Below, one piece after another: positions 1 to 64,000 of a stretch of 64,000 nucleotides of DNA (positions within the stretch are counted from its first letter, which is position 1; every line of letters starts with the position of its first letter). Origin of the DNA: Chloroflexaceae bacterium (GTDB lineage Bacteria > Chloroflexota > Chloroflexia > Chloroflexales > Chloroflexaceae); NCBI GenBank assembly GCA_025057155.1, contig JANWYD010000008.1, forward strand, positions 124,001-188,000. Reading direction: 5' to 3'. The translations under genes and the position numbers were made by a program. Below the pieces are notes generated by a model, which saw nothing but the letters and a program-made list of their open reading frames with translations, searched no databases and had not been told where the DNA came from.

Positions 1-1694
<1,694 letters not shown>

Positions 1695-2317
1695 ACGGAG
1701 TCCTCCCCTCTTCTCCAGTGGCTGTAGCCCCCATCATACCAAATTCGGTCGCAGGCTGGCATGGGGTTAAGGGGTGCGTCAGAATTGCCCGTGAGAGGTT
1801 CAGGCCCTCTCAGGCCCCTGCCAGATGAAGGGTTTTGAAGCGAGAAGGGAGTTTCTGCATCTCGATGCGCTTACAACCTTCGTCCCCCTGACCTCGCGGG
1901 AGTAGATGCGCATGTGAGACCTGACAGGCAGGCTCCAGGATGCCGCTGCGTGAACCAGGATCGCCCGTGCGCCTGCCTGTCAGGTCGTTGTGTCATCCCC
2001 CTGGTAGCCGTTCGCGCGAGAGGAGGTCTCTGCAGCCGAATGCGCCGACGATCCTCACCCTGTCTCTCTCGCGCACCTTGCATGGCAGAGGAACGATTTG
2101 GAACCCGGCCTTCCTGATATTCTGACCGGCCGCTCGCCCCTGCCGGTTTGATCGGCGCCGCCCGACGCTCCACCGGCGCCGCTATGCGGTAAACTGGTGT
2201 ATTTGAACTTGGCAGGATATAATAGGTCATCTGTTAAGGCGTCTTTCCTTGCTCCTTGGTGATTGAAGCGCTCGCCGCCAGTGTCCAGGCAATCTTGCCG
2301 CGTCGAGGGAGATAGTT
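1695..2317. other. Repeat-rich gap between pfkA and the vut gene
   Basis: No convincing gene. From about 1830 to 1885 the sequence resembles the interior of the 170-base MITE-like element seen complete at 59936-60105 (GGGTTTTGAAGCGAGAAGGG, then ATGCGCTTACAACCTT). A perfect 16-base inverted repeat follows at 1918-1986. A 9-base inverted repeat GCGCGAGAG/CTCTCGCGC lies at 2014-2022 and 2066-2074. A TATAAT hexamer at 2218-2223 is a possible -10 box for the vut gene, but no good -35 box is at the right distance. Confidence 0.6.
1918..1986. repeat. Perfect 16-base inverted repeat with 37-base loop
   Basis: GACCTGACAGGCAGGC at 1918-1933 is exactly complementary to GCCTGCCTGTCAGGTC at 1971-1986. 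There is no T-tract, so it is not an obvious intrinsic terminator. It lies in the divergent gap upstream of pfkA, within apparent element debris, and could be the ends of a very small inserted element or a long hairpin. Confidence 0.8.
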
Positions 2318-2827
2318 GTGGCAATCCGCAACCCCGGTCTGATCACCCTTATTGGTTACGTGTTGACCATCATCCTTGCTAATGTCGCCATCATTATCTT
2401 CGGCATCGTCCCGGTTGGTTTTGGGTTGATGGCCCCCGCCGGGGTGTACTTTGCCGGTCTGGTCTTCTCGCTGCGCGACGCGCTCCACGAGACGCTTGGG
2501 CGGCGCTGGGTGGTGGGGGCGATTCTGCTGGGCGCGGCAATCTCCGCGGCGCTAAGCCCCCAACTGGCCCTGGCCAGCGGCCTGGCCTTTCTGTTCAGCG
2601 AACTGGCTGACTTCGTGGTCTACTCGCCATTGCGCGAGCATAACCGCCTGGGGGCCGTTGCGGCCTCGAATACGGTTGGCGTGGTGGTAGACAGCGCGCT
2701 CTTCCTGTGGCTGGCGTTTGGCTCATTGCAGTTCCTGGCCGGCCAGATCGTCGGCAAGCTGTGGATGACCGCGTTCACGGTGATGATCATGCTCGCCTGG
2801 CGCCGCCTGGCAACCCGTCCGGCGTGA
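2318..2827 (+). CDS. VUT/YhhQ-family membrane protein, probable queuosine-precursor transporter
   Basis: A 169-residue membrane protein that is mostly hydrophobic, with about five to six transmembrane segments. The SLRDALHETLGRRW motif near residue 51 and the FSELADFVVYSPLRE motif near residue 95 are hallmarks of the VUT family. YhhQ of this family imports preQ0/preQ1, the 7-deazaguanine precursors of queuosine. The start is GTG at 2318 with GGGAG about eight bases upstream. It is the first gene of a plus-strand run whose last member is a transglycosylase relative, so the transporter may feed 7-deazaguanine to that system, although ordinary tRNA-queuosine salvage is equally possible. No preQ1 riboswitch was recognised in the leader. 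Confidence 0.85.
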   Translation: MAIRNPGLITLIGYVLTIILANVAIIIFGIVPVGFGLMAPAGVYFAGLVFSLRDALHETLGRRWVVGAILLGAAISAALSPQLALASGLAFLFSELADFVVYSPLREHNRLGAVAASNTVGVVVDSALFLWLAFGSLQFLAGQIVGKLWMTAFTVMIMLAWRRLATRPA

Positions 2828-2890
2828 GGAGAAGATTGAGAGGAGAGTCACGCCGCGAGCAGCGCCCTCTAGCGAATACGACAATCCGCG

Positions 2891-3628
2891 ATGGCTCAAC
2901 CCGATGCATTCCTACTGCTCGCCTGCTCGCAACGCAAGCGCGCCGACCCTGATCCGCTTCCGGCGCTGGATCGTTATGATGGTCCGCAGTTTCGGCTTGT
3001 GCGGAACTATCTCCGCGCTCATCCCGCCGCGTGGTCGAGCCTGGAGATTGCCATTCTTTCGGCGCGCTTCGGCCTCCTCTCCGCCTCCGAGCGCATTTCC
3101 GCCTACGAACAGCGGATGACCCCGGCGCGGGCGTTGCAGCTCCGCCCGGAGGTAATGGCCGCGCTGCGGCAGTATGTTCAGCGCGCCAGCTACCGGCGCT
3201 GCTGCGTCGCCATCGGTCGCGACTATGCGCCGGCCGTTGAAGGGCTTGAAACCATTCTGCCGGATAATTGTACCATTACCCGCCTCCAGGGTTCCCCTGG
3301 CGAACGGCTCGCCAGCCTTTTCGACTGGTTGTACGGCAACCAGGCCCGACCAGGCCGGCGGCGGCCCCTTCCTTCAGGGTGCGCCCATCTATGTGGAATT
3401 GAGATTTGCCTCGAACCCGAAGCGGTGCTCGCATGCGGCTTGAACGCCCTGCGTGCTCAGCAGACGCCGCCTCCCCAGCCGAAAGCCTGGTACGTGGAGC
3501 TTGACGGGCACAGGGTTGGCCCCAAATGGCTGGTCAGCCAGCTCGCCGGCCTGCCGGTCAGCGCCTTCAGTACGACGGACGCCCTGCGAGTGCTCGCCGC
3601 GCTAGGGGTGGAGGTGCAACGCCTATGA
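2891..3628 (+). CDS. DUF6884-like protein with C-terminal restriction-associated (ScoMcrA-head-like) domain
   Basis: 245 residues. The N-terminal part (about 1-150) has LLACSQRK at 9-16, a YDGPQFRLVRNYL segment, ILSARFGLL near 55-63 and YEQRM, the pattern I associate with DUF6884. The C-S-x-x-K motif recalls the preQ0-binding signature of archaeosine synthase ArcS (PCSxxK); this is an inference. The C-terminal part (about 199-244: WYVELDGHRVGPKWLVSQ, then FSTTDALRVLAALGVEV) resembles a small domain found at the ends of McrA-type restriction proteins. The stop overlaps the NurA start as ATGA, indicating translational coupling. A plausible role is processing or recognition of a 7-deazaguanine base in DNA, but the molecular function is not established from sequence alone. 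Confidence 0.7.
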   Translation: MAQPDAFLLLACSQRKRADPDPLPALDRYDGPQFRLVRNYLRAHPAAWSSLEIAILSARFGLLSASERISAYEQRMTPARALQLRPEVMAALRQYVQRASYRRCCVAIGRDYAPAVEGLETILPDNCTITRLQGSPGERLASLFDWLYGNQARPGRRRPLPSGCAHLCGIEICLEPEAVLACGLNALRAQQTPPPQPKAWYVELDGHRVGPKWLVSQLAGLPVSAFSTTDALRVLAALGVEVQRL

Positions 3629-5121
3629 ACGATACGCCGCTGTCCGACCGATGGTTCACCGAGGCCGGGGTGCAGGAGGACCTGCAACGTCAACCGCACC
3701 TCTTCGCGCGGCTGGCGGAGAATGCCCTGACCGTCGCTGAAAGCCTGCGCGGAAACTACTTCAAGAATACAGCCAGGTTCATCGCCGCCCTGCGCCGGGC
3801 GATTGCCGAAACCCGGGCAGGACGCCGCCCTGAGCCGGTGCTGGAGGTGTATCCGGTACCCGCAACTTCATGGGCCGATGTACGGGGAGAGGTGGTTACC
3901 TTCATTGACGGTGGGGTCGGGCAGGTGCAACTGGCCAGCCGGGTGCCTATCCTGCTGCGGGTCGGCTCCTACCGGGTGCGCACCGGGGAACGTCAGTTAA
4001 GCGAACGCGAGCAGTTCGGCTACTATCCCGTCATTCTGGGCGATCTTGAAGGCGGGAGCAAGGAGCGGAAAGACTTCGTTGATATTGTGCGCATCACCGC
4101 CGAGTTGCTGGCGGGACTGTCGGCCCTGGAACGCACACCCGACCTGCGCGTGCTGATGTTCCACGGCCCGCTGACCTACCTGGTTGGCAGTTATGCCGGG
4201 CATACGCCGTTTACCGAGCGGGATATCGATCTCTTTTTGCACCAGTACGCGCCGGACGCGCCGGGCGCACACCGGTTGAAAGAGATGTTTTTGCAGCAGG
4301 CCCATGTTGATGTCTACCCGGGGATGACCAGGCGCCCGGACGAATGGGCGCGGCAGCGGGTCTTTGAGCCGTTAGCGTTCATGGCCTTTCTGCTGCGGCA
4401 ACTCCGCGACGCGGCCCGGCGGCGCCCGCAGCCGGTCTATATCGTCGGCGTCGTTGAGCGGGGCGCCCTGCGCGATTTCAGTGAAACCGTTTTGCTAAAG
4501 CGCGTGTTTCGCGGCCTGCGCGAAAAGGGCAACGGTGATTACTTCAACAGGCTCTATGGCAGAACCGATCTGTCAACACCGAAAGCCCTCCTTGACCGCT
4601 TAGGCTATACTGATGCGCTGCTACTGGCGATGCTGCTGGAGCCGGGAGAGTACGCTGAGAGCTGGGTCATTCACAAGTTTGAGGGCCTGAGACGGGGCGA
4701 AGTCGGCCTGCCCGGAGAGGCGGGTGAGGAGATCGTCAACTTTGAGGTCCTTAAACCCCCTGCTCCATCTGGCTTCCCGCCGATCCGCGGCTGTTATCTG
4801 CACGTTGCGGAGATTGCCGATCCGCTGCGGATTGAGGTGTTCGACGAACTTGCCACCCCCGCGTACCTGGAAGAGGTCGTCCGCCGCGTGTATCTGTACG
4901 CGCGGCTGTTACCTGGATACGGTTTTCCGGTTGGTCTGGACATCGCCGACAAATATGCCCACATCCCGGCATGGTTGACCGACGCCTACGGCAAACTGAT
5001 CCGCTACCATCTGGGGGTGAGCCTGCAACAGGGGGAGATCAGCGACGCCGAGATGCGGCGGGTGCTGGTGCAGGCCATTTATATGACCCATCGGGACTGG
5101 CTCTTTCGTCCGGAACCCTGA
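3625..5121 (+). CDS. nurA: NurA-domain nuclease
   Basis: 498 residues, starting at the ATG that overlaps the previous stop. NurA is the 5'-3' nuclease partner of the HerA translocase in archaeal end resection, and HerA-NurA pairs also occur in phage defence. Visible NurA features are VTFIDGGVG (acidic residue D95), MFHGPLTYL at 178-186, YIVGVVERGALRDF near 270-290 and the C-terminal LDIADKYAHIPAWL, which matches the late Tyr/His motif. In most NurA proteins the second motif reads DGxL; here it is HGPL (H180), so one metal-binding Asp appears to be replaced. The HerA gene follows after 128 bases containing a heptamer repeat tract. Family confidence is good; whether it is active as a nuclease is uncertain. 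Confidence 0.82.
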   Translation: MNDTPLSDRWFTEAGVQEDLQRQPHLFARLAENALTVAESLRGNYFKNTARFIAALRRAIAETRAGRRPEPVLEVYPVPATSWADVRGEVVTFIDGGVGQVQLASRVPILLRVGSYRVRTGERQLSEREQFGYYPVILGDLEGGSKERKDFVDIVRITAELLAGLSALERTPDLRVLMFHGPLTYLVGSYAGHTPFTERDIDLFLHQYAPDAPGAHRLKEMFLQQAHVDVYPGMTRRPDEWARQRVFEPLAFMAFLLRQLRDAARRRPQPVYIVGVVERGALRDFSETVLLKRVFRGLREKGNGDYFNRLYGRTDLSTPKALLDRLGYTDALLLAMLLEPGEYAESWVIHKFEGLRRGEVGLPGEAGEEIVNFEVLKPPAPSGFPPIRGCYLHVAEIADPLRIEVFDELATPAYLEEVVRRVYLYARLLPGYGFPVGLDIADKYAHIPAWLTDAYGKLIRYHLGVSLQQGEISDAEMRRVLVQAIYMTHRDWLFRPEP

Positions 5122-5123
5122 TG

Positions 5124-5166
5124 GGATTTTGGATTTTGGATTTGGGATTTTGGATTTGGGATTGCG
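5124..5166. repeat. GGATTTT heptamer tract
   Basis: Several imperfect heptamers of GGATTTT (TTTTGGATTTTGGATTTGGG and onward) just after the nurA stop. The same heptamer family recurs at seven other gene junctions in the window. It may be a slippage-prone spacer; no function is evident. Confidence 0.9.
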
Positions 5167-5249
5167 GATTGGGATCGGCGTAGTCGAATGTGGCCACCGT
5201 CGCGCTGAGGCTCGAACGGGCCGTCTGGAACCGTGTAGGGAGTTGAGCT

Positions 5250-7130
5250 ATGACAACTTCACGATCCCGTCAGGCGCTCCAACCCTCTCCTGATCTGGCC
5301 GCGCCACCGGCGCCACCGGAGTATGTGGGCACTATCGTCGGCGAGAGCACCAGCCGCGAGTTTCGGCTGGCGATCGCCCAGGAAGCCGTGCGGGAACAGG
5401 ATCTGATCGCCGTTGACGCTGAACTGCGTCCGAGCAGTAGCGAGGGTCCGGCCCGGCCCATCCGTGTATGGGCCAAGGTACAGCGCATCGAGCGCATCAA
5501 TCCGCTCTTCCCGCGGGAAGCCGGCCACGAACTGGCCGCCACGCGCACGAACCCCTTTGATACGGTCCTGTCATTGAGCCGCGAGATGGTGACCGCGGTG
5601 TGCCAGGTGTTAGGCGTGGAACCACGCGAGGCCAGCGCGCGCGGCAAACTCGACCAGTTGCGCTACCCCCCGCAACCGGCCAGCAGCGCCTACCGTCCGA
5701 GCACCGAGGATATGGCGCGCGTGGTGCTCGGTGAACTGGCCCAACGCGCCAATCGCGCCCTCGACATCGCCACCCTGTCGAATCGCCCCGAAGTGTCGGT
5801 CAGCGTTGATGGGCACGCGATCGTGACCCGTCACCTGGCGATCCTGGCCATGACCGGCGCCGGCAAGAGCTGGACCGCGCGGCGCATCATCGAACAGCTC
5901 GCGGCAAAGAACTACCCGATTGTGATTTTTGATCCTCATGGGGATTACACGGGCCTGGCCGATGTTCCGACGCTCGCACCGCGTGTGCGTCGCTACTGCG
6001 CGCAATTTCCATTGTTTGATGAAGACGCCGATGCGGTGGCAAGAATTGTAAACGCTTTAGGATACGAACTCACAGATGCAATGAAAGAGCGATTTGCAGC
6101 TTTATTCAATGCAGCTATCCGGTTTGCGAACGCCGATGAAGAGGAACTGAAAGAAAGGGTGCAATGGCTTGCTGAAAGGTTGGGGAAAGACGATCTGCGC
6201 ACCCATGGCGTCAAGCGTGACATGTGGCTGATCGCCAATCTTGCCGAAGCCGGCGAGTTGACGTTGCGCGCGAATGATGATGACGGCAAGAACTTGCTGG
6301 TCGAGTGGGGATGGGAAGGCTTCGGCAACTATTCAAAACGCGACGCTAACACATTAGAGGGTATCAAGAAGCGCGCCTATAAGGCGGCAAGAGTTTTACA
6401 GAACATGGAACAGATCAATCGGAAGATTGCCCGCAGTACGAACCCGCTTCCGACAGATCGCAAGGAGCTTGTACGCTATGGAGGCATAAGCATTATCGCG
6501 CTTGCCGGCTACACCAGCGACTTCCAGGCCACCATCTACAGCCTGATTGCGAATGATCTGTTCCAGGCGCGGGTGCAAGAAGAACTGAAACTGCCAGTGC
6601 TGCTGGTGCTGGAAGAGGCGCACAATTTCGCGCCGGGGCGCGCCAACACCGCCGCGGAGGAGCGTTCGATTGCCATCACCAAGCAGATCGCCCAGGAAGG
6701 GCGGAAGTTCGGCATTGGCCTGGTGATGATCAGCCAGCGGCCCTCGCGTCTCGATGAAACCACTCTGTCGCAGTGCAACTCCTACATCATCATGCGCCTG
6801 GTAAACCCGGCTGACCAGAACTTCGTGCGCAAGGTGATCGAGAGTCTGGGCGAAGACGATGCCCGTCTGCTGCCGGATCTCGACGTTGGTGAGGCGTTGC
6901 TGTCGGGCCAGTTGATCAACTTCCCGGTGCTGGTGCGGATCAAACCGCCAGAGTCCCAGGGCGAACGGGAAGAAGAAGATGCATTCGAGGCCCTCGAAGC
7001 AGCCCATCGCCAGCAGCAACAGGCGAAGCGGCAGCCGGCTGATCGCGACGGAAAAACCCTCGAAAATACGCCCTCGCGACCAGGGAGCGGGGGAACATCC
7101 TCGTGGAAGGGAACGGCTAATGAAGATTAA
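5250..7130 (+). CDS. herA: HerA-like hexameric DNA translocase ATPase
   Basis: 626 residues. The N-terminal HAS-barrel-like region (about 24-130) precedes a Walker A motif MTGAGKSW (201-208), Walker B LLVLEEAHNF (451-460, E455/E456 and H458) and the arginine-finger-like SQRPSRLDETTLSQC (495-509). This order and the EEAH Walker B are typical of HerA/DUF87. HerA proteins pump double-stranded DNA and activate a partner nuclease; the adjacent NurA gene fits. The C-terminal 50 residues are charged and glutamine-rich with no recognisable fold. Two internal stretches (about 6005-6190 and 6330-6440) are clearly more AT-rich than the surroundings and encode the insert between the Walker motifs (about residues 252-400), which suggests recombination or a recently acquired segment. 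Confidence 0.9.
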   Translation: MTTSRSRQALQPSPDLAAPPAPPEYVGTIVGESTSREFRLAIAQEAVREQDLIAVDAELRPSSSEGPARPIRVWAKVQRIERINPLFPREAGHELAATRTNPFDTVLSLSREMVTAVCQVLGVEPREASARGKLDQLRYPPQPASSAYRPSTEDMARVVLGELAQRANRALDIATLSNRPEVSVSVDGHAIVTRHLAILAMTGAGKSWTARRIIEQLAAKNYPIVIFDPHGDYTGLADVPTLAPRVRRYCAQFPLFDEDADAVARIVNALGYELTDAMKERFAALFNAAIRFANADEEELKERVQWLAERLGKDDLRTHGVKRDMWLIANLAEAGELTLRANDDDGKNLLVEWGWEGFGNYSKRDANTLEGIKKRAYKAARVLQNMEQINRKIARSTNPLPTDRKELVRYGGISIIALAGYTSDFQATIYSLIANDLFQARVQEELKLPVLLVLEEAHNFAPGRANTAAEERSIAITKQIAQEGRKFGIGLVMISQRPSRLDETTLSQCNSYIIMRLVNPADQNFVRKVIESLGEDDARLLPDLDVGEALLSGQLINFPVLVRIKPPESQGEREEEDAFEALEAAHRQQQQAKRQPADRDGKTLENTPSRPGSGGTSSWKGTANED

Positions 7131-7149
7131 GAATATAAACCGGTATTCG

Positions 7150-7205
7150 CCCGGCAGCCCGGCGGCTGAAGCCGCGGGCTACCGATGCGAAGCCCGCCTG
7201 CGCGG
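7150..7205. repeat. REP-like hairpin (GCCCGGCGGCTGAAGCCGCGGGC and flank)
   Basis: Two adjacent short hairpins after herA: GCCCGGCGGCT/AGCCGCGGGC with a very short loop, then GCCCGC/GCGGGC around CTGC. This is the kind of repetitive extragenic palindrome widely scattered in GC-rich genomes. It could act as a weak terminator for the herA transcript, but there is no T-tract. Confidence 0.6.
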
Positions 7206-7288
7206 GCGATGCCGGATTTAATTCTTAATTTCACAAGTCATTACAACGCGGATTTCAAACGATATTATTCCCTACAAGGAACAATACG

Positions 7289-7363
7289 TAATGACGACTT
7301 TCGTCATCCCGCCATCATAAGCAAAAAAGCCGCATAATGACGACTTTCGTCGTCCGGCCATCA
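7289..7363. promoter_or_regulatory. Two 29-base direct repeats, each with a GACGA-CTT-TCGTC dyad (candidate operators)
   Basis: Copy one at 7289-7317 and copy two at 7335-7363 differ at only two positions and are spaced 46 bases apart. Each carries an inverted repeat GACGA-3-TCGTC followed by a shared CC-rich tail ending GCCATCA. Paired dyads on one side of a gene are typical of repressor binding sites; here they lie 130-200 bases upstream of the transglycosylase-like gene. No regulator gene is adjacent. They could also be two remaining units of a decayed repeat array. Confidence 0.6.
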
Positions 7364-7490
7364 CCAGGCAACATCCGTATGAGGCGCGTGAGTCAACCAG
7401 GGTTAACGCAGAAAACGCCCTTTGCGCATGAAAAACTCTACGCCTGAGAGCGAAACGCGCAGATTTCACGGCGGTCGCGGAGCAACAGAG

Positions 7491-8522
7491 GTGAATATCG
7501 TCGCCGGTCTGAGCCTGAAGAATCTGAAACCGCGCGTCTGGGACCCCGCCTCGCCGTACTACCTTCCCGACCTGACGGCGGTCATGGTGTCATATGCCGA
7601 TTTTCATCGTGCGCCCCGGCAGCGCCGCGCGGCAATGGAGCAAACGCTGCGCAGCTACCTGGGAGCGCCTGCGCACGTGCGGATCTATCTGGATAATGGG
7701 GCCTTTTACTTTCTTGGCCGCGATGGCGGTATTCCCCTCCACGAATACCAGGAGTTTGTGCAGGTCGCCCAACCTGACTGGTATCCGATCCCCCAGGATT
7801 TTATTCCGACGCCGCACATGGACGACGAAGCGCAACTGCGGTGTCTTTGCCGCACGATGGAGATGAATCGCGCGTTCGAGCACAATGGGTTTGTGCCCGT
7901 CATGCACATCAGTCGGCAACTTCCCAGATATCTGGAGGAGTTCACCAGGAGCACGAAGCTGACCCAGAAGGAGCGCGTCGCCCTGGGAGGCATGGTGCCC
8001 AACCTGTTGCGCGCGCCCCGCGCCATGCCCTACGCCGAAATCTTGAGAGGTCTGGATCAGGTGCGTCGGACACTGGTCAACAAAGAGTTGCACGCCTTTG
8101 GACTTGGCGGAACGGCCACGCTGCACCTGGCGGCCCTCTTCAGCATCGACTCGCTCGACTCGTCGGGCTGGCGCAATCGCGCGGCGCGGGGCATTGTCCA
8201 GCTACCAGGACGGGGTGATCGGGTGGTAGCGAACATGGGCAGTTGGCGCGGGAGGGAACCGGACGCAGCCGAGTGGTCCATGCTGGCCGCGTGCCCCTGT
8301 CCGGCGTGCCGGCGGTTCGGCGTCGCCGGGCTGACCGCGAGCGGCATAGAAGGCTTCTGCAACCGCGCCACGCACAACCTCTGGGTCTTGCTGCGAGAAG
8401 CGCGGGATATCGCAGCGCACCTGGCAGCGAAGACCTATCGCGACTGGTACTCCTGTCATGTCGAGAACGCGATTTACCGATCCCTGGTGCGCGACGCCCT
8501 GACGTTGCGGGCGGATCAGTGA
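7491..8522 (+). CDS. DpdA-like tRNA-guanine transglycosylase (TGT) family protein
   Basis: TGT enzymes exchange guanine for a 7-deazaguanine; DpdA members do this in DNA. Counting from GTG 7491 (343 residues), YLDNGAF at 66-72 matches the DSGGFQ substrate motif with acid/base D68. FGLGG at 203-207 followed by [10 protein letters not shown] matches the region of the nucleophile, likely D223. CPCPAC at 268-273 plus H295 matches the C-x-C-x2-C...H zinc site. An upstream ATG at 7422 is in frame but its first codons lie in MITE-like repeat debris (AAAACTCTACGCCTGAG), whereas the GTG has GGAG some ten bases before it. The neighbours (transporter, DUF6884-like, NurA, HerA) favour DNA rather than tRNA as the target, but that is inference; the overall sequence is far from canonical bacterial Tgt. 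Confidence 0.78.
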
Positions 8523-8539
8523 AAGAAGGAGCGCCTCGT

Positions 8540-9190
8540 ATGCGAACCCTCAGCTACCTGTTCAACAACAATCGGAAGTGGGCCGCCGCGATTCTCGAGC
8601 GCGATCCGGGATTCTTCGAGAAACTCTCGCGCCAGCAGGCCCCCAGGTATGTGTGGATTGGCTGCTCTGACAGCCGTGTTCCGGCCAACGATATCGTCGG
8701 CCTGCTGCCAGGGGAACTCTTCGTTCACCGGAACGTGGCCAATCAGGTCATCCACACCGATCTGAACTGCCTGGCGGTGCTCCAGTACGCAGTGGAAGTG
8801 CTGCGGGTCGAGCATGTGATCGTCTGCGGGCACTACGGCTGTGGTGGAGTCAAGGCTGCTATGCTCAATACACACCTGGGCCTGATTGACAACTGGCTCC
8901 GGCACATCCAGGACGTGATGCATAAGCACGCCGCGCTGCTGGAGGGTCTGCCTGATGACGAGCAGCGCCTCGACCGGCTCTGCGAGTTGAACGTGATCGA
9001 GCAGGTGGTCCACGTTGCGCACACGACGGTGGTGCAGAGCGCCTGGGAGCGCGGGCAGGATCTGGAGATCCACGGCTGGATCTACCGCATCTCCGATGGC
9101 CTGCTGCACGACCTGCAAGTGTACGCCAGGAGCGAGGCGGAACTCCAGGAGCATTACCAGCGCGCCTGCGCGCGCTATCGCCAGCAGTAA
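8540..9190 (+). CDS. can: Beta-class carbonic anhydrase
   Basis: Interconverts CO2 and bicarbonate in the cytoplasm. The 216 residues show the complete beta-class zinc site: C42-x-D44-x-R46 (CSDSR) and H98-x2-C101 (CGHYGC), with [11 protein letters not shown] and the C-terminal [13 protein letters not shown] segment. Length is standard for the plant/bacterial clade. The ATG at 8540 has GAAGGAG upstream and lies only 17 bases after the transglycosylase-like gene, so the two may be co-transcribed despite no obvious functional link. Bicarbonate supply fits a bacterium related to the CO2-fixing phototrophs of this order. A strong hairpin follows the stop. Confidence 0.95.
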
Positions 9191-9210
9191 AGAATTAGCC
9201 CTGCACGGGA

Positions 9211-9241
9211 GGGGCTGGGAGGGCGAAGTCCTCCCAGCCCC
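9211..9241. terminator. Bidirectional terminator-like hairpin between can and prs
   Basis: GGGGCTGGGAGG (9211-9222) pairs perfectly with CCTCCCAGCCCC (9230-9241) around a 7-base loop. It sits between two convergent genes, so it could end both transcripts. A T-tract is lacking. Confidence 0.7.
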
Positions 9242-9263
9242 GTATCATGCAAGAACCCGCCGG

Positions 9264-10220
9264 TCAATCCGTAAACATTCCGCTCACCGACTCGCGAGTG
9301 TGGATGCGCCGGATGGCTTCGGCGAAGAGGGGCGCCACCGATACAACTTCGATCTTCGGTGAGAAGGTCACCGGCTGGGTCTCAATCGAGTCGGTAATGA
9401 AGAGCCGTTCGAGAGGACTGGCGTCAATACGCTCCACCGAGCCGGGCGTCAGCACGCCGTGGGTGACCATGGCGTAAACCTTGCGCGCGCCGCGCTCGAC
9501 CAGGCGTTTAGCTACCTCGGCCAGCGTTCCGCCGGAGATGGTGAAGTCGTCTACGATCAACGCGGTTTTGCCGGCCACATCGCCGATGATCTCCAGCACC
9601 TCGGCGTGTTCGTCGTGCCCCGCACGCTCCTTGTTGGCGATGGCCAGCGAGGTGCCGAGCGCATTGGCGTAGCGGCGCGCCGCCTTCACAAAGCCGGCGT
9701 CGGGCGAGACCACTACCAGATTGGGGAGGTGCAACTCGCGGATGCGTTCGACCAGCACGGGCATGGCGTACAGGTTGTCCACCGGCACATGGAAGAAGCC
9801 CTGGATCTGGGGCGCGTGCAGGTCCATCGTCACCACCCGGTCGCAGCCGGCTACTTCGATGCAGTCGGCGCAGACGCGGGCGCGGATGGAGACGCGCGGT
9901 TCGTCTTTCTTGTCGCCCTTGGCGTAGCTGAAGTAGGGAATAACCGCGGTGACCGAGGCGGCGCTGGCCCGGTTGAGGGCGTCAATCCAGAAGAGCAGTT
10001 CCATGAAGCTGTCGTTGGTGGGGAAGACCGTGCTCTGCACGACGTAGGCTTCGCGACCGCGGACGTTTTCGAGCACGCGCACGAAGGTGTTGCCTTCGGA
10101 GAAAGTGATCACTTCGCCTTTGCCCGGTGTGATCCCTAGACGGTCGCAGATCCTGGCAGTCAGGCGGCGGCTGCTGCTCCCTGCAAAAACGACCATCTCC
10201 CCATCAGTTACTGCATTCAT
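9264..10220 (-). CDS. prs: Ribose-phosphate pyrophosphokinase (PRPP synthetase)
   Basis: Makes phosphoribosyl pyrophosphate from ribose 5-phosphate and ATP for purine, pyrimidine, histidine and NAD synthesis. The 318 residues match the standard length. The PRPP synthetase signature VVTMDLHAPQIQGFF and the PRPP-binding loop TALIVDDFTISGGT are intact, as is the N-terminal SEGNTFVRVLENVRG region and PYFSYAKGDKKDEPR. Start ATG at 10218-10220. The gene is convergent with can. Confidence 0.96.
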   Translation of the reverse strand: MNAVTDGEMVVFAGSSSRRLTARICDRLGITPGKGEVITFSEGNTFVRVLENVRGREAYVVQSTVFPTNDSFMELLFWIDALNRASAASVTAVIPYFSYAKGDKKDEPRVSIRARVCADCIEVAGCDRVVTMDLHAPQIQGFFHVPVDNLYAMPVLVERIRELHLPNLVVVSPDAGFVKAARRYANALGTSLAIANKERAGHDEHAEVLEIIGDVAGKTALIVDDFTISGGTLAEVAKRLVERGARKVYAMVTHGVLTPGSVERIDASPLERLFITDSIETQPVTFSPKIEVVSVAPLFAEAIRRIHTRESVSGMFTD

Positions 10221-10378
10221 CGTTGCCTCGCGTCTCTACCGGCAGGTTGCGGGAACCAGTATAGCACGCGGGATGCGGAAGCGGTGGAGCATCGGGCCAT
10301 CAAGGCCCGCCGGGATCAATGACGTGATGCGCCGCGGCCATCATCGTCGCGGGTTATCGGGCCGCCACACCCCGCAAT

Positions 10379-11842
10379 CTAGAATCGCGTCATGCGCTCC
10401 CCCGCAGCGGTGATCGCGGACTCGCGCGCGTAGCGCAGAGGCAGCCAGACTCGCACCTCAGTCCCCTGGCCGGGCCGGGAGAGGATGGTCAGGCGCCCGT
10501 CGAGGGCGGCGGCCCGTTCGCGCATCTGCCGCAGGCCCAGACGGGCGCCGGGCAGTTCGCCCTGCGCGCCGGGGTCGAAGCCCACGCCGTCATCGCGCAC
10601 GACGATCTGCAGCCCGCCGTCCACCACGCGGAGGGCCACCACCACGTGGCGGGCATTGGCATGTTTGGCGGCATTGTTGAGGGCCTCCTGCACGAAGCGG
10701 AACGCGGCCAGTTCGAGGGCGTAGGGCAGATCGGGAGGCAGATCGCTCAACTCCAGTTCCAGATCCCAGTCCTGCTGATCAGCAAACTCGCTCACGAAGC
10801 GCCGCAGCGCCCCGGCGAAGCCGAGCTGGCTGAGTTCGATGGGGCGCAGGGCGAAAATGGCGCGGCGCAGTTCTTCGATCTGGCGGCGCAGGTTGGCCTT
10901 GAGCGCCTCGAACTCCTCGCGCAGGCGTTCCGGCTCCTGCTCCAGCCAGTCTTCCCACAGGGCGACCCGCATGCGCAGGAAGGCCAGGCTCTGGGCGACG
11001 CCATCGTGGAGATCGCGAGCGATGCGCGTGCGTTCAGCGGTAATGGCCTGTTCGAGGGCCACCAGGCTGGCGATCTCGCGGACCCGACGGCGGCTGCCCT
11101 GCACCGCCTCGGCGATCTCTCCGCCAACGGTGATCAGGAGCGAGGCGACCTCGGGCGCGAGGCTGCCGGAGGCGTCAGTAACCAGGCCGCTGGTGTCGCG
11201 CAGGTAGCACTCGATCCAGCCGACCGGCGCGGCTTCGCCTTCGGCAAGCGGCAGGATCAGGCCGCCACGCAGATCGGCAGGCATTGGTCCACGGGGCGTA
11301 AGTGTCTCAGGCTTCACAGGAGGCGGCTGGTCAGGCCGGAGGCCCACGGCGGAGCGGGCCGCGGCCAGTTGCTCTTCCGTCAACCCGCTGCTACGGGCAA
11401 TGAAGGCGCTGCCCTGCTCATCGTAGAGCATCACCGCCACGGCGCGCGCCCCGACCAGTTCGCCCGGCAGGGTGACCGCATAATCCAGCACCTCGTCGAG
11501 GGTGGCGCTGCTGGCGATGCGCTGGTTGAGCTCGTAGAGCACCTGGAGGCGCTGGTGGGCCAGTTGCAGCTCGTCGAGCATACGGCGCTCGGCGGTGCGG
11601 TAACGCCGCTCCTGGCCGGCGGCCCAGCTCAGCACGCCCCACACCGCGACCGCCGCCAGCACGCCCCAGAAGAGCGGGTCAAGGGCGCTGATGAGCGGCG
11701 TCGTCGGGCGCAGGCCGACCAGTGCCGTCTCTCCCAGGCGAGTGAGGGCGAAGATCAGCCCGATGATCGCCGCCAGGGGCCAGCGCACGCTGCGCAGCGC
11801 GGCGGCGATGTCGGGCGGATTCGGGGTTTTATCCACAGCCAT
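10379..11842 (-). CDS. Sensor histidine kinase, GAF + NarL-type (HisKA_3) kinase core
   Basis: About 487 residues. Two N-terminal transmembrane segments are followed by a linker, a GAF-like domain (LYELNQRIASSATLDEVLDYAV onwards), the dimerisation/phosphoacceptor motif RTRIARDLHDGVAQSLAF and an HATPase domain (QEALNNAAKHANA, DDGVGFDPGA, GLRQMRERA). This architecture belongs to the DesK/NarX-type kinases that pair with LuxR-type regulators; no response regulator is adjacent. I place the start at ATG 11842 because the longer frame to 11923 only translates an octamer repeat tract (Trp-Arg-Cys-Gly-Gly repeats). The signal sensed is unknown. Confidence 0.88.
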   Translation of the reverse strand: MAVDKTPNPPDIAAALRSVRWPLAAIIGLIFALTRLGETALVGLRPTTPLISALDPLFWGVLAAVAVWGVLSWAAGQERRYRTAERRMLDELQLAHQRLQVLYELNQRIASSATLDEVLDYAVTLPGELVGARAVAVMLYDEQGSAFIARSSGLTEEQLAAARSAVGLRPDQPPPVKPETLTPRGPMPADLRGGLILPLAEGEAAPVGWIECYLRDTSGLVTDASGSLAPEVASLLITVGGEIAEAVQGSRRRVREIASLVALEQAITAERTRIARDLHDGVAQSLAFLRMRVALWEDWLEQEPERLREEFEALKANLRRQIEELRRAIFALRPIELSQLGFAGALRRFVSEFADQQDWDLELELSDLPPDLPYALELAAFRFVQEALNNAAKHANARHVVVALRVVDGGLQIVVRDDGVGFDPGAQGELPGARLGLRQMRERAAALDGRLTILSRPGQGTEVRVWLPLRYARESAITAAGERMTRF

Positions 11843-11877
11843 AGGCGTTGTTGAGGACGGTTCCGTATACCATAGTT

Positions 11878-11925
11878 CTACACCTCCACACCTCCACGCC
11901 TCCACGCCTCCGCACCTCCACACCG
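11878..11925. repeat. CACCTCCA octamer tandem tract
   Basis: About five imperfect copies of CACCTCCA/CGCCTCCA. A tract of the same octamer in the opposite orientation lies at 37207-37247. Both are immediately upstream of minus-strand genes. Confidence 0.9.
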
Positions 11926-11929
11926 GCCT

Positions 11930-12853
11930 CTACATCACCCGCGCCAGGGCCTGCCAGTGGAGCGGCAGGGTCTGCTGAATGTGACGGTCGGCGGCGCGCC
12001 AGGTGTGCTCGCCATCGGGCAGGGCCGCGACAGGGGCGGCGTTTTCGATGCCCAGGCTCCGCAGGACCCGCACCAGGTATTCACCCCGGTAAAAGTTGGA
12101 CCCCCAGGGTTCCAGTTGCTCGGGGCCGTACTGGATGAGCCAGGTGATACGGCGCAGGGCGGCGCGATCGGCGCGCAGGAGGAGGCAGACCGGATTGTTG
12201 GCGCTGAGATGCTCCGGGTCGCGGGGCACGCCGAGGGCCGGGTCGAACATAGGTTGGGCGAAGAGCGTGTCGCTAAGGCGGGCGCTGGCCCCGGCATCGC
12301 TGGCATAGGGAAAGGACCCGTCGAAGGCGCCGACGCTGACGAACAGGTCGGGACGGAGGGCGGCGGCTTTGACCGCCATGTAGCCGCCCAGCGAAAACCC
12401 GGCAATGGCGCGCGCGGCGGGCAGGGTGCGCAGGCGTCCGTCAATCGCCGGCAGCAACTCCTCGAAGAAGAAACGCTGAAACAGACCATTGCCGAGGCCC
12501 GCCGTGCGCGGCGGAGCGCAGGCGGGGCAGCGAAAATCGGTAAGCAGACCGGGGATGCGATTATCGTCGCTGGCCAGTCCGGGCATGACCAGGATGAGCG
12601 GACCAACCGCGCCGCTGGCGCGCAGCCGCTCGTAGACATCAATCACCGTCGTCCCGCCACGACTGTGGTCCTCGTGGGGGTTGATCCACTCGCGCTCGTG
12701 GCCGCGGAGCAAAAAGAGCGCCGGAAAGCGGCGCCGGCGCTCCACGGCGTACTCCGGCGGCAGGTAGACGTAGCAGCGCTTCGTCACCCCCAGCAGGCGA
12801 CTGCGGAGGCGCACGAGCCGCGCGCGAGGATCAACAGCGTGCGTATCTGCCAT
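11930..12853 (-). CDS. Alpha/beta-hydrolase esterase (EsteraseD-like)
   Basis: About 307 residues from ATG 12853. The sequence shows the esterase-D pattern: KRCYVYLPPEYAVERRRRFPALFLLRGH near the start, ILVMPG in the middle, the nucleophile elbow AGFSLGGYMA and a late GEHTW segment that could carry the catalytic His. Such enzymes hydrolyse simple esters or S-formylglutathione-like thioesters; the substrate is not predictable. No signal peptide is evident. The longer frame to 12982 reads through low-complexity repeat DNA and was not used. It ends just before the octamer tract of the neighbouring kinase gene. Confidence 0.82.
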   Translation of the reverse strand: MADTHAVDPRARLVRLRSRLLGVTKRCYVYLPPEYAVERRRRFPALFLLRGHEREWINPHEDHSRGGTTVIDVYERLRASGAVGPLILVMPGLASDDNRIPGLLTDFRCPACAPPRTAGLGNGLFQRFFFEELLPAIDGRLRTLPAARAIAGFSLGGYMAVKAAALRPDLFVSVGAFDGSFPYASDAGASARLSDTLFAQPMFDPALGVPRDPEHLSANNPVCLLLRADRAALRRITWLIQYGPEQLEPWGSNFYRGEYLVRVLRSLGIENAAPVAALPDGEHTWRAADRHIQQTLPLHWQALARVM

Positions 12854-13001
12854 GGCGTTCCGCAGAGGTGTGGGGGAAAGCCGATTCCCTGCCTTCCACG
12901 CGGCGAGGGAACGCGCGCTACCCCGGCGGGCAGGAGAGCGTGCATTCCACGGGCGCCCTGAATCCATCCATCGTCCTCCCACCCTGGCGGGCGGGGTATG
13001 C

Positions 13002-13018
13002 GGAAACCTGGTTTCCCC
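13002..13018. repeat. Dispersed palindrome GGAAACCTGGTTTCCCC
   Basis: One copy of the palindromic family whose best member is at 15451-15481. Two more degenerate copies lie nearby, at about 12871-12890 and 13063-13082. The whole stretch 12854-13128 has no gene apart from these repeats. Confidence 0.8.
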
Positions 13019-13128
13019 ACCTGAACCAACCGGCGCCGGGGCGCGTGCCGCCGCCGGGGGCGGGGGTTGGGGGAAACCCCGGCTTGCCCGCTTTCCATAA
13101 GTCTAACACAACTCCATCAAAGAGCGCA

Positions 13129-13156
13129 TTGACGGCGGCCAGCGAAGCGATATAAT
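13129..13156 (+). promoter_or_regulatory. Sigma-70-type promoter of ssrA
   Basis: TTGACG (13129-13134), a 16-base spacer, then TATAAT (13151-13156). The predicted start is about ten bases before the mature tmRNA 5' end, leaving a short leader for RNase P. Confidence 0.85.
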
Positions 13157-13172
13157 ATGAGAGGTAATCCGC

Positions 13173-13541
13173 GGGGATGCTCTGGTATCGACAGGGAGTG
13201 AAGACCGTAGATTGCAGGCCGTGCCGCCCAGTCACGTTAAAGGGGCAAGGCAACAACTGCCAACACCAACAAGTGGGCTAAGGCTCCGGCCTACGCCCTC
13301 GCCGCGTAACAAACACACGGCGCGCCTCCGCCGGTTCGCTCGATGATCGGCGATCAGGCGTCAGCAAGTCGAGTGCTCCTCAGGTGACTACCTGCTAGCC
13401 TGGGGAAAAGATCAGCAGGTTTGCCCAGAGGCCGCCTTGCTCGTTGTGTGGCCGCGGGCGAGCGTAAACAACGAGCTAAGCCTGTAGCATATCTGCGGTT
13501 TAGCTTTCTGGACGGGGGTTCGACTCCCCCCATCTCCACCA
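13173..13541 (+). ncRNA. ssrA: Transfer-messenger RNA (tmRNA)
   Basis: Rescues stalled ribosomes and tags the incomplete protein. The 5' end GGGGATGCTCTGGTATCGACAG and the 3' end GGGGGTTCGACTCCCCCCATC... through CCACCA form the tRNA-like acceptor and T arm, with CCA encoded (13539-13541). The tag frame starts at GCC 13259 and runs to TAA at 13307-13309: ANTNKWAKAPAYALAA, ending in the ALAA protease signal. It is a one-piece tmRNA of about 369 bases with a strong promoter upstream and an intrinsic terminator downstream, so it is a single-gene transcript. Confidence 0.97.
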
Positions 13542-13544
13542 CAG

Positions 13545-13581
13545 ACAAAGCCCGGAGGTAATCCTCCGGGCTTTGTGTTTT
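13545..13581 (+). terminator. Intrinsic terminator of ssrA
   Basis: ACAAAGCCCGGAGG (13545-13558) pairs perfectly with CCTCCGGGCTTTGT (13563-13576) around TAAT and is followed by GTTTT. The stem has 14 base pairs. Confidence 0.93.
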
Positions 13582-13616
13582 GCACGGGGCAATCTGGAGG
13601 GTCGCCCCGCTGCTGT

Positions 13617-15347
13617 TCAGGCGTCACTCGTTTCCGCTTCGGTGTGCCAGCCATGGCCCAGACCGGCGCGGGTGGCCCAGTCGCCGAAGGGCTCGCCGGG
13701 GGAGCGCTCGACCCGCCAGCGGGTCAGCAGGGCGCCGATGAGATCGGGAAGTTCGGCAGCTCTGACCTCGGCGCGGTAGAGACGCGCCAGGCGCGTTCCG
13801 GCCGGGCATCCGCCCACGTAGACGTTGTACTTGCCAAGGCTGCGCCCGATGATGCCGATCTCGGCCGTGGGCGGGCGCGAGCAACTGTTAGGGCAGCCGC
13901 TCAGCCGGAGGTTGACCCGTTCTCCGCCGACGCCGCGAGCTTCGAGTTCGCCGAGGAGCGTGGGCAGGTAGCGCTCGGCCTCGGCCACGGCCAGGCCGCA
14001 GGTAGGCAGGGCCGGGCAGGCCAGGGCATGCCGGCGCAGAGTGGTGAGCTCGGCTTCGCCTTCGGCGGTCGCGAGACCATACTCGGCGATCAGCGCGGCG
14101 ACGGCGTCGCGCTGCGCGGGCGCGATGCGGGCCAGCACGAGGTTCTGTTGCGGGGTCAGGCGCACCTCGGCGCCGGTCAGTTCAATGATCGCCCGCAGCC
14201 CCGTGCGCACCCGCTGGCCCCCTTCGTCCTTGATCCGCCCGCTGGCTACCCAGACGCCCACCAGCCAGTTGCCATCGGCCTGCCGCTGCCAGCCCAGATG
14301 GTCATCGGCAGCGTAGGGGCCGACTTCGACCGGCGCCTCCAGGGGCCATCCCAGCCGCCGGGCCAGTTCTTCGCGGAACCAGGCCACGCCGCGTTCCTCC
14401 AGCACATACTTCAGGCGGGCATGCTTGCGGTTGGTCCGGTCTCCCTCGTCGCGGTAGATCGCGCTGGCGGCCTCAATGACCGCCAGGGCGCGCTCAGGCG
14501 GGAGGAAGCCGACCCGGTCGGCCAGGCGCGGGAAGGTCTCGACCTTGCCGTGGGTGCTCCCCAGGCCGCCCCCGGCCAGCAGGTTGAAGCCGCGCAGGGT
14601 TCCGCCCTCCTCCACCACGGCTTCGAGAGCCAGGTCGTGGGTGAACAGGTCCACGCAGTTGTCGTGGGGCAGGCCAATGGCCATTTTGTGCTTGCGGGGC
14701 ATGTAGGTCGGGCCGTAGAAGGACTCTTCGCGGTTGGGCGTGACCTTCACCCGCTTGCCGTCGGCGAGGACCTTTTCGCCATCGAGCCAGAGTTCGTAGT
14801 AGGCGGTGCTCTCGGGGAGGAAGCGGTCGTTGATGCGTTGGGCCACGGCCTGCAGGTCGTAGTGATGGCCGGGCAGCAGATCGGCCACCGGGCAGGTCAT
14901 CACATTGCGGGCCACATCGCCGCAGGCGGCGTAGGTGGTGATCAGGCGCTCGTTGAGGGCCTTGATCAGCGGCTTGAGGTTGGCCCGGCCCACGCCGTGA
15001 AACTGGAGCCCCTGGCGGGTCGTGATGCGTAGCGTGCCGTTGCCGTAGCGCGTCGCCAGTTCGTCGGCCAGCAGATACTGGGCGGCGGTCATCCGCCCGC
15101 CGGGGGCGCGGGTGCGGACCATGAACTGCCAGGCCCGATCCTGGCCGGCCCGTTTGCGCGCCTGGCGCTGATCGCGATCATCTTGCTGGTAACTGCCATG
15201 GGCCTTGAGCAGAATGGCGGCCTCTTCGCTCAGGTGATCCTGTTGGGAATGACGGATCTCCTCCAGCAGAATCCCGCCCAGGCCCGGATTGGCAATTTTG
15301 ATCTCCTCAACGTGTGACAGGGGCCGCGTCGGATCGGCGATACTCAT
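13617..15347 (-). CDS. sir: Assimilatory sulfite/nitrite reductase, siroheme-[4Fe-4S] hemoprotein
   Basis: Reduces sulfite to sulfide with six electrons, probably from ferredoxin. The 576 residues contain two ferredoxin-like Nir/Sir half-domains (for example RITTRQGLQFHGV near 108 and LTPQQNLVLARI near 395) and the four cysteines that bind the cubane and siroheme: ACPALPTCGLA (C-x5-C) and SGCPNSCSRPP (C-x3-C). It is the last gene of the minus-strand sulfur block, downstream of cysC. The block also carries the siroheme methyltransferase it needs. Nitrite reductase is the alternative reading, but the APS/PAPS genes in the same block make sulfite the likely substrate. Start ATG 15347. Confidence 0.93.
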   Translation of the reverse strand: MSIADPTRPLSHVEEIKIANPGLGGILLEEIRHSQQDHLSEEAAILLKAHGSYQQDDRDQRQARKRAGQDRAWQFMVRTRAPGGRMTAAQYLLADELATRYGNGTLRITTRQGLQFHGVGRANLKPLIKALNERLITTYAACGDVARNVMTCPVADLLPGHHYDLQAVAQRINDRFLPESTAYYELWLDGEKVLADGKRVKVTPNREESFYGPTYMPRKHKMAIGLPHDNCVDLFTHDLALEAVVEEGGTLRGFNLLAGGGLGSTHGKVETFPRLADRVGFLPPERALAVIEAASAIYRDEGDRTNRKHARLKYVLEERGVAWFREELARRLGWPLEAPVEVGPYAADDHLGWQRQADGNWLVGVWVASGRIKDEGGQRVRTGLRAIIELTGAEVRLTPQQNLVLARIAPAQRDAVAALIAEYGLATAEGEAELTTLRRHALACPALPTCGLAVAEAERYLPTLLGELEARGVGGERVNLRLSGCPNSCSRPPTAEIGIIGRSLGKYNVYVGGCPAGTRLARLYRAEVRAAELPDLIGALLTRWRVERSPGEPFGDWATRAGLGHGWHTEAETSDA

Positions 15348-15450
15348 CGGTCACTCCATTCACGAAAGCGGATAGTTGCGCGAGGGCGCGGCTCTCGCGG
15401 ACCCTCCTGTGGAGAGCCCCTGCGTTTCCTCGGCCCTCTCGGCGGGCAGA

Positions 15451-15481
15451 GGGGATGGGGAAACCTGGTTTCCCCATCCCC
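15451..15481. repeat. Perfect 31-base palindrome (best copy of the GGGGAAACC family)
   Basis: GGGGATGGGGAAACC (15451-15465), a single T, and the exact complement GGTTTCCCCATCCCC (15467-15481). It lies between sir and cysC in the same transcription direction, so the hairpin would form in the operon mRNA. It may act as an attenuator or stabiliser. Confidence 0.9.
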
Positions 15482-15490
15482 CTGCAACCC

Positions 15491-16042
15491 TTAGTCGGCG
15501 GCGAGCCGGCGGGCCGGCTGGAGATAGCCCAGCCGTTCCAGGGCGGCGAGGATGCGAGCGGCGCTGGCTTCGGGCGGCTCCTCGGCGCTGCGAATGGTCA
15601 CTTCAGGGTTCAGGGGCGGCTCGTAGGGGTCGCTGATTCCGGTGAACTGAGGGATCTCGCCGGCCAGGGCCTTGCGGTACAGTCCTTTCACGTCGCGGGC
15701 GATCGCCACTTCCAGCGGCACATCCACGAACACCTCGACGAAGCGCCCGATGCGCGCCCGCACCTCGTCGCGCGTGTCGCGGAAGGGCGAAATGGCGGCG
15801 GCAATCGCCACTACATCGTTGCGTGTCAGCACCTCGCACACCCAGCCGATGCGCCGGATGTTGGTGTCGCGGTCCTCGCGCGAGAAGCCGAGGCCTTTCG
15901 AGAGATGGGTGCGCACCACGTCGCCGTCGAGCACCTCGACCTTGTAGCCGCGGGCGCGCAACTCCGCCTCGACCAGATGCGCCAGGGTCGTTTTGCCGGC
16001 CCCGGAGAGGCCGGTGAACCAGAGGGTGAAGCCGATGGTCAT
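15491..16042 (-). CDS. cysC: Adenylyl-sulfate (APS) kinase
   Basis: Phosphorylates APS to PAPS. The 183 residues match the family length. The P-loop [13 protein letters not shown] near residue 8, [27 protein letters not shown] and the lid segment [27 protein letters not shown] are all intact. Its presence beside an iron-sulfur APS reductase (cysH) is notable, because that enzyme uses APS directly; PAPS may be made for sulfotransferases or both routes may operate. Start ATG 16042, about 80 bases after pstB. Confidence 0.95.
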
Positions 16043-16120
16043 AGGGTTCCTTCCTTTGCGGGCGCCCGGCGGCCCCCGCGCTTCGCCGCGGGCGGGGCCG
16101 CGGGCAAGGCATACGGATCG

Positions 16121-16873
16121 TCAGCCAATCTCCCGGGCAAGATAGGCCCGGGTCAATGGGTTGCGCGGATGGTGGAAGACACGACTCGCTGGTCCATCCT
16201 CCACCACCTCGCCCAGCCACATGAAGACCACGTAGTCGGCCAGGCGCCGGGCCTGGTCAATATCGTGGGTGACCATCACCAGGGTGTAGCGCTCGCGCAG
16301 CGACGCGAGCAGGGTCTCGATGCCGCGGGCCGAGATGGGGTCGAGCGAGGCGGTTGACTCATCGCAGAGCAACACCTCGGGTTGCGCCGCCAGCGCCCGC
16401 GCCAGGCAGAGCCGCTGCTGCTGGCCCACCGAGAGGCGATGGGCCGGATCTTTCAGGCGGTGCTGCACCTCGTCCCAGAGGCGCGCCGCTTTAAGGCTGG
16501 AAGCCACAAGCTCGCCAAGCTCCTTGCGACCGGCCAGGCCGTGGAGGCGCGGGCCGTAGGCCACGTTGTCGTAGATTGACATCGGCAGCGGGAAGGGCTT
16601 CTGGGGCAGCATCCCCACCCGCGCGCGCACCTCGGTCACGTCTACGTCCGGGGCGTAGATGTCTTCGCCATTGATGAGGATCTGGCCGGTGACGCGCACC
16701 TGCTCGTTCAGGTCGAGCAGCCGGTTCATGCTCTTGAGCAGGGTGGACTTGCCGCACCCCGAGGGGCCGATGATCGCCGTGATCTGGCCCCCGGGCAGAT
16801 CGAGGCTGATCTCCCGCAGGGCGTGGTGGCCGCCATACCAGACATTCAGCTTATTGATCGTTATCGTCGGCAC
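16121..16873 (-). CDS. pstB: Phosphate-type (Pst) ABC transporter ATP-binding subunit
   Basis: 250 residues from GTG 16873, which has GAGGTG a few bases upstream; the frame extends to 16987 but the added part is not PstB-like. Walker [10 protein letters not shown] (36-44), the Q-loop [11 protein letters not shown], signature [16 protein letters not shown] and Walker [12 protein letters not shown] are all present, and the spacing is that of PstB. It energises the PstC/PstA permease encoded immediately upstream. Because the cassette is embedded among sulfate-assimilation genes the true cargo may be sulfate instead of phosphate. Confidence 0.9.
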
Positions 16874-16946
16874 CTGTACACCTCGTCGCACCGCGCGTCC
16901 GGCGCCTTCTCGAACCGAAGGGCGCAACCTTTCCCGACCCTCTATC

Positions 16947-17801
16947 CTAGCGAATAACATGCCGTCCAAAACGATGCAGCACCACATAGGCCAGCATCCC
17001 GAAGGTCAGCACGATGACGGTGAGCACGAGGGCCGCGGCGTAGGCGCGCTCCTGCACCTGCGGGAAGGGCGTGGCGAGCTGAAAGAAGATCGCCAGCGGC
17101 AGGGAGGCTGCCGGCTCAAACAGCGAGCGCGGCAGCGCGCTGGTGTAGCCCGCAGTGAACAGCACCGCGGCCCCGTCGCCGATCGCCCGCTCGAAGGCCA
17201 GAAACAGCCCGGCGAGCAGCCCGGGGATGGTCTGCCGCAACAGCATGACCGTCAGTTCCAGGCGAGTGGCGCCGACGGCCAGGGTGGCCTCGGTGAGTTC
17301 GGGCGGCGCCATGCGCACCACCTCGTCGAAGGTGCGGGCGAGGATGGGCAGGATCACCAGAGCGAGGGCCACGCTGCCGGCCAGCAGCGAGGTGCGCAGG
17401 CCGAACTGCAAGAGGATGGCCAGCACAAAGACGCCGAAGACGATGCTGGGCATGCCCCAGAGCACGTTGAGCGCCAGACGCACGATCGCGGCCAGGGCCG
17501 TGCCCCGCCCGTAGGTATTAATGTAAAGCACCACCGGCACGGCCACCAGCGCGGCCAGCGCCGTCGCTCCCAGGGCCAGGCAGAGCGATCCGAGGATGGC
17601 ATTGAGGATGCCGCCCTCGCCGCCGAGCAAGAAGTTGGCCGCCGGAGGCTGGCTGATCATCTCCCAACTGAGGGCCGCCGCGCCACGCAGCGTGATCGTC
17701 AGCAGGATCGAAGCCAGCCCGATCACCGCCAGAAGCAGAGAGAGGCGCATCAGCCACAGGAAGCAGAGGCCCTCAAGCCTGCGCAGTCGCTTGCGCGTCA
17801 T
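16947..17801 (-). CDS. pstA: Pst-type ABC transporter permease, PstA subunit
   Basis: 284 residues from ATG 17801, which overlaps the pstC stop as ATGA. Six transmembrane segments are visible, with the PstA permease motif region ([41 protein letters not shown]) forming the EAA coupling loop to PstB. It forms the membrane channel with PstC. The nested overlap with pstC and the short distance to pstB indicate one transcript. Confidence 0.92.
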
Positions 17802-18790
17802 TGCCGGTCTCCTCTGGTGCGCGTCAGAAAGAGCCACGCCCCGATGTTGAAGCTCACGACCACCAGCAGCAGAGCCAGGGCCGCGCCCATCAGGGCGCCC
17901 TCGTAGAGCGGCGCCGACATCATCTCGCCGTAGTTGTTGGCGATCAGCCCCGACAGGGTATAGCCGGGGTCGAAAAGCGAGGCGGGCACGCGGGGCATGT
18001 TGCCAACCACCATCAGCACCGCCAGCGTCTCGCCGAAGGCCCGCGAGAAGCCGAGCACCACGGCGGCGCCGACCCCTGGCAGCCCGGCGCGCAACAGGAC
18101 GACCTTTGTCACCTCCCAGCGGGTGGCGCCCAGGGCGTGGAGCGCCTCGCGCAGTTCACGGGGCACGGCGCGCAGCACCTCCTCGGTAACGGCGACGATG
18201 ATAGGGAAGATCATCAGGCCGAGCACCATGCCGGCCGCCAGAATGCTGTAGCCTGAGGGGTTGGCGCCAGCGAAGAGGGGGAAGGCGCCACCCAGGAGGC
18301 GGTCAGCCCGGGGCGCCAGGTGGTCGCGCACCAGCGGCACGATCACCAGCACCCCCCACACCCCGTAGACTACCGGTGGAATGCCCGCCAGCAGGTCAGT
18401 GACCGGCTTGAAGGCCAGGCGCGTGCGGCTGGACATGTATTCGGCCAGGTAGACTCCGCTGAGGATGGCCGTGGGCACGGCGAGCAGCATGGCCACCAGG
18501 GTCACGGCGATGGTTCCGGCGATGAAGGGGGCCATGCCGAAGAGGCCGCGCAGCGGCTGCCAGGTGGTTGAGAAGAGCATGTCGGCAAGAGGGTGGCCGC
18601 GCAGGATGGGCAGGGCGCGGAGAAGCAGAACGCTGGCGATGGCGATCAGCAGGCCGATCAGCGACCAGGCCAGCGCGCCCATCACGCTCTGACCGATGCG
18701 ATCCTGAAGGCGGCGCAGGCGCTGGCGATGCGAAGCGGGACGGGTCGCCTCGCGCGTCGGCGCACGCTCGGTTCTCTGCGAAACATACAT
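17798..18790 (-). CDS. pstC: Pst-type ABC transporter permease, PstC subunit
   Basis: 330 residues with an N-terminal cytoplasmic segment rich in Arg, then six predicted membrane spans. PVTDLLAGIPPVVYGVWG and the EAA-loop VLRAVPRELREALHALGATRWEVTKVVLLRAGLPG are typical of PstC, as is GFSRAFGETLAVLMVVGN. It heterodimerises with PstA. Start ATG 18790, about 20 bases downstream of the pstS stop. Confidence 0.92.
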   Translation of the reverse strand: MYVSQRTERAPTREATRPASHRQRLRRLQDRIGQSVMGALAWSLIGLLIAIASVLLLRALPILRGHPLADMLFSTTWQPLRGLFGMAPFIAGTIAVTLVAMLLAVPTAILSGVYLAEYMSSRTRLAFKPVTDLLAGIPPVVYGVWGVLVIVPLVRDHLAPRADRLLGGAFPLFAGANPSGYSILAAGMVLGLMIFPIIVAVTEEVLRAVPRELREALHALGATRWEVTKVVLLRAGLPGVGAAVVLGFSRAFGETLAVLMVVGNMPRVPASLFDPGYTLSGLIANNYGEMMSAPLYEGALMGAALALLLVVVSFNIGAWLFLTRTRGDRQ

Positions 18791-18810
18791 CGGCTTTCCC
18801 TGTAGAGCAG

Positions 18811-19779
18811 CTATGGAGCTTGCAGCAGAACCAGGCCTTCCTGAACACTCTCAGCGCTCAGCCTGACGAATCCGGCGGCCTCGACCAGAGCCTGGCCGTC
18901 GGTAAGCATCCAGCGGTAGAACGCGGCGATGGGGGGCGCGGGCGGGCCCCTGGTCACCAGGTAGAGCAGGCGCGCTGGCGGGTAGGGATACCTGCGCGCC
19001 GCCACCGCCGCATTGAGCGTCTCGCGGCTGGCGTAGAAGTCTTCGTCGGTGGAGATCACGCCGTCGCCGTTCAGGTCAATCGGCACCACGCGCAGCCCGG
19101 CGAGTTGTCGCCCGGTGGCCGGGTCGTAGACGAAGGCGATGTTGTTAAAACCGATGCCCCGCCTGTCTCGACGCACCGCCTCGGCCAGGCCCGGGTCGCT
19201 GTTGACGGCGATCCCCCGCAGGTCCTCCTGGGCTGTACCGCCGAGAAAGAGCGCCCAGACCTCGGCAGCGCCGCTCGAATCCGCACGGGTGTAGACCGTG
19301 ATGGGGGTGGCGTCGTTGTTGCCGACCAGCGCGCCCCATGTTTGGGTCTCCTCAGTGAGCCAGAGGGCCGCACCCTTCGCGGGCGTGATGCCAGCGGCAA
19401 GCACCCGCTCGAGCTGGGGATTGTCGGCATTCACCGTGGCGACCACGGCGTCAATGACCGCAGGCATCAGGTAGGCTCCCCGGTCAAGCTCCTCCTGTCG
19501 GGGCGCGCGCGAGAGCATGGCGATGTCAGCCACGCCGCTGAGCACGTCAGCCATGCCCTTGCCTGCGCCACCGGCCTGCACGTCGAAGGTGACGTCGGGG
19601 TTGAGCTTACGGTACTCGTCGGCCCAGAGCGTCATCATCGGGAAGAGGGCGAAGGCCCCGGAGACGCGGATACGCACCTCCTTGCCGCCTGGCCCTGCCG
19701 CGGGCGCGCCCTGGCCGCAAGCGGCGACCACCAGCAGTAGCGCGGCCAGAGGCCACAGGAGCGTGGATCGCGAATACAT
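18811..19779 (-). CDS. pstS: PstS-like oxyanion-binding lipoprotein (substrate uncertain)
   Basis: 322 residues from ATG 19779. The signal LLWPLAALLLVVAAC is a lipoprotein signal with the acylated Cys near residue 21. The PstS fold is recognisable (WADEYRKLNPDVTFDVQAGGAGKGMADVLSGVADIAMLSRAP), but residues that contact phosphate differ: the usual GATFPAP is FALFPMM, the SD of the phosphate-discriminating Asp is SR, and the GSGT loop reads SSGA. These changes, and the position inside a sulfate-assimilation block, make sulfate or another fully ionised oxyanion a plausible ligand. The alternative is a divergent phosphate receptor. Confidence 0.82.
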   Translation of the reverse strand: MYSRSTLLWPLAALLLVVAACGQGAPAAGPGGKEVRIRVSGAFALFPMMTLWADEYRKLNPDVTFDVQAGGAGKGMADVLSGVADIAMLSRAPRQEELDRGAYLMPAVIDAVVATVNADNPQLERVLAAGITPAKGAALWLTEETQTWGALVGNNDATPITVYTRADSSGAAEVWALFLGGTAQEDLRGIAVNSDPGLAEAVRRDRRGIGFNNIAFVYDPATGRQLAGLRVVPIDLNGDGVISTDEDFYASRETLNAAVAARRYPYPPARLLYLVTRGPPAPPIAAFYRWMLTDGQALVEAAGFVRLSAESVQEGLVLLQAP

Positions 19780-19872
19780 GGTTCTCTCAGGCTCTCTCTT
19801 CAGACTGACGAACTTCCAGGAGACCTGTCCGGGCATCGGCGCAGCCTCCGCCACCCCCGGACTCGCCCCGCC

Positions 19873-19906
19873 CAATCCCAAATCCAAAATCTAAAATCCA
19901 AAATCG
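19873..19906. repeat. CCAAAAT heptamer tract
   Basis: Five imperfect heptamers (AATCCCAAATCCAAAATCTAA and onward) between the sat stop and pstS. Confidence 0.9.
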
Positions 19907-19907
19907 C

Positions 19908-21071
19908 CTACGCAACCCGCAGGGCCTCGATCAGCACCCGCGCGACCTCGGGGCGGGTGAACTCAGGCGGGGGGGCCTGGCCGGCTCGCAGCAACTCGCG
20001 CACCTTTGTGCCGCTGAGAGTGAGGTGATGGCTGCTATCGTGGGGACAGGTGCGCGACGAAGCCACGCTGGCGCAGGTGCGGCAGTAGAAGGTATGCTCG
20101 AAGCGCAGGGGCGTAATCGCCAGATCGCCGGAGCGCAACGTATCGAAGATGCGCTGGGCGTCATAGGTGCCATAGTAAGTGCCCACCCCGGCGTGGTCGC
20201 GCCCGACGATGAAATGGGTGCAGCCGTAGTTCTGGCGGGCGATGGCGTGCAGCAGCGCCTCGCGGGGACCGGCGTAGCGCATCGCGGCGGGAAAGACCGC
20301 CAGCAGCGCGCGGGTGGCGGGGTAGTAGCTCTGGAGCAGCACTTCGTAGGAACGCACGCGCACATCCGCGGGCAGGTCATCGTCCTTGGTGGCGCCCACC
20401 AGGGGGTGCAGGAACAGCCCGTCCACCAGTTCCAGGGCCGCCTTCTGGATGTACTCGTGGGCGCGATGGACGGGGTTGCGCGTCTGGAAGCCCACTACGG
20501 TGCGCCACCCTCGCTCGGCGAAGGCCCGGCGGCTCTCGGCGGGGGTCAGGCAGAGATGGGGAAAGGGGCGGGGCGGCGAGTCCAGCAGCCAGACCTCGCC
20601 GGCCAGGCGCGCTGCGCCCTGGGCGTAGAGACGCGCCACGCCGGGGTGGGCCGCATCGGTCGTGCGGTAGACCTCGGCGGCCTCGCGCCGCGGATCGGCA
20701 AGGTAGCGTTCGCGCAATTCGAGCAGACCGGCCAGACGGCCATCGGGGGCCAGCAGGGCGACGGGCTGACCCTCGCGCAACCCGCGGGCCTCGGCCTCAT
20801 CAACGGGGAGCGTGATAGGGATGGGCCAGAGCGTGCCGTTTGCCAGACGGGCCTCGCCTACGACCCGATCATAGTCGGCCCGGCCAAGAAAGCCGGTCAG
20901 CGGGCTGAAGGCCCCGGTGGCGATCAACTCAAGGTCGGAGAGACCGACATCACTGAGGGTCACGCGGGCCGCGCCGCTGAGACGGGCAAGGGCCTCTTCG
21001 CGGGCGCCGCCGCGCAGCACCCGGTCAACCAGGGTCCCGCCATGGGGGGCAATCGTGGATGTAGTGGTCAT
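19908..21071 (-). CDS. sat: Sulfate adenylyltransferase (ATP sulfurylase, single-chain Sat type)
   Basis: Activates sulfate with ATP to APS. About 387 residues from ATG 21071. The active-site motifs [12 protein letters not shown] and [13 protein letters not shown] are intact, with the N-terminal PUA-like domain ([25 protein letters not shown]) in front. A cluster of cysteines near the C-terminus ([16 protein letters not shown]) matches the metal site found in thermophile/dissimilatory-type Sat. It is downstream of cysH in the minus-strand sulfur block. The longer frame beginning at 21182 overlaps cysH and was not used. Confidence 0.95.
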
Positions 21072-21090
21072 GGTCGCTCCACAAGCTAAC

Positions 21091-21804
21091 TTAGGTGTGA
21101 ATTCCACACTCAGTCTTGGCAAAACCGCTCCAGCGCCCGGCGCGCGGGTTGTCGGCGCTGGCCGGGCGGGTGCAGGGCGCACAGCCGAGGCTGGGGTAGC
21201 CCTGATCGAGCAGTGGGTTGTAGGGCACGTTGTGCGCGCCGATGTAGGCCCACACCTGGCGCGCGCTCCAGGCAGCCAGGGGGCTGAGTTTCAGCAGACC
21301 GTACTTCGCGTTCCAGGTCACCAACTCTGTGGCGGCGCGCTGGGCGGTCTGCTCGCGCCGGATGCCGCTGATCCAGGCCTGGTAGGGGCGCAGGGCCTCG
21401 GCAAGGGGCGCGACCTTGCGAATAGCGCAGCAGCGATCAGGATCGCGGCTGTACAACGCCGGGCCGTGCAGGCGCGCCTGGTCTTCGAGGCTGAGAGCCG
21501 GACGCTGGCGGATGACCGGCAGGCCATAGCGCCGCTCGACTTCCGCGACGAGGGCGTAGGTCTCGGGAAACAACAAGTCGGTGTCAAGGAAAATCACCGC
21601 AATCGGCAGGCGCTGGCGGGCGATCATGTCCAGCAGCACCATGCCAGCGGCGCCGCCGAAGCTACATGTAAGCGCCGCGCGGTCGCCAAACTCCGCCGCG
21701 GCCCAGGCGAGCAACGCCTCGGGGGGAGCATCACGGAAACGCCGATTGAGGGCCTGCACGATCGTGTCGTTCCAGCGAACGGGGCTGTGAGCGGTTGCTG
21801 TCAT
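21091..21804 (-). CDS. cysH: APS reductase, [4Fe-4S] type (CysH family)
   Basis: Reduces APS (or PAPS) to sulfite. 237 residues from ATG 21804. The P-loop-like SFGGAAG near 48-54 (usually SFGAEG), the [13 protein letters not shown] motif, the paired cysteines C125-C126 and the C208-x2-C211 pair that together bind the iron-sulfur cluster, and the C-terminal ECGIHT with catalytic C233 are all visible. The CC...CxxC signature marks the APS-using branch. It lies between cobA and sat on the same strand. Confidence 0.94.
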
Positions 21805-21825
21805 TGGCGCCTCTTCATACGATTT

Positions 21826-21849
21826 TGGATTGTGGATTTTGGATTGTCG
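21826..21849. repeat. GGATTTT heptamer tract
   Basis: Three imperfect heptamers (GATTTTGGATTGTGGATTTT and onward) in the 75-base gap between cobA and cysH. Confidence 0.85.
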
Positions 21850-21879
21850 TCCAGGGCGTTCCGAATCAACATGACGCAA

Positions 21880-22668
21880 TCAATCAGCCGCCGCGGACAC
21901 CGTCAGCCGGCGGGCCCGGGCCGGATCGAACCAGGCCAGCGCGGCGTGCAGATTGACGACCTCCCCGACAACCAGCAGCGTCGGCGGGGTCATGCCGGCT
22001 CGCTCGCTCGCTTCGGCGATGGTGGCGAGATCGGCGACGACTTGCGCCTGCTCGGCAGTGGTGCCCCAGCGGATAACGGCGGCGGGGGTCGAGGCCGGAC
22101 GCCCGGCCTCGATCAAGCGCGCGCTGATCGAGGCCAACCGGCCCGTGCTCATCAGGAACACCAGAGTGTCAATCCCGCGGGCCAGGGCCTGCCAGTGCAG
22201 GCGCGACTCAGCGCGGTCGGCGGCTTCATGCCCGGTGATCACGGCGAACGAGGCTGCGTGGGCGCGATGGGTGAGGGGGATGCCGGCGTAGGCCGGCACG
22301 GCCACCGCCGAACTGACGCCCGGCACCACCTCCCAGGGGATGCCGGCGGCGACGAGGGCCTCGGCCTCCTCGGCGCCACGCCCAAAGACGAACGGATCGC
22401 CGCCCTTGAGGCGCACCACGCGCAGCCCCTGCCGCGCCCGCTCGATCAACAGGCGGGTGATCCACTGCTGGGGGCGGGCGGGGCCGCCAGCGCGCTTGCC
22501 GGCGTCTACGATCTCCGCGCCGGGGCGGCACTCCTCCAGCAACTCCAGCCCGATCAACGCGTCGTGAACGACCACATCGGCGGCCTGCAGGCGCCGCAGC
22601 CCCTTCAAGGTGATCAGCTCGGGGTCGCCCGGACCGGCGCCGACCAGCGAGACAAGGCCATATGTCAT
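21880..22668 (-). CDS. cobA: Uroporphyrinogen-III C-methyltransferase (SUMT)
   Basis: Adds two methyl groups from S-adenosylmethionine to uroporphyrinogen III, giving precorrin-2 for siroheme and cobalamin. The 262 residues match a stand-alone SUMT. VSLVGAGPGDPELITLKG at the start, VVHDALI, VRLKGGDPFVFGRGAEE and the VPGVSSAVAVPAYAGIPLTHR segment are all conserved. It heads the sulfur block, which fits a need for siroheme by the sulfite reductase at the other end. The dehydrogenase/ferrochelatase step is not encoded in the window. Start ATG 22668. Confidence 0.95.
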   Translation of the reverse strand: MTYGLVSLVGAGPGDPELITLKGLRRLQAADVVVHDALIGLELLEECRPGAEIVDAGKRAGGPARPQQWITRLLIERARQGLRVVRLKGGDPFVFGRGAEEAEALVAAGIPWEVVPGVSSAVAVPAYAGIPLTHRAHAASFAVITGHEAADRAESRLHWQALARGIDTLVFLMSTGRLASISARLIEAGRPASTPAAVIRWGTTAEQAQVVADLATIAEASERAGMTPPTLLVVGEVVNLHAALAWFDPARARRLTVSAAAD

Positions 22669-22710
22669 CGGGCATCTACCTCTGGTAAGGATTGCCGGAG
22701 CTGCTGGCTC

Positions 22711-22726
22711 CGCGACGCGTGTCGCG
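22711..22726. promoter_or_regulatory. CGCGAC-GCGT-GTCGCG palindrome at the predicted cobA transcript start
   Basis: A perfect 16-base palindrome just downstream of the -10 box of the sulfur-operon promoter. Its position is right for a repressor operator or a short 5' hairpin; no regulator gene is adjacent. Confidence 0.5.
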
Positions 22727-22735
22727 GGCAGTCAT

Positions 22736-22764
22736 AATTTAATATATGTGATCAATTTTGTCAA
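22736..22764 (-). promoter_or_regulatory. Sigma-70-type promoter of the sulfur block
   Basis: On the minus strand TTGACA (22764-22759), a 17-base spacer and TAAATT (22741-22736), in a conspicuously AT-rich patch. It points into cobA, with a leader of about 60 bases. It could drive the whole cobA-to-sir block. Confidence 0.75.
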
Positions 22765-23130
22765 ATATAAGTCGGGCGGCATGGTCTGCCGAACGCGTTG
22801 GCGTCGCAGAGAGCGCGGAGGGGTGCAAATGGCTTCCAGAGGCCCATCCTCTACGCTACGTTCCTCTGCGTGCTCGGCGGTAAATCTGCAAACGTATCCG
22901 GGCGATGGGCCTGGTCTGGGAGGGCTTCACCCCGGCCCCTCGATGAATAGCGGGTGTGGACGAACCTGGTTTCCCCATGCCCCCGCACAGAAGTGCGGTA
23001 TACTACTGCGAGCAAGAGGATGGCGAAAGCCGGTTTTTGGAGCGCAACATTGTTTGCTCCAACGATATGGCGCACCTGAGAGGGCGTGGCCCGTCTATGG
23101 GTATTGACGGTGCGTGTATGGCGAGGTTCT
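22765..23130. other. Gap with one palindromic repeat copy
   Basis: No gene is supported. The sequence holds a partial copy of the GGGGAAACCTGGTTTCCCC palindrome (about 22963-22976) and a small inverted repeat GGAGCGCAAC...GTTTGCTCC near 23038-23060. Confidence 0.5.
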
Positions 23131-24660
23131 ATGTCAGCAACCACTCTGGAGGGGATTCAGTTCGTGGCGGGGGCAGACGGTGAACGCAGCACCACCCGGG
23201 CCAACAAGGCAATCTGTAGCGCGGCGCTGGACCGGGTCAATCCGTCGGCGGCGCAGGCCGCGCGCGACGAGGCCAACTGGCGAAAACGGTACCCCCGCCA
23301 TCTGCGCGCCCTTACTGAGGCCGGGATCGCCCGCCCCGAGAACGCGCTGGCGATAGCCTCCGCCGGGCTTGCCGCCGCCTGGGAGCAGGTGGAGTTCATC
23401 CGCGACGGGGCCGCGTATACGCTGGCCGAGGCGATGCGCCACCCCCGTCCGGGCGCGCTTTTCAGCATCGAACTCCGCGGCCAGGGATCGCCGGCCATCG
23501 AACCCTGGTCGCTGCCCTACCGCGGTCGGCAGCTTCAGGGCGAGGCGTTGCTGGCCCAGATCGCCCGCTGGGAAGAAGCCGGCATCATCGAACCGAGCCA
23601 CGCCCGCGCCCTGCGGCGGGTCAGCGCGCATCCCGAGTGGTTTGACCTCTCCGACCGCACCCTGGTGCTGCTCGGAGCCGGATCGGAGGCCGGGCCGCTG
23701 GCCGCCCTGGCCGGCTGGCGCGCCAACATCGTGGCGGTTGATCTGCCCGACCCGGCGCGCTGGGAGCGCATCGCCGGCCTGGTGGTCCGCGGCAATGCCC
23801 GCCTGATTGCGCCGGCGCGCCAGCCGGTCGCCCCCGATGCGCCGGTAGCGCAGCGGGCGGAGCTGGCCGGCGCCGATCTGCTCACCCAGACGCCGGAGAT
23901 CGCCGCCTGGCTGCTCTCCCTCGATACGCCCCTCGATATTGCCGCCCTGGCCTACCTGGACGGTGAACGGCACCTGCGCGTCTCGCTGGCGATGGACGCC
24001 ATCATTGCCACTGTCAGCGCGACCCGTCCGGAGACGACGCTGATGTACATGGCCACGCCCGCCGATGTGTTCGCGGTTGATGAGGCCCTGGCCCGCGCAA
24101 CGATGCAGAACGCCCTCGAGGCGCGCCCGCTGGGGCCGGTTGCCGCTGGCGTGCTGCGCGGGCTGAGCGGCGGGCGACTGCTCCAGCCCCACGTGCGCGG
24201 CCTGCTCGATGGCGGCAACGGCAAACGCTACGGCATCGTGGACGGGATCTTCGTCGAACAGGGGCCGAACTACGCCCTGGCCAAGCGCCTCCAGCAGTGG
24301 CGCGCCATCACCGCCCGGGCCGCCGGGCAGCGGGTGGCGATCAACGTGACCCCTTCGACCATGACCCGCTCGGTGATCAAGAACCCGGCCCTCAAGGCCG
24401 GCTACGACGGCGCCGATCTGTTTGGAATCGAGATCTTCGAACCCGAAACCACCCGCGCCTTGATGGCCGCCCTCTGGGTGCACGACCTGCGCTGCACCGA
24501 CTGCCCCGCCGATCCCGCCTACCCCCTGGCCCATCCACTGGAGTTGTTGACCGAAGGCGCCAACCACGGCGGCCTGTGGCGCTGCGGCTTTCTGCCGCGC
24601 ACGGCGCTCCCTATGGCCGCGCTGATCGGCTATGCGCGCGGCAAGTTGCGCCGGAATTGA
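23131..24660 (+). CDS. Conserved-looking protein of unknown function with a Rossmann-like loop
   Basis: 509 residues from ATG 23131 (GAGG just upstream); I do not recognise the family. Around residue 187 LVLLGAGSEAGPLAALAGWRANIVAVDLPDPARW reads like a nucleotide-binding beta-alpha-beta unit with GAGSEAG as the glycine loop and an acidic residue after the second strand. The first 170 residues are helical and charged, and the C-terminal third contains CTDCP and RCGFLPR segments. No signal peptide or membrane span is seen. The codon use and GC content match the neighbours, so it looks like a genuine long-resident gene. An NAD(P)-dependent enzyme is possible but unproven. Confidence 0.7.
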   Translation: MSATTLEGIQFVAGADGERSTTRANKAICSAALDRVNPSAAQAARDEANWRKRYPRHLRALTEAGIARPENALAIASAGLAAAWEQVEFIRDGAAYTLAEAMRHPRPGALFSIELRGQGSPAIEPWSLPYRGRQLQGEALLAQIARWEEAGIIEPSHARALRRVSAHPEWFDLSDRTLVLLGAGSEAGPLAALAGWRANIVAVDLPDPARWERIAGLVVRGNARLIAPARQPVAPDAPVAQRAELAGADLLTQTPEIAAWLLSLDTPLDIAALAYLDGERHLRVSLAMDAIIATVSATRPETTLMYMATPADVFAVDEALARATMQNALEARPLGPVAAGVLRGLSGGRLLQPHVRGLLDGGNGKRYGIVDGIFVEQGPNYALAKRLQQWRAITARAAGQRVAINVTPSTMTRSVIKNPALKAGYDGADLFGIEIFEPETTRALMAALWVHDLRCTDCPADPAYPLAHPLELLTEGANHGGLWRCGFLPRTALPMAALIGYARGKLRRN

Positions 24661-24750
24661 GCGGTAGCTGGTGTGACCGTCACGTCCTCCGGTCGCACTG
24701 CCCACTTCGTGGCAAGTTGCGCCGGAATTGAGCGGTAGCTGGTGTGACCG
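24640..24750. repeat. 40-base direct duplication at the 3' end of the preceding gene
   Basis: Bases 24640-24679, which include the last seven codons and stop of the upstream gene, are repeated identically at 24711-24750. The offset is 71 bases, leaving 31 bases of unrelated sequence between them. The rest of the gap to 25109 shows no gene. Confidence 0.93.
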
Positions 24751-25109
24751 CGGCCCCGTATTGCGCGTCTTAGCTTCAGGTACTCCAAAACGGTACAACG
24801 ATCAAACGTGAAGACCAGGGAGGACAGGCTCTCCTAGCAACCGCTTCCCATGAGTTGCCGTTGGAAGGAGCGCAGCCACGTATAGCCTCCTCCCAACCCC
24901 GGTGCGGCCCGCGGCGGTCTTGCGCCCCGGCGAACCCCGGCACGTTCGCCACGCGCAGGACCGGCGGAGCGCGGAGGCCCCGACCCTCCGCGCCTCCTGC
25001 GAATGACAACCCGGATGGCCGCACAGGGAAACCGCGTCCCGGAACAGCAGCTTCCTTGCGCCCTGTGAGTGCAAGGTGACACGCCGGACAAACCGGAAAG
25101 GAGACGGAT

Positions 25110-25571
25110 ATGGCCGTTACGTTCGAGCAGCACGTGGATATCAACGCGACCCCCGAAACGGTCTGGGAGTTGATCACCGACGCGTCGAAGTGGCCGCTGT
25201 GGATCGAGCAAATGGAGCAGGTCGAGGGCCTGACCGAGGTGGCGCCGGGGGCCTCTTTTCAGTGGCGCCAGGGCAACAACAGCGGCACGGGGGCCGTCCT
25301 GGACGTGGACCAGAAGCGGATGGCCCTCAAACTGGCCACCCGGATGGGCAATGATGAGCGCCACCACACCTTCGACATTGACCGCTCGGGAGGTTTTTTG
25401 AGTGTCGGGGCCAAAGACTCGCGGGTGCGCTACACCTACGCCTATGACGTGCCGGGCGGCTTGCTGGGCAACTTTGTGGCCGGCGGCAATCCAGCCGACG
25501 CCATGCGGGTCAAGAATACGCTCCAGAAACTCAAGCGGCTGGCGGAATCGGTTCCGCAGGTAAAGAATTGA
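25110..25571 (+). CDS. SRPBCC (START/Bet v1-like) family protein
   Basis: 153 residues. The opening VTFEQHVDINATPETVWELITDASKWPLWIEQMEQVEGL is the classic start of polyketide cyclase/dehydrase-type SRPBCC proteins, which form a hydrophobic ligand pocket. The continuation (alternating strands, then a C-terminal helix MRVKNTLQKLKRLAES) fits the helix-grip fold. The ligand is unknown. A purine-rich GGAAAGGAG ribosome site lies about ten bases before the ATG. It stands alone and is followed by a small GlsB-like gene. Confidence 0.85.
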   Translation: MAVTFEQHVDINATPETVWELITDASKWPLWIEQMEQVEGLTEVAPGASFQWRQGNNSGTGAVLDVDQKRMALKLATRMGNDERHHTFDIDRSGGFLSVGAKDSRVRYTYAYDVPGGLLGNFVAGGNPADAMRVKNTLQKLKRLAESVPQVKN

Positions 25572-25710
25572 CGTGCCGCACGGTACGCCGGCCGGCGCGT
25601 CATTGCTCCGATGCTATCGCGCCAGAGCGCCGGCACACGCTGGCCCGGGTCAAACTGCTCTGACGAGCGTTAAACAGTACTACAAGCCGCTCTGCGGCTA
25701 GAGGGAGGGC

Positions 25711-25977
25711 GTGATGATGGGCTTCATTCTGTGGATTGTTATGGGTCTGGTCGTCGGCGCGGTGGCAGGTTTCGTCATGCGCAGCAGTTATCCCTGGTTC
25801 GTTGACTTGCTGCTGGGTATCGTTGGCGCGTGGCTGGGTGGCTGGCTTACATCAATTATCCTGGGGGTGGACCTGACTACCGGCTTTAATCTAACCACGT
25901 TTCTGGTGGCGACGGTTGGAGCGATTATTGTGATCGCCCTGAGCCGCCTGGCTTTCCGGGGCCGTTCGGCGTTGTGA
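25711..25977 (+). CDS. GlsB/YeaQ/YmgE-family small membrane protein
   Basis: About 88 residues with three hydrophobic segments. The pattern MGFILWIVMGLVVGAVAGFVM, followed by a glycine-rich span LLLGIVGAWLGGWLTSII and a final VATVGAIIVIALSR span, is that of the transglycosylase-associated/GlsB stress-response family. Function is unknown beyond a link to envelope or acid stress in some bacteria. A GAGGGAGG site precedes a GTG-ATG-ATG triplet at 25711-25719; any of the three may serve as start. Confidence 0.85.
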   Translation: MMMGFILWIVMGLVVGAVAGFVMRSSYPWFVDLLLGIVGAWLGGWLTSIILGVDLTTGFNLTTFLVATVGAIIVIALSRLAFRGRSAL

Positions 25978-26007
25978 GCCTGTCTCGGCTTGCCTGCATG
26001 CCGTTTC

Positions 26008-26034
26008 GTAGCGCAACCGGGAAGGTTGCGCTAC
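26008..26034. repeat. GTAGCGCAACC hairpin (dispersed family)
   Basis: GTAGCGCAACC (26008-26018) and its exact complement GGTTGCGCTAC (26024-26034) around GGGAA. Related hairpins occur at 54036-54056 and 58380-58406. Confidence 0.85.
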
Positions 26035-26106
26035 AGTTGCGTTATGGCGGAAACTGGCCTTTCCCGCGCCCCTGCTGGCGGTCTGGCGAAACACAGTAGG
26101 AATGTT

Positions 26107-28272
26107 GTGCGCTATCACATCTTTCGGCAGCACCGCCGTCTCCCGCCCATCGTTCCCCTCTCCGCGCTGATCCTCCTGCTCGCCCTGACCCTCTGCCCGC
26201 CAGCGACCCTGGCCAACCCCGCCCCGCCCGATGGTTTCGCCGACCCGGCCTTCCGCGACCTCTGGGCGCGCGCCGATCTGTCGGTGGCCAGGGGGGGCGC
26301 CGGTCGGTCGTGGACGTGGGGCGCCCTGCCCGGTGAGCGGCGCTACGAGCGCTATGATCAGGCGCCCGGCGGCGCGCGCCTGGTGCAGTACTTCGACAAG
26401 GCGCGCATGGAGATCGGCGACCCTGCCGGAGACCGCCGCTCCTCCTGGTTCGTGACCGCCGGCCTGCTGGTGGTCGAGATGATCGGCGGGCGCGTGCAGG
26501 TCGGGGCGACGACGTTCGTGCCCCGCGCGCCAGCGGCCATCCCCGTGGCTGGCGATCTGGCCGATAATCCTGACGCGCCCACCTACGCCATGCTCGCTCC
26601 TCTGGCCGGGGCCGGGCGCGAACCGCCCCGCCTCGGCCAGCCGGTCAGCGCCGCCTTCGGCCCCGCCGGCAACGGCGCCGCCCCGGACCTGGCGCGGCCC
26701 GAAACCGCCATCGCCCGGTACGATGAGGTGACGGGCCGCAATGTGCCTCTGGTGTTTGAGCGTTTCATGGACCAGCAGCGCGCCTGGCTCGACCCGCTCT
26801 TCGTCTTCGGGCGCCCGATCACCGAGCCGTTCTGGACCCGCGCGCGAGTGGGCGGGCGCGACACGCAGGTGCTGGTCCAGGCTTTCGAGCGCCGGCTGCT
26901 CACCTACACCCCCGCCAACCCCGAACCCTGGCAGGTGGAGATGGGCAATGTGGGCCAGCACTACCTGCGCTGGCGCCACGGCCACGCATTGCAGTACGCT
27001 CGCCCCGTGTCCGCCCAACCGCTCAGCGTGCGCGAGACCACCCTGGTGATCCCGACCTACGACCTGACGCCGGCGCTGCGCCCCACCTCGCCCGATGATC
27101 CCATCTCTCCCTACGAACGGCTTGAGTTGAGCCAGGTCGGCCCGCTGCGGCCTCGTGCCTACCGGGCCGTAGTGGTCGAGAACCGCTTCCTCAGCCTGAC
27201 CTTTCTGCCAGAGGTGGGCGGGCGTCTGCTTCAGGCAGTGGACCGCGCCAGCGGGCGGGCGATCTTCTACCAGAATCCAGTGATCAAGCCTGCGCCCTTT
27301 GGTCAACGCGGCTGGTGGCTGGGGGTAGGCGGGCTGGAGTGGGCCGTGCCCACCGAGGAGCACGGTTATCTGGAACATCTCCCCTGGGACCTGACGGTGA
27401 GCCGGGGCCGCGACGCGCTGACCGTGCGTAGCACGATCACCGAGCGGCAGCGGGGCTTCGCCGTGAGCGGCAGCGTCACCCTGCGGGCCGACGAGGCGCG
27501 CTTCACGGTGCGCCTGGCGGCGCGCAATTCCTCCGGCGCCGCCGAGCCGCTCCAACTGTGGACCAATGCCATGCTCAGCCCGGCTGGCGACAACCGGGTG
27601 GGGCCGGGTCTGCGCTTCGTGGTCCCTACCGGGCAGATGATCGTCCATGCCACCGGTGACGCGGGGCTGCCCGGCCCGCGCATGGGCATCGCCTGGCCGC
27701 GCCACGATGGGCGCGACCTGAGCGACCCCGCCACCTGGACGGGGTACCTGGGCGCCTTTACTCCTGAACCGCCGCCGTTTCTGGCAGTCTACGACGTGAG
27801 CGCCGACAGCGGCGTGGCCGTCGCGCACGGTCCGGGCGTCGCTGGCGGCAAGATCTTCGGCTTCGGCCCGCGCAACGATCCGCGTCTGTACACCGACGAC
27901 GACAGTAGCTACGTCGAGCTCTGGAGCGGAGCCCAGGCCACCTTCTGGGACAACCCGCCCCTGGCCCCCGGCGCGACGCGCGGCATCGAGAGCGCCTGGC
28001 TTCCGCTGTGGGGGTTAGGCCGCCTGGTGACAGCCACGGCGGACGGCGCCCTCGGCCTCGCGCGCCGCGACGACGGCGGCCTGACGGTGACCCTGGCGAC
28101 GCCGCGGATTGTCCCCCGCGCGACAGTGAGGGTGAGCCTCGACGGGCGCGAGGTTTTCCGCAGCGCCCCCCTGACCCTGCGACCCGATCTGCCCCTGGCC
28201 ATCGAACTGCCGCCGGGCGCGGAGGGAAAGGTGCGCGTCGAGGCCGCCGGCGCGCGCCTTGAGGCGCCGTAG
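26107..28272 (+). CDS. Secreted DUF5107-like protein
   Basis: About 721 residues from GTG 26107, chosen because AGGA lies six bases upstream and a normal-length signal peptide (PLSALILLLALTLCPPATLA) then follows; longer in-frame starts at 25990 and 26044 include hairpin repeat DNA. Residues up to about 300 resemble a region found repeatedly in Chloroflexota surface proteins (FRDLWARADLSVARG..., ETGRNVPLVFERFMDQ-like text). From about residue 310 the text (YERLELSQVGPLRPRAYRAVVVENRFLSLTFLPEVGGRLLQAVDRASGR) fits DUF5107, a galactose-mutarotase-like beta-sandwich. The likely location is outside the membrane, binding or acting on sugars, though no activity can be assigned. Confidence 0.75.
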   Translation: MRYHIFRQHRRLPPIVPLSALILLLALTLCPPATLANPAPPDGFADPAFRDLWARADLSVARGGAGRSWTWGALPGERRYERYDQAPGGARLVQYFDKARMEIGDPAGDRRSSWFVTAGLLVVEMIGGRVQVGATTFVPRAPAAIPVAGDLADNPDAPTYAMLAPLAGAGREPPRLGQPVSAAFGPAGNGAAPDLARPETAIARYDEVTGRNVPLVFERFMDQQRAWLDPLFVFGRPITEPFWTRARVGGRDTQVLVQAFERRLLTYTPANPEPWQVEMGNVGQHYLRWRHGHALQYARPVSAQPLSVRETTLVIPTYDLTPALRPTSPDDPISPYERLELSQVGPLRPRAYRAVVVENRFLSLTFLPEVGGRLLQAVDRASGRAIFYQNPVIKPAPFGQRGWWLGVGGLEWAVPTEEHGYLEHLPWDLTVSRGRDALTVRSTITERQRGFAVSGSVTLRADEARFTVRLAARNSSGAAEPLQLWTNAMLSPAGDNRVGPGLRFVVPTGQMIVHATGDAGLPGPRMGIAWPRHDGRDLSDPATWTGYLGAFTPEPPPFLAVYDVSADSGVAVAHGPGVAGGKIFGFGPRNDPRLYTDDDSSYVELWSGAQATFWDNPPLAPGATRGIESAWLPLWGLGRLVTATADGALGLARRDDGGLTVTLATPRIVPRATVRVSLDGREVFRSAPLTLRPDLPLAIELPPGAEGKVRVEAAGARLEAP

Positions 28273-28694
28273 AGTCGGGGCCGTGATGGCCCCGCCGCCG
28301 TGCGATGTATGGCGCCATACCCGGTGTGACGAAACGTTTTGCATGCTCCCCACTGCGCGAAGCGGACCGGGTTTCAGGAGCGCGCGGCGTCCGTTCCCGG
28401 CGGACGCCGCCCCGCCCCCTCCCTGACCCTCCCCCGCTGGGGGAGGGAACCGCGCTCCTCCCCCCAACGGGGGCAGGCCGGGAGGGGGGCGCCCACCGGC
28501 GCCGCGCCGCGGAGCAAACCGGAAACTAGCACCGCGCGCGAACCAGCGGGATGCTTGCCGGGTTCCGGGTCGCCAGACGCCTGCTCCCCCATCCTGCAGA
28601 ACGTTTCGTCGCACCCCGCCATACCCTGGCACCCATTGCACGTGAATCGGGTATGGTATACTACCATCTGTGTGCCTCTCCGGAGGAGTCACTG
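28273..28694. other. Gap with a GC-rich inverted repeat
   Basis: No gene is supported. Bases about 28415-28495 carry CCCTCCCTGACCCTCCCCCG, then GGGGGAGGG and CCCCCAACGGGGG hairpins, resembling the core of the inverted-repeat element at 44638-44775. GAAACGTTTTGCATG near 28330 and AGAACGTTTCGTCG near 28600 form a weak outer dyad. Confidence 0.5.
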
Positions 28695-29888
28695 ATGAGC
28701 GAGCGTATCATTTATCTGGATCACGCGGCCACGACCCCGCTCGATCCGCGCGTGCTGGAGGCGATGCTGCCCTACCTCACGCAGCACTACGGTAATCCAT
28801 CAAGCATCCATCGCCTGGGGCGCGCGGCGCTGCAGGCCCTCGACGATGCCCGCGAACAGGTGGCTCTGGTGCTGGGATGCTCGCACCGTGAGGTGATCTT
28901 CACCGGCGGGGGAAGCGAGAGCATCAACCTGGCGATCAAAGGCGCGGCCCTGGCCCGGCGCGCGGCGGGCGTGCGGGCGCACCTGATCGTCAGCGCCATC
29001 GAGCATCACGCCGTCCTGCACGCTGCCGAATACCTCCAGCAACACCACGGGTTCGAACTGACCCTGCTCCCCGTAGACGAGCGCGGCCTGGTGCGGCCCG
29101 ACGATCTGCGCTCGGCGTTGCGCCCCGACACGGCCCTGGTGTCGGTGATGTACGCCAATAACGAGATCGGCGTCATCCAGCCCATTGCCGAGCTGGGGGC
29201 GATCTGCCGGGAGTCTGGCGTGCCCTTCCACACCGACGCGGTGCAGGCCGCGGGGTCGCTGCCCCTCGATGTCGAGACGCTCAAGGTGGATTATCTGAGC
29301 CTCACCGCTCACAAGTTCTACGGTCCCAAGGGCGTCGGCGCCCTCTACGCGCGGCGAGGCGCGCCGCTGCTGCCGCAGATCAACGGCGGCGCCCAGGAGC
29401 GGCGGCGGCGCGCCGGCACCGAGAACGTGGCCGGCATCGTCGGTCTGGCCGCGGCCCTGACGCTGGCCGAAGAACGGCGCCCCACCGCCGCCGAGCGCCT
29501 GCGCGCCCTCCGCGACCGGCTGGTGGATGGGGTGCTCGCCGCCGTGCCGAATAGCTGGCTCAATGGCGACCGTATCCAGCGTCTGCCCGGCAACGCCAAT
29601 CTGGGCTTCGCTGGCATCGAAGGCGAGAGCCTGCTCCTGCTGCTCGACCAGGCGGGCATCTGCGCCAGCAGCGGCTCGGCCTGCACCAGCGGGTCGCTCG
29701 AACCCTCTCACGTGCTGCTGGCTCTGGGCCTCTCGCCCGCCGCCGCCAACGCCTCGGTGCGCTTCTCGCTGGGCCATGGCATCACCGAGGCCGACATCAC
29801 CTGCGTGCTTGAGACCCTCCCGGCCCTCGTGGCGCGCCTGCGGGCGGTCGCCGCGCAGGGCGCCGAACGCGAGCCGATCGCGGCTTAG
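28695..29888 (+). CDS. iscS: Cysteine desulfurase (NifS/IscS family)
   Basis: PLP enzyme that takes sulfur from cysteine for iron-sulfur clusters and thio-modifications. 397 residues from ATG 28695, preceded by GGAGGAG. YLDHAATTPLDPRVLEAMLPYL and the PLP lysine in LTAHKFYGPKGVG (K207) are intact, and the mobile active-site loop ICASSGSACTSGSLEPSHVLLALG carries the catalytic C330. The loop length is that of the NifS/IscS group. No scaffold gene is next to it. The SbcD gene begins 27 bases after the stop and may be co-transcribed. Confidence 0.95.
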   Translation: MSERIIYLDHAATTPLDPRVLEAMLPYLTQHYGNPSSIHRLGRAALQALDDAREQVALVLGCSHREVIFTGGGSESINLAIKGAALARRAAGVRAHLIVSAIEHHAVLHAAEYLQQHHGFELTLLPVDERGLVRPDDLRSALRPDTALVSVMYANNEIGVIQPIAELGAICRESGVPFHTDAVQAAGSLPLDVETLKVDYLSLTAHKFYGPKGVGALYARRGAPLLPQINGGAQERRRRAGTENVAGIVGLAAALTLAEERRPTAAERLRALRDRLVDGVLAAVPNSWLNGDRIQRLPGNANLGFAGIEGESLLLLLDQAGICASSGSACTSGSLEPSHVLLALGLSPAAANASVRFSLGHGITEADITCVLETLPALVARLRAVAAQGAEREPIAA

Positions 29889-29915
29889 CCCGCGGGCGAC
29901 GCAGAGGCGACCGGC

Positions 29916-31139
29916 ATGAAGATCCTCCATCTCGCCGATCTGCACATCGGCGTCGAGAACTATGGGCGCCTCGATCCCGCCACCGGGCTGCACACTCGCC
30001 TGGCGGATTACCTCGAGCGCCTGGACGAGGCGCTGGATCTTGGCCTGCAGGCGGGGGTAGATCTGGTCCTCATCGCCGGGGACGTCTACAAGAACCGCTC
30101 GCCCAACCCCACCCACCAGCGCGAGTTCGCCCGCCGGGTGCAACGCCTCCGCGCCGCCGATGTAGCGGTGTTTATCCTGACCGGCAACCACGACATCTCC
30201 CCGGCGGCGGGCCGGGCCCACTCGGTGGAGATCTTTCGCGCCCTGGAGATCGAGGGCGTGACCATCGCCGACCGCCCCCGCCTCTACGAGGTGCCCACCC
30301 GCGTCGGCCCGGCGCGCATCCTCGCCGTTCCCTGGATCACGCGGCAGATGTTGCTCAGCCGCGAGGAGTTGCGGGGCGCCTCGTTCGCCGACATCGAGTA
30401 CGAGCTGCGCCGGCGCCTGGAGCGCTTCATCGAGGAGCAGGCGCGCGGCTTCGATCCGCAACGACCGGGTATCATCACCTTTCACGGCAGCCTCGACGGC
30501 GCGCAGGTCGGCGCCGAACGGGTAATGACCCTGGGCCAGGACCTGGTGTTGCCCCGCTCGCTGTTCATCCACCCCGGGGTGGCCTACGTGGCCCTCGGCC
30601 ACATCCACCGCCACCAGGTGTTACACCACGACCCGCCAATGGTGTACCCCGGCAGCCTGGAGCGGGTGGATTTCGGCGAGCGTGACGAGCCAAAGGGTTG
30701 CGTGCTGGTGGAGATCACCAACGGAAAGGCCCGCTGGACGTTCCATCCGCTGCGGGCGCGCCCGTTCGTGAGCATCGAAGAGGATCTGCGCCGCAGCAGC
30801 GACCCCGCCGGCACCCTCGCCGCGCTGATTGCGCGCCAGGACCTGCGCGGCGCGGTGGTGCGGGTGGAACTGCGGGTCACCCGCGAGCAGGCCGACACGC
30901 TGCGGTCGGAGGAGATCCGCCGCCTGCTCGATGACGCCGGGGCCTTCGTAGTGGCCGGGATCGTGTTTCACGTGGAACGCGCCGGCCGCCGGCGCTTCGC
31001 TGCCGCCGAACCCGAATTGCTCGACGGCCTCACCCCCCGGCGCGCGCTGGAACTCTACCTGCGCGCCAGACAGCCGCCCCTCAGCCCGGAACGCATCGCC
31101 GCTCTGCTCGCCGCAGCCGATGAGCTTATGGGAGCGTGA
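29916..31139 (+). CDS. sbcD: SbcD/Mre11-type DNA repair exonuclease
   Basis: 407 residues. The calcineurin-like phosphoesterase motifs are complete: D8-x-H10 (HLADLHIG), D56 (IAGDVYKNR), N91-H92-D93 (LTGNHDIS) and the late GH-x-H (YVALGHIHRHQVL). With SbcC/Rad50 it opens hairpins and trims double-strand-break ends. The C-terminal third is the capping/dimer region. No SbcC gene is present nearby, so it must be elsewhere in the genome. It starts at ATG 29916. Confidence 0.92.
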   Translation: MKILHLADLHIGVENYGRLDPATGLHTRLADYLERLDEALDLGLQAGVDLVLIAGDVYKNRSPNPTHQREFARRVQRLRAADVAVFILTGNHDISPAAGRAHSVEIFRALEIEGVTIADRPRLYEVPTRVGPARILAVPWITRQMLLSREELRGASFADIEYELRRRLERFIEEQARGFDPQRPGIITFHGSLDGAQVGAERVMTLGQDLVLPRSLFIHPGVAYVALGHIHRHQVLHHDPPMVYPGSLERVDFGERDEPKGCVLVEITNGKARWTFHPLRARPFVSIEEDLRRSSDPAGTLAALIARQDLRGAVVRVELRVTREQADTLRSEEIRRLLDDAGAFVVAGIVFHVERAGRRRFAAAEPELLDGLTPRRALELYLRARQPPLSPERIAALLAAADELMGA

Positions 31140-31356
31140 TTGGCGTGTGCGCGCAGCGCGTTCAGAGGCGGTGTTGATCGTCACCAAAGAGGTCCGGCGC
31201 TATATCCTCGAAGCCGCAGACGACTTTGACCGCGAAGTGGCTGCGCTGGGGAACAGCCGGGAATTCGCAGACTTTCCGGCGGAACGGCGGAAGGAGCCAG
31301 GAAGAATAGCGCTCGAGGACATCGAACGGCGTCTCAAGCCGCTCGAAGGCGAATAG
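31120..31356 (+). CDS. Possible small protein of unknown function
   Basis: 78 codons, overlapping the sbcD stop by 20 bases in another frame. The middle (KEVRRYILEAADDFDREVAALGNSREFADFPAERRKEPGRIALEDIERRL) is amphipathic and charged, like small antitoxin-like or regulatory proteins, and the codons look plausible. There is no clear ribosome site, and an internal GTG at 31171 is an alternative start. The remaining bases to 31675 hold nothing recognisable. Confidence 0.35.
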   Translation: MSLWERDWRVRAARSEAVLIVTKEVRRYILEAADDFDREVAALGNSREFADFPAERRKEPGRIALEDIERRLKPLEGE

Positions 31357-31675
31357 CGCGCGCATCATCGCTTTTTGCTCCATGTCGGAGACATGACCCT
31401 GCGGTTGCCGTCCAGCAGCGTAGGGCATTGATTGATGTCCGTCGCAGCCGGCGCGGGCGGGTATCAGGCGGACGAGCGGCAGCGGAACGCCGTGGCGAGG
31501 CGGGAGACGGATGGCTGTCCGGCTAATCTTGCAGAGGGGGGGTCAGGCAGACGCATGGCGGTCGAACGCCCGAATAGGGCAGGAATAGACGGACAGCTAT
31601 CGGCCTGATATTGATTTCTGTTGAATATTGTGCATGCGTAACATTGCCGGATCTCACTGAGGCGACGTATACAGC

Positions 31676-31704
31676 AATCCAAAATCCACAATCCAAAATC
31701 CGAA
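31676..31704. repeat. CCAAAAT heptamer tract
   Basis: Four imperfect heptamers (AATCCAAAATCCACAATCC and onward) upstream of the cassette-like hydrolase gene. Confidence 0.85.
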
Positions 31705-31759
31705 ATGGATATAATATGGCGCCTGCGGGAATAGGCGGCGGCAGGCGGGCTGCTTCATG

Positions 31760-33056
31760 TTGGGCGGCAGTAATTGTAGAGGAGTCATTATGGGACAAGA
31801 AAGGGTATTTCAAAGACATCAGCAACACATCTTTTTCAAGAATCAAGACCTTGACTTCTACCTGTCATGGGCGATGGGATTCTCAACTTATCAAGGGGCT
31901 GAACTTGGAGAATGCTTGTATATCGCATCGCAAATCAACGAAAGCGATCCGGCAAGCTGGGTAAGAGCATGGAAAAGTATGGCGGCACACTTGGAACAAG
32001 CGGCTGCGTTTATGCAAACCAAAAGTCGCTTGGTGAGCGCCCGTGAAACCTATCTGCGCGCGATGACTTATTACCGCTTTGCTTCCCTTTGCCAGTCCCC
32101 TCAAGATGCCGATTTGCCTACCACTTGGCAAAGAATGAGAGAGTGTTTTCGCAAGGTAGCCGAGTTATCCAATCCACCCGTAATCCCACTTCAGATACCT
32201 TTTGATGGCAAGACGCTCACAGGTTACTTTATGCGACCCGATGCCACAGGCGCCAGGCGTCCAACCCTGCTGGCAGTCAGTGGTGGCGATGGTGTGGCTG
32301 AAGATATGTATTTCTTTGGCGGCGCGGCAGGCATTCGGCGCGGGTATAACGTCTTGATGTTTGAAGGACCTGGGCAGGGTCAGGCAATCCTCGATGGAAT
32401 GAGTGTTCGTCTAGACACTGAGGCGCTAGCACATCAGATCGTAGATTTTGCATTGGGGCTGCCTGAAGTGGATGGAGAACGGTTAGCGATTTACGGGATC
32501 AGCGGCGGTGGTTATGCTGTCACCAGAGCCGCCGCGTTTGAAAAGCGCATCAAAGCGTGTATAGCGAATCCGTCCATCATTGACCTCTCGCGCCTGATTC
32601 AATCAGAATGGGCGGCATTCCAAAAAGCCCCAAACGCCTTGAAGGAAATGTTGCTTAGAATCATTACGCGCCGCAATCCTGTGGTACAGGTTGCGTTGAG
32701 CAAATTACTTTGGTCTATGGGCGTTAACCGAATTACGGAGTATATGGAGAAAGTCAAGCAGGCGCGCGTGGAGGTAGAGCAGATCGAATGTGCAATGTTG
32801 TGCATGGTGAGCACGGCTGATCCAGCAGAGTGTATTCGACAAACGCACGAATGTTATGATCGGCTACGCGGGCAAAAAGCTATCCGCGTGTTCACAGCCG
32901 AAGAAGGTGCAGAAGCTCACTGCCAGGTGAATAACCTCAGTCTTTCCAATCAAACGCTGTTTGATTGGTTGGATGAGGTTCTGATGTAGCAGAGTGCCGC
33001 CCAACCTGCGCATCCAGCCGACGCCGCCGGAGGCGGCGCGGCTGACGCGCAGGGCG
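31760..33056 (+). mobile_element. Candidate single integron-type gene cassette without an integrase
   Basis: The left end carries GTTGGGC (31759-31765), matching the integron core site GTTRRRY. The right end is an attC-like site starting with the exact complement GCCCAAC (32999-33005) ten bases after the gene stop. If the segment were circularised, left and right would rebuild a perfectly paired core site. The single gene inside has lower GC and different codon use from its surroundings. No intI gene or second attC was found in the window. Confidence 0.55.
31790..32989 (+). CDS. Alpha/beta hydrolase (FrsA/DUF1100-like), apparently cassette-borne
   Basis: 399 residues from ATG 31790, with AGAGGAG eight bases upstream. 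A helical N-terminal half (about 1-140) is followed by an alpha/beta-hydrolase core: RRPTLLAVSGGDG, the nucleophile elbow YGISGGGYAV, and a late HCQVNN segment that can supply the catalytic His. This two-part layout is that of the family containing FrsA and 2,6-dihydroxypseudooxynicotine hydrolase, which cleave esters or carbon-carbon bonds. Its base composition is clearly lower in GC than that of its neighbours, which suggests transfer. The attC-like site begins ten bases after the stop. Confidence 0.82.
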   Translation: MGQERVFQRHQQHIFFKNQDLDFYLSWAMGFSTYQGAELGECLYIASQINESDPASWVRAWKSMAAHLEQAAAFMQTKSRLVSARETYLRAMTYYRFASLCQSPQDADLPTTWQRMRECFRKVAELSNPPVIPLQIPFDGKTLTGYFMRPDATGARRPTLLAVSGGDGVAEDMYFFGGAAGIRRGYNVLMFEGPGQGQAILDGMSVRLDTEALAHQIVDFALGLPEVDGERLAIYGISGGGYAVTRAAAFEKRIKACIANPSIIDLSRLIQSEWAAFQKAPNALKEMLLRIITRRNPVVQVALSKLLWSMGVNRITEYMEKVKQARVEVEQIECAMLCMVSTADPAECIRQTHECYDRLRGQKAIRVFTAEEGAEAHCQVNNLSLSNQTLFDWLDEVLM

Positions 33057-33062
33057 TTCGCC
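32999..33062 (+). repeat. attC-like recombination site
   Basis: GCCCAAC (32999-33005), then CTGCGC (33006-33011) pairing with GCGCAG (33047-33052), CAGCCG (33015-33020) with CGGCTG (33039-33044), and CGCCGCC (33022-33028) with GGCGGCG (33032-33038). GTTCGCC (33056-33062) is in the place of the second core site. The nested arms, unpaired spacer bases and about 64-base length are typical of attC. Confidence 0.6.
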
Positions 33063-33193
33063 TGCACCCATCGACCTCGTATCCACCACGAGCACCCGAA
33101 CCTTCGACCGGCGCCATTCCTGGCTACCGGTGCCAGTTGCGACACCAGCGTGCTATAATCGTGGACGTGCGAGAGCCGATATGCGAGGTGTAT

Positions 33194-33515
33194 GTGACGG
33201 TCCAGACGAAAGAGCCGATTCTGGCCCTGTTACAGGCGCACCAACTCCAGTTGCGGCGCTTTGGTGTGCGACGCTGTGGACTCTTTGGTTCATTTGTGTG
33301 GAATGATCAGCGTGATGTGAACATTCTGGTCGAGTTCGAGCCAGAGCAGAAGACGTTTGATCATTATCATGCAGCTTGCCTTTTTCCACGAAGATTTGCT
33401 TGGCCCCAAGGTTGATTTGATCACGACTGAGTTATTAAGCCCGTACATCGGCCCGCATATTCTATGTGAGGTTGAATATGCAACTGTCAGTGCGCGAATA
33501 CCTCCGGAGGATTGA
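33194..33515 (+). pseudogene. Nucleotidyltransferase (MNT/MntA-like) with frameshift
   Basis: From GTG 33194 the frame reads KEPILALLQAHQLQLRRFGV..., then CGLFGSFVWNDQRDVNILVEFEPEQ, the MNT GS-(x)-D-x-D motif with the second acidic residue changed to Asn (DVN). Around 33375 the frame is lost. A neighbouring frame continues FFHEDLLGPKVDLITTELLS and PYIGPHILCEVEYA to a stop at 33515, which is the normal end of such proteins. MNT proteins are antitoxins that AMPylate the HEPN toxin HepT; the remains of a HEPN gene follow directly. Confidence 0.75.
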
Positions 33516-33588
33516 GATTATCGGCGAAGCGGCAAAACACATCCGTGACTCGCTCCGGCAGATACCCCACGATGCCAATGTTCGATGA
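33478..33588 (+). pseudogene. HEPN (HepT-like) toxin remnant
   Basis: A 36-codon frame starting at ATG 33478, inside the end of the MNT remnant as is usual for mntA-hepT. It reads MQLSVREYLRRIEIIGEAAK, then HIRDSLRQIPHDANVR. The IEIIGEAAKHI motif is characteristic of HepT, but the roughly 50 residues that should precede it and the RxxxxH end are missing, so the gene has suffered an internal deletion. Nothing is recognisable from 33589 to 33894. Confidence 0.6.
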
Positions 33589-33894
33589 AGGCGGCGAATG
33601 CATCGAACATCAATCAAATCATCAACGACTGAGTCTCTCTGCAAGCCCTGTCGGGCGTTGCCCCTGAAGTCCGCTGACGGCCACGGCAAGCCTGCAAAGT
33701 TTGGCGAGAGAATCCGCCCATCGGAACCTTTTCTTCAAGCGGGTGAAAGAAAACCGGCCCATCTATTCAGTGCGGATCGATTCGGAATCCTGAGCGTCGG
33801 GTCTCCTCAAAGAAGATACAGTCACCTGATTCTGGATTGGCGCACACGATGGGTATGACCGCTGGGCGGGCCAATCGTGACAACCTCAGGGGTG

Positions 33895-34284
33895 ATGGCT
33901 GTGATTGCCGAACTTAAGCAACGCGCCCGCGCTCTAAAACGAGAAGTTTACGCTCTGTATATCGCTGCTGGTGATCCGCGAGTTCCCTGGTACGCTAAAG
34001 CCGTTCTCGGTCTGGTGGTAGCGCATACTTTTAGCCCTATAGACCTGATTCCAGACTTCATTCCTGTTCTTGGCTATCTCGACGACCTGGTGATAACTCC
34101 TCTGGGCGTCATCATTGCTTTGAAGATGATCCCGCCTGAAGTAATGGATGAAGCTCGGCGGAAGTCCGAAGAGATGGTGCAGCAGGGCAAACCGATCAGC
34201 CGCGCCGGGGCGATGATGGTGATTGCCATCTGGCTGGTTATCATAATCGCTATTGTATGGTCAATTGTGAATGCGATAAGGTAA
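33895..34284 (+). CDS. YkvA/DUF1232-family membrane protein
   Basis: About 129 residues from ATG 33895 (AGGGG upstream; GTG 33877 is an alternative). The family hallmark SPIDLIPDFIPVLGYLDDLVI is near residue 50, preceded by PWYAKAVLGLVVAH and followed by a C-terminal membrane span (MVIAIWLVIIIAIVWSIV). DUF1232 proteins are small inner-membrane proteins of unknown function. The GC content is lower than that of the surrounding genes. Confidence 0.88.
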   Translation: MAVIAELKQRARALKREVYALYIAAGDPRVPWYAKAVLGLVVAHTFSPIDLIPDFIPVLGYLDDLVITPLGVIIALKMIPPEVMDEARRKSEEMVQQGKPISRAGAMMVIAIWLVIIIAIVWSIVNAIR

Positions 34285-34382
34285 GGGTAAGTCGCCTGTT
34301 CGTTTCGTTCTCAGGGGATCAGGGTCCAGATGCCAGTATTCCCGCTTAACCTTGATTCATTGGTATTGGCAGTGTAAGACCG

Positions 34383-34413
34383 CAATCGAAAATCCAGAAT
34401 CTACAATCGGAAA
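34383..34413. repeat. Degenerate CCAAAAT heptamer tract
   Basis: Four degenerate heptamers (AATCGAAAATCCAGAATC and onward) just upstream of the VOC-family gene. Confidence 0.7.
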
Positions 34414-34425
34414 TATGGAGTCGCC

Positions 34426-34800
34426 ATGCGAAACTGTAATCAGCTTGACCTGATTGTGCGCGATGTTCCGGCTGCCACTGCCTTTTTCCGCGATGTCGTC
34501 GGTCTACCTGTCCGCGTTGAGGATGCGCGCTTCGCCGAACTCGACGGCGGGGCCATAATGATTATGCTCAGTCCTGACGCCCTCGTTCCCGTACAGGAAG
34601 CGGCAGGGGTTATTTTGCATATCCAGGTGGATGATGTGGAAGGCGCCCTTGAACGGGCGCGCCGCTCCGGCGCAGCCGTTCTGCTTGAACCGACACGAAC
34701 GGATTGGGGCACAGAGTCGGCGATGATTGCCGGACCAGAGGGCATCATTGTAGACTTCTACCGGCAGGTTGGTCCGCATCAGCCAGAAGCGGCGTCTTAG
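34426..34800 (+). CDS. VOC-superfamily (glyoxalase/bleomycin-resistance-like) protein
   Basis: 124 residues covering one VOC module pair: QLDLIVRDVPAATAFFRDVVGLPV, then FAELDGGAIMIML, ILHIQVDDVEGALERARRSGAAVLLEPTRTDWG and PEGIIVDFY. This order of two beta-alpha-beta-beta-beta units is diagnostic. In the metal positions only the C-terminal acidic residue (D in IIVDFY) is evident, so it may be a binding protein and not an enzyme. Its stop overlaps the stop of the convergent ABC ATPase gene by two bases. Confidence 0.87.
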   Translation: MRNCNQLDLIVRDVPAATAFFRDVVGLPVRVEDARFAELDGGAIMIMLSPDALVPVQEAAGVILHIQVDDVEGALERARRSGAAVLLEPTRTDWGTESAMIAGPEGIIVDFYRQVGPHQPEAAS

Positions 34801-35711
34801 CGCTCCTTCCGAGTTTCCAGTTCCGGTAGACAGCGCGCCAGACCGCGCCGCTCCGCGGTTACCTCAAACACGCGCGCCCCGGCGCTCACCAGGGCGGCGA
34901 TCAGCCCCGGAGCGGCTTCGGGGCCTGCTGCCACCCGCAGGGCGCCGCGGCCCGCTGGCAAGGCCTCATAACCGAAATGGGCCGCCACTGCCGCGACGAT
35001 TGGCAGAGGTTCGGCCGTGATCAGCAGTGCATCTTCGCCGCGCAGGAAGTCCTCGATCGGGCCATACGCCAGCAGATGCCCCTCTCGGAGCAGCGCGACG
35101 TGGGTGCAGAGGCGCTCCACTTCCTCCACCCGCTGGCTGGCAAGCGCCAGTGTCAACCCTTCCCCGTGCAGGCCCCTGAGCACGCGATGCAGGGCCGCAA
35201 CCCCCGCAGGATCCAGATCAACGGTCGGTTCATCCAGGAAGAGCAGGCGGGGTCGGTGGAGCAAGGCGGCGGCGATGGCCAGGCGCCAGCGCTCGGCATT
35301 GGCAGCCTCGCGGGCAGGCGCCCCGGCGCGCGCCTCCAGATCCACCCGGCGCAGCGCCATATCCACCGGCGCCGCCGCGCCCTGGCCCCTCAGCACGGCC
35401 AGCAGGCGCAGATTGGCCCGCAGCGACAGGCTGCCGATCAGCGGCGGGACCGCCGTGACCACGCTCGTAAGCGCCCGAACGGCTCTCCGCTCGCGCCGCA
35501 GATCGTGGCCAAAGATCGCGCCGCGCCCGCTGGCGGGACACAAACGTCCCGCCAGCAGCCTGATGAGGGTGCTCTTACCTGCGCCGGGCGGACCGAGCAG
35601 GCCCAGCAGCGCCCCTGCCGGGACCGCCAGGCTCACGCTGGCAACGCTGCGGCGCAGCCCGTCGTATCTGGTCAGCCTGCTGGTCTCGATAGCCAGTGAC
35701 GTCGCAGGCAT
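34797..35711 (-). CDS. ABC-transporter ATPase with degenerate signature motif
   Basis: 304 residues from ATG 35711. Walker A LLGPPGAGKST and Walker B RPRLLFLDEPTVDLDP are intact. The LSGGQ signature is replaced by ANAERWRLAIAAALLHRP, and the last 90 residues form the extra domain common in ABC-2-type export ATPases. No permease gene is adjacent, so the partner must be elsewhere or lost. The longer frame to 35822 only translates the heptamer repeat tract (FGFWILDFGF). Confidence 0.82.
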   Translation of the reverse strand: MPATSLAIETSRLTRYDGLRRSVASVSLAVPAGALLGLLGPPGAGKSTLIRLLAGRLCPASGRGAIFGHDLRRERRAVRALTSVVTAVPPLIGSLSLRANLRLLAVLRGQGAAAPVDMALRRVDLEARAGAPAREAANAERWRLAIAAALLHRPRLLFLDEPTVDLDPAGVAALHRVLRGLHGEGLTLALASQRVEEVERLCTHVALLREGHLLAYGPIEDFLRGEDALLITAEPLPIVAAVAAHFGYEALPAGRGALRVAAGPEAAPGLIAALVSAGARVFEVTAERRGLARCLPELETRKER

Positions 35712-35777
35712 GGCGCCAATTCCTGTTGAACCGAGTGCATGCGCATCATCGTCAGCTCGCCCTGGGAACCCAGACAC

Positions 35778-35827
35778 GGCAATCCGAAATCCAAAATCCA
35801 AAATCCAAAATCCGAAATCCAAAATCG
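35778..35827. repeat. CCAAAAT heptamer tract
   Basis: Seven heptamers (CAATCCGAAATCCAAAATCC and onward), among the most regular copies in the window. It lies upstream of the ABC ATPase gene; the rest of the gap to 36003 shows no gene. Confidence 0.92.
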
Positions 35828-36003
35828 GATAACGGCCTCCCGGTCTCGACTCCCGCCAGAAGTGTAACGCGTGGCAATCCTCTGCGCGTCAGCGCACGGC
35901 GCGATCGGGAGTTGCCGATTGCGCTGTAGAGGGGTCGTACCAGAGGCGGAGCGGGGGGGCCTGGCGTGGAGATGGATCAAGCATTCCGGTCGGCGCTCTG
36001 GCA

Positions 36004-37134
36004 TCAAATCCGCTCCAGGGCGGCGAACAGCCGGTCGAGGTCGCCGCTGTCATTAAACGGGCCGGTCGAGACGCGCAGGGCGTTCCGTTCGGGAACAGCG
36101 CGCACCAGCACCCGCTGCGCCCAGAGCGCCCGCAGCAGTTCCACGGCGTCGAGCCGATCCGCGACCTGGAAGCTCACCAGGGCCGAGCTGTGCTCCCAGG
36201 GCCCTGGTGAGAGCAGCCGCAGGCGCGGGTGGGCCGCCACCCGGCTCTTCAACTCAGCGGCCAGGGCGGCCATATGCGCCTGAAGCGCCGCCGCGTCTCG
36301 TTCCTCCCACCAGTCGAGCGTGGCGTCCATCCCTTCCCACAGCGGCAGTGCCCGCGTGCCAAACTCGAAGCGCGCCGCCGTGGGCTGAAGCGTCGGAACC
36401 GGCGCGTCCTCGCGCAATGACCCTGCGCCCACATGGGCCGGCGTCAGCCCCTCCAGCCGGTCAGGGCGGACGTAGAGCAGTCCGACGCCCTTGGGTCCCA
36501 GCAGCCACTTGTGACCATTGCTCACCAGGTAGTCGCACTGGAGGGCCGTCACATCGAGCGGCAGTTGCCCCAGGGCCTGCGCAGCGTCGAGGAGCACCTC
36601 GACGCCATGGGCATGGGCCAGGGCCACGGCCTCGACAGGAGGCAGGCGCGCGCCCGTCTGGGAACTGACCACGCTGACCGCCAGGAGGCGCGTGCGCGGG
36701 GTCAACGCCGCGGCCAGGTTGTCCAGGGTGGTTTGCGGATCCATTGCCAGCGAGAAGCGGCGCAGCCGCAGCCGGCCACGGAAGGCCAGGTAGGCGAAGG
36801 GGTTTTCGACGGCAGGATGCTCCTGATCGCTGATCACCACCTCATCGTCGGGGCGCCAGGCGATGCCGGCAGCCACCAGGTTGACGCCATCACTGGCATT
36901 GCCGGTCAGGGCCAGGGTCGCTGGAGAGGCCCCGATAAGCGCCGCCAGGCGCGCGCGCACCCGCTCGCGCGTCGCTAAAAGGTCATAGTGGGCAAAATAA
37001 CCCTCGCGCTCGTAGCGTGCCACGGCGGTCAGGTAACGCCGCAGGGCCGGTTCCGGCATCAAGCCGTGGGTGCCCAGGTTGAGATAGGTCAGATCGGCCA
37101 GCGCGGGAAAATCGGCGCGAACGGGGCTAAACAT
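36004..37134 (-). CDS. Class V aminotransferase (SufS/isopenicillin-N-epimerase-like)
   Basis: 376 residues from ATG 37134, which has GGAGGGA upstream. The PLP fold-type I core is clear: TYLNLGTHG at the start, LALTGNASDGVNLVAAGI, VLLDAAQALGQLPLDV with the PLP-pairing Asp, and the Schiff-base lysine in YLVSNGHKWLLGPKG. Members of this branch include cysteine desulfurases and isopenicillin N epimerase-like enzymes. There is no conserved Cys in the C-terminal loop where desulfurases carry it (RVLVRAVPERNALRVS), which argues against a SufS role. The frame up to 37425 translates a repeat tract and was discarded. Confidence 0.85.
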   Translation of the reverse strand: MFSPVRADFPALADLTYLNLGTHGLMPEPALRRYLTAVARYEREGYFAHYDLLATRERVRARLAALIGASPATLALTGNASDGVNLVAAGIAWRPDDEVVISDQEHPAVENPFAYLAFRGRLRLRRFSLAMDPQTTLDNLAAALTPRTRLLAVSVVSSQTGARLPPVEAVALAHAHGVEVLLDAAQALGQLPLDVTALQCDYLVSNGHKWLLGPKGVGLLYVRPDRLEGLTPAHVGAGSLREDAPVPTLQPTAARFEFGTRALPLWEGMDATLDWWEERDAAALQAHMAALAAELKSRVAAHPRLRLLSPGPWEHSSALVSFQVADRLDAVELLRALWAQRVLVRAVPERNALRVSTGPFNDSGDLDRLFAALERI

Positions 37135-37206
37135 AGGTCCCTCCGTAGACTCCAGGCGTGTTTCGAACCCGGACATTCTCCGCCAGGCAGGCGTTCTATG
37201 GTCCTC

Positions 37207-37247
37207 CATAACCGATGTGTGGAGATGTGGAGGTGTGGAGGTGTGGA
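37207..37247. repeat. GTGGAGGT octamer tandem tract
   Basis: About five copies of TGTGGAGG. This is the reverse-orientation counterpart of the tract at 11878-11925, again just upstream of a minus-strand gene. Confidence 0.9.
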
Positions 37248-37388
37248 GGTGAGGGCCATCTGGTCGGGCGCGTTTCAAACATGGTATCGAGTCGGAGTTC
37301 AGCAACAGTGGCGCTCGTTGCCGCCGCGATGCTCGTGGCCGGGGGGCCGCGCTCCTGGTACGCCTGTGGAGCCAGCGACGGCTTATAA

Positions 37389-38450
<1,062 letters not shown>

Positions 38451-38509
38451 TCTGGCCGGAGGCATGAGCGTGGAGCGCTCATGCCTCCCCATCTGCTCGC
38501 AGGAGATCC

Positions 38510-40306
38510 GTGAAGGCGACGACGGCAAGGAACCTTGCTCCTCAACTTAAAACGGGTGTGGATCGCTGGCGATTCCCCGGTGGCGAGCGCTTTTACACGG
38601 TGGCGCGCTGGTTGACTGTCGTCCTCCTGGCGGCAGTGACCGGTCTGCTCACCGGCGCACCGCTGTGGCCGCTCACCACTGAAAGCCCGCCGCTGCTCAT
38701 GGTGCTCTGGGCCTACGCGGGCTTCAGCCTGCTCACCACCCTGGCCCTGTTCATTCCCGCCGCCGACCACCTGCTCAGCCTGGCCTATGTCGTTGACCTG
38801 CTGTTCATCGCCTTGATGACCTTCTTCGGCGGTGAGCAGGTGGTCATCTTTTTTCCGCTCTACCTGGTCCCGCTTATCAATGCGGCGCTCCGCCATCCAC
38901 CGCTGGCGAGCCTGTTCTCCGGCCTGTTCGCCGCGCTGCTCTACGTGTTCGCCTTTCTGGGCTGGCGCCTGATCATCGCCGCCGAGAGCGCCCCGCCCAT
39001 CAATACCCTCGATACCGTGGGTCTGGGCCTGCGCGCCCTCACCCTGGTCTATGTGCCGCTGCTCACCAGCGGGCTTGCCGAACGCTGGAGCGAGAACAAC
39101 CGCGCCAGTGTAGTGCAGGCCCGCCAGCAGGCCGAAGAAGCCCTCGCCGAGGCGCGCGCCTACCGCGACCAGATGCGCTCCCTCTACGAGGTGGCCTATA
39201 CCCTCTCCACAACAGTCGACTACCGCCAGGTGCTCGAGACCACGCTGCGCGAGAGTCGCAAACTGGTGCCCTTTTCAACCGGGTTCGTGCTCCTGGCTTC
39301 CGGCCAACCCGACGAACTCTACGTCGCCGCCAGCCAGTCCCTCGCGCCGGCTGATCAGGCGCGGCGCATTACGGTGAGCAGCGGCTTGTTCGCCGCCCTG
39401 CGCAGCGTCGAGGCCCGCATTGTGCCTGATGTGGCCCGCGAACCCGATTTGCAGAGTTTCGAGACCCTGCGCTCCTGCACTCGCGCCTGTCTCATTCCCC
39501 TGCGCGCCGGGATGCGCACCTACGGCCTCCTGGTGGTGGCCAGCGACGCGCCCGACGCCTTCTCCGGCGAACAGGTCGCCAACCTGACCGCCCTGGCCAA
39601 TTATGCCATCATGGCTCTGCACAACGCCCAGTTGATCTTCGATCTGAAGGAAGAGCGCAACAAGCTCATTTCCAAGGAAGAGCAGGTGCGCCACCAGCTC
39701 GCCCGCGATCTCCACGATGGCCCCGCCCAGGCTCTGGCGGCGATTACCATGAACGTGGAGTTTATCAAGCGCCTGCTGGAACGCGACCCCGACCGGGTCG
39801 TCGAGGAGCTTGACAAGCTCAGCAGCCTGGCCAAGCGCACCACCTACGAGGTGCGCACCATGCTCTTCGAGCTGCGCCCGCTTGTGCTTGAAAGCCAGGG
39901 CCTCCGCGCCACCCTCGAGCAGTATCTGGAACGCTTCAAAAATGGCGGCCAGGAACCGCGGATCATCCTCGAAGCCGGCGACCTGAAAGATGTGCGGCTG
40001 GGGACCAAGGCCGAAGGCACCCTCTTCAATATCATCCAGGAGGCCATCAACAACGCCCTGAAGCACGCCCGCGCCGCCCACATCTGGGTGCGCCTGAGCC
40101 ACGAAGGCGATCATCTGGTGACCGTGGTCCAGGACGACGGCGCCGGCTTCGATATGCAGAGCGTGTTGCGCTCCTACGAGAAGCGGGGCTCCTTCGGCCT
40201 GCTGAACATTGACGAACGCGCCCGCCTGGTCGGCGGGCATGCCGAGATCACCTCAACCCCCGGCAAAGGCACGACCGTGAGGGTCATCGTACCAATCGAG
40301 TCGTGA
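38510..40306 (+). CDS. Membrane sensor histidine kinase, GAF + HisKA_3
   Basis: 598 residues from GTG 38510, with AGGAGA upstream. About six transmembrane segments (residues 30-190) lead into a short coiled linker (QARQQAEEALAEARAY), a GAF domain (DYRQVLETTLRESRKLVPFS...) and a NarL-type kinase core with HQLARDLHDGPAQALAAI as the phosphorylation site. The ATPase part shows QEAINNALKHARA, DDGAGFDM and GLLNIDERARL. No response regulator is adjacent. The stop overlaps the rsmA start by four bases, so the two are translationally coupled. Confidence 0.9.
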   Translation: MKATTARNLAPQLKTGVDRWRFPGGERFYTVARWLTVVLLAAVTGLLTGAPLWPLTTESPPLLMVLWAYAGFSLLTTLALFIPAADHLLSLAYVVDLLFIALMTFFGGEQVVIFFPLYLVPLINAALRHPPLASLFSGLFAALLYVFAFLGWRLIIAAESAPPINTLDTVGLGLRALTLVYVPLLTSGLAERWSENNRASVVQARQQAEEALAEARAYRDQMRSLYEVAYTLSTTVDYRQVLETTLRESRKLVPFSTGFVLLASGQPDELYVAASQSLAPADQARRITVSSGLFAALRSVEARIVPDVAREPDLQSFETLRSCTRACLIPLRAGMRTYGLLVVASDAPDAFSGEQVANLTALANYAIMALHNAQLIFDLKEERNKLISKEEQVRHQLARDLHDGPAQALAAITMNVEFIKRLLERDPDRVVEELDKLSSLAKRTTYEVRTMLFELRPLVLESQGLRATLEQYLERFKNGGQEPRIILEAGDLKDVRLGTKAEGTLFNIIQEAINNALKHARAAHIWVRLSHEGDHLVTVVQDDGAGFDMQSVLRSYEKRGSFGLLNIDERARLVGGHAEITSTPGKGTTVRVIVPIES

Positions 40307-41190
40307 ATCCTTACCTCGATCCCCGGCGCGTGCGCGCCGCCCTGCGCGCCCTCGACCTGCGCCCGACGCGGGGCATGGGGCAGAACTTTCTCATCGATCC
40401 TGGCGCCCTGGCCACGATTGTCGAGGCCGCCGCCCTGCGGCCCGATGACCTGGTGATCGAGGTCGGGCCGGGCCTCGGCGTGCTGACCTGGGAACTCACC
40501 CGGCGCGCTGGCTTCACCATCGCCGTCGAACTGGATAAGCGCCTGGCGGCGCGCCTGCGCGACGAATTCGCCGGCGCCCCCTTGCGGATCGTGCAGGCCG
40601 ACGTGCTGCGCGTCACCCCCGGCGAACTCCTCGCCGCCGCCGGGCGCCAGCCGCCCTACAAGCTGGTGGCCAACCTGCCCTACGCCATCACCGCGCCCGT
40701 GTTGCGCCACTTCCTCGAGGCCCGCGAACCGCCCGACCTGAGCGTGGTGCTGGTGCAGTGGGAAGTTGCCGAGCGCATCACCGCAGCGCCCGGTGACCTG
40801 AGCGTGCTCGCCCACGCTGTGCAATTCTATGCCGCCCCCGAGATCGTCGCCCGCGTGCCCGCCAGCAGTTTCTATCCCCAGCCGGCGGTCGACTCGGCGG
40901 TGCTGCGCCTGCGCCGCCACGACGCCCCGCCGGTCGAGATAGACGATGCCAATACGCTCTTCCGGGTGATCAAAGCGGGCTTCCTGCACCCGCGCAAGCA
41001 ACTCGGCAACGCCCTTGCCGGCGGCCTGGCCGCGCTGGGGGTCAGAGTCTCCCGCGAGCAGGCCCTGGCAGCGCTGGAGCGCGCCGGCATCGCTCCTGCC
41101 CGCCGCGCCGAGACCGTCACCCTCGCCGAGTGGGCCGCCCTCACCCGCGCCCTCGCCCCGTTGCCGGGGGTAGATCAGGGCGAGGCGTGA
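40303..41190 (+). CDS. rsmA: 16S rRNA dimethyladenosine transferase
   Basis: Dimethylates the two adjacent adenines near the 3' end of 16S rRNA. 295 residues from GTG 40303, overlapping the previous stop. The opening PTRGMGQNFLIDPGALATIVEAA, SAM motif VIEVGPGLGVLTWEL and the catalytic NLPYAIT are as expected, and the C-terminal helical domain (FLHPRKQLGNALAGGLAALG) is complete. Coupling to a sensor kinase gene is unusual but probably only reflects compact gene order. Confidence 0.95.
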   Translation: MNPYLDPRRVRAALRALDLRPTRGMGQNFLIDPGALATIVEAAALRPDDLVIEVGPGLGVLTWELTRRAGFTIAVELDKRLAARLRDEFAGAPLRIVQADVLRVTPGELLAAAGRQPPYKLVANLPYAITAPVLRHFLEAREPPDLSVVLVQWEVAERITAAPGDLSVLAHAVQFYAAPEIVARVPASSFYPQPAVDSAVLRLRRHDAPPVEIDDANTLFRVIKAGFLHPRKQLGNALAGGLAALGVRVSREQALAALERAGIAPARRAETVTLAEWAALTRALAPLPGVDQGEA

Positions 41191-41761
41191 TCCTTGCCGG
41201 GGCTGAGAGGACAGGGCCAGGAGAGCGCCGGCCAGGCGCGGGAGGGAGTCGGGTGACGCCTTTCCCGTTCCCTGTGGTTATCGCTGCGCTATGCACGGAT
41301 CGACCTGCAACATGTTCATCGCCAGCAGCGGATCGTAGAGCGACGCCAGCCGGTAGCACCGCGCCTCGAACACCGGAAACGCATGTCGGGGATCGGCGCC
41401 GAAGGAAGCGGTTGCGGTCGCGCCGCGCAGATCGGCCAGTTTGATCCTGGGCGCCGGTTGCTCTGCGTGCTGGCGAGAATGGAAGGTTGCACCCGCAATT
41501 CGAGGCCGATCCGCAGGCGCGGCCATCATAATCCCATCGCTCCCCCGCGCCCAATCCAAAATCCCACACCCCCAATCCAAAATCCAGCGCGCCCCGCCCC
41601 ATCCAAAATCCAAAATCCAAAATCTAAAATCCAAAATCCATCCTGGTCGCACCTGGCTGGTATGATACAACGGGTGGGATCTGCCCGCCCGGCGCGGAGA
41701 GGAGCGTTGCCCATTTCCCGGCGCGCTCCGCCGCTGAAGCAGTACAGGTACGGACACTCGC
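41191..41761. other. Gap with heptamer repeats and a possible gene remnant
   Basis: Between 41280 and 41500 the minus strand reads an open stretch (DLRGATATASFGADPRHAFPVF... ending in a stop at 41278) that looks protein-like but has no start, no recognisable family and runs into repeats, so at best it is the tail of a dead gene. The heptamer array at 41551-41643 follows. Confidence 0.35.
41551..41643. repeat. Long CCAAAAT heptamer array
   Basis: The largest tract: two groups (CCAATCCAAAATCCCACACC, then CCATCCAAAATCCAAAATCC and onward) totalling about eleven heptamers. It is upstream of the prepilin peptidase gene. Confidence 0.92.
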
Positions 41762-42502
41762 ATGCTTCCCGCGCTTTTCGTCTTTCTGGCCGGACTGGTG
41801 CTCGGCGCGCTGCTCAACGTGCTGATCATCCGCATTCCGCGCGAACGGCGCCTGCTGGGCTGGCCCCGCTGCACCCGCACGGGCGCGCCCCTGGCCCCCT
41901 GGCAACTGATCCCCGTGGCGGGCTGGCTGTTCCAGCGGGGCCGCGCCGCCGACGGGCGTCGGTTGCACTGGATCTATCCCCTGGTTGAGCTGATTACCGC
42001 GCTCATTCTGCTGCGGCTCTATCACCTCTACGGCTTCGGTCCGGGCTTCTTCTACCTGGCCTTTGTCTGCGCAGTGCTGATCGTTACCGGGGCGATTGAC
42101 TGGCTCTACCGCTACATCTACACCTTCGTCATTCTCGGCGCGGCCCTGGTGGCCCTGATCGCCGGGCCGCTCGCCGGTCTGAACTGGATCAATGTCGCCC
42201 TCGGCGCCCTTACCGGCGGCTTCGTCTTTATGCTGTTTTATCTGGCGGCGCGCCTCCTCTTCCCGGGGGCTGGCGTGCCGTTTGGTCTCGGCGATGTCTA
42301 CCTGGCCATCTTCATCGGCGCGGCGGTAGGTCTGCTCAACCTGGCCCCGGCGCTGTTCTACGGCATGCTCCTCGCCGGCGTCGTCTCGGCGGGCATTCTC
42401 ATTGCCCGGCGCGCCGGCCGGCCCACGCCGACCTATATCGCCTACGGCAGTTACCTCTGCCTGGGTACGCTCCTGTTCATTGCCCTGGGCGGCATGGGGT
42501 GA
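41762..42502 (+). CDS. Prepilin peptidase (type IV leader peptidase family)
   Basis: 246 residues, an integral membrane aspartic protease with about seven spans. The two catalytic Asp motifs are visible: GAIDWLYRY (D113) and FGLGDVYLAIFIGAAVG (GxGD, D178). It would cleave and perhaps N-methylate type IV pilin-like precursors. The N-terminal cytoplasmic domain, which normally has two CxxC pairs, has only a single Cys (GWPRCTRTGAPLAPWQLIP), so the zinc site is lost, as in many Gram-positive and Chloroflexota homologues. No pilin gene is in the window. Start ATG 41762. Confidence 0.9.
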   Translation: MLPALFVFLAGLVLGALLNVLIIRIPRERRLLGWPRCTRTGAPLAPWQLIPVAGWLFQRGRAADGRRLHWIYPLVELITALILLRLYHLYGFGPGFFYLAFVCAVLIVTGAIDWLYRYIYTFVILGAALVALIAGPLAGLNWINVALGALTGGFVFMLFYLAARLLFPGAGVPFGLGDVYLAIFIGAAVGLLNLAPALFYGMLLAGVVSAGILIARRAGRPTPTYIAYGSYLCLGTLLFIALGGMG

Positions 42503-42601
42503 TGGGGAAAGAGCTGTAGGCGCACCCCTGAAGGTTGTACCCACGAGAACACTGGTGTTCGTCCCGCCAGTACCAGGCAGCGTATGATCTGGACGGGGGA
42601 T

Positions 42602-43063
42602 ATGCAAAGCATTCCGCTCACCATCGAACAACGAAACGTTCTTAAGGCCATCGCCTGGCTGACAGCAGGAGTGGTAGCCGTTGTCATTGTCGGTCTGGGG
42701 GCGCTGCTGTCGTGCATGTTCATCGTTGCTGGCGACGTGCTGTTAATCAGGATCCTCATCGGCCTGTTTCTGCTCCTCGCGCTTACAGCGCTCGGGCTCA
42801 CGGCGTGGCGCACCTACAATCTCGCGCTGGACGCGCGCGACGGGGTGGCCCTTGTCCACACGGCGCGCCTGACGCGCAAGTACAGTTCCGCGCGCAGCCC
42901 GAAACACTTTTACGCCGTCTTTGACGCCTCAATTACCATTCAGATACCCCACACCGTGTGGGAACCCCTTGAGCCGGGACGGAGCTACCTGATCACCTAC
43001 AGCCCACGTTCGCGGATAGGCTGGCAGGTGGAACCGTATCCCGGAGATACCGATTTCGCATAA
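42602..43063 (+). CDS. Hypothetical small membrane protein
   Basis: About 153 residues from ATG 42602 (ATG 42584 is an alternative). Two transmembrane helices (AIAWLTAGVVAVVIVGLGALLSCMFIVAG and IRILIGLFLLLALTALGLTAW) are followed by a soluble tail with SPKHFYAVFDASITIQIP and YLITYSPRSRIGWQVEPY, which could form a small beta domain. I do not recognise a family. It is convergent with the AEC transporter gene. Confidence 0.65.
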   Translation: MQSIPLTIEQRNVLKAIAWLTAGVVAVVIVGLGALLSCMFIVAGDVLLIRILIGLFLLLALTALGLTAWRTYNLALDARDGVALVHTARLTRKYSSARSPKHFYAVFDASITIQIPHTVWEPLEPGRSYLITYSPRSRIGWQVEPYPGDTDFA

Positions 43064-43089
43064 GGTTCCTTTACCACGCGCTCCCCTCA

Positions 43090-44025
43090 TCACCCCGGCA
43101 GGACCGCCAGCAGCACCGCCAGGCTCACCAGGCTGAGCGCCGACGACGCGACCACCACGGCGACGACGAGGCTGGGGCGCGCCTCGAACTCGATCGCGGT
43201 GATGGTGGTATGCACCGCGGCGGGCATCCCTGAGAGCATGACCCCCACCGCCAGACTCATGCCCTGCAACCCCAGCATCAGGCCCAGGCCATAGGCCACC
43301 AGCGGCGAGACTGCCAGCCGCAGCGCGCAGGCCAGACCCACTAGCCAGGGGTCCTCGCGCGCTATCCCGCTGCCAAGCTGGGCGCCCAGCACGATCAGCA
43401 TCATCGGCAGGGCGGCTTCGCCAAGCAGCGTGACGCCCCGGAACAGGCCCAGGACGGCCCCGCCGGCCGCCGTGGGGTCAAAGCCCGTCGCGCGCACCAG
43501 CAGCGCCGCCGCAGTAGCGTAGACCTGCGGCATCCGCAGCACGCGCTGCGTCACCTCGAGGGGCGCGCCGGCGCCGGAGCGGGCATTGCCCGCCGCGCCC
43601 ACCGCCACTCCCACCGTCTGTCCCATAATCGCCTGAACGATGAAGTAAAACAGCGCCAGGCTGAGGCCCTCCTGGCCAAAGGCGAAGCGCGCCGCTGGCA
43701 ACCCGTAGTTGCCCGAGTTCATAAACGCGCCCACCAGCACCAGGGCGCTCAGGCTGCCGCCGCGCAATCCCAGCAGCCTGCCAGTCGCCCAACTGATCAG
43801 GCCCATAGCCAGCAGCACCCCCAGCGCCAGGGCCAGCATCCGCGCCGCGCCGGCGCCCGACAGATCGGTGGTCACGAGCGAGGTGAAGATCAGCGCCGGG
43901 CTTAACCCATAGATGACCACCCGGTTCAGCGTGGCCTGATCGAGGGCCATGCGGCGGCGCAGGACCATGCCTGCCGCCGCCACCAGCGCGACTGGCAGCA
44001 GCACTTCCAGGAGCACACGTATCAC
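43090..44025 (-). CDS. AEC-family (auxin efflux carrier-like) transporter
   Basis: 311 residues with about ten transmembrane segments. VLLEVLLPVALVAAAGMVLRRRM at the start, the central GAFMNSGNYGLPAARFAFG motif and the C-terminal VMLSGMPAAVHTTITAIEFE are typical of the AEC/bile-acid-sodium-symporter-like family, which exports or imports organic acids. The substrate cannot be told from sequence. Start ATG 44025. Confidence 0.9.
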   Translation of the reverse strand: MIRVLLEVLLPVALVAAAGMVLRRRMALDQATLNRVVIYGLSPALIFTSLVTTDLSGAGAARMLALALGVLLAMGLISWATGRLLGLRGGSLSALVLVGAFMNSGNYGLPAARFAFGQEGLSLALFYFIVQAIMGQTVGVAVGAAGNARSGAGAPLEVTQRVLRMPQVYATAAALLVRATGFDPTAAGGAVLGLFRGVTLLGEAALPMMLIVLGAQLGSGIAREDPWLVGLACALRLAVSPLVAYGLGLMLGLQGMSLAVGVMLSGMPAAVHTTITAIEFEARPSLVVAVVVASSALSLVSLAVLLAVLPG

Positions 44026-44100
44026 AAAAGCCTCCAGCTATCACCAGGGGAGGGATGGGCAGACGCGCCGCGCCCGCCCATCCCTTGCGGCAGGGGGCAA

Positions 44101-44120
44101 TGGGGAACCCCGGTCTCCCC
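44101..44120. repeat. Dispersed palindrome (GGGGAACCCCGGTCTCCCC)
   Basis: Lies directly to the left of the MITE-like element at 44125; further copies at 44297-44316 and 44371-44390. Confidence 0.8.
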
Positions 44121-44124
44121 GGTT

Positions 44125-44292
44125 CTCAGGGGTAGGGTTTTCCGGCGCGTGCGAGGCGAGCATGCGCCATCTGGGGCATTGAGACGCCCAACTCCCCCTC
44201 TCCCGCTCAGGGAGAGGGGGGCGGGGGGTGAGAATCGTAAACGTATGGGAATGCTAAAAACCCCTTCTCGCTTGAAAAACCCTACACCTGAG
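44125..44292. mobile_element. MITE-like element, copy B (168 bases)
   Basis: Ends CTCAGGGGTAGGGTTTTCC at the left and GAAAAACCCTACACCTGAG at the right are terminal inverted repeats. The interior matches copy A at 59936-60105 in reverse: GCGAGCATGCGCC near the left end, then GGTGAGAATCGTAAACG and GGGAATGCTAAAAACCCC. No open frame is present. It is flanked closely on both sides by the dispersed palindrome. Confidence 0.8.
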
Positions 44293-44637
44293 AGAATGCG
44301 GAACCCCGGTCTCCCCCGCCCCTGCCATCAACCGGGAGGGTGGCGAACGCCCATGCACATGCAGGGGAATGGGGAACCCCGGTTTCCCCATTTTAGGAAT
44401 GTGCAGCGCACAATCGCGCACGAGTGTAACAGAAAAGCGACTGACCCGCCAGGGGCAGTCGCGGAAGAGGAGGGACGGGCCGGCAGGCTTGCACGCTACA
44501 GTGTATGGCAGCCGGCCCTGATCTATCTGAGGAGAGTATACTCTGCGGAGTTACAACGCACATCGTCCGCCGGCGTCGCTCTGCCCTGCGTCGTTGGGCG
44601 GAGCCGGGGAGGGAAATCCTCCCCCTGGCCGCATAAT

Positions 44638-44775
44638 TGGTCTGTAAAGCAAGTTTCTTGACATTTCCGTCCCCCTCCCAACCTCCTTCCTGCGGGGGAG
44701 GAGGCAGGCTCCCTCCCCCGGCGGGGGAGGGTTGGGGAGGGGGCGTGTTGAGCGAAAAACTTCGTTCACAGACCA
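44638..44775. mobile_element. Small inverted-repeat element, copy X (about 138 bases)
   Basis: TTGGTCTGTAAAGCAAGTTT at the left and AAACTTCGTTCACAGACCAC at the right are imperfect inverted ends. The core is GC-rich with CCCCCTCCCAACCTCC, two GGGGGAGG hairpins and GGTTGGGGAGGGGG. The same element lies inverted at 45943-46081. A partial third copy (GGTCGGTAAAGTACGTTTCC and onward) follows at about 44780-44850. Confidence 0.7.
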
Positions 44776-45058
44776 CGAATTGGTCGGTAAAGTACGTTTC
44801 CTGGCATGTCCGCCCTCTCCCCCAGCCCCCCCGTTGGAGAAGGAGCCAGAAACCCTCGCCAGGGACTATACATTACCCACAGGTGGAGCGGGCGCTGCCC
44901 GCCACCTTCCCGCCCGTCTGGACCGGCAGGGGCGACCGGCTGGTCGCCCCTGCCGGTTCTGAGCAGCGCCCGATGTTCCACAAGCGCCACCGGCCCTGCT
45001 GCCGTATTCGGCGTCAGGACGCCTTCCTGGCTCGCCCGCACTTCCTGGCGCCACTGCG

Positions 45059-45910
45059 CTAACCTGCCGGCCCCGGCACCGGGGTTGCCTGGGCCGCGGC
45101 CGCCGGGCGCGTGGCCAGCCAGAAGCCGAGGGCCACGAGCCAGGCCAGCCCCACCTGAATGGCTGTCCAGGTCAACTCGTCGCCGAGCGAGCGGTAGGTC
45201 AGGCCCGTGACGAACGCGCTGAATGAGATGCTCACGTGCATCAGGATGGAGAGCAGCAGGCTGCCGCGGGTGTGCTGGTACACGCGGGTGAGGATCAGCG
45301 ACCACGCGGTGAGCAACCCCAACCCCTGGAGCAGATTCAGTGGCATGAAGGCCCAGCCCCGGTCGCCAAGCCCGAAGTAGTTGGCGTAGCCGTGCCACAG
45401 CCCACCCCAGACCAGGCCCACCAGGAGCGCGGCGACCAGCGGTGGGCGGCGTTTAAGCAGATGCGGCAGCAGGAAGCCGCGCCAGCCCGGCTCCTCGGCA
45501 AGCCCGGCGAAGATGCCGATGGCCAGCGCCGGGCCGAGCCGCGCAAGCATCGCGCCCGCGTCAACCGGATGCCCCGCCATCCAGCGCAGCAGCGGCAGCA
45601 GGGCGTAGGTCAGGGGAATGACCAGCAGGGCCAGCCACCACCACCCGGCCCGGGCGTCGCGCAGCCGCGCGCCGAGCGCGGCCAGGCCCCGCCGGCCGTA
45701 CAGGAACGCCGTCAGGCCTGCTCCGGCCAGCGCCGGCCCGAGCAGGCCGGCAAACATCAAGCTCAGCACCGCGGGGGAAGGCGCGCCCTCAAAGATACGG
45801 CCCGGCTCGGCGATGAAGAAGAGCGGCAACCAGACGATCCAGGACCAGCCGAGCGTCAGCGCGATGTAGGCCGCGACGGGGTGTTTCAGCGCCCATGCTT
45901 TAATTGCCAT
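45059..45910 (-). CDS. CPBP-family intramembrane metalloprotease (Abi-like)
   Basis: About 283 residues from ATG 45910, with GAAGGAG upstream. Seven to eight transmembrane segments carry the three active-site motifs: LAEEPGWRG (EExxxR), GLVWGGLWHGYAN and ILMHVSI. CPBP proteins include CAAX prenyl proteases and bacteriocin-immunity or Abi proteins. The gene lies between oppositely oriented copies of a small inverted-repeat element (44638-44775 and 45943-46081), which raises the possibility that it was carried in with them. The substrate is unknown. Confidence 0.9.
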   Translation of the reverse strand: MAIKAWALKHPVAAYIALTLGWSWIVWLPLFFIAEPGRIFEGAPSPAVLSLMFAGLLGPALAGAGLTAFLYGRRGLAALGARLRDARAGWWWLALLVIPLTYALLPLLRWMAGHPVDAGAMLARLGPALAIGIFAGLAEEPGWRGFLLPHLLKRRPPLVAALLVGLVWGGLWHGYANYFGLGDRGWAFMPLNLLQGLGLLTAWSLILTRVYQHTRGSLLLSILMHVSISFSAFVTGLTYRSLGDELTWTAIQVGLAWLVALGFWLATRPAAAAQATPVPGPAG

Positions 45911-45942
45911 GGGTTGCTCCTTCTCCCGCAAGGTGTCTGATT

Positions 45943-46081
45943 ACTCTGTGGACTTAGTTTTTCGCTAACTCCAACCCCCTCCCCAACCCTCTCCCGTTGG
46001 GGGAGGGAGTCCGGCGCGTCTCCCCATCGGGGGAAAGTTGGGAGGGGGGCGGAAATGCAAGGAAACCTAGTTCACAGACTA
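45943..46081. mobile_element. Small inverted-repeat element, copy Y (about 139 bases)
   Basis: CTCTGTGGACTTAGTTTTTCG at the left and AAGGAAACCTAGTTCACAGAC at the right are imperfect inverted ends; the core CCCCTCCCCAACCCTCTCCC and GGGGGAAAGTTGGGAGGGGGG matches copy X in reverse. Confidence 0.7.
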
Positions 46082-46158
46082 CTGACAACCGTATTATTAG
46101 CGTATCGGCGAGTTCCCAGACAACGTGGATCGCCGGAGTTCTCCCACGGGCAGGGGCG

Positions 46159-46177
46159 TGGGGAAACCTGGCTTCCC
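46159..46177. repeat. Dispersed palindrome (GGGGAAACCTGGCTTCCC)
   Basis: Copy with one mismatch, upstream of the Uma2 gene. Another degenerate copy is at 47103-47122 (GGGGCAACCCGGTTTCGCC), upstream of the GT2 gene. Confidence 0.75.
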
Positions 46178-46283
46178 ATAGTATGGTAAAGTCAGCCGTT
46201 CTTGTGTCAAGAGGTTTTGCTAATCTCTGGCCGGCTCGCGTATACTCTGGTCAGGATTACTCTCTCACGGAAGGTGGAGCGCC

Positions 46284-46901
46284 ATGGCCACTCACACCCG
46301 GGCTGACGACCTGCGCATGGTCCGCGAGGCCGATGGGCTGGATCTGGATTTGCGGCCCCTCCAGGGCCTGTGGAGCGTTGAGCAGTACCTCAGGCTCAGC
46401 GATCAGACGAACCATCTCATTGAGTTTACCGATGGCGTTATTGAGGTCCTCCCGATGCCGACCCGCGATCATCAGGTCATCCTGGCCTTTCTGTACGAGG
46501 TGTTGCTGCTGCTGCTTCGCCCCCGAGGAGGGAAGGTCCTCTTTGCGCCGCTACGGCTTCAGGTGCGGCCGGGGAAGTTTCGTCAGCCGGACATTCTCGC
46601 CCTTAAGGATATGCATGATCCGCGGAACCAGAACGAGTACTGGCTCGGCGCCGATCTGGTTATGGAGATTGTAAGCCCGGACAGGCCGGAGCGCGATATC
46701 GAAGAGAAGCGGCGCGACTACGCCGAGGCGGGCATTCCCGAATACCGGATCGTGAACCCCCTCGATGAGACGATCACCGTACTCGTGCTCGAGGGCGCGG
46801 CCTACGTTGAGCACGGCGTGTTCCGCCGCGGCGAACGCGCCGCCTCAAAGCTCATTGACGGGTTCGCTGTGAGTGTGGACGAGGTGTTCGACGCCAGGTA
46901 G
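46284..46901 (+). CDS. Uma2-family (DUF820) putative endonuclease
   Basis: 205 residues with GGAAGGTGGAG before the ATG. The restriction-endonuclease-like core is visible: HLIEFTDGVIEVLPMPTRDHQ, VRPGKFRQPDILAL (the PD motif), ADLVMEIVSPDRPERDIEEKRRDYAEAGIPEYRIVNPLDETITVL (E-x-V and the K/Y line). Uma2 proteins are present in many copies in cyanobacteria and Chloroflexota and their role is unclear. A second member lies at 58496-59293. No partner gene is adjacent. Confidence 0.9.
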   Translation: MATHTRADDLRMVREADGLDLDLRPLQGLWSVEQYLRLSDQTNHLIEFTDGVIEVLPMPTRDHQVILAFLYEVLLLLLRPRGGKVLFAPLRLQVRPGKFRQPDILALKDMHDPRNQNEYWLGADLVMEIVSPDRPERDIEEKRRDYAEAGIPEYRIVNPLDETITVLVLEGAAYVEHGVFRRGERAASKLIDGFAVSVDEVFDAR

Positions 46902-47208
46902 TCCCGGGGCGCGCGTGCAGCGGGTGGAACGGAAGGCGCGGGAAGGCGTCGCCTCCCCCGCGCTCTTCCAGGCGTGACTCAGGTGTGAACCGCTTCTCTG
47001 GCTTCGTTCCCCCCGAACGGGACCATCGTCCCGCCCGCTCCGCTTCTCGCTGGTAAGGGCCCTGCGCTACAATGACCTGGGCGCGTACCATCGGAGTGGG
47101 TGTGGGGCAACCCGGTTTCGCCATACCCCTCCAGCCGGCGGTTAGTGGCGCCTGACGGGTTTGCAGGTGGAGAAACTGTAGAGGATGAACCGTGTGCCGG
47201 AGTTAGCT
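46902..47208. other. Gap upstream of the glycosylation cluster
   Basis: No gene is supported. Short dyads (CGTTCCCCCCGAACGGGACC, then CATCGTCCCGCCCG) and one degenerate dispersed palindrome (47103-47122) are present. Confidence 0.4.
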
Positions 47209-48219
47209 ATGACCACCTGTGCAGTGGCCCCCGAACTGCGCGATCTCGTCGCCGCGGCGCCGGGACCCTACCTCTCCGTGGTGGTGCCGATCTACAACGA
47301 AGAGGAGAGCATCCCCCATCTCTACGCTCAGTTGACCGATGTCCTCGACCGGCTCGGGCATCCCTACGAGATTCTGGCGATTGACGACGGCTCGCGCGAC
47401 CGCAGCTTTGAACTGCTGCGCAACCTGGCCGCCGCCGATGCGCGCCTGCGGGTCGTTCGCTTCCGGCGCAACTTCGGCCAGACGGCTGCTTTCGCCGCGG
47501 GCTTCGACCGCGCCCGCGGCGAGTGGGTGGTCACCATTGACGCCGATCTCCAGAACGACCCGCGCGATATCCCGGCGCTCCTGGCGAAGGCCGAGAGCGG
47601 CTTCGATGTGGTGAGCGGCTGGCGCGCTCGCCGCCAGGACCCCTTTCTTAGTCGGCGGCTCCCTTCGATCATCGCCAACCGGTTGATCTCTCTGGCCACC
47701 GGGGTGCATCTCCACGACTACGGCTGCTCGCTGAAGGTCTACCGGGCCGAGGTGGTAAAGAACATTCATCTCTACGGCGAGTTGCACCGCTTCATCCCGG
47801 CGATCGCCTCGTGGCAGGGGGTGGCCGTCGCCGAGGCGCCGGTCAACCACGCCGCCCGCAAATATGGCCGCTCGAAGTATGGCATCGGGCGCACCACCCG
47901 CGTTCTGCTCGACCTGATCACCGTGCGCTTTCTGCTCTCCTACTCCACCCGGCCCATGCAGGTCTTCGGCGGCATCGGCCTGGTGAGCGGGGCCATCGGC
48001 GCCGCGCTGCTCCTCTATCTGGGCTATGTGCGCCTGATCCTCAGCCAGCCGATCGCCGACCGGCCTCTAGTGCTGCTGGCGATCCTGCTGGTCCTGATCG
48101 GGGTGCAGTTTCTGGGCATGGGTCTCCTGGGCGAGTTGATCACGCGGGTCTACTACGAGGGGCGCAACCGGTCAATCTATGTGGTGCGGGAGGAGTTGAA
48201 CGGCCCTGGCGCATCATAG
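47209..48219 (+). CDS. Family 2 glycosyltransferase (polyprenol-phosphate sugar synthase type)
   Basis: 336 residues from ATG 47209, with GGAG seven bases upstream. The GT-A domain shows LSVVVPIYNEEESIPHLYAQL, LAIDDGSRDRSFELL and VVTIDADLQNDPRDIPALL (the DAD metal site), followed by two C-terminal transmembrane segments. This layout is that of DPM1/GtrB/ArnC-like enzymes that load a sugar onto a lipid carrier. It heads a plus-strand run of five genes likely to make and export a surface glycan or glycolipid. Confidence 0.92.
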   Translation: MTTCAVAPELRDLVAAAPGPYLSVVVPIYNEEESIPHLYAQLTDVLDRLGHPYEILAIDDGSRDRSFELLRNLAAADARLRVVRFRRNFGQTAAFAAGFDRARGEWVVTIDADLQNDPRDIPALLAKAESGFDVVSGWRARRQDPFLSRRLPSIIANRLISLATGVHLHDYGCSLKVYRAEVVKNIHLYGELHRFIPAIASWQGVAVAEAPVNHAARKYGRSKYGIGRTTRVLLDLITVRFLLSYSTRPMQVFGGIGLVSGAIGAALLLYLGYVRLILSQPIADRPLVLLAILLVLIGVQFLGMGLLGELITRVYYEGRNRSIYVVREELNGPGAS

Positions 48220-48239
48220 TTGCAGATGGAGCATGAAGG

Positions 48240-49487
48240 ATGGCTGCGCACAAGCGCGTGCTGATGGTGGCCCCGACACCCTACTTCTTCGACCGCGGCT
48301 GCCACGTTCAGATCTACGAGGTCGCGCGTTCGCAGCAGGTGAACGGGAACGATGTCGCCATCGTGACCTACCATCTCGGCCGCACGATTGGCTCAATCCC
48401 GACCTACCGCATTCCGCCGATCCCGTGGTACCGGAAGGGGTCGGCGGGGCCGTCGTGGCACAAGTTGTACCTCGATGTGCTCCTGATGGCGCGCACGCTC
48501 CAGGTGGCCCGCCGCTACCAGCCGCACATTATCCACGCCCATCTGCACGAGGGCGCCGCGGTAGCCCTCCCCGTCGCCCGTTTGCTCGGCGCGCCTCTGC
48601 TGCTCGACCTGCAGGGGAGCATGGTCGGCGAGCTGGTCAATCACGGCTTTGTGCGACCACAGGGCGCGCGGTTCCAGGCCTTTCGGGCCATCGAGCGCCA
48701 GATCATCGCTCGCGTGGATGGGATGCTCATGTGGAGCTACCTCAGCGACGCCCTGCGGCGCATGTTCGACTTTGATCCGGCGAAGGTGTTTCCCGTAGAC
48801 TATGGCGTTGATCTCGAGCGCTTCAGGCCTTATCCCAGAGAGCGCCTTGCCGACCTCTATACCCGCCTGGGCATTCCCCGTGAACGCCTGCTGGTGGTGT
48901 ACCTGGGCGTCTTGAGCGCTTACCAGGGTGTCGATCTCCTGCTCGAAGCCATCCCCGCCATCCTGCGCGCCTGCCCGGAGACCCATTTTCTGCTCATGGG
49001 CTATCCTGATGAAGAGCGTTACCGCTCCCGCGCCAGGGCGCTGGGAATTGCGGATCATGTGACCCTGCCGGGGCGCACTGACTATGCTCAGGCGGCGCGT
49101 TACCTTTCGCTGGGCGATGTGGCGGTTTCGGCCAAGCTTACACCGATGGAAGGCAACGGCAAGTTGCTCAACTACATGGCCTGTGGCCTGCCAACCGTCG
49201 CCTTTGACCTGCCGGGTAATCTTGCGACCCTGGGCGACGCCGGGGTTTACGCTCCGACTGGCGACGACGCGGCGCTGGCGGCGCAGATCATCGCCCTGCT
49301 GCGCGATCCCGCCCGCCGGGCCGACCTGGGGCGCCGCGCCCGCCTCCGCGCCGAACAACGCTACTCGTGGCGCGCGATCGGCGCAACCATCAACGCAGTC
49401 TACGATACCCTTCTTGCTCGCAAGGCGATGGGGGCCGATCCATCTACGGCGGCGCCGGGCGCCGAAACCATTGCGGTGAAAGATTAA
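48240..49487 (+). CDS. Family 4 glycosyltransferase
   Basis: 415 residues, GT-B fold. The N-terminal half begins RVLMVAPTPYFFDRGCHVQIYEVAR; the C-terminal half has VVYLGVLSAYQGVDLLLEAIPAI and the sugar-nucleotide site VSAKLTPMEGNGKLLNYMACGLPTVAFDLPGN with the conserved E-x7-E-like acidic pair region. It would add sugars to a lipid-linked or polymer acceptor in the cytoplasm. It lies 20 bases after the GT2 gene and 3 bases before the flippase-like gene. Confidence 0.92.
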   Translation: MAAHKRVLMVAPTPYFFDRGCHVQIYEVARSQQVNGNDVAIVTYHLGRTIGSIPTYRIPPIPWYRKGSAGPSWHKLYLDVLLMARTLQVARRYQPHIIHAHLHEGAAVALPVARLLGAPLLLDLQGSMVGELVNHGFVRPQGARFQAFRAIERQIIARVDGMLMWSYLSDALRRMFDFDPAKVFPVDYGVDLERFRPYPRERLADLYTRLGIPRERLLVVYLGVLSAYQGVDLLLEAIPAILRACPETHFLLMGYPDEERYRSRARALGIADHVTLPGRTDYAQAARYLSLGDVAVSAKLTPMEGNGKLLNYMACGLPTVAFDLPGNLATLGDAGVYAPTGDDAALAAQIIALLRDPARRADLGRRARLRAEQRYSWRAIGATINAVYDTLLARKAMGADPSTAAPGAETIAVKD

Positions 49488-49490
49488 CCC

Positions 49491-50495
49491 ATGCGTAAGG
49501 TTGTGGTGCGGGCGCTGGTGACCGCCGTCTTGCTTGGCTGGCTCTTCATCCAGGTGGACGTGACCGGCATCGGGGGGGTGTTCGCGAAGACCAGACCGCT
49601 CTGGCTGGCATTGGCGGCGGTGCTGAACCTGGTCTCCTTCGCGCTGCTTATCTGGCGATGGCAGGTGCTGCTCATCGGCGCGGGGGTGAGACAACCGTTC
49701 GTCCAGTTGACCCGGGTCACGCTGATCAGCACCTTTTTCAGCATGTTTTTACCCTCTTCGATTGGCGGCGACGTGGTGAAAATGATGCTGCTGGCGCCCG
49801 ATACCGCGCGACGCGAGGCCGCTATTTCGTCGGTGGTGATTGACCGGGTGGTGGGCATGGCGGTGACGATCATCGTTGGCATTGTCGCGGTCCTGTTTCT
49901 GCCGGTGGTTTGGAGCGATAGCGCGGTGATAGGGACGCTGGCCGCGGCGACGTTGATCTTCGTCCTGGGCGTCGTAGCGCTCTTCAGTCGCACCTTGTTT
50001 CGATGGATGACGCGCCTGACGCCCAGGTTCCTGTGGCGGCATGTTGGCGAGCAGATCCTCAAGACGCATCAGAGCCTCCTCGGCTTTCGCCGACAACCGG
50101 GTGTTCTGCTGGCAGCCGGAGCGATCTCTGTCTTGCGCCAGGTGGTAATCTGCGTCTCGGTTTTTTGCGCCGGTCAGGCGTTCGGGATCGCCGCCGGACC
50201 GCTGGCCTATTTTGCGACCATTCCGATCGCGCTGGCGATTACGGTGCTGCCGGTGACCATCAGTGGCCTGGGCTTGCAGGATCACGCCATGGTCCTGCTC
50301 CTGGCCACCGTGGGCGTAGCCGCGGCGGAGGCGCTCTCCCTGTCGATCTTTCTGCACGTCATGCGCACGTTTGTTGGCCTGACCGGGGGCCTGTGGTTCG
50401 CGATCGGGCGTCGTCGTGGGCCCGTGGCGCACCTCTCCGCCGACGCTGTTGGAGGAACAGCGTGTGAAAACGATCACCTGCAACCTGTGCGGTAG
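49491..50495 (+). CDS. YbhN/UPF0104-type membrane protein (lysylphosphatidylglycerol-synthase TM family)
   Basis: 334 residues with about eight transmembrane segments. LGWLFIQVDVTGIGGVFAKTRPLWLALA, LFSMFLPSSIGGDVVKMMLL-like text (TFFSMFLPSSIGGDVVKMML) and SVVIDRVVGM are diagnostic of this family. Members are thought to move lipid-linked substrates across the membrane or to anchor glycosyltransferases. Its place between a glycosyltransferase and a methyltransferase, with overlap into the next gene, supports a role in glycan export. Confidence 0.88.
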   Translation: MRKVVVRALVTAVLLGWLFIQVDVTGIGGVFAKTRPLWLALAAVLNLVSFALLIWRWQVLLIGAGVRQPFVQLTRVTLISTFFSMFLPSSIGGDVVKMMLLAPDTARREAAISSVVIDRVVGMAVTIIVGIVAVLFLPVVWSDSAVIGTLAAATLIFVLGVVALFSRTLFRWMTRLTPRFLWRHVGEQILKTHQSLLGFRRQPGVLLAAGAISVLRQVVICVSVFCAGQAFGIAAGPLAYFATIPIALAITVLPVTISGLGLQDHAMVLLLATVGVAAAEALSLSIFLHVMRTFVGLTGGLWFAIGRRRGPVAHLSADAVGGTACENDHLQPVR

Positions 50496-51375
50496 CTCCG
50501 AGCAACGCCTGCGCTGCACCGGCTACGACCGCGACAACCCCCAGAACCGGCGCGTCTACACGTTGCAAGAATGTCTGCGCTGCGGCCTGGTCTATTTGAG
50601 TCCGCGCCCCGACACGCCTGAGGAACTGGCTGAAATCTACCCGCCAACGTATGATAGTTACATTGGCGAGCGCCAGCGTTTCCTGATGTGGATGCGCCGC
50701 ATCGCCTGGCGCCCGGAAGTGCGCGAAATCGTCGCTCGCACCACGCCCGACAGCCCTATCCTCGAACTCGGTTCGGCCACGGGCGAGTTTCTGGCGGAGT
50801 TGCGGCGGCAGGGACGTACCAGGCTCCTGGGGCTCGAATTGAGCCCGGAGGCGGCGCGCATCGCCCGTGAGCGCCACGGTCTTGATGTTCGCGCCGGGCA
50901 ACTCGACGACGTCTCTTTGCCCCCCGGCAGCTTCGACCTGGTGCTGATGCGCCATGTGCTTGAGCATCTGCCTGACCCCCGGGAGACGCTGACCAGGATT
51001 GCTCGTCTGTTGCGGCCTGGCGGCTATTGTATTTTTACTATCCCCAACATCGACTCGCATACGGCGCGGATCTTTGGCCGGGACTGGTACGGGTACCAGT
51101 TTCCCCGCCACTTTTTTCTCTTCCCACAAGCTACGCTGCACACCCTGCTCAGCCTGGCCGGTCTGTGCGTTGAGCGCGTGGTGCATCAGGCAGCGCCCAA
51201 TGTGTGGATCGGCAGTACGCGCTTCTGGCTTGCCGCCCGTGGGCATACCGCCCTGGCGCGCTTCGTGCGCTACCAGAATCCCCTGGCGGTGGCCGCGTTC
51301 GCTCCGCTGGGGCTGGTTTCGGCGCTCATGCGCTCCAGCGGCGTCATCCGGGTCATTACGCGCCGCCCGGCCTGA
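50464..51375 (+). CDS. Class I SAM-dependent methyltransferase with N-terminal zinc ribbon
   Basis: 303 residues from GTG 50464, with GGAGG about nine bases upstream; the start overlaps the flippase-like gene by 32 bases. CNLCGSS...LQECLRCGLVYLSPRP is a two-knuckle zinc ribbon as found in methyltransferases of sugar-tailoring clusters. The SAM motif ILELGSATGEFLAELRRQG and the LVLMRHVLEHLPDPRETL segment are typical of the Methyltransf_23 group. It probably methylates a sugar or lipid-linked intermediate made by the neighbouring transferases. Confidence 0.9.
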   Translation: MKTITCNLCGSSEQRLRCTGYDRDNPQNRRVYTLQECLRCGLVYLSPRPDTPEELAEIYPPTYDSYIGERQRFLMWMRRIAWRPEVREIVARTTPDSPILELGSATGEFLAELRRQGRTRLLGLELSPEAARIARERHGLDVRAGQLDDVSLPPGSFDLVLMRHVLEHLPDPRETLTRIARLLRPGGYCIFTIPNIDSHTARIFGRDWYGYQFPRHFFLFPQATLHTLLSLAGLCVERVVHQAAPNVWIGSTRFWLAARGHTALARFVRYQNPLAVAAFAPLGLVSALMRSSGVIRVITRRPA

Positions 51376-51383
51376 ATCAATGC

Positions 51384-51410
51384 ATTTTGGATTTTGGATT
51401 TTGGATTTTC
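51384..51410. repeat. GGATTTT heptamer tract
   Basis: Nearly perfect: three heptamers (CATTTTGGATTTTGGATTTT and onward) after the methyltransferase stop. Confidence 0.9.
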
Positions 51411-51583
51411 GTACTCAAACGAGACTTCTCCTCGTAAGGGAGGCTCGGAAGGGCTTCGTTCCTCCGAAAGTCCCGTTCCCGGGTGGCGCGGTGTAATCGC
51501 GCCGCCCCGAAACGGGAAAGCCGGCAGGGCCGCAGGCCCCCGCCACTCCCGCCAGGGTGTCAGGTATTTGAATAGAGATCTCG

Positions 51584-53539
51584 ATGCAGCAACTGACTCG
51601 CGCGCACTGTGTTCCCCGTGACCCGATCCTCTGGGTGGCGATGACCGTGTATGTTGTCGTTATCGGGGGATTGAGCCTGCTGCGCTACGCCGGCTATAAT
51701 GCCGGTCTGCTTGACCTTGGCTCGATGTACCAGGCCATCGCCTCGGTGCTGCGTGGCGAGCCGTTAATGCTCACCTCGCCGAGAGGCAACGTCTCGCGCC
51801 TGGCCGGGCATGTGGAACTGATTTACTATGCCTTTGCCCCTCTGGTAGCCCTGTGGCCCGACCCGCGGGGATTGCTGCTCGGTCAGACGGTGCTGGCAGC
51901 GACGGGGGCCATCCCCGTCTATCGCCTGGCCCTGCGCCGCCTCGACCGCGTGCCGGCGGCCCGCTGCGCCGCGCTGATCTACCTGCTCTACCCTGTGGCC
52001 CTCACTGCGGCCCTCTTCGACTTTCACGGCGATACGCTGGCTATGCCCCTGCTGCTCTGGGCGATTGACGCCTTCGACCGCCGCGACGCCCGCGCCGCTG
52101 CCCTGTGGGTGGGGGTGAGCCTGCTGTGCAAAGTGTATGTGGCTGTGGCTGTGGCCGCGCTGGGGGCGTACATGTTTCTCTGGGGCGGGCAGCGCCGGGC
52201 AGGTCTGGTCACGGCCGGAGTCGCCAGTCTCTATGGGGCGCTGGTCTTCCTGGTCGTCCGCCCCCGCTTCGAGGCCGCCGGCGGGGTCCATGTAGCGAAT
52301 GACTATATTAACCACTACTTTGGCGCGCCCGAGACGCTGCTCGCTACAAGCGGCGAACGGGCGCTCGCGGCCCTGGTTGTGGTCGGTCCCGCGCTGTTCC
52401 TGGCCTGGCGCGGCTGGCGCTGGTTGCTGATGGCCGCGCCCCTGATCGGGGCCGTGCTGGTCAGCACCGGGCCGGGCGCGGGCTACCATTACGCCTATCA
52501 CCACTATGCCCTGGCCGTGCCCTTCATCGTCATGGCCGTGATTGACGGTGCCGCCCGTCTCCGCGGCGTGGCGGAAACGGCCCCGCCTGGCGCGAAGACG
52601 CGCTCCTGGCGCGCCGATCTGGTCTTTACGACGGTGGTTGTGGGCCTGACCAGCACCCTGCTGGTGGATCAGCCCCTCAACCCGGCCTTCTGGATGGGCC
52701 TGCCGGGGCAGGGGCTTGACCCGTCGGCCTATGGGGTGACCGGCCGCGACCGGCTCAAGGACCGCTTTCTGGCGACCCACGCGCCGCCCCCCGCGGCGCC
52801 CATTGCCGCCTCGATATTTCTGGCCCCCCGCCTGGCCGACCGCGATACGCTCTACGCCGTGCGTTACCCCGACGATCCCGGCGGCGCGCGGTTGCCCACA
52901 CTGCTGCCCCGGGTTGACTTTGTGCTGGCCGACGCGCTCTTCGACTGGCGCATCGTTGACGGCAAGACGATCCTCGGAGGCCCTGCCTACGAGCGCGCCG
53001 AGATCGCCCTGCTCCTGCGCGACCCGGCCTTTGGCCTCACTATGGCCGAGGATGGGTTGCTGCGCTTTGAGCGGAACGCCAGCGCGCCGCTGATCCAGAG
53101 GGTGGCACTGGCGCCAACGAATGATCTTCCAGAACAAACGGCCTACTTTGGCCCTGTCCGACTCCTTGGCGCCAGGCTTGCGCCGCTGGAGGGGCGTCGC
53201 TACCGGGCCAGTTTTGCCTGGATGGCCACCGGACCGCTCCCAACCGACCGCAGCCTTATTCCCGTTAGCACTCTCGAGGGGGTCGAGGGGCGGATCGTGC
53301 ACCTGCCGACCTATGCCCTGCTGCCCACCGCCGCATGGCCCGTGGGAGCCATTATCCGCGAGGAGTTCGACCTGGAACTGCCCGCAGATCTGCCGGCGGG
53401 GAGCTACATCTGGCGCGTGGCCTGGTACGACCCGGCTCATCCCGAGGCCTACGCCACCGATGAGCGCAGCCGGTTCATGGGCGCGGCCCCGGCTACGGTT
53501 GGCGTCATTGAGGTCTCGGAAGCCATAACAAAACGATGA
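51584..53539 (+). CDS. DUF2079-family multi-span membrane protein
   Basis: 651 residues. At least nine transmembrane segments fill the first two thirds, and the last 200 residues form an extracytoplasmic soluble domain. The pattern LLRYAGYNAGLLDLGSMYQ, then RLAGHVELIYYAFAPLVALWPDPRGLLLGQTV and IPVYRLALRRL, followed by YLLYPVALTAALFDFHGDTLAMPLLLWAI, is typical of DUF2079, a family related to lipid-dependent GT-C glycosyltransferases. It closes the glycan cluster. The acceptor is unknown. Confidence 0.87.
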   Translation: MQQLTRAHCVPRDPILWVAMTVYVVVIGGLSLLRYAGYNAGLLDLGSMYQAIASVLRGEPLMLTSPRGNVSRLAGHVELIYYAFAPLVALWPDPRGLLLGQTVLAATGAIPVYRLALRRLDRVPAARCAALIYLLYPVALTAALFDFHGDTLAMPLLLWAIDAFDRRDARAAALWVGVSLLCKVYVAVAVAALGAYMFLWGGQRRAGLVTAGVASLYGALVFLVVRPRFEAAGGVHVANDYINHYFGAPETLLATSGERALAALVVVGPALFLAWRGWRWLLMAAPLIGAVLVSTGPGAGYHYAYHHYALAVPFIVMAVIDGAARLRGVAETAPPGAKTRSWRADLVFTTVVVGLTSTLLVDQPLNPAFWMGLPGQGLDPSAYGVTGRDRLKDRFLATHAPPPAAPIAASIFLAPRLADRDTLYAVRYPDDPGGARLPTLLPRVDFVLADALFDWRIVDGKTILGGPAYERAEIALLLRDPAFGLTMAEDGLLRFERNASAPLIQRVALAPTNDLPEQTAYFGPVRLLGARLAPLEGRRYRASFAWMATGPLPTDRSLIPVSTLEGVEGRIVHLPTYALLPTAAWPVGAIIREEFDLELPADLPAGSYIWRVAWYDPAHPEAYATDERSRFMGAAPATVGVIEVSEAITKR

Positions 53540-53785
53540 GATTGCCAGATCTGCGGACGGGGGGCGAATGCCTGCCAGGAGAAGCCTTGCGGCGCTATAG
53601 CCTTGCTTAAATGAATTGAGCGCTCCTGGCTACGCTGGCCATTTCGACGCGAAGGCGCGAAGACGCGAAGCGACGAGATCAATACCACAAATGCCACGCG
53701 CCTTCGCGTCCTTGCCTCAACCTTCCTGAGGAATGCCGCCAGGAGCCGCTCAGCGATGTAGTTGCATGCAAGAGAGGCGTCACCG
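53540..53785. other. Gap with GCGAAG repeats
   Basis: No gene. GACGCGAAGGCGCGAAGACG, continuing CGAAG, is a short tandem, and GCGCCTTCGCGTCCTTG forms a complementary arm about 60 bases later (53697-53713). Confidence 0.45.
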
Positions 53786-53998
53786 ATGAACTGCTGGCAC
53801 TGCGAACGACCGGCCCACGGGGTCTGCGTCTTCTGCGGGCGGGGGGTATGCCGCGAGCATGCCTGTGAGATGCCGCATATCGTGGCGATCTATCGCAGCG
53901 ACACGGGCAGGCGCCGGGCGATTGTCACCGCGCGGGCCTTGTTCTGCGGAGTCTGCGAGCCACGCGAAGATCCTGTAGATATGCCGGAACTGCGGTAA
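53786..53998 (+). CDS. Small DUF2180-like zinc-binding protein
   Basis: 70 residues from ATG 53786, with a weak purine-rich site. MNCWHCERPAHGVCVFCGRGVCREHAC gives C-x2-C...C-x2-C-x4-C-x2-H, a B-box/DUF2180-like metal cluster, and a further C-x2-C (FCGVCEP) near residue 55. This pattern is common in small archaeal and Chloroflexota proteins of unknown function. The product is cytoplasmic. Confidence 0.78.
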   Translation: MNCWHCERPAHGVCVFCGRGVCREHACEMPHIVAIYRSDTGRRRAIVTARALFCGVCEPREDPVDMPELR

Positions 53999-54035
53999 AG
54001 GCGGGACGCGCTGCGCCCCCGCGTACAGAAATGTA

Positions 54036-54056
54036 GCGCAACTCGGAGAGTTGCGC
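54036..54056. repeat. GCGCAACTC hairpin
   Basis: GCGCAACTC and its exact complement around GGA, in the gap between the DUF2180-like gene and the convergent hybrid kinase gene. It belongs to the same family as 26008-26034. Confidence 0.75.
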
Positions 54057-54090
54057 GCAGAAACGGACAGCCACGGCATCCGGATAGACC

Positions 54091-56478
54091 CTAACGCGCC
54101 ACCGGCTGCCGGCGCAGATAGGCGTTGCGAATGGCCCGCAGAACCTCTTCGAGTTCGAATGGCTTTCGCAGGACCTCGACGGCCCCCAGCCGGCGGGCCT
54201 CGTCAATCTGACTGCCGGTGGTCTGCCCGGTGAGCGCCACCACGCGCGCGTCCGGATCCAGGGCGCGCAGTTCGCGGAGCAGTTCCAACCCGCTCATACC
54301 CGGCATGGACAGGTCGGTGAGCACCACATCGAAGTCGCCGGCCCGGTAGGCGTCGAGGGCGGTCCGTCCATCGGAGCAGAGGGTCACCGTATGGCCGATC
54401 TGTTCCAGCAGCTTGCGCAGCGAGCGTCCGACCTGAACGTCGTCCTCGGCCAGCAACAGGCGCAGGGCGGGAAGCTCGGCCGGTTCGCGTTCGCTCTCGA
54501 TCAAGGCCGCCGCCTCTTCGGGCGTAGCGACTACCGGCAGGCGTATGCGCATCGTGGTGCCCTTGCCCGGCTCGCTCTCCACCTCGAACGCGCCGCCGTG
54601 GCTCTTCACGATGCCATAGGAGACCGAGAGACCCAGGCCGGTGCCGGGGGTGGCGCTGCCGCCCAGCGCGCCCTTGGTGGTAAAGAACGGCTCGAAGATC
54701 TTGTCGCGAATGCTTTCGGGGATGCCGCTGCCCGTATCGCTCACTTCCAGAACGATCTCGCGCTCGTCGCCCTCGAGGCGCACCGTCAGCGCGCCGCCCT
54801 GAGGTTTCATCGCGTCGCGGGCGTTGGTAAGCAGATTGAGGAAGACCTGGGCAAGTTGTCCGGCGTCGCAGATCGTGGGCGGTACCGGCTGGAGCTGGCG
54901 GACCACCTGGATGTGGTGCTTGCGCAGTTCCAGTTCCATCAGGGTGAGCGTGCCCTCAATGGCGTCATAGAGGTCGGCCAGTTCGCGGCGCGGCTCCTGC
55001 CGGCGGGCAAAGGTGAGCAGGCTGCCGGTGATGCTCTTGCCGCGCCTGCAGGTGTCTACCACCACCTTGAGCGCCTCGTTCTTACTCTCTTCGTCTTCCG
55101 CAGCCAGACCGAGCTGGGCGTAGCCGAGCATGCCCGCCAGGAGGTTATTGAACTCGTGAGCGATGCCCGCGGCGAACGTGCCCACTGCGGCCAGTTTCGA
55201 GGACTGGATCAACTCGGCCTGGGACTCCTGGAGCCGACGGAAGAGGCGCGCGTTGGCGATCACGGTGGCGGCCTGGCGGGCGAAGGCCATCAACACGCGC
55301 TGCTCATCTTCCCGCAGCCCGCGGATTTCGGCGAAGGTCAGACACACCGCGCCCATCACGCGCTTGTCGTCAACCAGGGGGATGCAGACCAGCGAGTTCC
55401 AGTACACGCCCTGGGTCAGCTCGGGCAGGGGCGCCAGGGTCTGGGTATGCTGGTCGGTGAACATCATCACCCGCTCACGGCTAAGCACGGCTTCATAGCT
55501 CCTGGGCAGAGGCACGGTGAAGGGTCCGGGCCCATTGGCGGCGACGGGCAGGTTATGCCAGGCCACCAGTTGCGGCGCCTGGTGATCATCGAGCAGCACG
55601 ACCCAGCCGTTGGTGGCGTTCATCTGGCTGGCCAGGCGATCCACCAGCACCTGGAGCATGGTGGGCACGTCACGGCTGGTAATCAGGGCGACCATCAGGT
55701 TCTGAAGGCGCTCCAGCTTCTCGGAGAGGGCGGTCGAGTTGCTGGCCATGGCTCGCAACTCGTTACTATAGCGCGCCACGTCGCTCTGATTGCGCAGGGC
55801 GTTCTGGAGGAGGACCATGGGCACGATGCCCAGGGCGATGGCGATGCCGCTGATTTGCCAGAGCAGAGCCAGCAGGCCGCCAAGGGGCGCCAGCAGGAAC
55901 ACGTACCAGGTCAATTCATCGCGGCGGGGGCGCAAGCCGACGCTGAGGGGCGTGCCGGCGCTGAGCCGGGCGAGCAGCGCTACGGCCCCGCGTTCCACGA
56001 GGTAGAAGACGGCGCCGGTGAGCAGCAGACCTCCCAGCGAGGCGAGCGACGTGTATGGCAGCGCATCACCGCCGGCGTCCACCGTCCAAGTGCCCACGTG
56101 GAGCGTTGCTACAGCCACGCCAGCGGCAGCCGCGAGCCAGCGCACGGCGACGGTCGAGAGCACGTTCCACCATTCCTGGTCGCGCGCCAGGGCTCCGCAG
56201 AGCGTGCCGAGCAGGATCGCCGCCAGCAGCGCCGGCCATGTGAGCGAAGTCAGCGCGCCGATCAGCACCGCCACAGCGATGGAGACGATCCGCCCGTCGT
56301 CCATCTCAAACGTGGTCAGATCGGCGACGGTCAGCATGACCGTGAAAATTAACGCCGCGAGGAACTCGGCGAGCGAAGGCGGGGCCCAGAGCAGGCGCAG
56401 GCCGACGCCGGCCACGACGAGCGCCAGCGCCCAGAGGCTGGCGAGATACCATTGTGCGCTGCGGGGCAGAACTCGCAT
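54091..56478 (-). CDS. Hybrid sensor histidine kinase with C-terminal receiver domain
   Basis: 795 residues from ATG 56478. About eight transmembrane segments (residues 8-230) precede a GAF domain (VALITSRDVPTMLQVLVDRLASQMNA...), a HisKA domain with GTFAAGIAHEFNNLLAGMLGYAQL as the phosphorylation site, an HATPase domain (VFLNLLTNARDAM, DTGSGIPESI, GTGLGLSVSYGIV) and a receiver domain with the phosphorylatable Asp in FDVVLTDLSMPGMSGLELL. It stands alone; the signal and output are unknown. A phosphorelay to a separate protein is possible because no DNA-binding domain is present. Confidence 0.93.
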   Translation of the reverse strand: MRVLPRSAQWYLASLWALALVVAGVGLRLLWAPPSLAEFLAALIFTVMLTVADLTTFEMDDGRIVSIAVAVLIGALTSLTWPALLAAILLGTLCGALARDQEWWNVLSTVAVRWLAAAAGVAVATLHVGTWTVDAGGDALPYTSLASLGGLLLTGAVFYLVERGAVALLARLSAGTPLSVGLRPRRDELTWYVFLLAPLGGLLALLWQISGIAIALGIVPMVLLQNALRNQSDVARYSNELRAMASNSTALSEKLERLQNLMVALITSRDVPTMLQVLVDRLASQMNATNGWVVLLDDHQAPQLVAWHNLPVAANGPGPFTVPLPRSYEAVLSRERVMMFTDQHTQTLAPLPELTQGVYWNSLVCIPLVDDKRVMGAVCLTFAEIRGLREDEQRVLMAFARQAATVIANARLFRRLQESQAELIQSSKLAAVGTFAAGIAHEFNNLLAGMLGYAQLGLAAEDEESKNEALKVVVDTCRRGKSITGSLLTFARRQEPRRELADLYDAIEGTLTLMELELRKHHIQVVRQLQPVPPTICDAGQLAQVFLNLLTNARDAMKPQGGALTVRLEGDEREIVLEVSDTGSGIPESIRDKIFEPFFTTKGALGGSATPGTGLGLSVSYGIVKSHGGAFEVESEPGKGTTMRIRLPVVATPEEAAALIESEREPAELPALRLLLAEDDVQVGRSLRKLLEQIGHTVTLCSDGRTALDAYRAGDFDVVLTDLSMPGMSGLELLRELRALDPDARVVALTGQTTGSQIDEARRLGAVEVLRKPFELEEVLRAIRNAYLRRQPVAR

Positions 56479-56702
56479 AAGCGCCTGATGAGCAACCTGA
56501 TTTCTCCACGCCCGTCTGGAAAAGCTCGCCGACGCGGCCCTCCAGGCCCGGCGCAGGCTTCAGGGCGAACGGTCTTGCTTGCCGGGCAAACGCCTTGTTT
56601 GTTTATACCAGCTTTTGTATGGTCTCATGGAGTCAGGAGACGGTTTCGAACTCCGCCACACCAGGTTAGCTACACTATACCGTAAGATTGTACGGCGCGC
56701 GA

Positions 56703-57563
56703 TTACGGGGTTGTAAGAAACGCGCGCACAATGGCATTGAAATGCTCGGGCCGTTCGTCCTGAACCAGCATGGAAGCGCGGTCGATTACCTCCAGGCGCG
56801 CGCCGCGGTTAGCCGCCAGAAAGGCGTCGGCCTGGCGCAGAGGGGTGGTTGTGGCCTGTTTGCCCCAGACGATCAGCACCGGCTGGCGCAGCCGCGGAAA
56901 GCTCTCGCGCACCGAGCAATTCAGCAACCCGGTCAGAAAACAGATCGGCGCGTAGTAGGCCCCCGGTCGGCGGCAAGTCAGGTAGAAGCCATCCACGGTC
57001 TCAGGCGTTATGCAGGCGGGATCGTAATAAGCCTGTGAACGCAGGAAGAGACTGGTGCTGGCGCGGCTGGTCAGGCCGTTATACAAACCACGACCGATAG
57101 GGCCGCGCAGCACCCGGTAGGCGGCCCAGCCCGCCGGTCCGGCCGGGTCGGCGAGTTGCTGGAGACCGGTTGGACATGCCAGCACCAGGGCGCTGACCCG
57201 TTCGGGCCAGCGATCGGCAGCAACGATGGCATAGGCTGCGCCGAGAGAGCTGGCGATCAGCGCCGCTGGCGCGCCGATGTGTTCCAGGACCGCGCCAATC
57301 TGGGCGATGTAGTCCTCGGCGCTATAGCTGCGGGCCGGGCGCTCGCTATTGCCGTAGCCCAGCAAGTCAACGGCGTGCACCGAGAAGGAGTCCTGGAGTT
57401 GCGCAAAAGGGGCGCGCATCTCGAAGACTGACGCAGCGGCGTTGATGCTATGAACGAGGAGCACGGGCCGTCCGCGGCCCGCACAGTACAGGGCGAGACG
57501 ATGCCCGTTCCAGTTCAGGGTGGCCGGCTCGACGGGGAGCAGGCGCAGCGGTTGAGTTGTCAT
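56703..57563 (-). CDS. Alpha/beta-hydrolase-fold protein with incomplete catalytic triad
   Basis: 286 residues from ATG 57563. The fold is clear: RPVLLVHSINAAASVFEMRAPFAQL, VDLLGYGNSERP, and the nucleophile elbow IASSLGAAYAIV. The positions that normally carry the catalytic Asp and His are changed: VLIVWGKQATTTP has Ala (A237) where D is expected, and VIDRASMLVQDERPEHF has Met (M265) where the GH pair should be. It may therefore be a binding protein or use an altered mechanism. It resembles plant/cyanobacterial hydrolases of the haloalkane-dehalogenase-like branch in overall layout. Confidence 0.85.
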   Translation of the reverse strand: MTTQPLRLLPVEPATLNWNGHRLALYCAGRGRPVLLVHSINAAASVFEMRAPFAQLQDSFSVHAVDLLGYGNSERPARSYSAEDYIAQIGAVLEHIGAPAALIASSLGAAYAIVAADRWPERVSALVLACPTGLQQLADPAGPAGWAAYRVLRGPIGRGLYNGLTSRASTSLFLRSQAYYDPACITPETVDGFYLTCRRPGAYYAPICFLTGLLNCSVRESFPRLRQPVLIVWGKQATTTPLRQADAFLAANRGARLEVIDRASMLVQDERPEHFNAIVRAFLTTP

Positions 57564-57740
57564 AGATGAAATATGAGTGCAGGCGCGGCATGCCACGCCC
57601 ATCGTGTGCGTGTCAGGAAGCGCTGCGCCGGGACTGATGCCGTGCCGCCTTCGGCGGTTGATCCGGGGCTTGCTCCGAGCATGGCGCATCGGCCCTGCGC
57701 AGTACGGGGGCGCGCTGCGCCCGCCGCGTCGTGATCAGTA

Positions 57741-57746
57741 TATAAT
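57741..57746 (+). promoter_or_regulatory. TATAAT -10 box suggesting a leaderless transcript
   Basis: The hexamer ends six bases before the GTG at 57753, the normal distance to a transcription start, and no ribosome site is visible before that GTG. Confidence 0.5.
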
Positions 57747-57752
57747 AGTGGC

Positions 57753-58424
57753 GTGGAACGTCAAACACAACCAGCGCCAGCCACCCTGGTATTCGAGGCG
57801 GCGCCCCTGGACGCCTACGCCCGCCGGCTCACGGCAGGGCTGGCCTATCTGGGGGGCCTGCTGATGCTGCCGTTGCTCTTCGCCTACCTGGCCAACCTGC
57901 GCTGGGAAGGGCTGATCGTGCCCGTAGCCCTGGCGGTGGCCGTGGCGGTATTCCTGCTGCTCACCTACGGCGCCCAGCCGCGCCGCTACGAGATTGACGC
58001 GCAGCACCTGGTGATTCGCCGGCGCTGGCTGCCGGCCCTGCGCGTGCCGCTGACGATCATCACCGGCGCCTCGCTGGCGTCGCATCTGGCCGACGCGCCC
58101 CGGCGCGGGGTGCGCTTCGCCTTCAATGCGGGGATCTTCGGCTATCAGGGGCCGTTCCGGCTCGCTCCGTTCGGCGAGGCGTTCTTTCTCGCCACCAATC
58201 TCGAACGCCTGGCAGCAGTGGGCCGCGAGGGGCGCCCGCCGCTTATTCTCAGCCCCGCTCGCCCGCGCGCCTTCGTCGAGGCGCTGAACGAGAGGCGCCT
58301 GCAACAGGCCCTCGAAGCCCTGGAGCGCAGCCGGCCCCGGCCACCTGAACCGGCGCCGGCTCCTACGGTCGAATCGGTGCTGGCGCAACCCTCCGGGTTG
58401 CGCCAGCGCTCTCCTTCTCCTTAA
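57753..58424 (+). CDS. PH-domain-like membrane protein of unknown function
   Basis: 223 residues from GTG 57753. Two transmembrane segments (AGLAYLGGLLMLPLLFAYLA and LIVPVALAVAVAVFLLLTYG) are followed by a bacterial PH-like beta domain (RRYEIDAQHLVIRRRWLPALRVPLTIITGASL...) and a Pro-rich tail. The last 15 codons run through a perfect hairpin repeat (58380-58406), so the C-terminus may have been extended by a repeat insertion. Function is unknown; such proteins sit at the inner membrane. Confidence 0.7.
   Translation: MERQTQPAPATLVFEAAPLDAYARRLTAGLAYLGGLLMLPLLFAYLANLRWEGLIVPVALAVAVAVFLLLTYGAQPRRYEIDAQHLVIRRRWLPALRVPLTIITGASLASHLADAPRRGVRFAFNAGIFGYQGPFRLAPFGEAFFLATNLERLAAVGREGRPPLILSPARPRAFVEALNERRLQQALEALERSRPRPPEPAPAPTVESVLAQPSGLRQRSPSP
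58380..58406. repeat. CTGGCGCAACCC hairpin inside a coding region
   Basis: CTGGCGCAACCC (58380-58391) and its exact complement GGGTTGCGCCAG (58395-58406) around TCC, within the 3' end of the PH-like gene. It may terminate transcription as well as encode the tail. Confidence 0.8.
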
Positions 58425-58495
58425 GCCAGCGCCCTCCTTAAGAAGGAGCCGCCACATATGGTGTCAGCACCCTCCTCAAAGAAGGAGATGCCACG

Positions 58496-59293
58496 ATGAC
58501 CGGTCCGCCGCCCGTTCTGCCGGAACTCGACCCGGCTAAACCGCCGCCGCCCGAGTATCTGCCGGACTATGAGCAGTTCATCACCGAAGATGACGCGCCC
58601 GTGGACAACTTCTTCTCCGAGAAGCAGCAACGCCTGCTGACCGAGCCGATCTACAGCGCCAACGCGGCGGCGCGCCTGGGGCGTCCCATTCTGGTGGCAG
58701 CGAACGTGGGCATCTTTTTCGGCGAAGGGCAGCCGGCGATCGTCCCGGATGTGCTGGTCAGCCTGGACGTGCATCTGCCTGACGATCTCTGGCTCAAGCC
58801 CAACCGCTCCTACTTCATCTGGCGCTTTGCCAAACCGCCAGACGCGGTGATCGAGATCGTCTCGAACCGCGAGGGCGGCGAGGTTGACCGCAAGCGGCAA
58901 CGCTACGCGCAGCTCGGTATTGGCTACTACCTGATCTTCGACCCGCAGCGGCAGCTTGGCGAGACGCCGGTGCAGTGCTTCGAGTTGCGCGGACGCACCT
59001 ATGTGCCCTGTGAGCGACTCTGGCTGACAGACGTGGGTCTGGGCGTCACCCTGTGGGAGGGGGTGTACGAGGGGGTGCGGGCGACCTGGCTGCGCTGGTG
59101 CGATGACCAGGGAGCGGTCATTCCGAGCGGCGCCGAACTTGTCGAACAGGAGCGCGAGCGGGCCGAGCGGGAGCGCGAGCGGGCCGAGCAGGAGCGGCAG
59201 CGGGCCGAACGAGAGCGGCAGCGGGCCGAGCGGCTGGCGGCGCGCCTGCGCGCCCTGGGGATTGACCCGGATGCGGAGAATGGCGGCGTTTGA
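58496..59293 (+). CDS. Uma2-family protein with C-terminal charged coiled coil
   Basis: 265 residues. The nuclease-like core shows LPDYEQFITEDDAPVDN, FGEGQPAIVPDVLVSLDV (PD motif), AVIEIVSNREGGEVDRKRQRYAQLGIGYYLIFDP and ELRGRTYVPCERLWL. The tail (about 215-250) is made of EQERERAERERERAEQERQR-type repeats, a probable helical coil for oligomerisation. The DNA repeat unit GAGCGGGCCGAGCGGGAGCGC is visible and may vary in copy number. It is related to the gene at 46284 only in the core. The ATG at 58496 has AAGGAGATG just upstream. Confidence 0.88.
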   Translation: MTGPPPVLPELDPAKPPPPEYLPDYEQFITEDDAPVDNFFSEKQQRLLTEPIYSANAAARLGRPILVAANVGIFFGEGQPAIVPDVLVSLDVHLPDDLWLKPNRSYFIWRFAKPPDAVIEIVSNREGGEVDRKRQRYAQLGIGYYLIFDPQRQLGETPVQCFELRGRTYVPCERLWLTDVGLGVTLWEGVYEGVRATWLRWCDDQGAVIPSGAELVEQERERAERERERAEQERQRAERERQRAERLAARLRALGIDPDAENGGV

Positions 59294-59315
59294 CGGACCT
59301 GTTTCGTCGGAATGA

Positions 59316-59903
59316 ATGGCAGTCACAGCTATGCGCTTTCCGCTCCTGGAACGTCTTGAGTTCCCTTGCGTCCTGGAACGTCTTGTGCCGGGGCAGCCGC
59401 ACCCCGATGGGCGCCGATATCTGCCGCTGGCGGTGCTCCGGCCCACGGGCGGCCCCGTTGATACTCCCTCGACCGTGCGCATCGGCGTGGTGGATCGCCA
59501 TCACCGGGTCCAGGAGAGCGGCGTGGGTCGCGCCGGCGCCGCGCGTCTGGTGTGCTCGCTGGGGGTGCTGCGGCCCCAGGAGAGGCCCCCGCGTCGCGGG
59601 CTGCGTCCGGAAAGCAGTTGGACGCCGCCCCGGGCCAGTCTGGCGCCGACGTTCTACGGGTATGTGCTTGAGGTTATTACCTGGGAAACCGGGCGTGGCA
59701 TGTTGCCGTATGAAACCCTCTACGCCGAACTCTTGCTGGACATCGGGCTGGGCACGGTGGGCCTGCGCACCGGCGCAACCGCCGATGACCTGGCCAGCGC
59801 CTTCGGCAGGGCGCGTTTAGAGCCGGGCGACGCAGTGGAACTTGCCCGCTCGCGGATTGATATTCTGGGGTTCGAGCCTGAGACTGGCGTGGATGCGGGA
59901 TGA
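59316..59903 (+). CDS. Hypothetical protein
   Basis: 195 residues from ATG 59316 (ATG 59331 is an alternative; neither has a strong ribosome site). I do not recognise a family. The sequence is mostly mixed beta-strand and loop (YLPLAVLRPTGG, IGVVDRHHRVQESG, YGYVLEVITWETGRGMLPYETLYAELLLDIGLG) with no signal peptide, membrane span or cysteine pattern. Its codon use resembles the neighbours. It begins 22 bases after the Uma2 gene and may be co-transcribed with it. Confidence 0.55.
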   Translation: MAVTAMRFPLLERLEFPCVLERLVPGQPHPDGRRYLPLAVLRPTGGPVDTPSTVRIGVVDRHHRVQESGVGRAGAARLVCSLGVLRPQERPPRRGLRPESSWTPPRASLAPTFYGYVLEVITWETGRGMLPYETLYAELLLDIGLGTVGLRTGATADDLASAFGRARLEPGDAVELARSRIDILGFEPETGVDAG

Positions 59904-59935
59904 GCATGGACTTCTCGCGGGAGGGGCGGGGAGCT

Positions 59936-60105
59936 CTCAGGTGTAGGGTTTTTCAAGCGAAAAGGGGTTTTTGGCATTTCAATGCGCTTACGATCCTCAC
60001 CCCCCGCTCCCCTCTCCCGCGCGCGGGAGAGGGGAGCGGGGGGCGTTCTAATGCCCTGGATGGCGCATGCGACGCGAGCATGCGCCGGAAAACCCTACAC
60101 CTGAG
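59936..60105. mobile_element. MITE-like element, copy A (170 bases)
   Basis: CTCAGGTGTAGGGTTTTTC (59936-59954) and GGAAAACCCTACACCTGAG (60087-60105) are terminal inverted repeats matching at 18 of 19 positions. The interior has GCATTTCAATGCGCTTACGA, a CTCCCCTCTCCCGCGCGCGG hairpin and GCATGCGACGCGAGCATGCG. Copy B at 44125-44292 is inverted relative to it. No transposase is encoded, so it would depend on one supplied from elsewhere. No clear target-site duplication was seen. Confidence 0.85.
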
Positions 60106-60156
60106 AAGGGACGGGGAGGGCTTCGCCCTCTCAGCCCCTTCTGTTCGGCAGGGGCG

Positions 60157-60176
60157 CGGGGAAACCCGGTTCCCCA
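60157..60176. repeat. Dispersed palindrome (GGGGAAACCCGGTTCCCC)
   Basis: Copy located just right of MITE-like copy A. Further copies: 61615-61632 and 63925-63943. Confidence 0.8.
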
Positions 60177-60183
60177 TCTCTCC

Positions 60184-61518
60184 CTACTCCCCCGCCAGGG
60201 CCAGCAATACCTCGATGAGCAACTGCCCGTGGCGCGCCAGGTCCTCCAGCGGGATGTGCTCGTCGGGACCGAAGAGAGCGCTGTCGGGGCGGGCTACGCC
60301 GACCGAGGCGCAGGGCATCGGATGGGCTTCAACGAAGGGTTGCAGCGGCAGAGCAAAGGCTCCCGCCGGAGCAACAGGTAGCATGACCCCGTGCACCACT
60401 GCTCCAGCCGCGGCAAGCTGGCGAATGAACGGCGCGTCGGGCGGGGTGCGGGCGGGCGAGTAGCCTCCGGGCAACACCTCCAGCGTCACGTCGGTGAAGC
60501 CCTTCTCATCGAGGTGGGCGCGCACCAGACGGGCGATCTCGGCAGGGTGCTGATTGGGCGCCAGATGAAAGTCGAGCGCGGCCTCGGCGCCGGCGGGCAG
60601 CACCGCCAGGTCGCCTTCGGGAAAGGAGCGAATCGCGCTGAGGTTGCAGGTGGGCAACGTCACCTCGGCGCGCACCAGGGGCGCGCCCTGCATGCCGAAG
60701 AGGAACCCGGCGGCGCCCCAGGCGGCCAGGCGCCCCGCTTCGTCGAGTTTGAGCTGGCGCAGCAGGGCGTTTTCCTCGCGCGACGGCCCCTCCACACTAT
60801 CGTAGAAACCGGGGATGCGGATGTCTTCGTCTTCGCCCTTGATCGCCGCCAGGGCCCAGGTGAGCCGCCACAGGGGGTTGGGCAGGGTGGAGGCCGCCCC
60901 GGGAGGCAGGGGATGCGCCGGTCCTTGGGCGCGCAGGCGCACCTGCAACAACCCTTTGCTGCCGCTATAGCACAGCGGCGCGCCGCTGGCGGCACGGTCT
61001 CCTACGCTGCCGAGACAGGCGTCAGCGCGCAGGATGGGGCCGTGGGCGGCGATGGCCGCCGCCAGGCCCGGCGAGCCGATCAGCCCGCCGCCGTCGGCAA
61101 CCACGGTCACGCCGCAGGGCAGGTCGCCCTCGTCGGCGATCATTGCCGCCAGGGCTTGCAGGTGCGCCGCCAGCGGCCCCTTGCCCTCGGCCACGCCCCG
61201 CCCATACACCGCTCCGTCGCGCTCGGCCAGTTGGAAGGGATCGTGGGACCAGGCGCGCCATGGCCCCGGTGGAGGAGCATCGAAACGGTGATAGAGCAGC
61301 AACGTGCGAGGTGTGCGACCCGCGCGGCGGCCGATCACCACCGGCGGCCCGTGCCCATCCACGCGATACACCTGCATGCCCAGGCGTCGCAACAGGGTGG
61401 CAATCAGGTTTGCGCTGCGCGCCAGTTCGTCGGGGCGCCCGACGCTCGAAGGCTGCGCACAGAGCGTCCGCAGGCAATCCACGATCGCAGCGGCCAGCAT
61501 GGACATTGACGCTGACAC
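60184..61518 (-). CDS. M20-family peptidase homologue lacking the metal-binding residues
   Basis: 444 residues from ATG 61518. The M20 dipeptidase layout is clear: LLLYHRFDAPPPGPWRAWSHDPF, VYGRGVAEGKGPLAAHLQAL, VTVVADGGGLIGSPGL and a final GPDEHIPLEDL, with a lid domain in the middle. The catalytic residues are altered: the usual GHYD is HRFD (R78 for the zinc His), GRGxxDDKG has E111 for the bridging Asp, EGEEEIGS reads DGGGLIGS (G144 and G145 for the two Glu) and the last His ligand is F416. It is most likely an inactive relative with a binding or scaffolding role. Confidence 0.85.
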   Translation of the reverse strand: MSASMSMLAAAIVDCLRTLCAQPSSVGRPDELARSANLIATLLRRLGMQVYRVDGHGPPVVIGRRAGRTPRTLLLYHRFDAPPPGPWRAWSHDPFQLAERDGAVYGRGVAEGKGPLAAHLQALAAMIADEGDLPCGVTVVADGGGLIGSPGLAAAIAAHGPILRADACLGSVGDRAASGAPLCYSGSKGLLQVRLRAQGPAHPLPPGAASTLPNPLWRLTWALAAIKGEDEDIRIPGFYDSVEGPSREENALLRQLKLDEAGRLAAWGAAGFLFGMQGAPLVRAEVTLPTCNLSAIRSFPEGDLAVLPAGAEAALDFHLAPNQHPAEIARLVRAHLDEKGFTDVTLEVLPGGYSPARTPPDAPFIRQLAAAGAVVHGVMLPVAPAGAFALPLQPFVEAHPMPCASVGVARPDSALFGPDEHIPLEDLARHGQLLIEVLLALAGE

Positions 61519-61614
61519 AGAGGCTCCTGCACTGAACGCACGGGGGCTATCGCGGTTTGCCCATTATAGCACGGCGGGTTGAGGATCAAAGCCCGCCGCC
61601 CTGGGCGGGGAGGC

Positions 61615-61632
61615 GGGGAAACCTGGTTTCCC
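61615..61632. repeat. Dispersed palindrome (GGGGAAACCTGGTTTCCC)
   Basis: Copy between the M20-like gene and the SBP5 promoter. Confidence 0.85.
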
Positions 61633-61667
61633 ACACCCCCCCAATCAGGCGTCGAGGCGGCGACAAT

Positions 61668-61696
61668 TTGACAGTCGTTATGCCCGTTCGTATAAT
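61668..61696 (+). promoter_or_regulatory. Consensus sigma-70 promoter of the SBP5 gene
   Basis: TTGACA (61668-61673), 17 bases, TATAAT (61691-61696): both hexamers are exact consensus. A second candidate (TTGACG 61778-61783, 18 bases, TAGACT 61802-61807) lies closer to the gene. Confidence 0.85.
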
Positions 61697-61881
61697 CACC
61701 CGAACATTTTTCGGCAGAAAGATGATCCGGCGGGCCGTCTCTACCGCGCCGCACCCGTGGATGTCAGTCACGGGCGTTTGACGCCATCCCCGGTTTTCGG
61801 CTAGACTCTCTCCATCCCCGTAGCAAGGCTCGCAGCGCGCGGGCCGCACAACAGATGCTCAAAAAGGAGGTTCACACGGCA

Positions 61882-63837
61882 ATGGCAAGGTTCCTCAAAC
61901 GTCCCGCTGCCATGGTGGCGCTCGTGGCGCTGCTCATCCCCATCCTGGCGGCATGCGGCGGCGCTCCCGCCGCGCCCCAAGTCGTCCGCGAGACGGTCGT
62001 GGTTGTTCAGACGGCCGAGCCGGTGCGCGAAACGGTGGTAGTGGTGGCCACCCCTGAAGCCGGCGCTGGCGCCTTCACCACGCCCCACCCGATCCTCGGC
62101 GATCCGAAGGTGCGCCAGGCGATTGCCTACTGCACCAACCGCCGCGAGTTGATCCAGTCGGTCTATAACTACCTGACTCCCGAGCAGCAGGAACAACTGC
62201 TCATGGACACCAACCTGCCCAGGACCCACTGGGCGGTGGCCACCGAGGCTGATGGGATTGTCACCTACCCCTTTGACCCGGAGAAGGGCAAGGCTCTGCT
62301 TGAGGAAGCTGGCTGGAAACTCGAGGAGGGCCAGACGGTGCGCACCAAGGATGGTGTGCCGTTGAGCCTGGAGTTCACCACCACCAATGCCCAGTTCCGC
62401 ATCACCTGGGCCACGGTGCTGGAAAAGCAACTGCTCGACAACTGCGGCATCCAGATCATCCGCAAGCATGCCCCGGGCTCCTGGTGGTTCGGCAGCGCCT
62501 CGGGCCTGCGCCGGCGCGACTTTGAGCTTGGGGCCTTCGCCTGGGTGGGCGAGGCCGATCCGGGCGGGCGTTCGCTCTACGCCTGTGACCAGATCCCTCT
62601 GCCCGAGAATAACTGGGAAGGCCAGAACTACATGGGCTGGTGCAACGAGGCGGCCAGCCGGGCGATCATCGCGGCCAATAACACCTTGAACCGTGAGGAG
62701 CGCATCAAGAACTACAAGGCTTTCCAGGTGGAGTTCACCAAGGACATGGTCAGCCTGCCGCTGTTCCAGCGCCTGGAAGCCTACGCCTGGAACAAGGCCC
62801 TCCAGAACCTGAAGCCCGACCCCACCGAGTACATCACCGCCAACGCCTACGAGTGGGCGCGCAGCGACAACGAGGATACGATTATCCTCGGCTTCACCCA
62901 GGAGCCGGCCTCGATGTTCTCGCTGGTTGAGAGCGCCGCCGTACAGCGCCAGGCGGCCCAACTGGTTGGCGGCGTACTGCAAACGCAGTATAGCTATGAT
63001 TATCAACCCGTGCTGCAAGACGGCCTCTCCACGATCGAGAGCGGCAAGGCCAAGAATGAGGTGGTTGAGGTCAAGGAAGGCGATACGGTCTGGAGCGCCG
63101 ATGGCGAGGCCGTCGAACTCAAGCCGGGGGTCGAGATCGTCAACTCCGACGGCGAGACCATCACCTACCAGAGCGGCACGGTGAAGATGAACCGGCTCAC
63201 CGTGACCTACGACCTCGTCAAGGGCATTACCTGGTCCGATGGCGAGCCGCTGAAGAAGGCCGACATCGAACTGAGCGTGAAGATTAGCTGCGACCGCGAG
63301 TCGGGCGCCACTTCCTTCACCTTCTGCGACTCGCACCAGGGCGCCGAGGGGGTGAACGTGACCAGCGACACCAGCTACACGATCACCTTCCTGCCGGGCG
63401 TGCAGTGGCCGACCTACTTCCTGGCCCCCTACGGCGGCTATCCCTCCCACCAGACCATTTCGGACGGGCGCAAGCTGGCCGATGTGCCGGCCAAGGAGTG
63501 GGCGACCCTGCCGGAGGTTGCCGAGACGCCGCTGGGCTACGGCCCCTACATCCTCAAGGAGTGGAAGAAGGGCCAGAGCATGGTCTTTGAGGCCAACCCG
63601 AACTTCGTGCTCGGCGCGCCGAAGGTGAAGAATGTGATCATTCAGTTCTTCGGCGATACCAACGCTGCCGTAGCAGCGCTGTTGACCGGCGAGGTTGACA
63701 TCCTCGAGAAGGCCACCCTCGGCGCCGGCCCCGAGGTGGAGGCGGTGCTCAAGGCCGCGGCCGAGGGCAAGATCGAAGCCAAAACTGACGCCAGCCCGAC
63801 CTGGGAGCATATGGATATGAATCTGTTCGTGCGGTAA
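61882..63837 (+). CDS. Family-5 extracellular solute-binding lipoprotein with circularly permuted lobes
   Basis: 651 residues from ATG 61882 (GGAGG eleven bases upstream). The signal ends in ILAAC (C25), then a VRETVVVV-type linker. Family-5 proteins bind peptides, nickel or sugars for Dpp/Opp-type ABC transporters. Here the order is reversed: PKVRQAIAYCTNRRELI and the PFDPEKGKALLEEAGW segment (about 66-325), normally the C-terminal half, come first and end in PTEYITANAYEW. Then at about 331 EDTIILGFTQEPASMF, normally the mature N-terminus, starts the other half (ITWSDGEPLKKADIEL, LGYGPYILKEWKKGQ, VAALLTGEVDIL), which stops at WEHMDMNLFVR. No permease gene follows within the window. Confidence 0.88.
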   Translation: MARFLKRPAAMVALVALLIPILAACGGAPAAPQVVRETVVVVQTAEPVRETVVVVATPEAGAGAFTTPHPILGDPKVRQAIAYCTNRRELIQSVYNYLTPEQQEQLLMDTNLPRTHWAVATEADGIVTYPFDPEKGKALLEEAGWKLEEGQTVRTKDGVPLSLEFTTTNAQFRITWATVLEKQLLDNCGIQIIRKHAPGSWWFGSASGLRRRDFELGAFAWVGEADPGGRSLYACDQIPLPENNWEGQNYMGWCNEAASRAIIAANNTLNREERIKNYKAFQVEFTKDMVSLPLFQRLEAYAWNKALQNLKPDPTEYITANAYEWARSDNEDTIILGFTQEPASMFSLVESAAVQRQAAQLVGGVLQTQYSYDYQPVLQDGLSTIESGKAKNEVVEVKEGDTVWSADGEAVELKPGVEIVNSDGETITYQSGTVKMNRLTVTYDLVKGITWSDGEPLKKADIELSVKISCDRESGATSFTFCDSHQGAEGVNVTSDTSYTITFLPGVQWPTYFLAPYGGYPSHQTISDGRKLADVPAKEWATLPEVAETPLGYGPYILKEWKKGQSMVFEANPNFVLGAPKVKNVIIQFFGDTNAAVAALLTGEVDILEKATLGAGPEVEAVLKAAAEGKIEAKTDASPTWEHMDMNLFVR

Positions 63838-63924
63838 GATTCAGGCGGCTGTGCCGCGTACTGGGACGAAGGGATGTTTCTGGGAGGGCGTGCCCCTCCC
63901 AGACCCTTCCTTTGGGAGAGGCAT

Positions 63925-63943
63925 CGGGGAAACCTGGTTTCCC
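63925..63943. repeat. Dispersed palindrome (GGGGAAACCTGGTTTCCC)
   Basis: Last copy in the window; bases 63838-64000 contain nothing else recognisable. Confidence 0.85.
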
Positions 63944-64000
63944 TGTGCCCCTCCAGGCGCCTGTCTTCACGTCAGGATGTTCCTGGAAAGGCAGAGCCCT

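Follow-up and report, generated by a model that had tools for sequence, protein, structure and literature searches.

A mobile DUF6884-NurA-HerA-transglycosylase module of Chloroflexaceae as a candidate Dpd-like restriction system

Gene content of the locus

The window analysed here is a stretch of 64,000 nucleotides (G000:C8:124001-188000) from a 5.1-Mb Chloroflexaceae genome. Positions 2318-8522 hold five plus-strand genes, all with open frames and in the order given by an earlier note made from the sequence alone. Family scans identified them as a Vut_1 transporter, a DUF6884 protein, NurA, HerA and a transglycosylase (TGT); the first four exceed their Pfam cut-offs and the TGT lies just below its own. 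The features of the region are:

2318..2827, plus strand: queuosine-precursor or preQ0-type transporter of the Vut_1 family (169 aa), supply gene
2891..3628, plus strand: DUF6884 protein (Pfam DUF6884; YaaA/DpdC superfamily) ending in a tail of about 45 residues
3625..5121, plus strand: NurA-family nuclease (Pfam NurA), accessory paralogue
5250..7130, plus strand: HerA hexameric DNA translocase (626 aa), Walker A GAGKS, Walker B LLVLEEAH
7285..7365, no strand assigned: two copies of ATGACGACTTTCGTC(A/G)TCC(C/G)GCCATCA, 46 bp apart, between herA and the TGT gene
7491..8522, plus strand: diverged TGT (protein P0005), probable GTG start at 7491, frame open from 7422
8540..9190, plus strand: carbonic anhydrase, inside the inserted segment

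The transporter scores 34.7 bits against Pfam Vut_1 (cut-off 27.2) and 36 bits against TIGR00697, below the cut-off of the latter model. The second gene product, noticed earlier for its C-S-x-x-K motif and its tail, reaches 38.3 bits against Pfam DUF6884 (cut-off 30) and carries both motifs by which this family is described as a YaaA relative (PMC11701544), namely CxxxK (CSQRK) and LSAxxG (LSARFG). Its match to DpdC is weak (17.4 bits in PADLOC), and so is its profile match to the gene upstream of Enterobacter dpdA; dpdC itself matches DUF6884 (PMC11888242). Judged from these matches, the protein is a candidate base-tailoring enzyme in the role of DpdC.

The proposed HerA-NurA pair is borne out by both families exceeding their Pfam cut-offs. 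HerA scores 92.6 bits with PF01935, and its top PADLOC HerA match is 209 bits; the central domain and both Walker motifs are present, and the PDB matches are HerA relatives. NurA scores 36.5 bits (cut-off 21). A separate housekeeping NurA of 121 bits is encoded on contig C29 of the same genome and is found in nearly all of 61 relatives, while the module NurA is confined to TGT carriers and appears to be a second, diverged copy. In every module copy the Asp of the DGxL motif is replaced by His180 (MFHGPL where the housekeeping protein has FLDGAL), and the first Asp (FIDGG) is kept; because of this replacement in all copies, nuclease activity of the module NurA is not assured. No match to it was obtained among the viral contigs scanned, and no plasmid homologue was found for protein P0003; the same viral scan for DUF6884 gave three distant relatives. 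HerA-NurA has long been described as end-resection machinery. A study of the T. kodakarensis pair argues that it is ill-suited to end resection and may act against viruses (PMC12977600).

The ATG of nurA overlaps the DUF6884 stop at 3625-3628, which agrees with the ATGA coupling claimed before. No such overlap joins herA to the TGT gene in the window, where the repeat pair at 7285-7365 lies between them. The repeat contains the inverted repeat TGACGA-CTT-TCGTCA, its two copies are the sole exact matches in the genome, and its core is absent from the module copy of the congener G002; the pair is possibly an operator.

The transglycosylase

The GTG at 7491 is taken as the probable start of the TGT, rather than 7422, because the relatives begin MLIVAGxSLK. 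The protein scores 21.1 bits against PF01702 (cut-off 26.3), and its orthologue on an Aulosira plasmid, 56% identical, scores 34.7 bits, above the cut-off. Against the DpdA equivalog of NCBIfam it reaches 20.7 bits, far under the cut-off of 200; the DpdA match in PADLOC is also weak, and phrog_887 is matched at 2e-9. The DxGxF motif, nucleophile region and zinc site read by eye earlier are all retained in the alignment (DNGAF, the Asp in PIPQD, the SxDS nucleophile and CxCxxC...H), as are the catalytic residues D91 and D246 in P0005 numbering. The base-pocket loop is GG[M/I]VP (GGMVP in P0005), as in arcTGT, which is reported to use preQ0, and in Enterobacter DpdA; housekeeping Tgts are marked by a GG-L/S-type pocket motif, and the genome's own Tgt has GGSLG. 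Whether the GxxQG/H motif carries His or Gln was rejected as a DpdA marker, since His is present there in the Tgt of the genome too.

A first AlphaFold model, built from four near-identical sequences with the long N-terminus, had a pLDDT of 44 and was useless; a second (343 aa), with the corrected start and a viral relative added, reached 67, which is medium quality. TGT structures occupy all top 50 ranks when the second model is compared with the PDB. The model thus predicts a TGT fold and is silent on whether DNA or tRNA is the substrate. A profile of five TGT orthologues matched only arcTGT 1iq8 (1.3e-5) and the DNA-guanine transglycosylase 7ui4 (0.025) in the PDB. It is closer to the archaeal tRNA enzyme than to DpdA, which counts against a Dpd-like function.

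In maximum-likelihood trees the module TGTs form a clade of their own (support 100), split with support 100 from the two further Tgts of the genome and placed outside the DpdA clade. Clustering with tRNA Tgts had been named in the earlier note as the outcome that would speak against its reading, and the trees show the opposite. The nearest neighbours are viral, with moderate to weak support, and these viral enzymes (phage 9g DpdA and the TGT-like proteins of STSV1/STSV2) differ from the module in being without HerA-NurA. The STSV1 protein comes first (support 82-86); phage 9g DpdA is next in one tree (72) and groups with BRC enzymes in the other (65), and its placement is weak because the two trees differ. 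Phage DpdA inserts preQ0 into DNA (PMC6884629).

The TGT could instead modify RNA, namely a tRNA, its place next to a HerA-NurA pair for DNA repair being due to chance or to a stress response. We consider this unlikely, although TGTs are classically tRNA enzymes, the profile best matches the archaeosine tRNA TGT, and the top structural matches are tRNA TGTs, albeit ones that dominate the PDB. The genome already has two strong TGTs elsewhere (a canonical one of 465 bits and a second of 324 bits with PF01702) as well as the housekeeping NurA, and the module enzymes, of 343-366 aa, lack the extended C-terminal portion of the 582-aa arcTGT. In addition, the NurA-TGT co-occurrence, mobility and effector swapping described below fit defence rather than tRNA metabolism.

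Recurrence in Chloroflexota

The check on co-occurrence that the earlier note had proposed turned out in its favour. DUF6884, NurA, HerA and TGT genes follow each other in the same order in the congeners G002 (79-94% identity) and G004 (59-83%), and again in G075, a member of another Chloroflexota class (L034), where NurA is 67%, HerA 69% and TGT 59% identical and the DUF6884 protein in first place belongs to a different subfamily (26% identity). In G003 the end of the TGT was found at a contig edge. In G004, 4 nt are shared by the DUF6884 and NurA genes and 7 nt by the HerA and TGT genes, and NurA is separated from HerA by 11 nt; the successive gaps in G075 measure 76, 19 and about 4 nt. Such short overlaps (4 and 7 nt) and gaps (11-19 nt) indicate a tight operon.

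Among 400 evenly drawn Chloroflexota genomes, the module NurA family and the TGT family were found together in five, and neither was found in any other. The probability of such a coincidence by chance is about 1e-11, or about 1e-7 with the genus counted once. The unit is rare (5/400 genomes, one of them a fossil), and DUF6884-NurA-HerA-TGT is a heritable four-gene unit.

Mobility and replacement

On either side of the segment in the window are a phosphofructokinase gene and a PRPP synthetase gene, which adjoin each other in G004, and homology to G004 stops at position 1759 of the window and resumes at 9273; the 7.5-kb module segment is therefore absent from this site in G004, whose own module copy lies on another contig in a different context. 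The module is a horizontally mobile, putatively defensive locus. In G000, G002 and G003 the insert includes the carbonic anhydrase gene, which is missing at the empty site of G004 and located elsewhere in G001; it is considered a passenger outside the system.

In G048 (Roseiflexaceae) the order is transporter, DUF6884, a NurA stub (the first 67 residues, 77%), an N4/N6 DNA methylase, an NgoMIV-family restriction enzyme (344 bits) and the end of a TGT (the last 73 residues, 51%). At this locus (L020:8219-12195, on G048:C50) the methylase and NgoMIV genes have been swapped in for the NurA-HerA-TGT core, with stubs at both ends. Judging by these remnants, one restriction system appears to have been overwritten by another, a classical R-M pair.

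A viral contig (L041) encodes a TGT of 56% identity that is preceded by 22 residues 73% identical to HerA 467-488. With this HerA scar in front of the viral TGT, the HerA-TGT junction must be old.

Exchange of the effector genes

On plasmid6 of Aulosira laxa NIES-50 (L035) the TGT (56%) is accompanied by a DUF6884 protein (43%) in which the C-terminal tail is conserved. The same plasmid encodes a weak HerA-like ATPase and Mre11-like and Rad50/LmuB-like proteins, and no recognisable NurA was found on it; the 352-aa product of the gene beside the HerA-like gene (P0012) was tried as a NurA-like protein, and profile comparison gave no match. On a Haladaptatus plasmid, a DUF6884 gene (33%) adjoins a TGT of 84 bits, with GHKL ATPase and helicase/PLD genes. 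The 'ATP-binding protein' beside this DUF6884-TGT pair was rejected as HerA, being the GHKL ATPase. In the Chloroflexaceae genomes G016 and G030 the tailed DUF6884 (35-37%) is found in a locus with a genuine DpdA (40-47% identity to NCBI-named DpdA), a TGT of 300 aa and an AAA ATPase of 939 aa. The pair of TGT and tailed DUF6884 is thus conserved while the effector arm is exchanged.

The Aulosira plasmid, with both members of the pair and no recognisable NurA, may also be read to mean that TGT and DUF6884 alone make up the system, which would modify DNA without restricting it, HerA-NurA being a hitchhiking repair or defence pair; similarly, the restriction operon is missing from some dpd islands (PMC11888242). 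However, the NurA and HerA genes are enclosed by those of DUF6884 and TGT, with translational overlaps, the module NurA family never occurs without the TGT in the 400 genomes, and the 22-residue scar marks the HerA-TGT junction as old. Hitchhiking is therefore given little credence here, and the four genes are treated as one unit.

Transporter and precursor supply

Homologues of the transporter (at least 74% identity) are sporadic among the relatives. Where the contigs continue, the transporter gene adjoins the DUF6884 gene or stands a few kb away; a DUF366 gene lies between the two in G004, G016, G030 and G033. In G016, QueC is directly upstream of the transporter-DUF6884 cassette, which itself precedes the locus with DpdA and the 300-aa TGT. 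No transporter was found with the module copy of G075, the contig of which ends near the DUF6884 gene. The transporter is linked to DUF6884 and not to the NurA-HerA-TGT core, in a cassette of transporter-(DUF366)-DUF6884. The joint recurrence of the genes in the earlier note is borne out, with the refinement that the core consists of four, and the transporter is part of the supply cassette.

DUF366 genes were located at L018:7835-8407, L021:18038-18640 (203 bits) and L048:12380-12952, and the gene has decayed to fragments in L049. Their positions suggest a role of DUF366 in deazaguanine use; a literature search on this family gave nothing useful.

No true QueC was found in G000, from which it is reasonable to infer that preQ0, or a base related to it, is imported. 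PTPS-family (QueD-like) proteins are present and QueC alone is missing, for which reason preQ0 synthesis is not claimed to be wholly absent. In Agrobacterium vitis a Vut-family gene stands beside dpdA-dpdB-queE-queD-queC, which is a precedent for a Vut-family supply gene with dpd.

The supply genes also bear on the possibility that the module acts in a type IV-like manner against phage DNA bearing 7-deazaguanine, with the TGT exchanging or removing the phage bases, HerA-NurA degrading the DNA and no self-mark being made. The transporter, and QueC in the sibling locus, are linked to the same DUF6884 family, which fits insertion of the base better than its removal, and on the viral contig the TGT stands without the other module genes, as self-protection of a phage would need. 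On the other hand, GrwAB restricts 7-deazaguanine phages (PMC12137116), base-exchanging TGTs could in principle run in reverse, and DUF6884 has been modelled as flipping a base (PMC11701544). Taken together, such an activity seems distinctly improbable.

Comparison with known systems

The Dpd systems (dpdA-dpdK; PMC11888242, PMC12839542) share with the module a TGT-family base exchanger, a DUF6884/YaaA partner, precursor supply by a Vut/YhhQ-type transporter or QueC, and genes for a DNA-acting ATPase and nuclease. In contrast to Dpd, the module TGT belongs to its own clade and is not DpdA proper, HerA-NurA is in place of the dpdD-K set (SNF2, DEAD, PLD), and there are four genes rather than up to eleven. 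None of the five genes encodes DpdB (DndB/DGQHR ATPase), which is reported to be dispensable in some clusters (PMC12839542). In some BREX-Related Capture (BRC) systems a HerA/FtsK translocase is likewise accompanied by a TGT, but BRC has PglZ, DUF6079, a STAND NTPase, DUF4007 and GNAT and is without a homologue of DpdC (PMC12839542). PglZ, DUF6079, STAND and DUF4007 are all absent from the five module genes, and the TGTs of two BRC-like Chloroflexaceae loci typed by eye (L023, L025) fall outside the module TGT clade.

In archaeal and thermophile HerA-NurA the translocase and nuclease are also encoded together, whereas the module pair is an accessory paralogue tied to modification genes, and one motif of its NurA has His instead of Asp. 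A HerA motor joined to an effector enzyme is also found in the HerA-SIR2 and HerA-DUF4297 anti-phage systems; in the module the effector is NurA, and putative DNA-modifying enzymes are added. The earlier note knew of no Dpd cluster built on HerA-NurA, and no description of HerA-NurA with a Dpd-type TGT and DUF6884 was found in the openly available papers searched, though HerA beside a TGT is already known from BRC (PMC12839542). The module is probably a new variety of 7-deazaguanine restriction systems that would work like Dpd and falls outside it by the DpdA equivalog and DpdB features.

Proposed mechanism

We favour, as rather likely, the view that the module is a compact mobile restriction-modification-like system of the Dpd kind, in which HerA-NurA is the restriction arm. 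This view is taken because of the conserved order, the NurA-TGT co-occurrence, the mobility of the unit, the core swap in G048, the Aulosira, Haladaptatus and G016 loci, and the retained catalytic residues, pocket loop and predicted fold of the TGT; published work speaks for the individual steps one by one. The host, apparently without QueC and hence unable to complete preQ0, would import a 7-deazaguanine precursor, possibly preQ0, through the Vut_1-type transporter. The TGT, as an analogue of DpdA, would then swap guanines in the host's own DNA for preQ0 by base exchange, and the DUF6884 protein, as an analogue of DpdC, would tailor the inserted base to its final form (for example from nitrile to amide) or help in site choice via its tail. 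DNA without the mark would be pumped by the HerA ring into NurA and degraded. Against such a Dpd-like function count the absence of DpdB (DGQHR), the Asp to His change in NurA, the unproven function of DUF6884, the rarity of the unit and the presence of PTPS. As to the joint deazaguanine modification and defence proposed in the earlier note, the split of the TGT from the Tgts and the conserved co-occurrence speak for it, and the joint function itself is still something that we infer.

More tentatively, and with somewhat less than even confidence, the module may represent a new Dpd-like subtype in which scavenged 7-deazaguanine serves as the self-mark, HerA-NurA spares marked DNA, and TGT with tailed DUF6884 is a portable marking unit for HerA-NurA, HerA-like/Mre11-Rad50 or helicase-PLD effectors. 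If so, HerA-NurA, the role of which is disputed between end resection and antiviral defence, would gain a defensive context with a self-mark. A minimal 7-deazaguanine restriction system of four genes could be transferred to a laboratory strain and tested whole, compared with dpd islands of up to eleven genes. Across Chloroflexota, Cyanobacteriota and perhaps haloarchaea, the marking pair would prove to be interchangeable from one effector set to another, and a function would be suggested for DUF6884, a family of unknown function.

Other loci with transglycosylases

In four Chloroflexales loci (L021:5014-11594, L022:4344-10797, L024 and L027) a DpdA (about 405 aa) is accompanied by a second, small TGT (about 300 aa) and an AAA ATPase of 939 aa; QueC, transporter, DUF366 and tailed DUF6884 join them in some cases. 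These loci are possibly a two-TGT variant of dpd. On the haloarchaeal plasmids L036, L037 and L038 a large DpdA-like protein is encoded together with a TGT of 344 aa and an ATP-binding protein of the BREX type; the neighbouring genes are queC/folE/queE/PTPS, PTPS alone or a queuosine-precursor transporter, with Csa3 nearby. On the viral contig mentioned above (L041:2063-7341; IMGVR_UViG_3300016466_000585), several repeated RAMP-like and CysH/PAPS-reductase-like genes are found directly upstream of the TGT gene, and with their families assigned by eye, they may be a CRISPR-like (type IV/III) cluster.

Follow-up and report, generated by a model that had tools for sequence, protein, structure and literature searches.

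The gene at positions 61882..63837 (+) of the window, i.e., of the whole 64,000-nucleotide stretch of Chloroflexaceae DNA that was analyzed, was confirmed to encode a lipoprotein that corresponds to a family-5 (DppA/OppA, cluster C) solute-binding protein (SBP) with its two halves in swapped order. Very probably, the product is a naturally circularly permuted cluster C SBP lipoprotein that belongs to a DppABCDF-type peptide importer, with its gene standing first in the operon. Circular permutation had been claimed in an earlier, sequence-only reading of this DNA, and the peptides named in support of that claim were found in the protein where they had been placed.

The open reading frame is intact from 61855 to 63837 (+) and comprises 660 aa from the first ATG (61855); residue numbers refer to this reading unless stated otherwise. 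The ATG at 61882 (651 aa) is more likely to be the start than the in-frame ATG at 61855, since a ribosome-binding-site-like AGGAGG stands 11 nt upstream of it (61865..61870, +). The lipoprotein signal peptide (residues 10-34; 61882..61956, +) ends in the lipobox LAAC with Cys34, and A33 and C34 were conserved in at least 90% of 61 permuted proteins. It is followed by a low-complexity tether linker (residues 35-74; 61957..62076, +), with pLDDT values below 50 at residues 31-70. The old C-terminal half (residues 75-338; 62077..62868, +) comprises domain III (the C-lobe), hinge strand 2 (residues 300-312, equivalent to canonical 594-606; 62752..62790, +) and the old C-terminus, which meets the old N-terminus without an added linker at the junction (residues 337-341; 62863..62877, +). 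The old N-terminal half (residues 339-660; 62869..63834, +) consists of domain I, domain II and again domain I (the N-lobe); its hinge strand 1 (residues 641-655, equivalent to canonical 354-368; 63775..63819, +) now lies close to the C-terminus. An antisense open reading frame (61801-63810, -; 669 aa) spans almost the whole SBP gene and is interpreted as a shadow frame of the GC-rich gene.

The swapped order was evident from several comparisons. SBP_bac_5 (PF00496) was the sole Pfam family above its cut-off (164.4 bits versus 32.4), and it was matched in two stretches in swapped order, the best of which placed residues 441-656 on profile positions 10-207 of 368. The nearest solved structure in a PDB sequence search was 2d5w from Thermus thermophilus: residues 81-319 matched its second half (322-563), and residues 562-658 matched the part just before (210-311). 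Against a profile built from 22 canonical-order relatives, the native order scored 432.3 bits, split in two domains. When residues 75-660 were treated as a circle and opened at every fifth position (118 points) and at 8 extra positions near the junction, the maximum of 449.9 bits was reached with the start at residue 339, as one domain covering profile positions 69-622 of 623; 13 of the best 14 rotations began at 325-345 and were single-domain. The best cut for restoring the canonical order was at residues 337-340. Counted from ATG 61882, the junction at 337-341 corresponds to about 328-332, close to the fusion at about 325-331 proposed by the sequence-only reading. Both halves are complete, and the locus represents a rearrangement rather than a truncation, as had been proposed; a truncated gene or two separate genes were ruled out. 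The alignment is not collinear with a normal SBP_bac_5 protein: in a profile-profile comparison, residues 77-338 aligned to canonical 375-633, i.e., to the canonical C-terminal end (probability 100). In restored order, 547 positions were aligned to the canonical relative L185, with 170 identical, and secondary-structure states agreed at 461 of the 547 (shifted controls: mean fraction 0.344, maximum 0.437). A normal paralogue is also present in the same genome (G000:C21:54093-55502).

The same picture emerged at the termini. The window protein ends with TWEHMDMNLFVR and starts after the signal with TTPHPILGDPKVRQAI, while canonical relatives read VWEHMDFGVERNDGQPSIFADVKLRQAV in the middle of the protein and DPTSQVDFWNIETWDITK at the end. 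Because canonical relatives contain VWEHMDFGVERNDGQPSIFADVKLRQAV, the two terminal segments of the window protein are neighbours in a normal protein, and its end would indeed join naturally to its post-signal start, as had been suggested. Permuted proteins typically end with TWEH(I/M)D(M/F)NLF.(K/R) and begin, past signal and tether, with TTPHPILxDxxVRQAI; at their junction, PTEYYTANxxEWxLxD is fused directly to GDTxVxGFTQEP.

AlphaFold2 predicted the permuted protein in its native order with a pLDDT of 87.6 and a pTM of 0.81 (61 sequences), and a canonical relative with a pLDDT of 87.8 and a pTM of 0.81 (22 sequences). Sequential structure aligners placed only one half of the permuted model. 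Foldseek against the PDB yielded TMq values of at most 0.30 among the 50 matches listed, and VIA aligned 228 residues on 1dpp_A (Z 22.3, rmsd 2.4), with model residues 77-337 on DppA chain residues 272-507. The canonical model was placed end to end by VIA (Z 31.7, rmsd 2.7, 473 residues aligned on 1dpe). The VIA matches listed were family-5-type SBPs.

In EppA, a solved cluster C protein, the hinge is described as two antiparallel strands flanking domain III (PMC7312458), and lobe 2 of AliD as domain III alone (PMC11192437). Both hinge strands were present in the window protein by alignment and model (300-312 and 641-655). With the strands mapped from these published structures by alignment, the break in the chain appears to lie in the loop that follows hinge strand 1, the first of two strands hinging the lobes. 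Strand 300-312 would then be the only covalent lobe crossing left, hinge strand 1 would form the C-terminal tail, domain III would stand at the N-terminus, and the lipid anchor would sit on the C-lobe. A permutation that leaves one lobe crossing could favour a domain-swapped dimer, with lobes pairing between two chains (the C-lobe from one, the N-lobe from the other), and AliC, a canonical cluster C protein, is described as forming such a dimer through this hinge (PMC11192437). However, the single-chain model of the permuted protein was confident across both lobes, and the dimer is considered improbable compared with an ordinary clamshell formed by one permuted chain.

The permuted gene was detected in 37 of 41 genomes searched from the same family (f1; matches below 1e-50), the exceptions being G001-G003 and G035. 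In a sample of the phylum, 43 of 400 genomes gave a match at 1e-50, namely 22/23 from f1, 8/9 from f3, 0/7 from f2, 0/1 from f4 and 13/360 from outside the order. Thus, the same order occurs in other Chloroflexota, where the sequence-only reading had suggested looking for it. When 84,980 species were scanned with six short exact peptide patterns, an approach that picks up close relatives only and not distant cases elsewhere, 48 loci were returned, nearly all from Chloroflexota lineages including Caldilineaceae and Anaerolineae. One of them (L086) carries the name 'Gracilibacteria', which is taken as a mislabel because its match values are identical to those of L031 from an f1 genome. A relative in the genus of the window organism (L041, Chloroflexaceae bacterium) was 95% identical. 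Among 145 loci, 110 frames were permuted and 27 canonical (redundant copies included), and 21 contained one half only; after addition of further loci, 80 permuted and 43 canonical proteins were non-redundant. Both MAGs and cultured organisms encode permuted proteins. The junction was not found in plasmids by tblastn with a 200-aa query spanning it, and a term search of the main text of PMC9316378 for signs of expression in Chloroflexus aurantiacus found no mention of such proteins.

This recurrence bears on whether two genes were joined by an assembly or sequencing error. Nothing in the window speaks for such an error, and some relatives do show frameshift-like splits (L106, L084, L124); yet the same junction is present in dozens of genomes, including the single-contig genomes G007, G009, G198 and G045. 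The dN/dS ratios of the window gene versus five close relatives were 0.07-0.11 for the first half and 0.08-0.18 for the second half; the permuted gene is under purifying selection in both. An artefact, refuted by recurrence, has a negligible probability, and the permuted order is regarded as a genuine property of these genes. Of the two outcomes that the sequence-only reading had named as refuting, a collinear profile alignment and an assembly join, neither was observed.

Several variant loci were observed. In L106 (4051-5094 and 5060-6250, -; G286:C70), the permuted gene is split into two overlapping frames exactly at the junction of the old C- and old N-termini; the split looks like a frameshift, and an error, a pseudogene or a true split are all possible. 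The permuted SBPs of L096 (8035-10500, -) and L125 (4604-7186, +) have frame lengths of 822-861 aa and are extended by about 150 residues at the C-terminus; they form a sister pair in the trees and have no dpp permease in the fetched flank. A divergent second permuted type, 36-39% identical to that of the window and with no permease nearby, is encoded by L107 (6387-8330, -) and L108 (6412-8310, +); in L108, the neighbouring 958-aa frame contains both a Phosphonate-bd domain and a canonical SBP_bac_5. L109 (1659-3719, -; G038:C138) has about 35 extra residues as a linker between the old C- and N-termini. In the single-contig genome G198, a second copy (L110, 6431-7675, -) consists of the old C-terminal half only and adjoins a transposase-looking open reading frame; it is probably a broken copy. 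In L111 (4878-9347, -) and L115 (5310-9953, -), the permuted gene is directly preceded by a canonical SBP gene on the same strand, and a tandem pair of this type could be the source of a permutation by fusion and loss.

The permuted SBP gene heads a complete DppBCDF operon. Directly downstream of it follow dppB-dppC-dppD-dppF (locus L089, 8068-12602), which begin at about window position 64067, just past the end of the window; Pfam matches for two permeases and two oligo_HPY ATPases were obtained in L089, all four adjacent. Where the flank was long enough, complete operons were counted for 48 permuted and 5 canonical genes, and no permease was found in the fetched flank of the permuted genes L057, L058, L062, L095, L096, L107, L108 and of the half copy L110. 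In some Roseiflexus-like loci (L045-L048, L070), the complete permuted operon is followed by a further dppD (57-60% identical) and mostly also by a further dppF. Upstream of the SBP gene, a divergent M20 peptidase gene is located at 60184..61518 (-); this arrangement was found in many Chloroflexales loci, and the peptidase neighbour is retained in permuted loci as well as in a single canonical one. The latter, L094, has a canonical SBP gene in the same slot between dppB and an M20 peptidase gene whose product is 69% identical to that of the window. Therefore, the slot filled by the permuted gene is held by a canonical one in a relative from this family. Given the homology to 2d5w, an oligopeptide-binding protein with a pentapeptide bound, the operon and the M20 peptidase neighbour, the protein most likely captures peptides and hands them over to the cognate DppBCDF. 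A precise ligand is not assigned, since no cut-off of the named NCBIfam SBP equivalogs (Opp4A, NikA, DppA and others) was reached; the best was Opp4A with 123.8 bits versus 650.

The partner permease subunit DppB differed between the two types of operon. The loop was measured as the DppB segment from a conserved RFTRWL-like stretch to a GDFG-like motif. It comprised 67-79 aa with at least two cysteines in all 65 complete DppB proteins encoded behind a permuted SBP gene (67 in total, two incomplete), versus 15-33 aa in 9/9 behind a canonical SBP gene and 15-27 aa in 11/11 other DppB proteins. The DppB behind the split gene L106 had a loop of 73 aa. The insert presumably lies after the scoop segment, as judged from E. 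coli DppB. In E. coli, the part of DppB that follows TM1 (scoop motif) is reported to occupy the cleft of DppA (PMC12136057). OppB-type subunits with enlarged extracellular parts are described also for systems with canonical SBPs, as in AmiC (PMC11192437); therefore, a long loop alone does not require a permuted SBP. The correlation between loop and permutation is one evolutionary contrast and not many. From it, we infer that DppB loop and permuted SBP may be mechanically matched.

Trees of the two halves were calculated for 51 permuted sequences (from 80 non-redundant ones) and 39 canonical sequences (from 43), leaving out near-identical and truncated ones. They placed the permuted proteins on one side of a branch with SH-aLRT supports of 99 and 98. 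In careful 41-row trees, the support of the permuted clade was 100/100 and 100/99 for the two halves. Since a single permuted clade was found in both half-trees, the data point to a single origin of the permuted order. Its sister canonical clade was not settled by half-trees or AU tests. The cysteines do not point to one parent either: labelling three canonical clades H (Herpetosiphon-type), F and An, C244/C263 are common to H-, F- and L093-type canonical proteins, Cys93/Cys197 in the C-half to the An group only (10/10), and Cys479/Cys491 in the N-half to L093 only. L093 (4440-6179, -; G029:C421) encodes a canonical-order SBP that is cut by the contig end, has the N-half cysteine pair and is accompanied by a DppB nearest to the permuted type. 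It is a candidate for the pre-permutation form. A complete L093-like gene was not found in 301 genomes, the best matches being about 30-37% identical. With the gene cut by the contig end, L093 might also be a B-A-B intermediate.

Instead of a single parent, two paralogues in a tandem pair might have contributed, the C-half of one SBP gene being fused to the N-half of the next. Two-SBP operons do exist, with a canonical gene 238 bp (L111) or 721 bp (L115) upstream of the permuted one; the top canonical groups differ between the halves by raw BLAST score, and the cysteine pairs of the two halves are shared with different canonical proteins. However, L093 falls within or close to the sister group in both half-trees, albeit weakly (82/54 and 83/81), and six AU tests rejected no placement (p 0.10 to 0.42), so that two parents are not demanded. 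This chimeric origin is judged rather unlikely, and permutation within one ancestral gene is preferred.

The trees of the operon genes did not agree with one another. In the DppD and DppF trees, operons of Chloroflexales, permuted and canonical alike, grouped (99) apart from those of Anaerolineae and Caldilineae. In the SBP, DppB and DppC trees, the permuted operons grouped together, including the split L106. For 27 of 53 operons, concatenated DppD and DppF rejected the permuted operons as one clade (p-AU 0.009), and concatenated DppB and DppC rejected Chloroflexales as one clade (p-AU 2.6e-7); the tested groups were picked after identity tables and trees had been seen, and the DppB and DppC set may include loop columns. 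Taken singly, DppD (p-AU 0.094) and DppF (0.146) showed no significant discordance, and DppC alone rejected (p 0.0007). SBP, DppB and DppC follow the topology of the SBP, while DppD and DppF follow the organism. We read this as exchange of SBP, DppB and DppC between operons as a set.

The permutation could also be neutral, i.e., fixed by drift with function unchanged, the DppB loop and the linkage of the module being unrelated features of an operon lineage. The permuted type I protein TpMglB-2 is reported still to bind glucose and to close (PMC4990184), and loop and permutation changed in one contrast only. On the other hand, the long loop accompanied the permutation in every complete case and none of the 9 canonical partners, and the topology and DppB plus DppC travel together against DppD plus DppF. 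We consider a neutral permutation possible but on balance doubtful. Equally tentative is the far-reaching alternative of a phylum-wide importer subclass, in which a one-hinge, C-lobe-anchored SBP would be clasped by the two-cysteine loop of DppB, making up for the lost hinge, and in which SBP, DppB and DppC would form a docking module exchanged independently of the ATPases.

The favoured explanation, an importer with a permuted SBP at its head, may be put together as follows. In one ancestor, the old C-terminus would have been joined straight to the old N-terminus, and a break in the short loop that connects hinge strand 1 to the first helix of domain III would have created the new ends. The lipoprotein signal thereby precedes domain III, an order that can be read from the sequence. 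The protein would fold as an ordinary two-lobed clamshell, as the model supports, but each lobe would be contiguous, one covalent strand rather than two would connect them, and the C-lobe would carry the membrane tether. A peptide-like ligand would be caught and passed to its own DppBCDF, as homology and operon suggest. The partner DppB has a lengthened, two-cysteine periplasmic loop, presumably adjoining the segment that extends into the binding protein in E. coli. The SBP would be inherited together with DppB and DppC as a matched set, for which the correlation speaks.

SBPs are textbook Venus flytraps, and their closing is thought to depend on the strands linking the lobes. Here, one of two such links has apparently been cut by nature and the result kept across a phylum, which suggests that loss of one of the two hinge connections is compatible with function in this very common type of clamshell protein. 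The role of chain connectivity and of the anchor-bearing lobe in closure, docking and permease coupling thus becomes directly testable, with the canonical proteins of the same operon slot as natural controls. A permuted scaffold with new ends at the hinge may be useful for sensor design. As a warning, sequence and structure searches bound to chain order detect half of such a protein at a time. Beyond what the sequence-only reading had noticed, the apparent cut at one hinge strand, the Dpp slot that is canonical in relatives and the insertion in the partner permease were recognized here.

Permuted cluster C or family-5 SBPs were not found in the open-licence literature, with subscription journals mostly outside its scope. 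Compared with the cluster C (class II; PF00496) proteins DppA, OppA and NikA, both halves of the window protein are homologous domain for domain and the dppBCDF context is alike, but the order of the halves differs, the anchor would be on the other lobe, and one covalent hinge would be present instead of two. The operon resembles E. coli DppABCDF in its five genes and its DppBCDF translocator, and in E. coli the periplasmic DppB segment after TM1 is reported to contact the SBP (PMC12136057); the DppB found here differs by a periplasmic loop after the scoop region that is about 40-60 aa longer and contains two cysteines. In the pneumococcal Ami system, the enlarged extracellular part of the OppB-type subunit AmiC is described as embracing the SBP, and AliC as undergoing a hinge-based domain swap (PMC11192437). 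The SBPs of the Ami importer are in canonical order, unlike the window protein. The closest parallel is TpMglB-2 (Tp0684) of Treponema pallidum, a permuted type I SBP that is reported to bind and close, and for which the subclass 'Type Ic / Cluster Bc' was proposed (PMC4990184). Both are natural circular permutations, tethered lipoprotein SBPs and parts of ABC importers, and recur in many species. As described there, TpMglB-2 is set apart by its fold class as a type I, cluster B, sugar-binding protein, and its permutation introduces a fourth crossing between the lobes, with both termini remaining in the N lobe. In the window protein, by contrast, one of two crossings would be removed and the N-terminus moved to the C-lobe. 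By analogy, the window protein would be the cluster C counterpart of the TpMglB-2 subclass.
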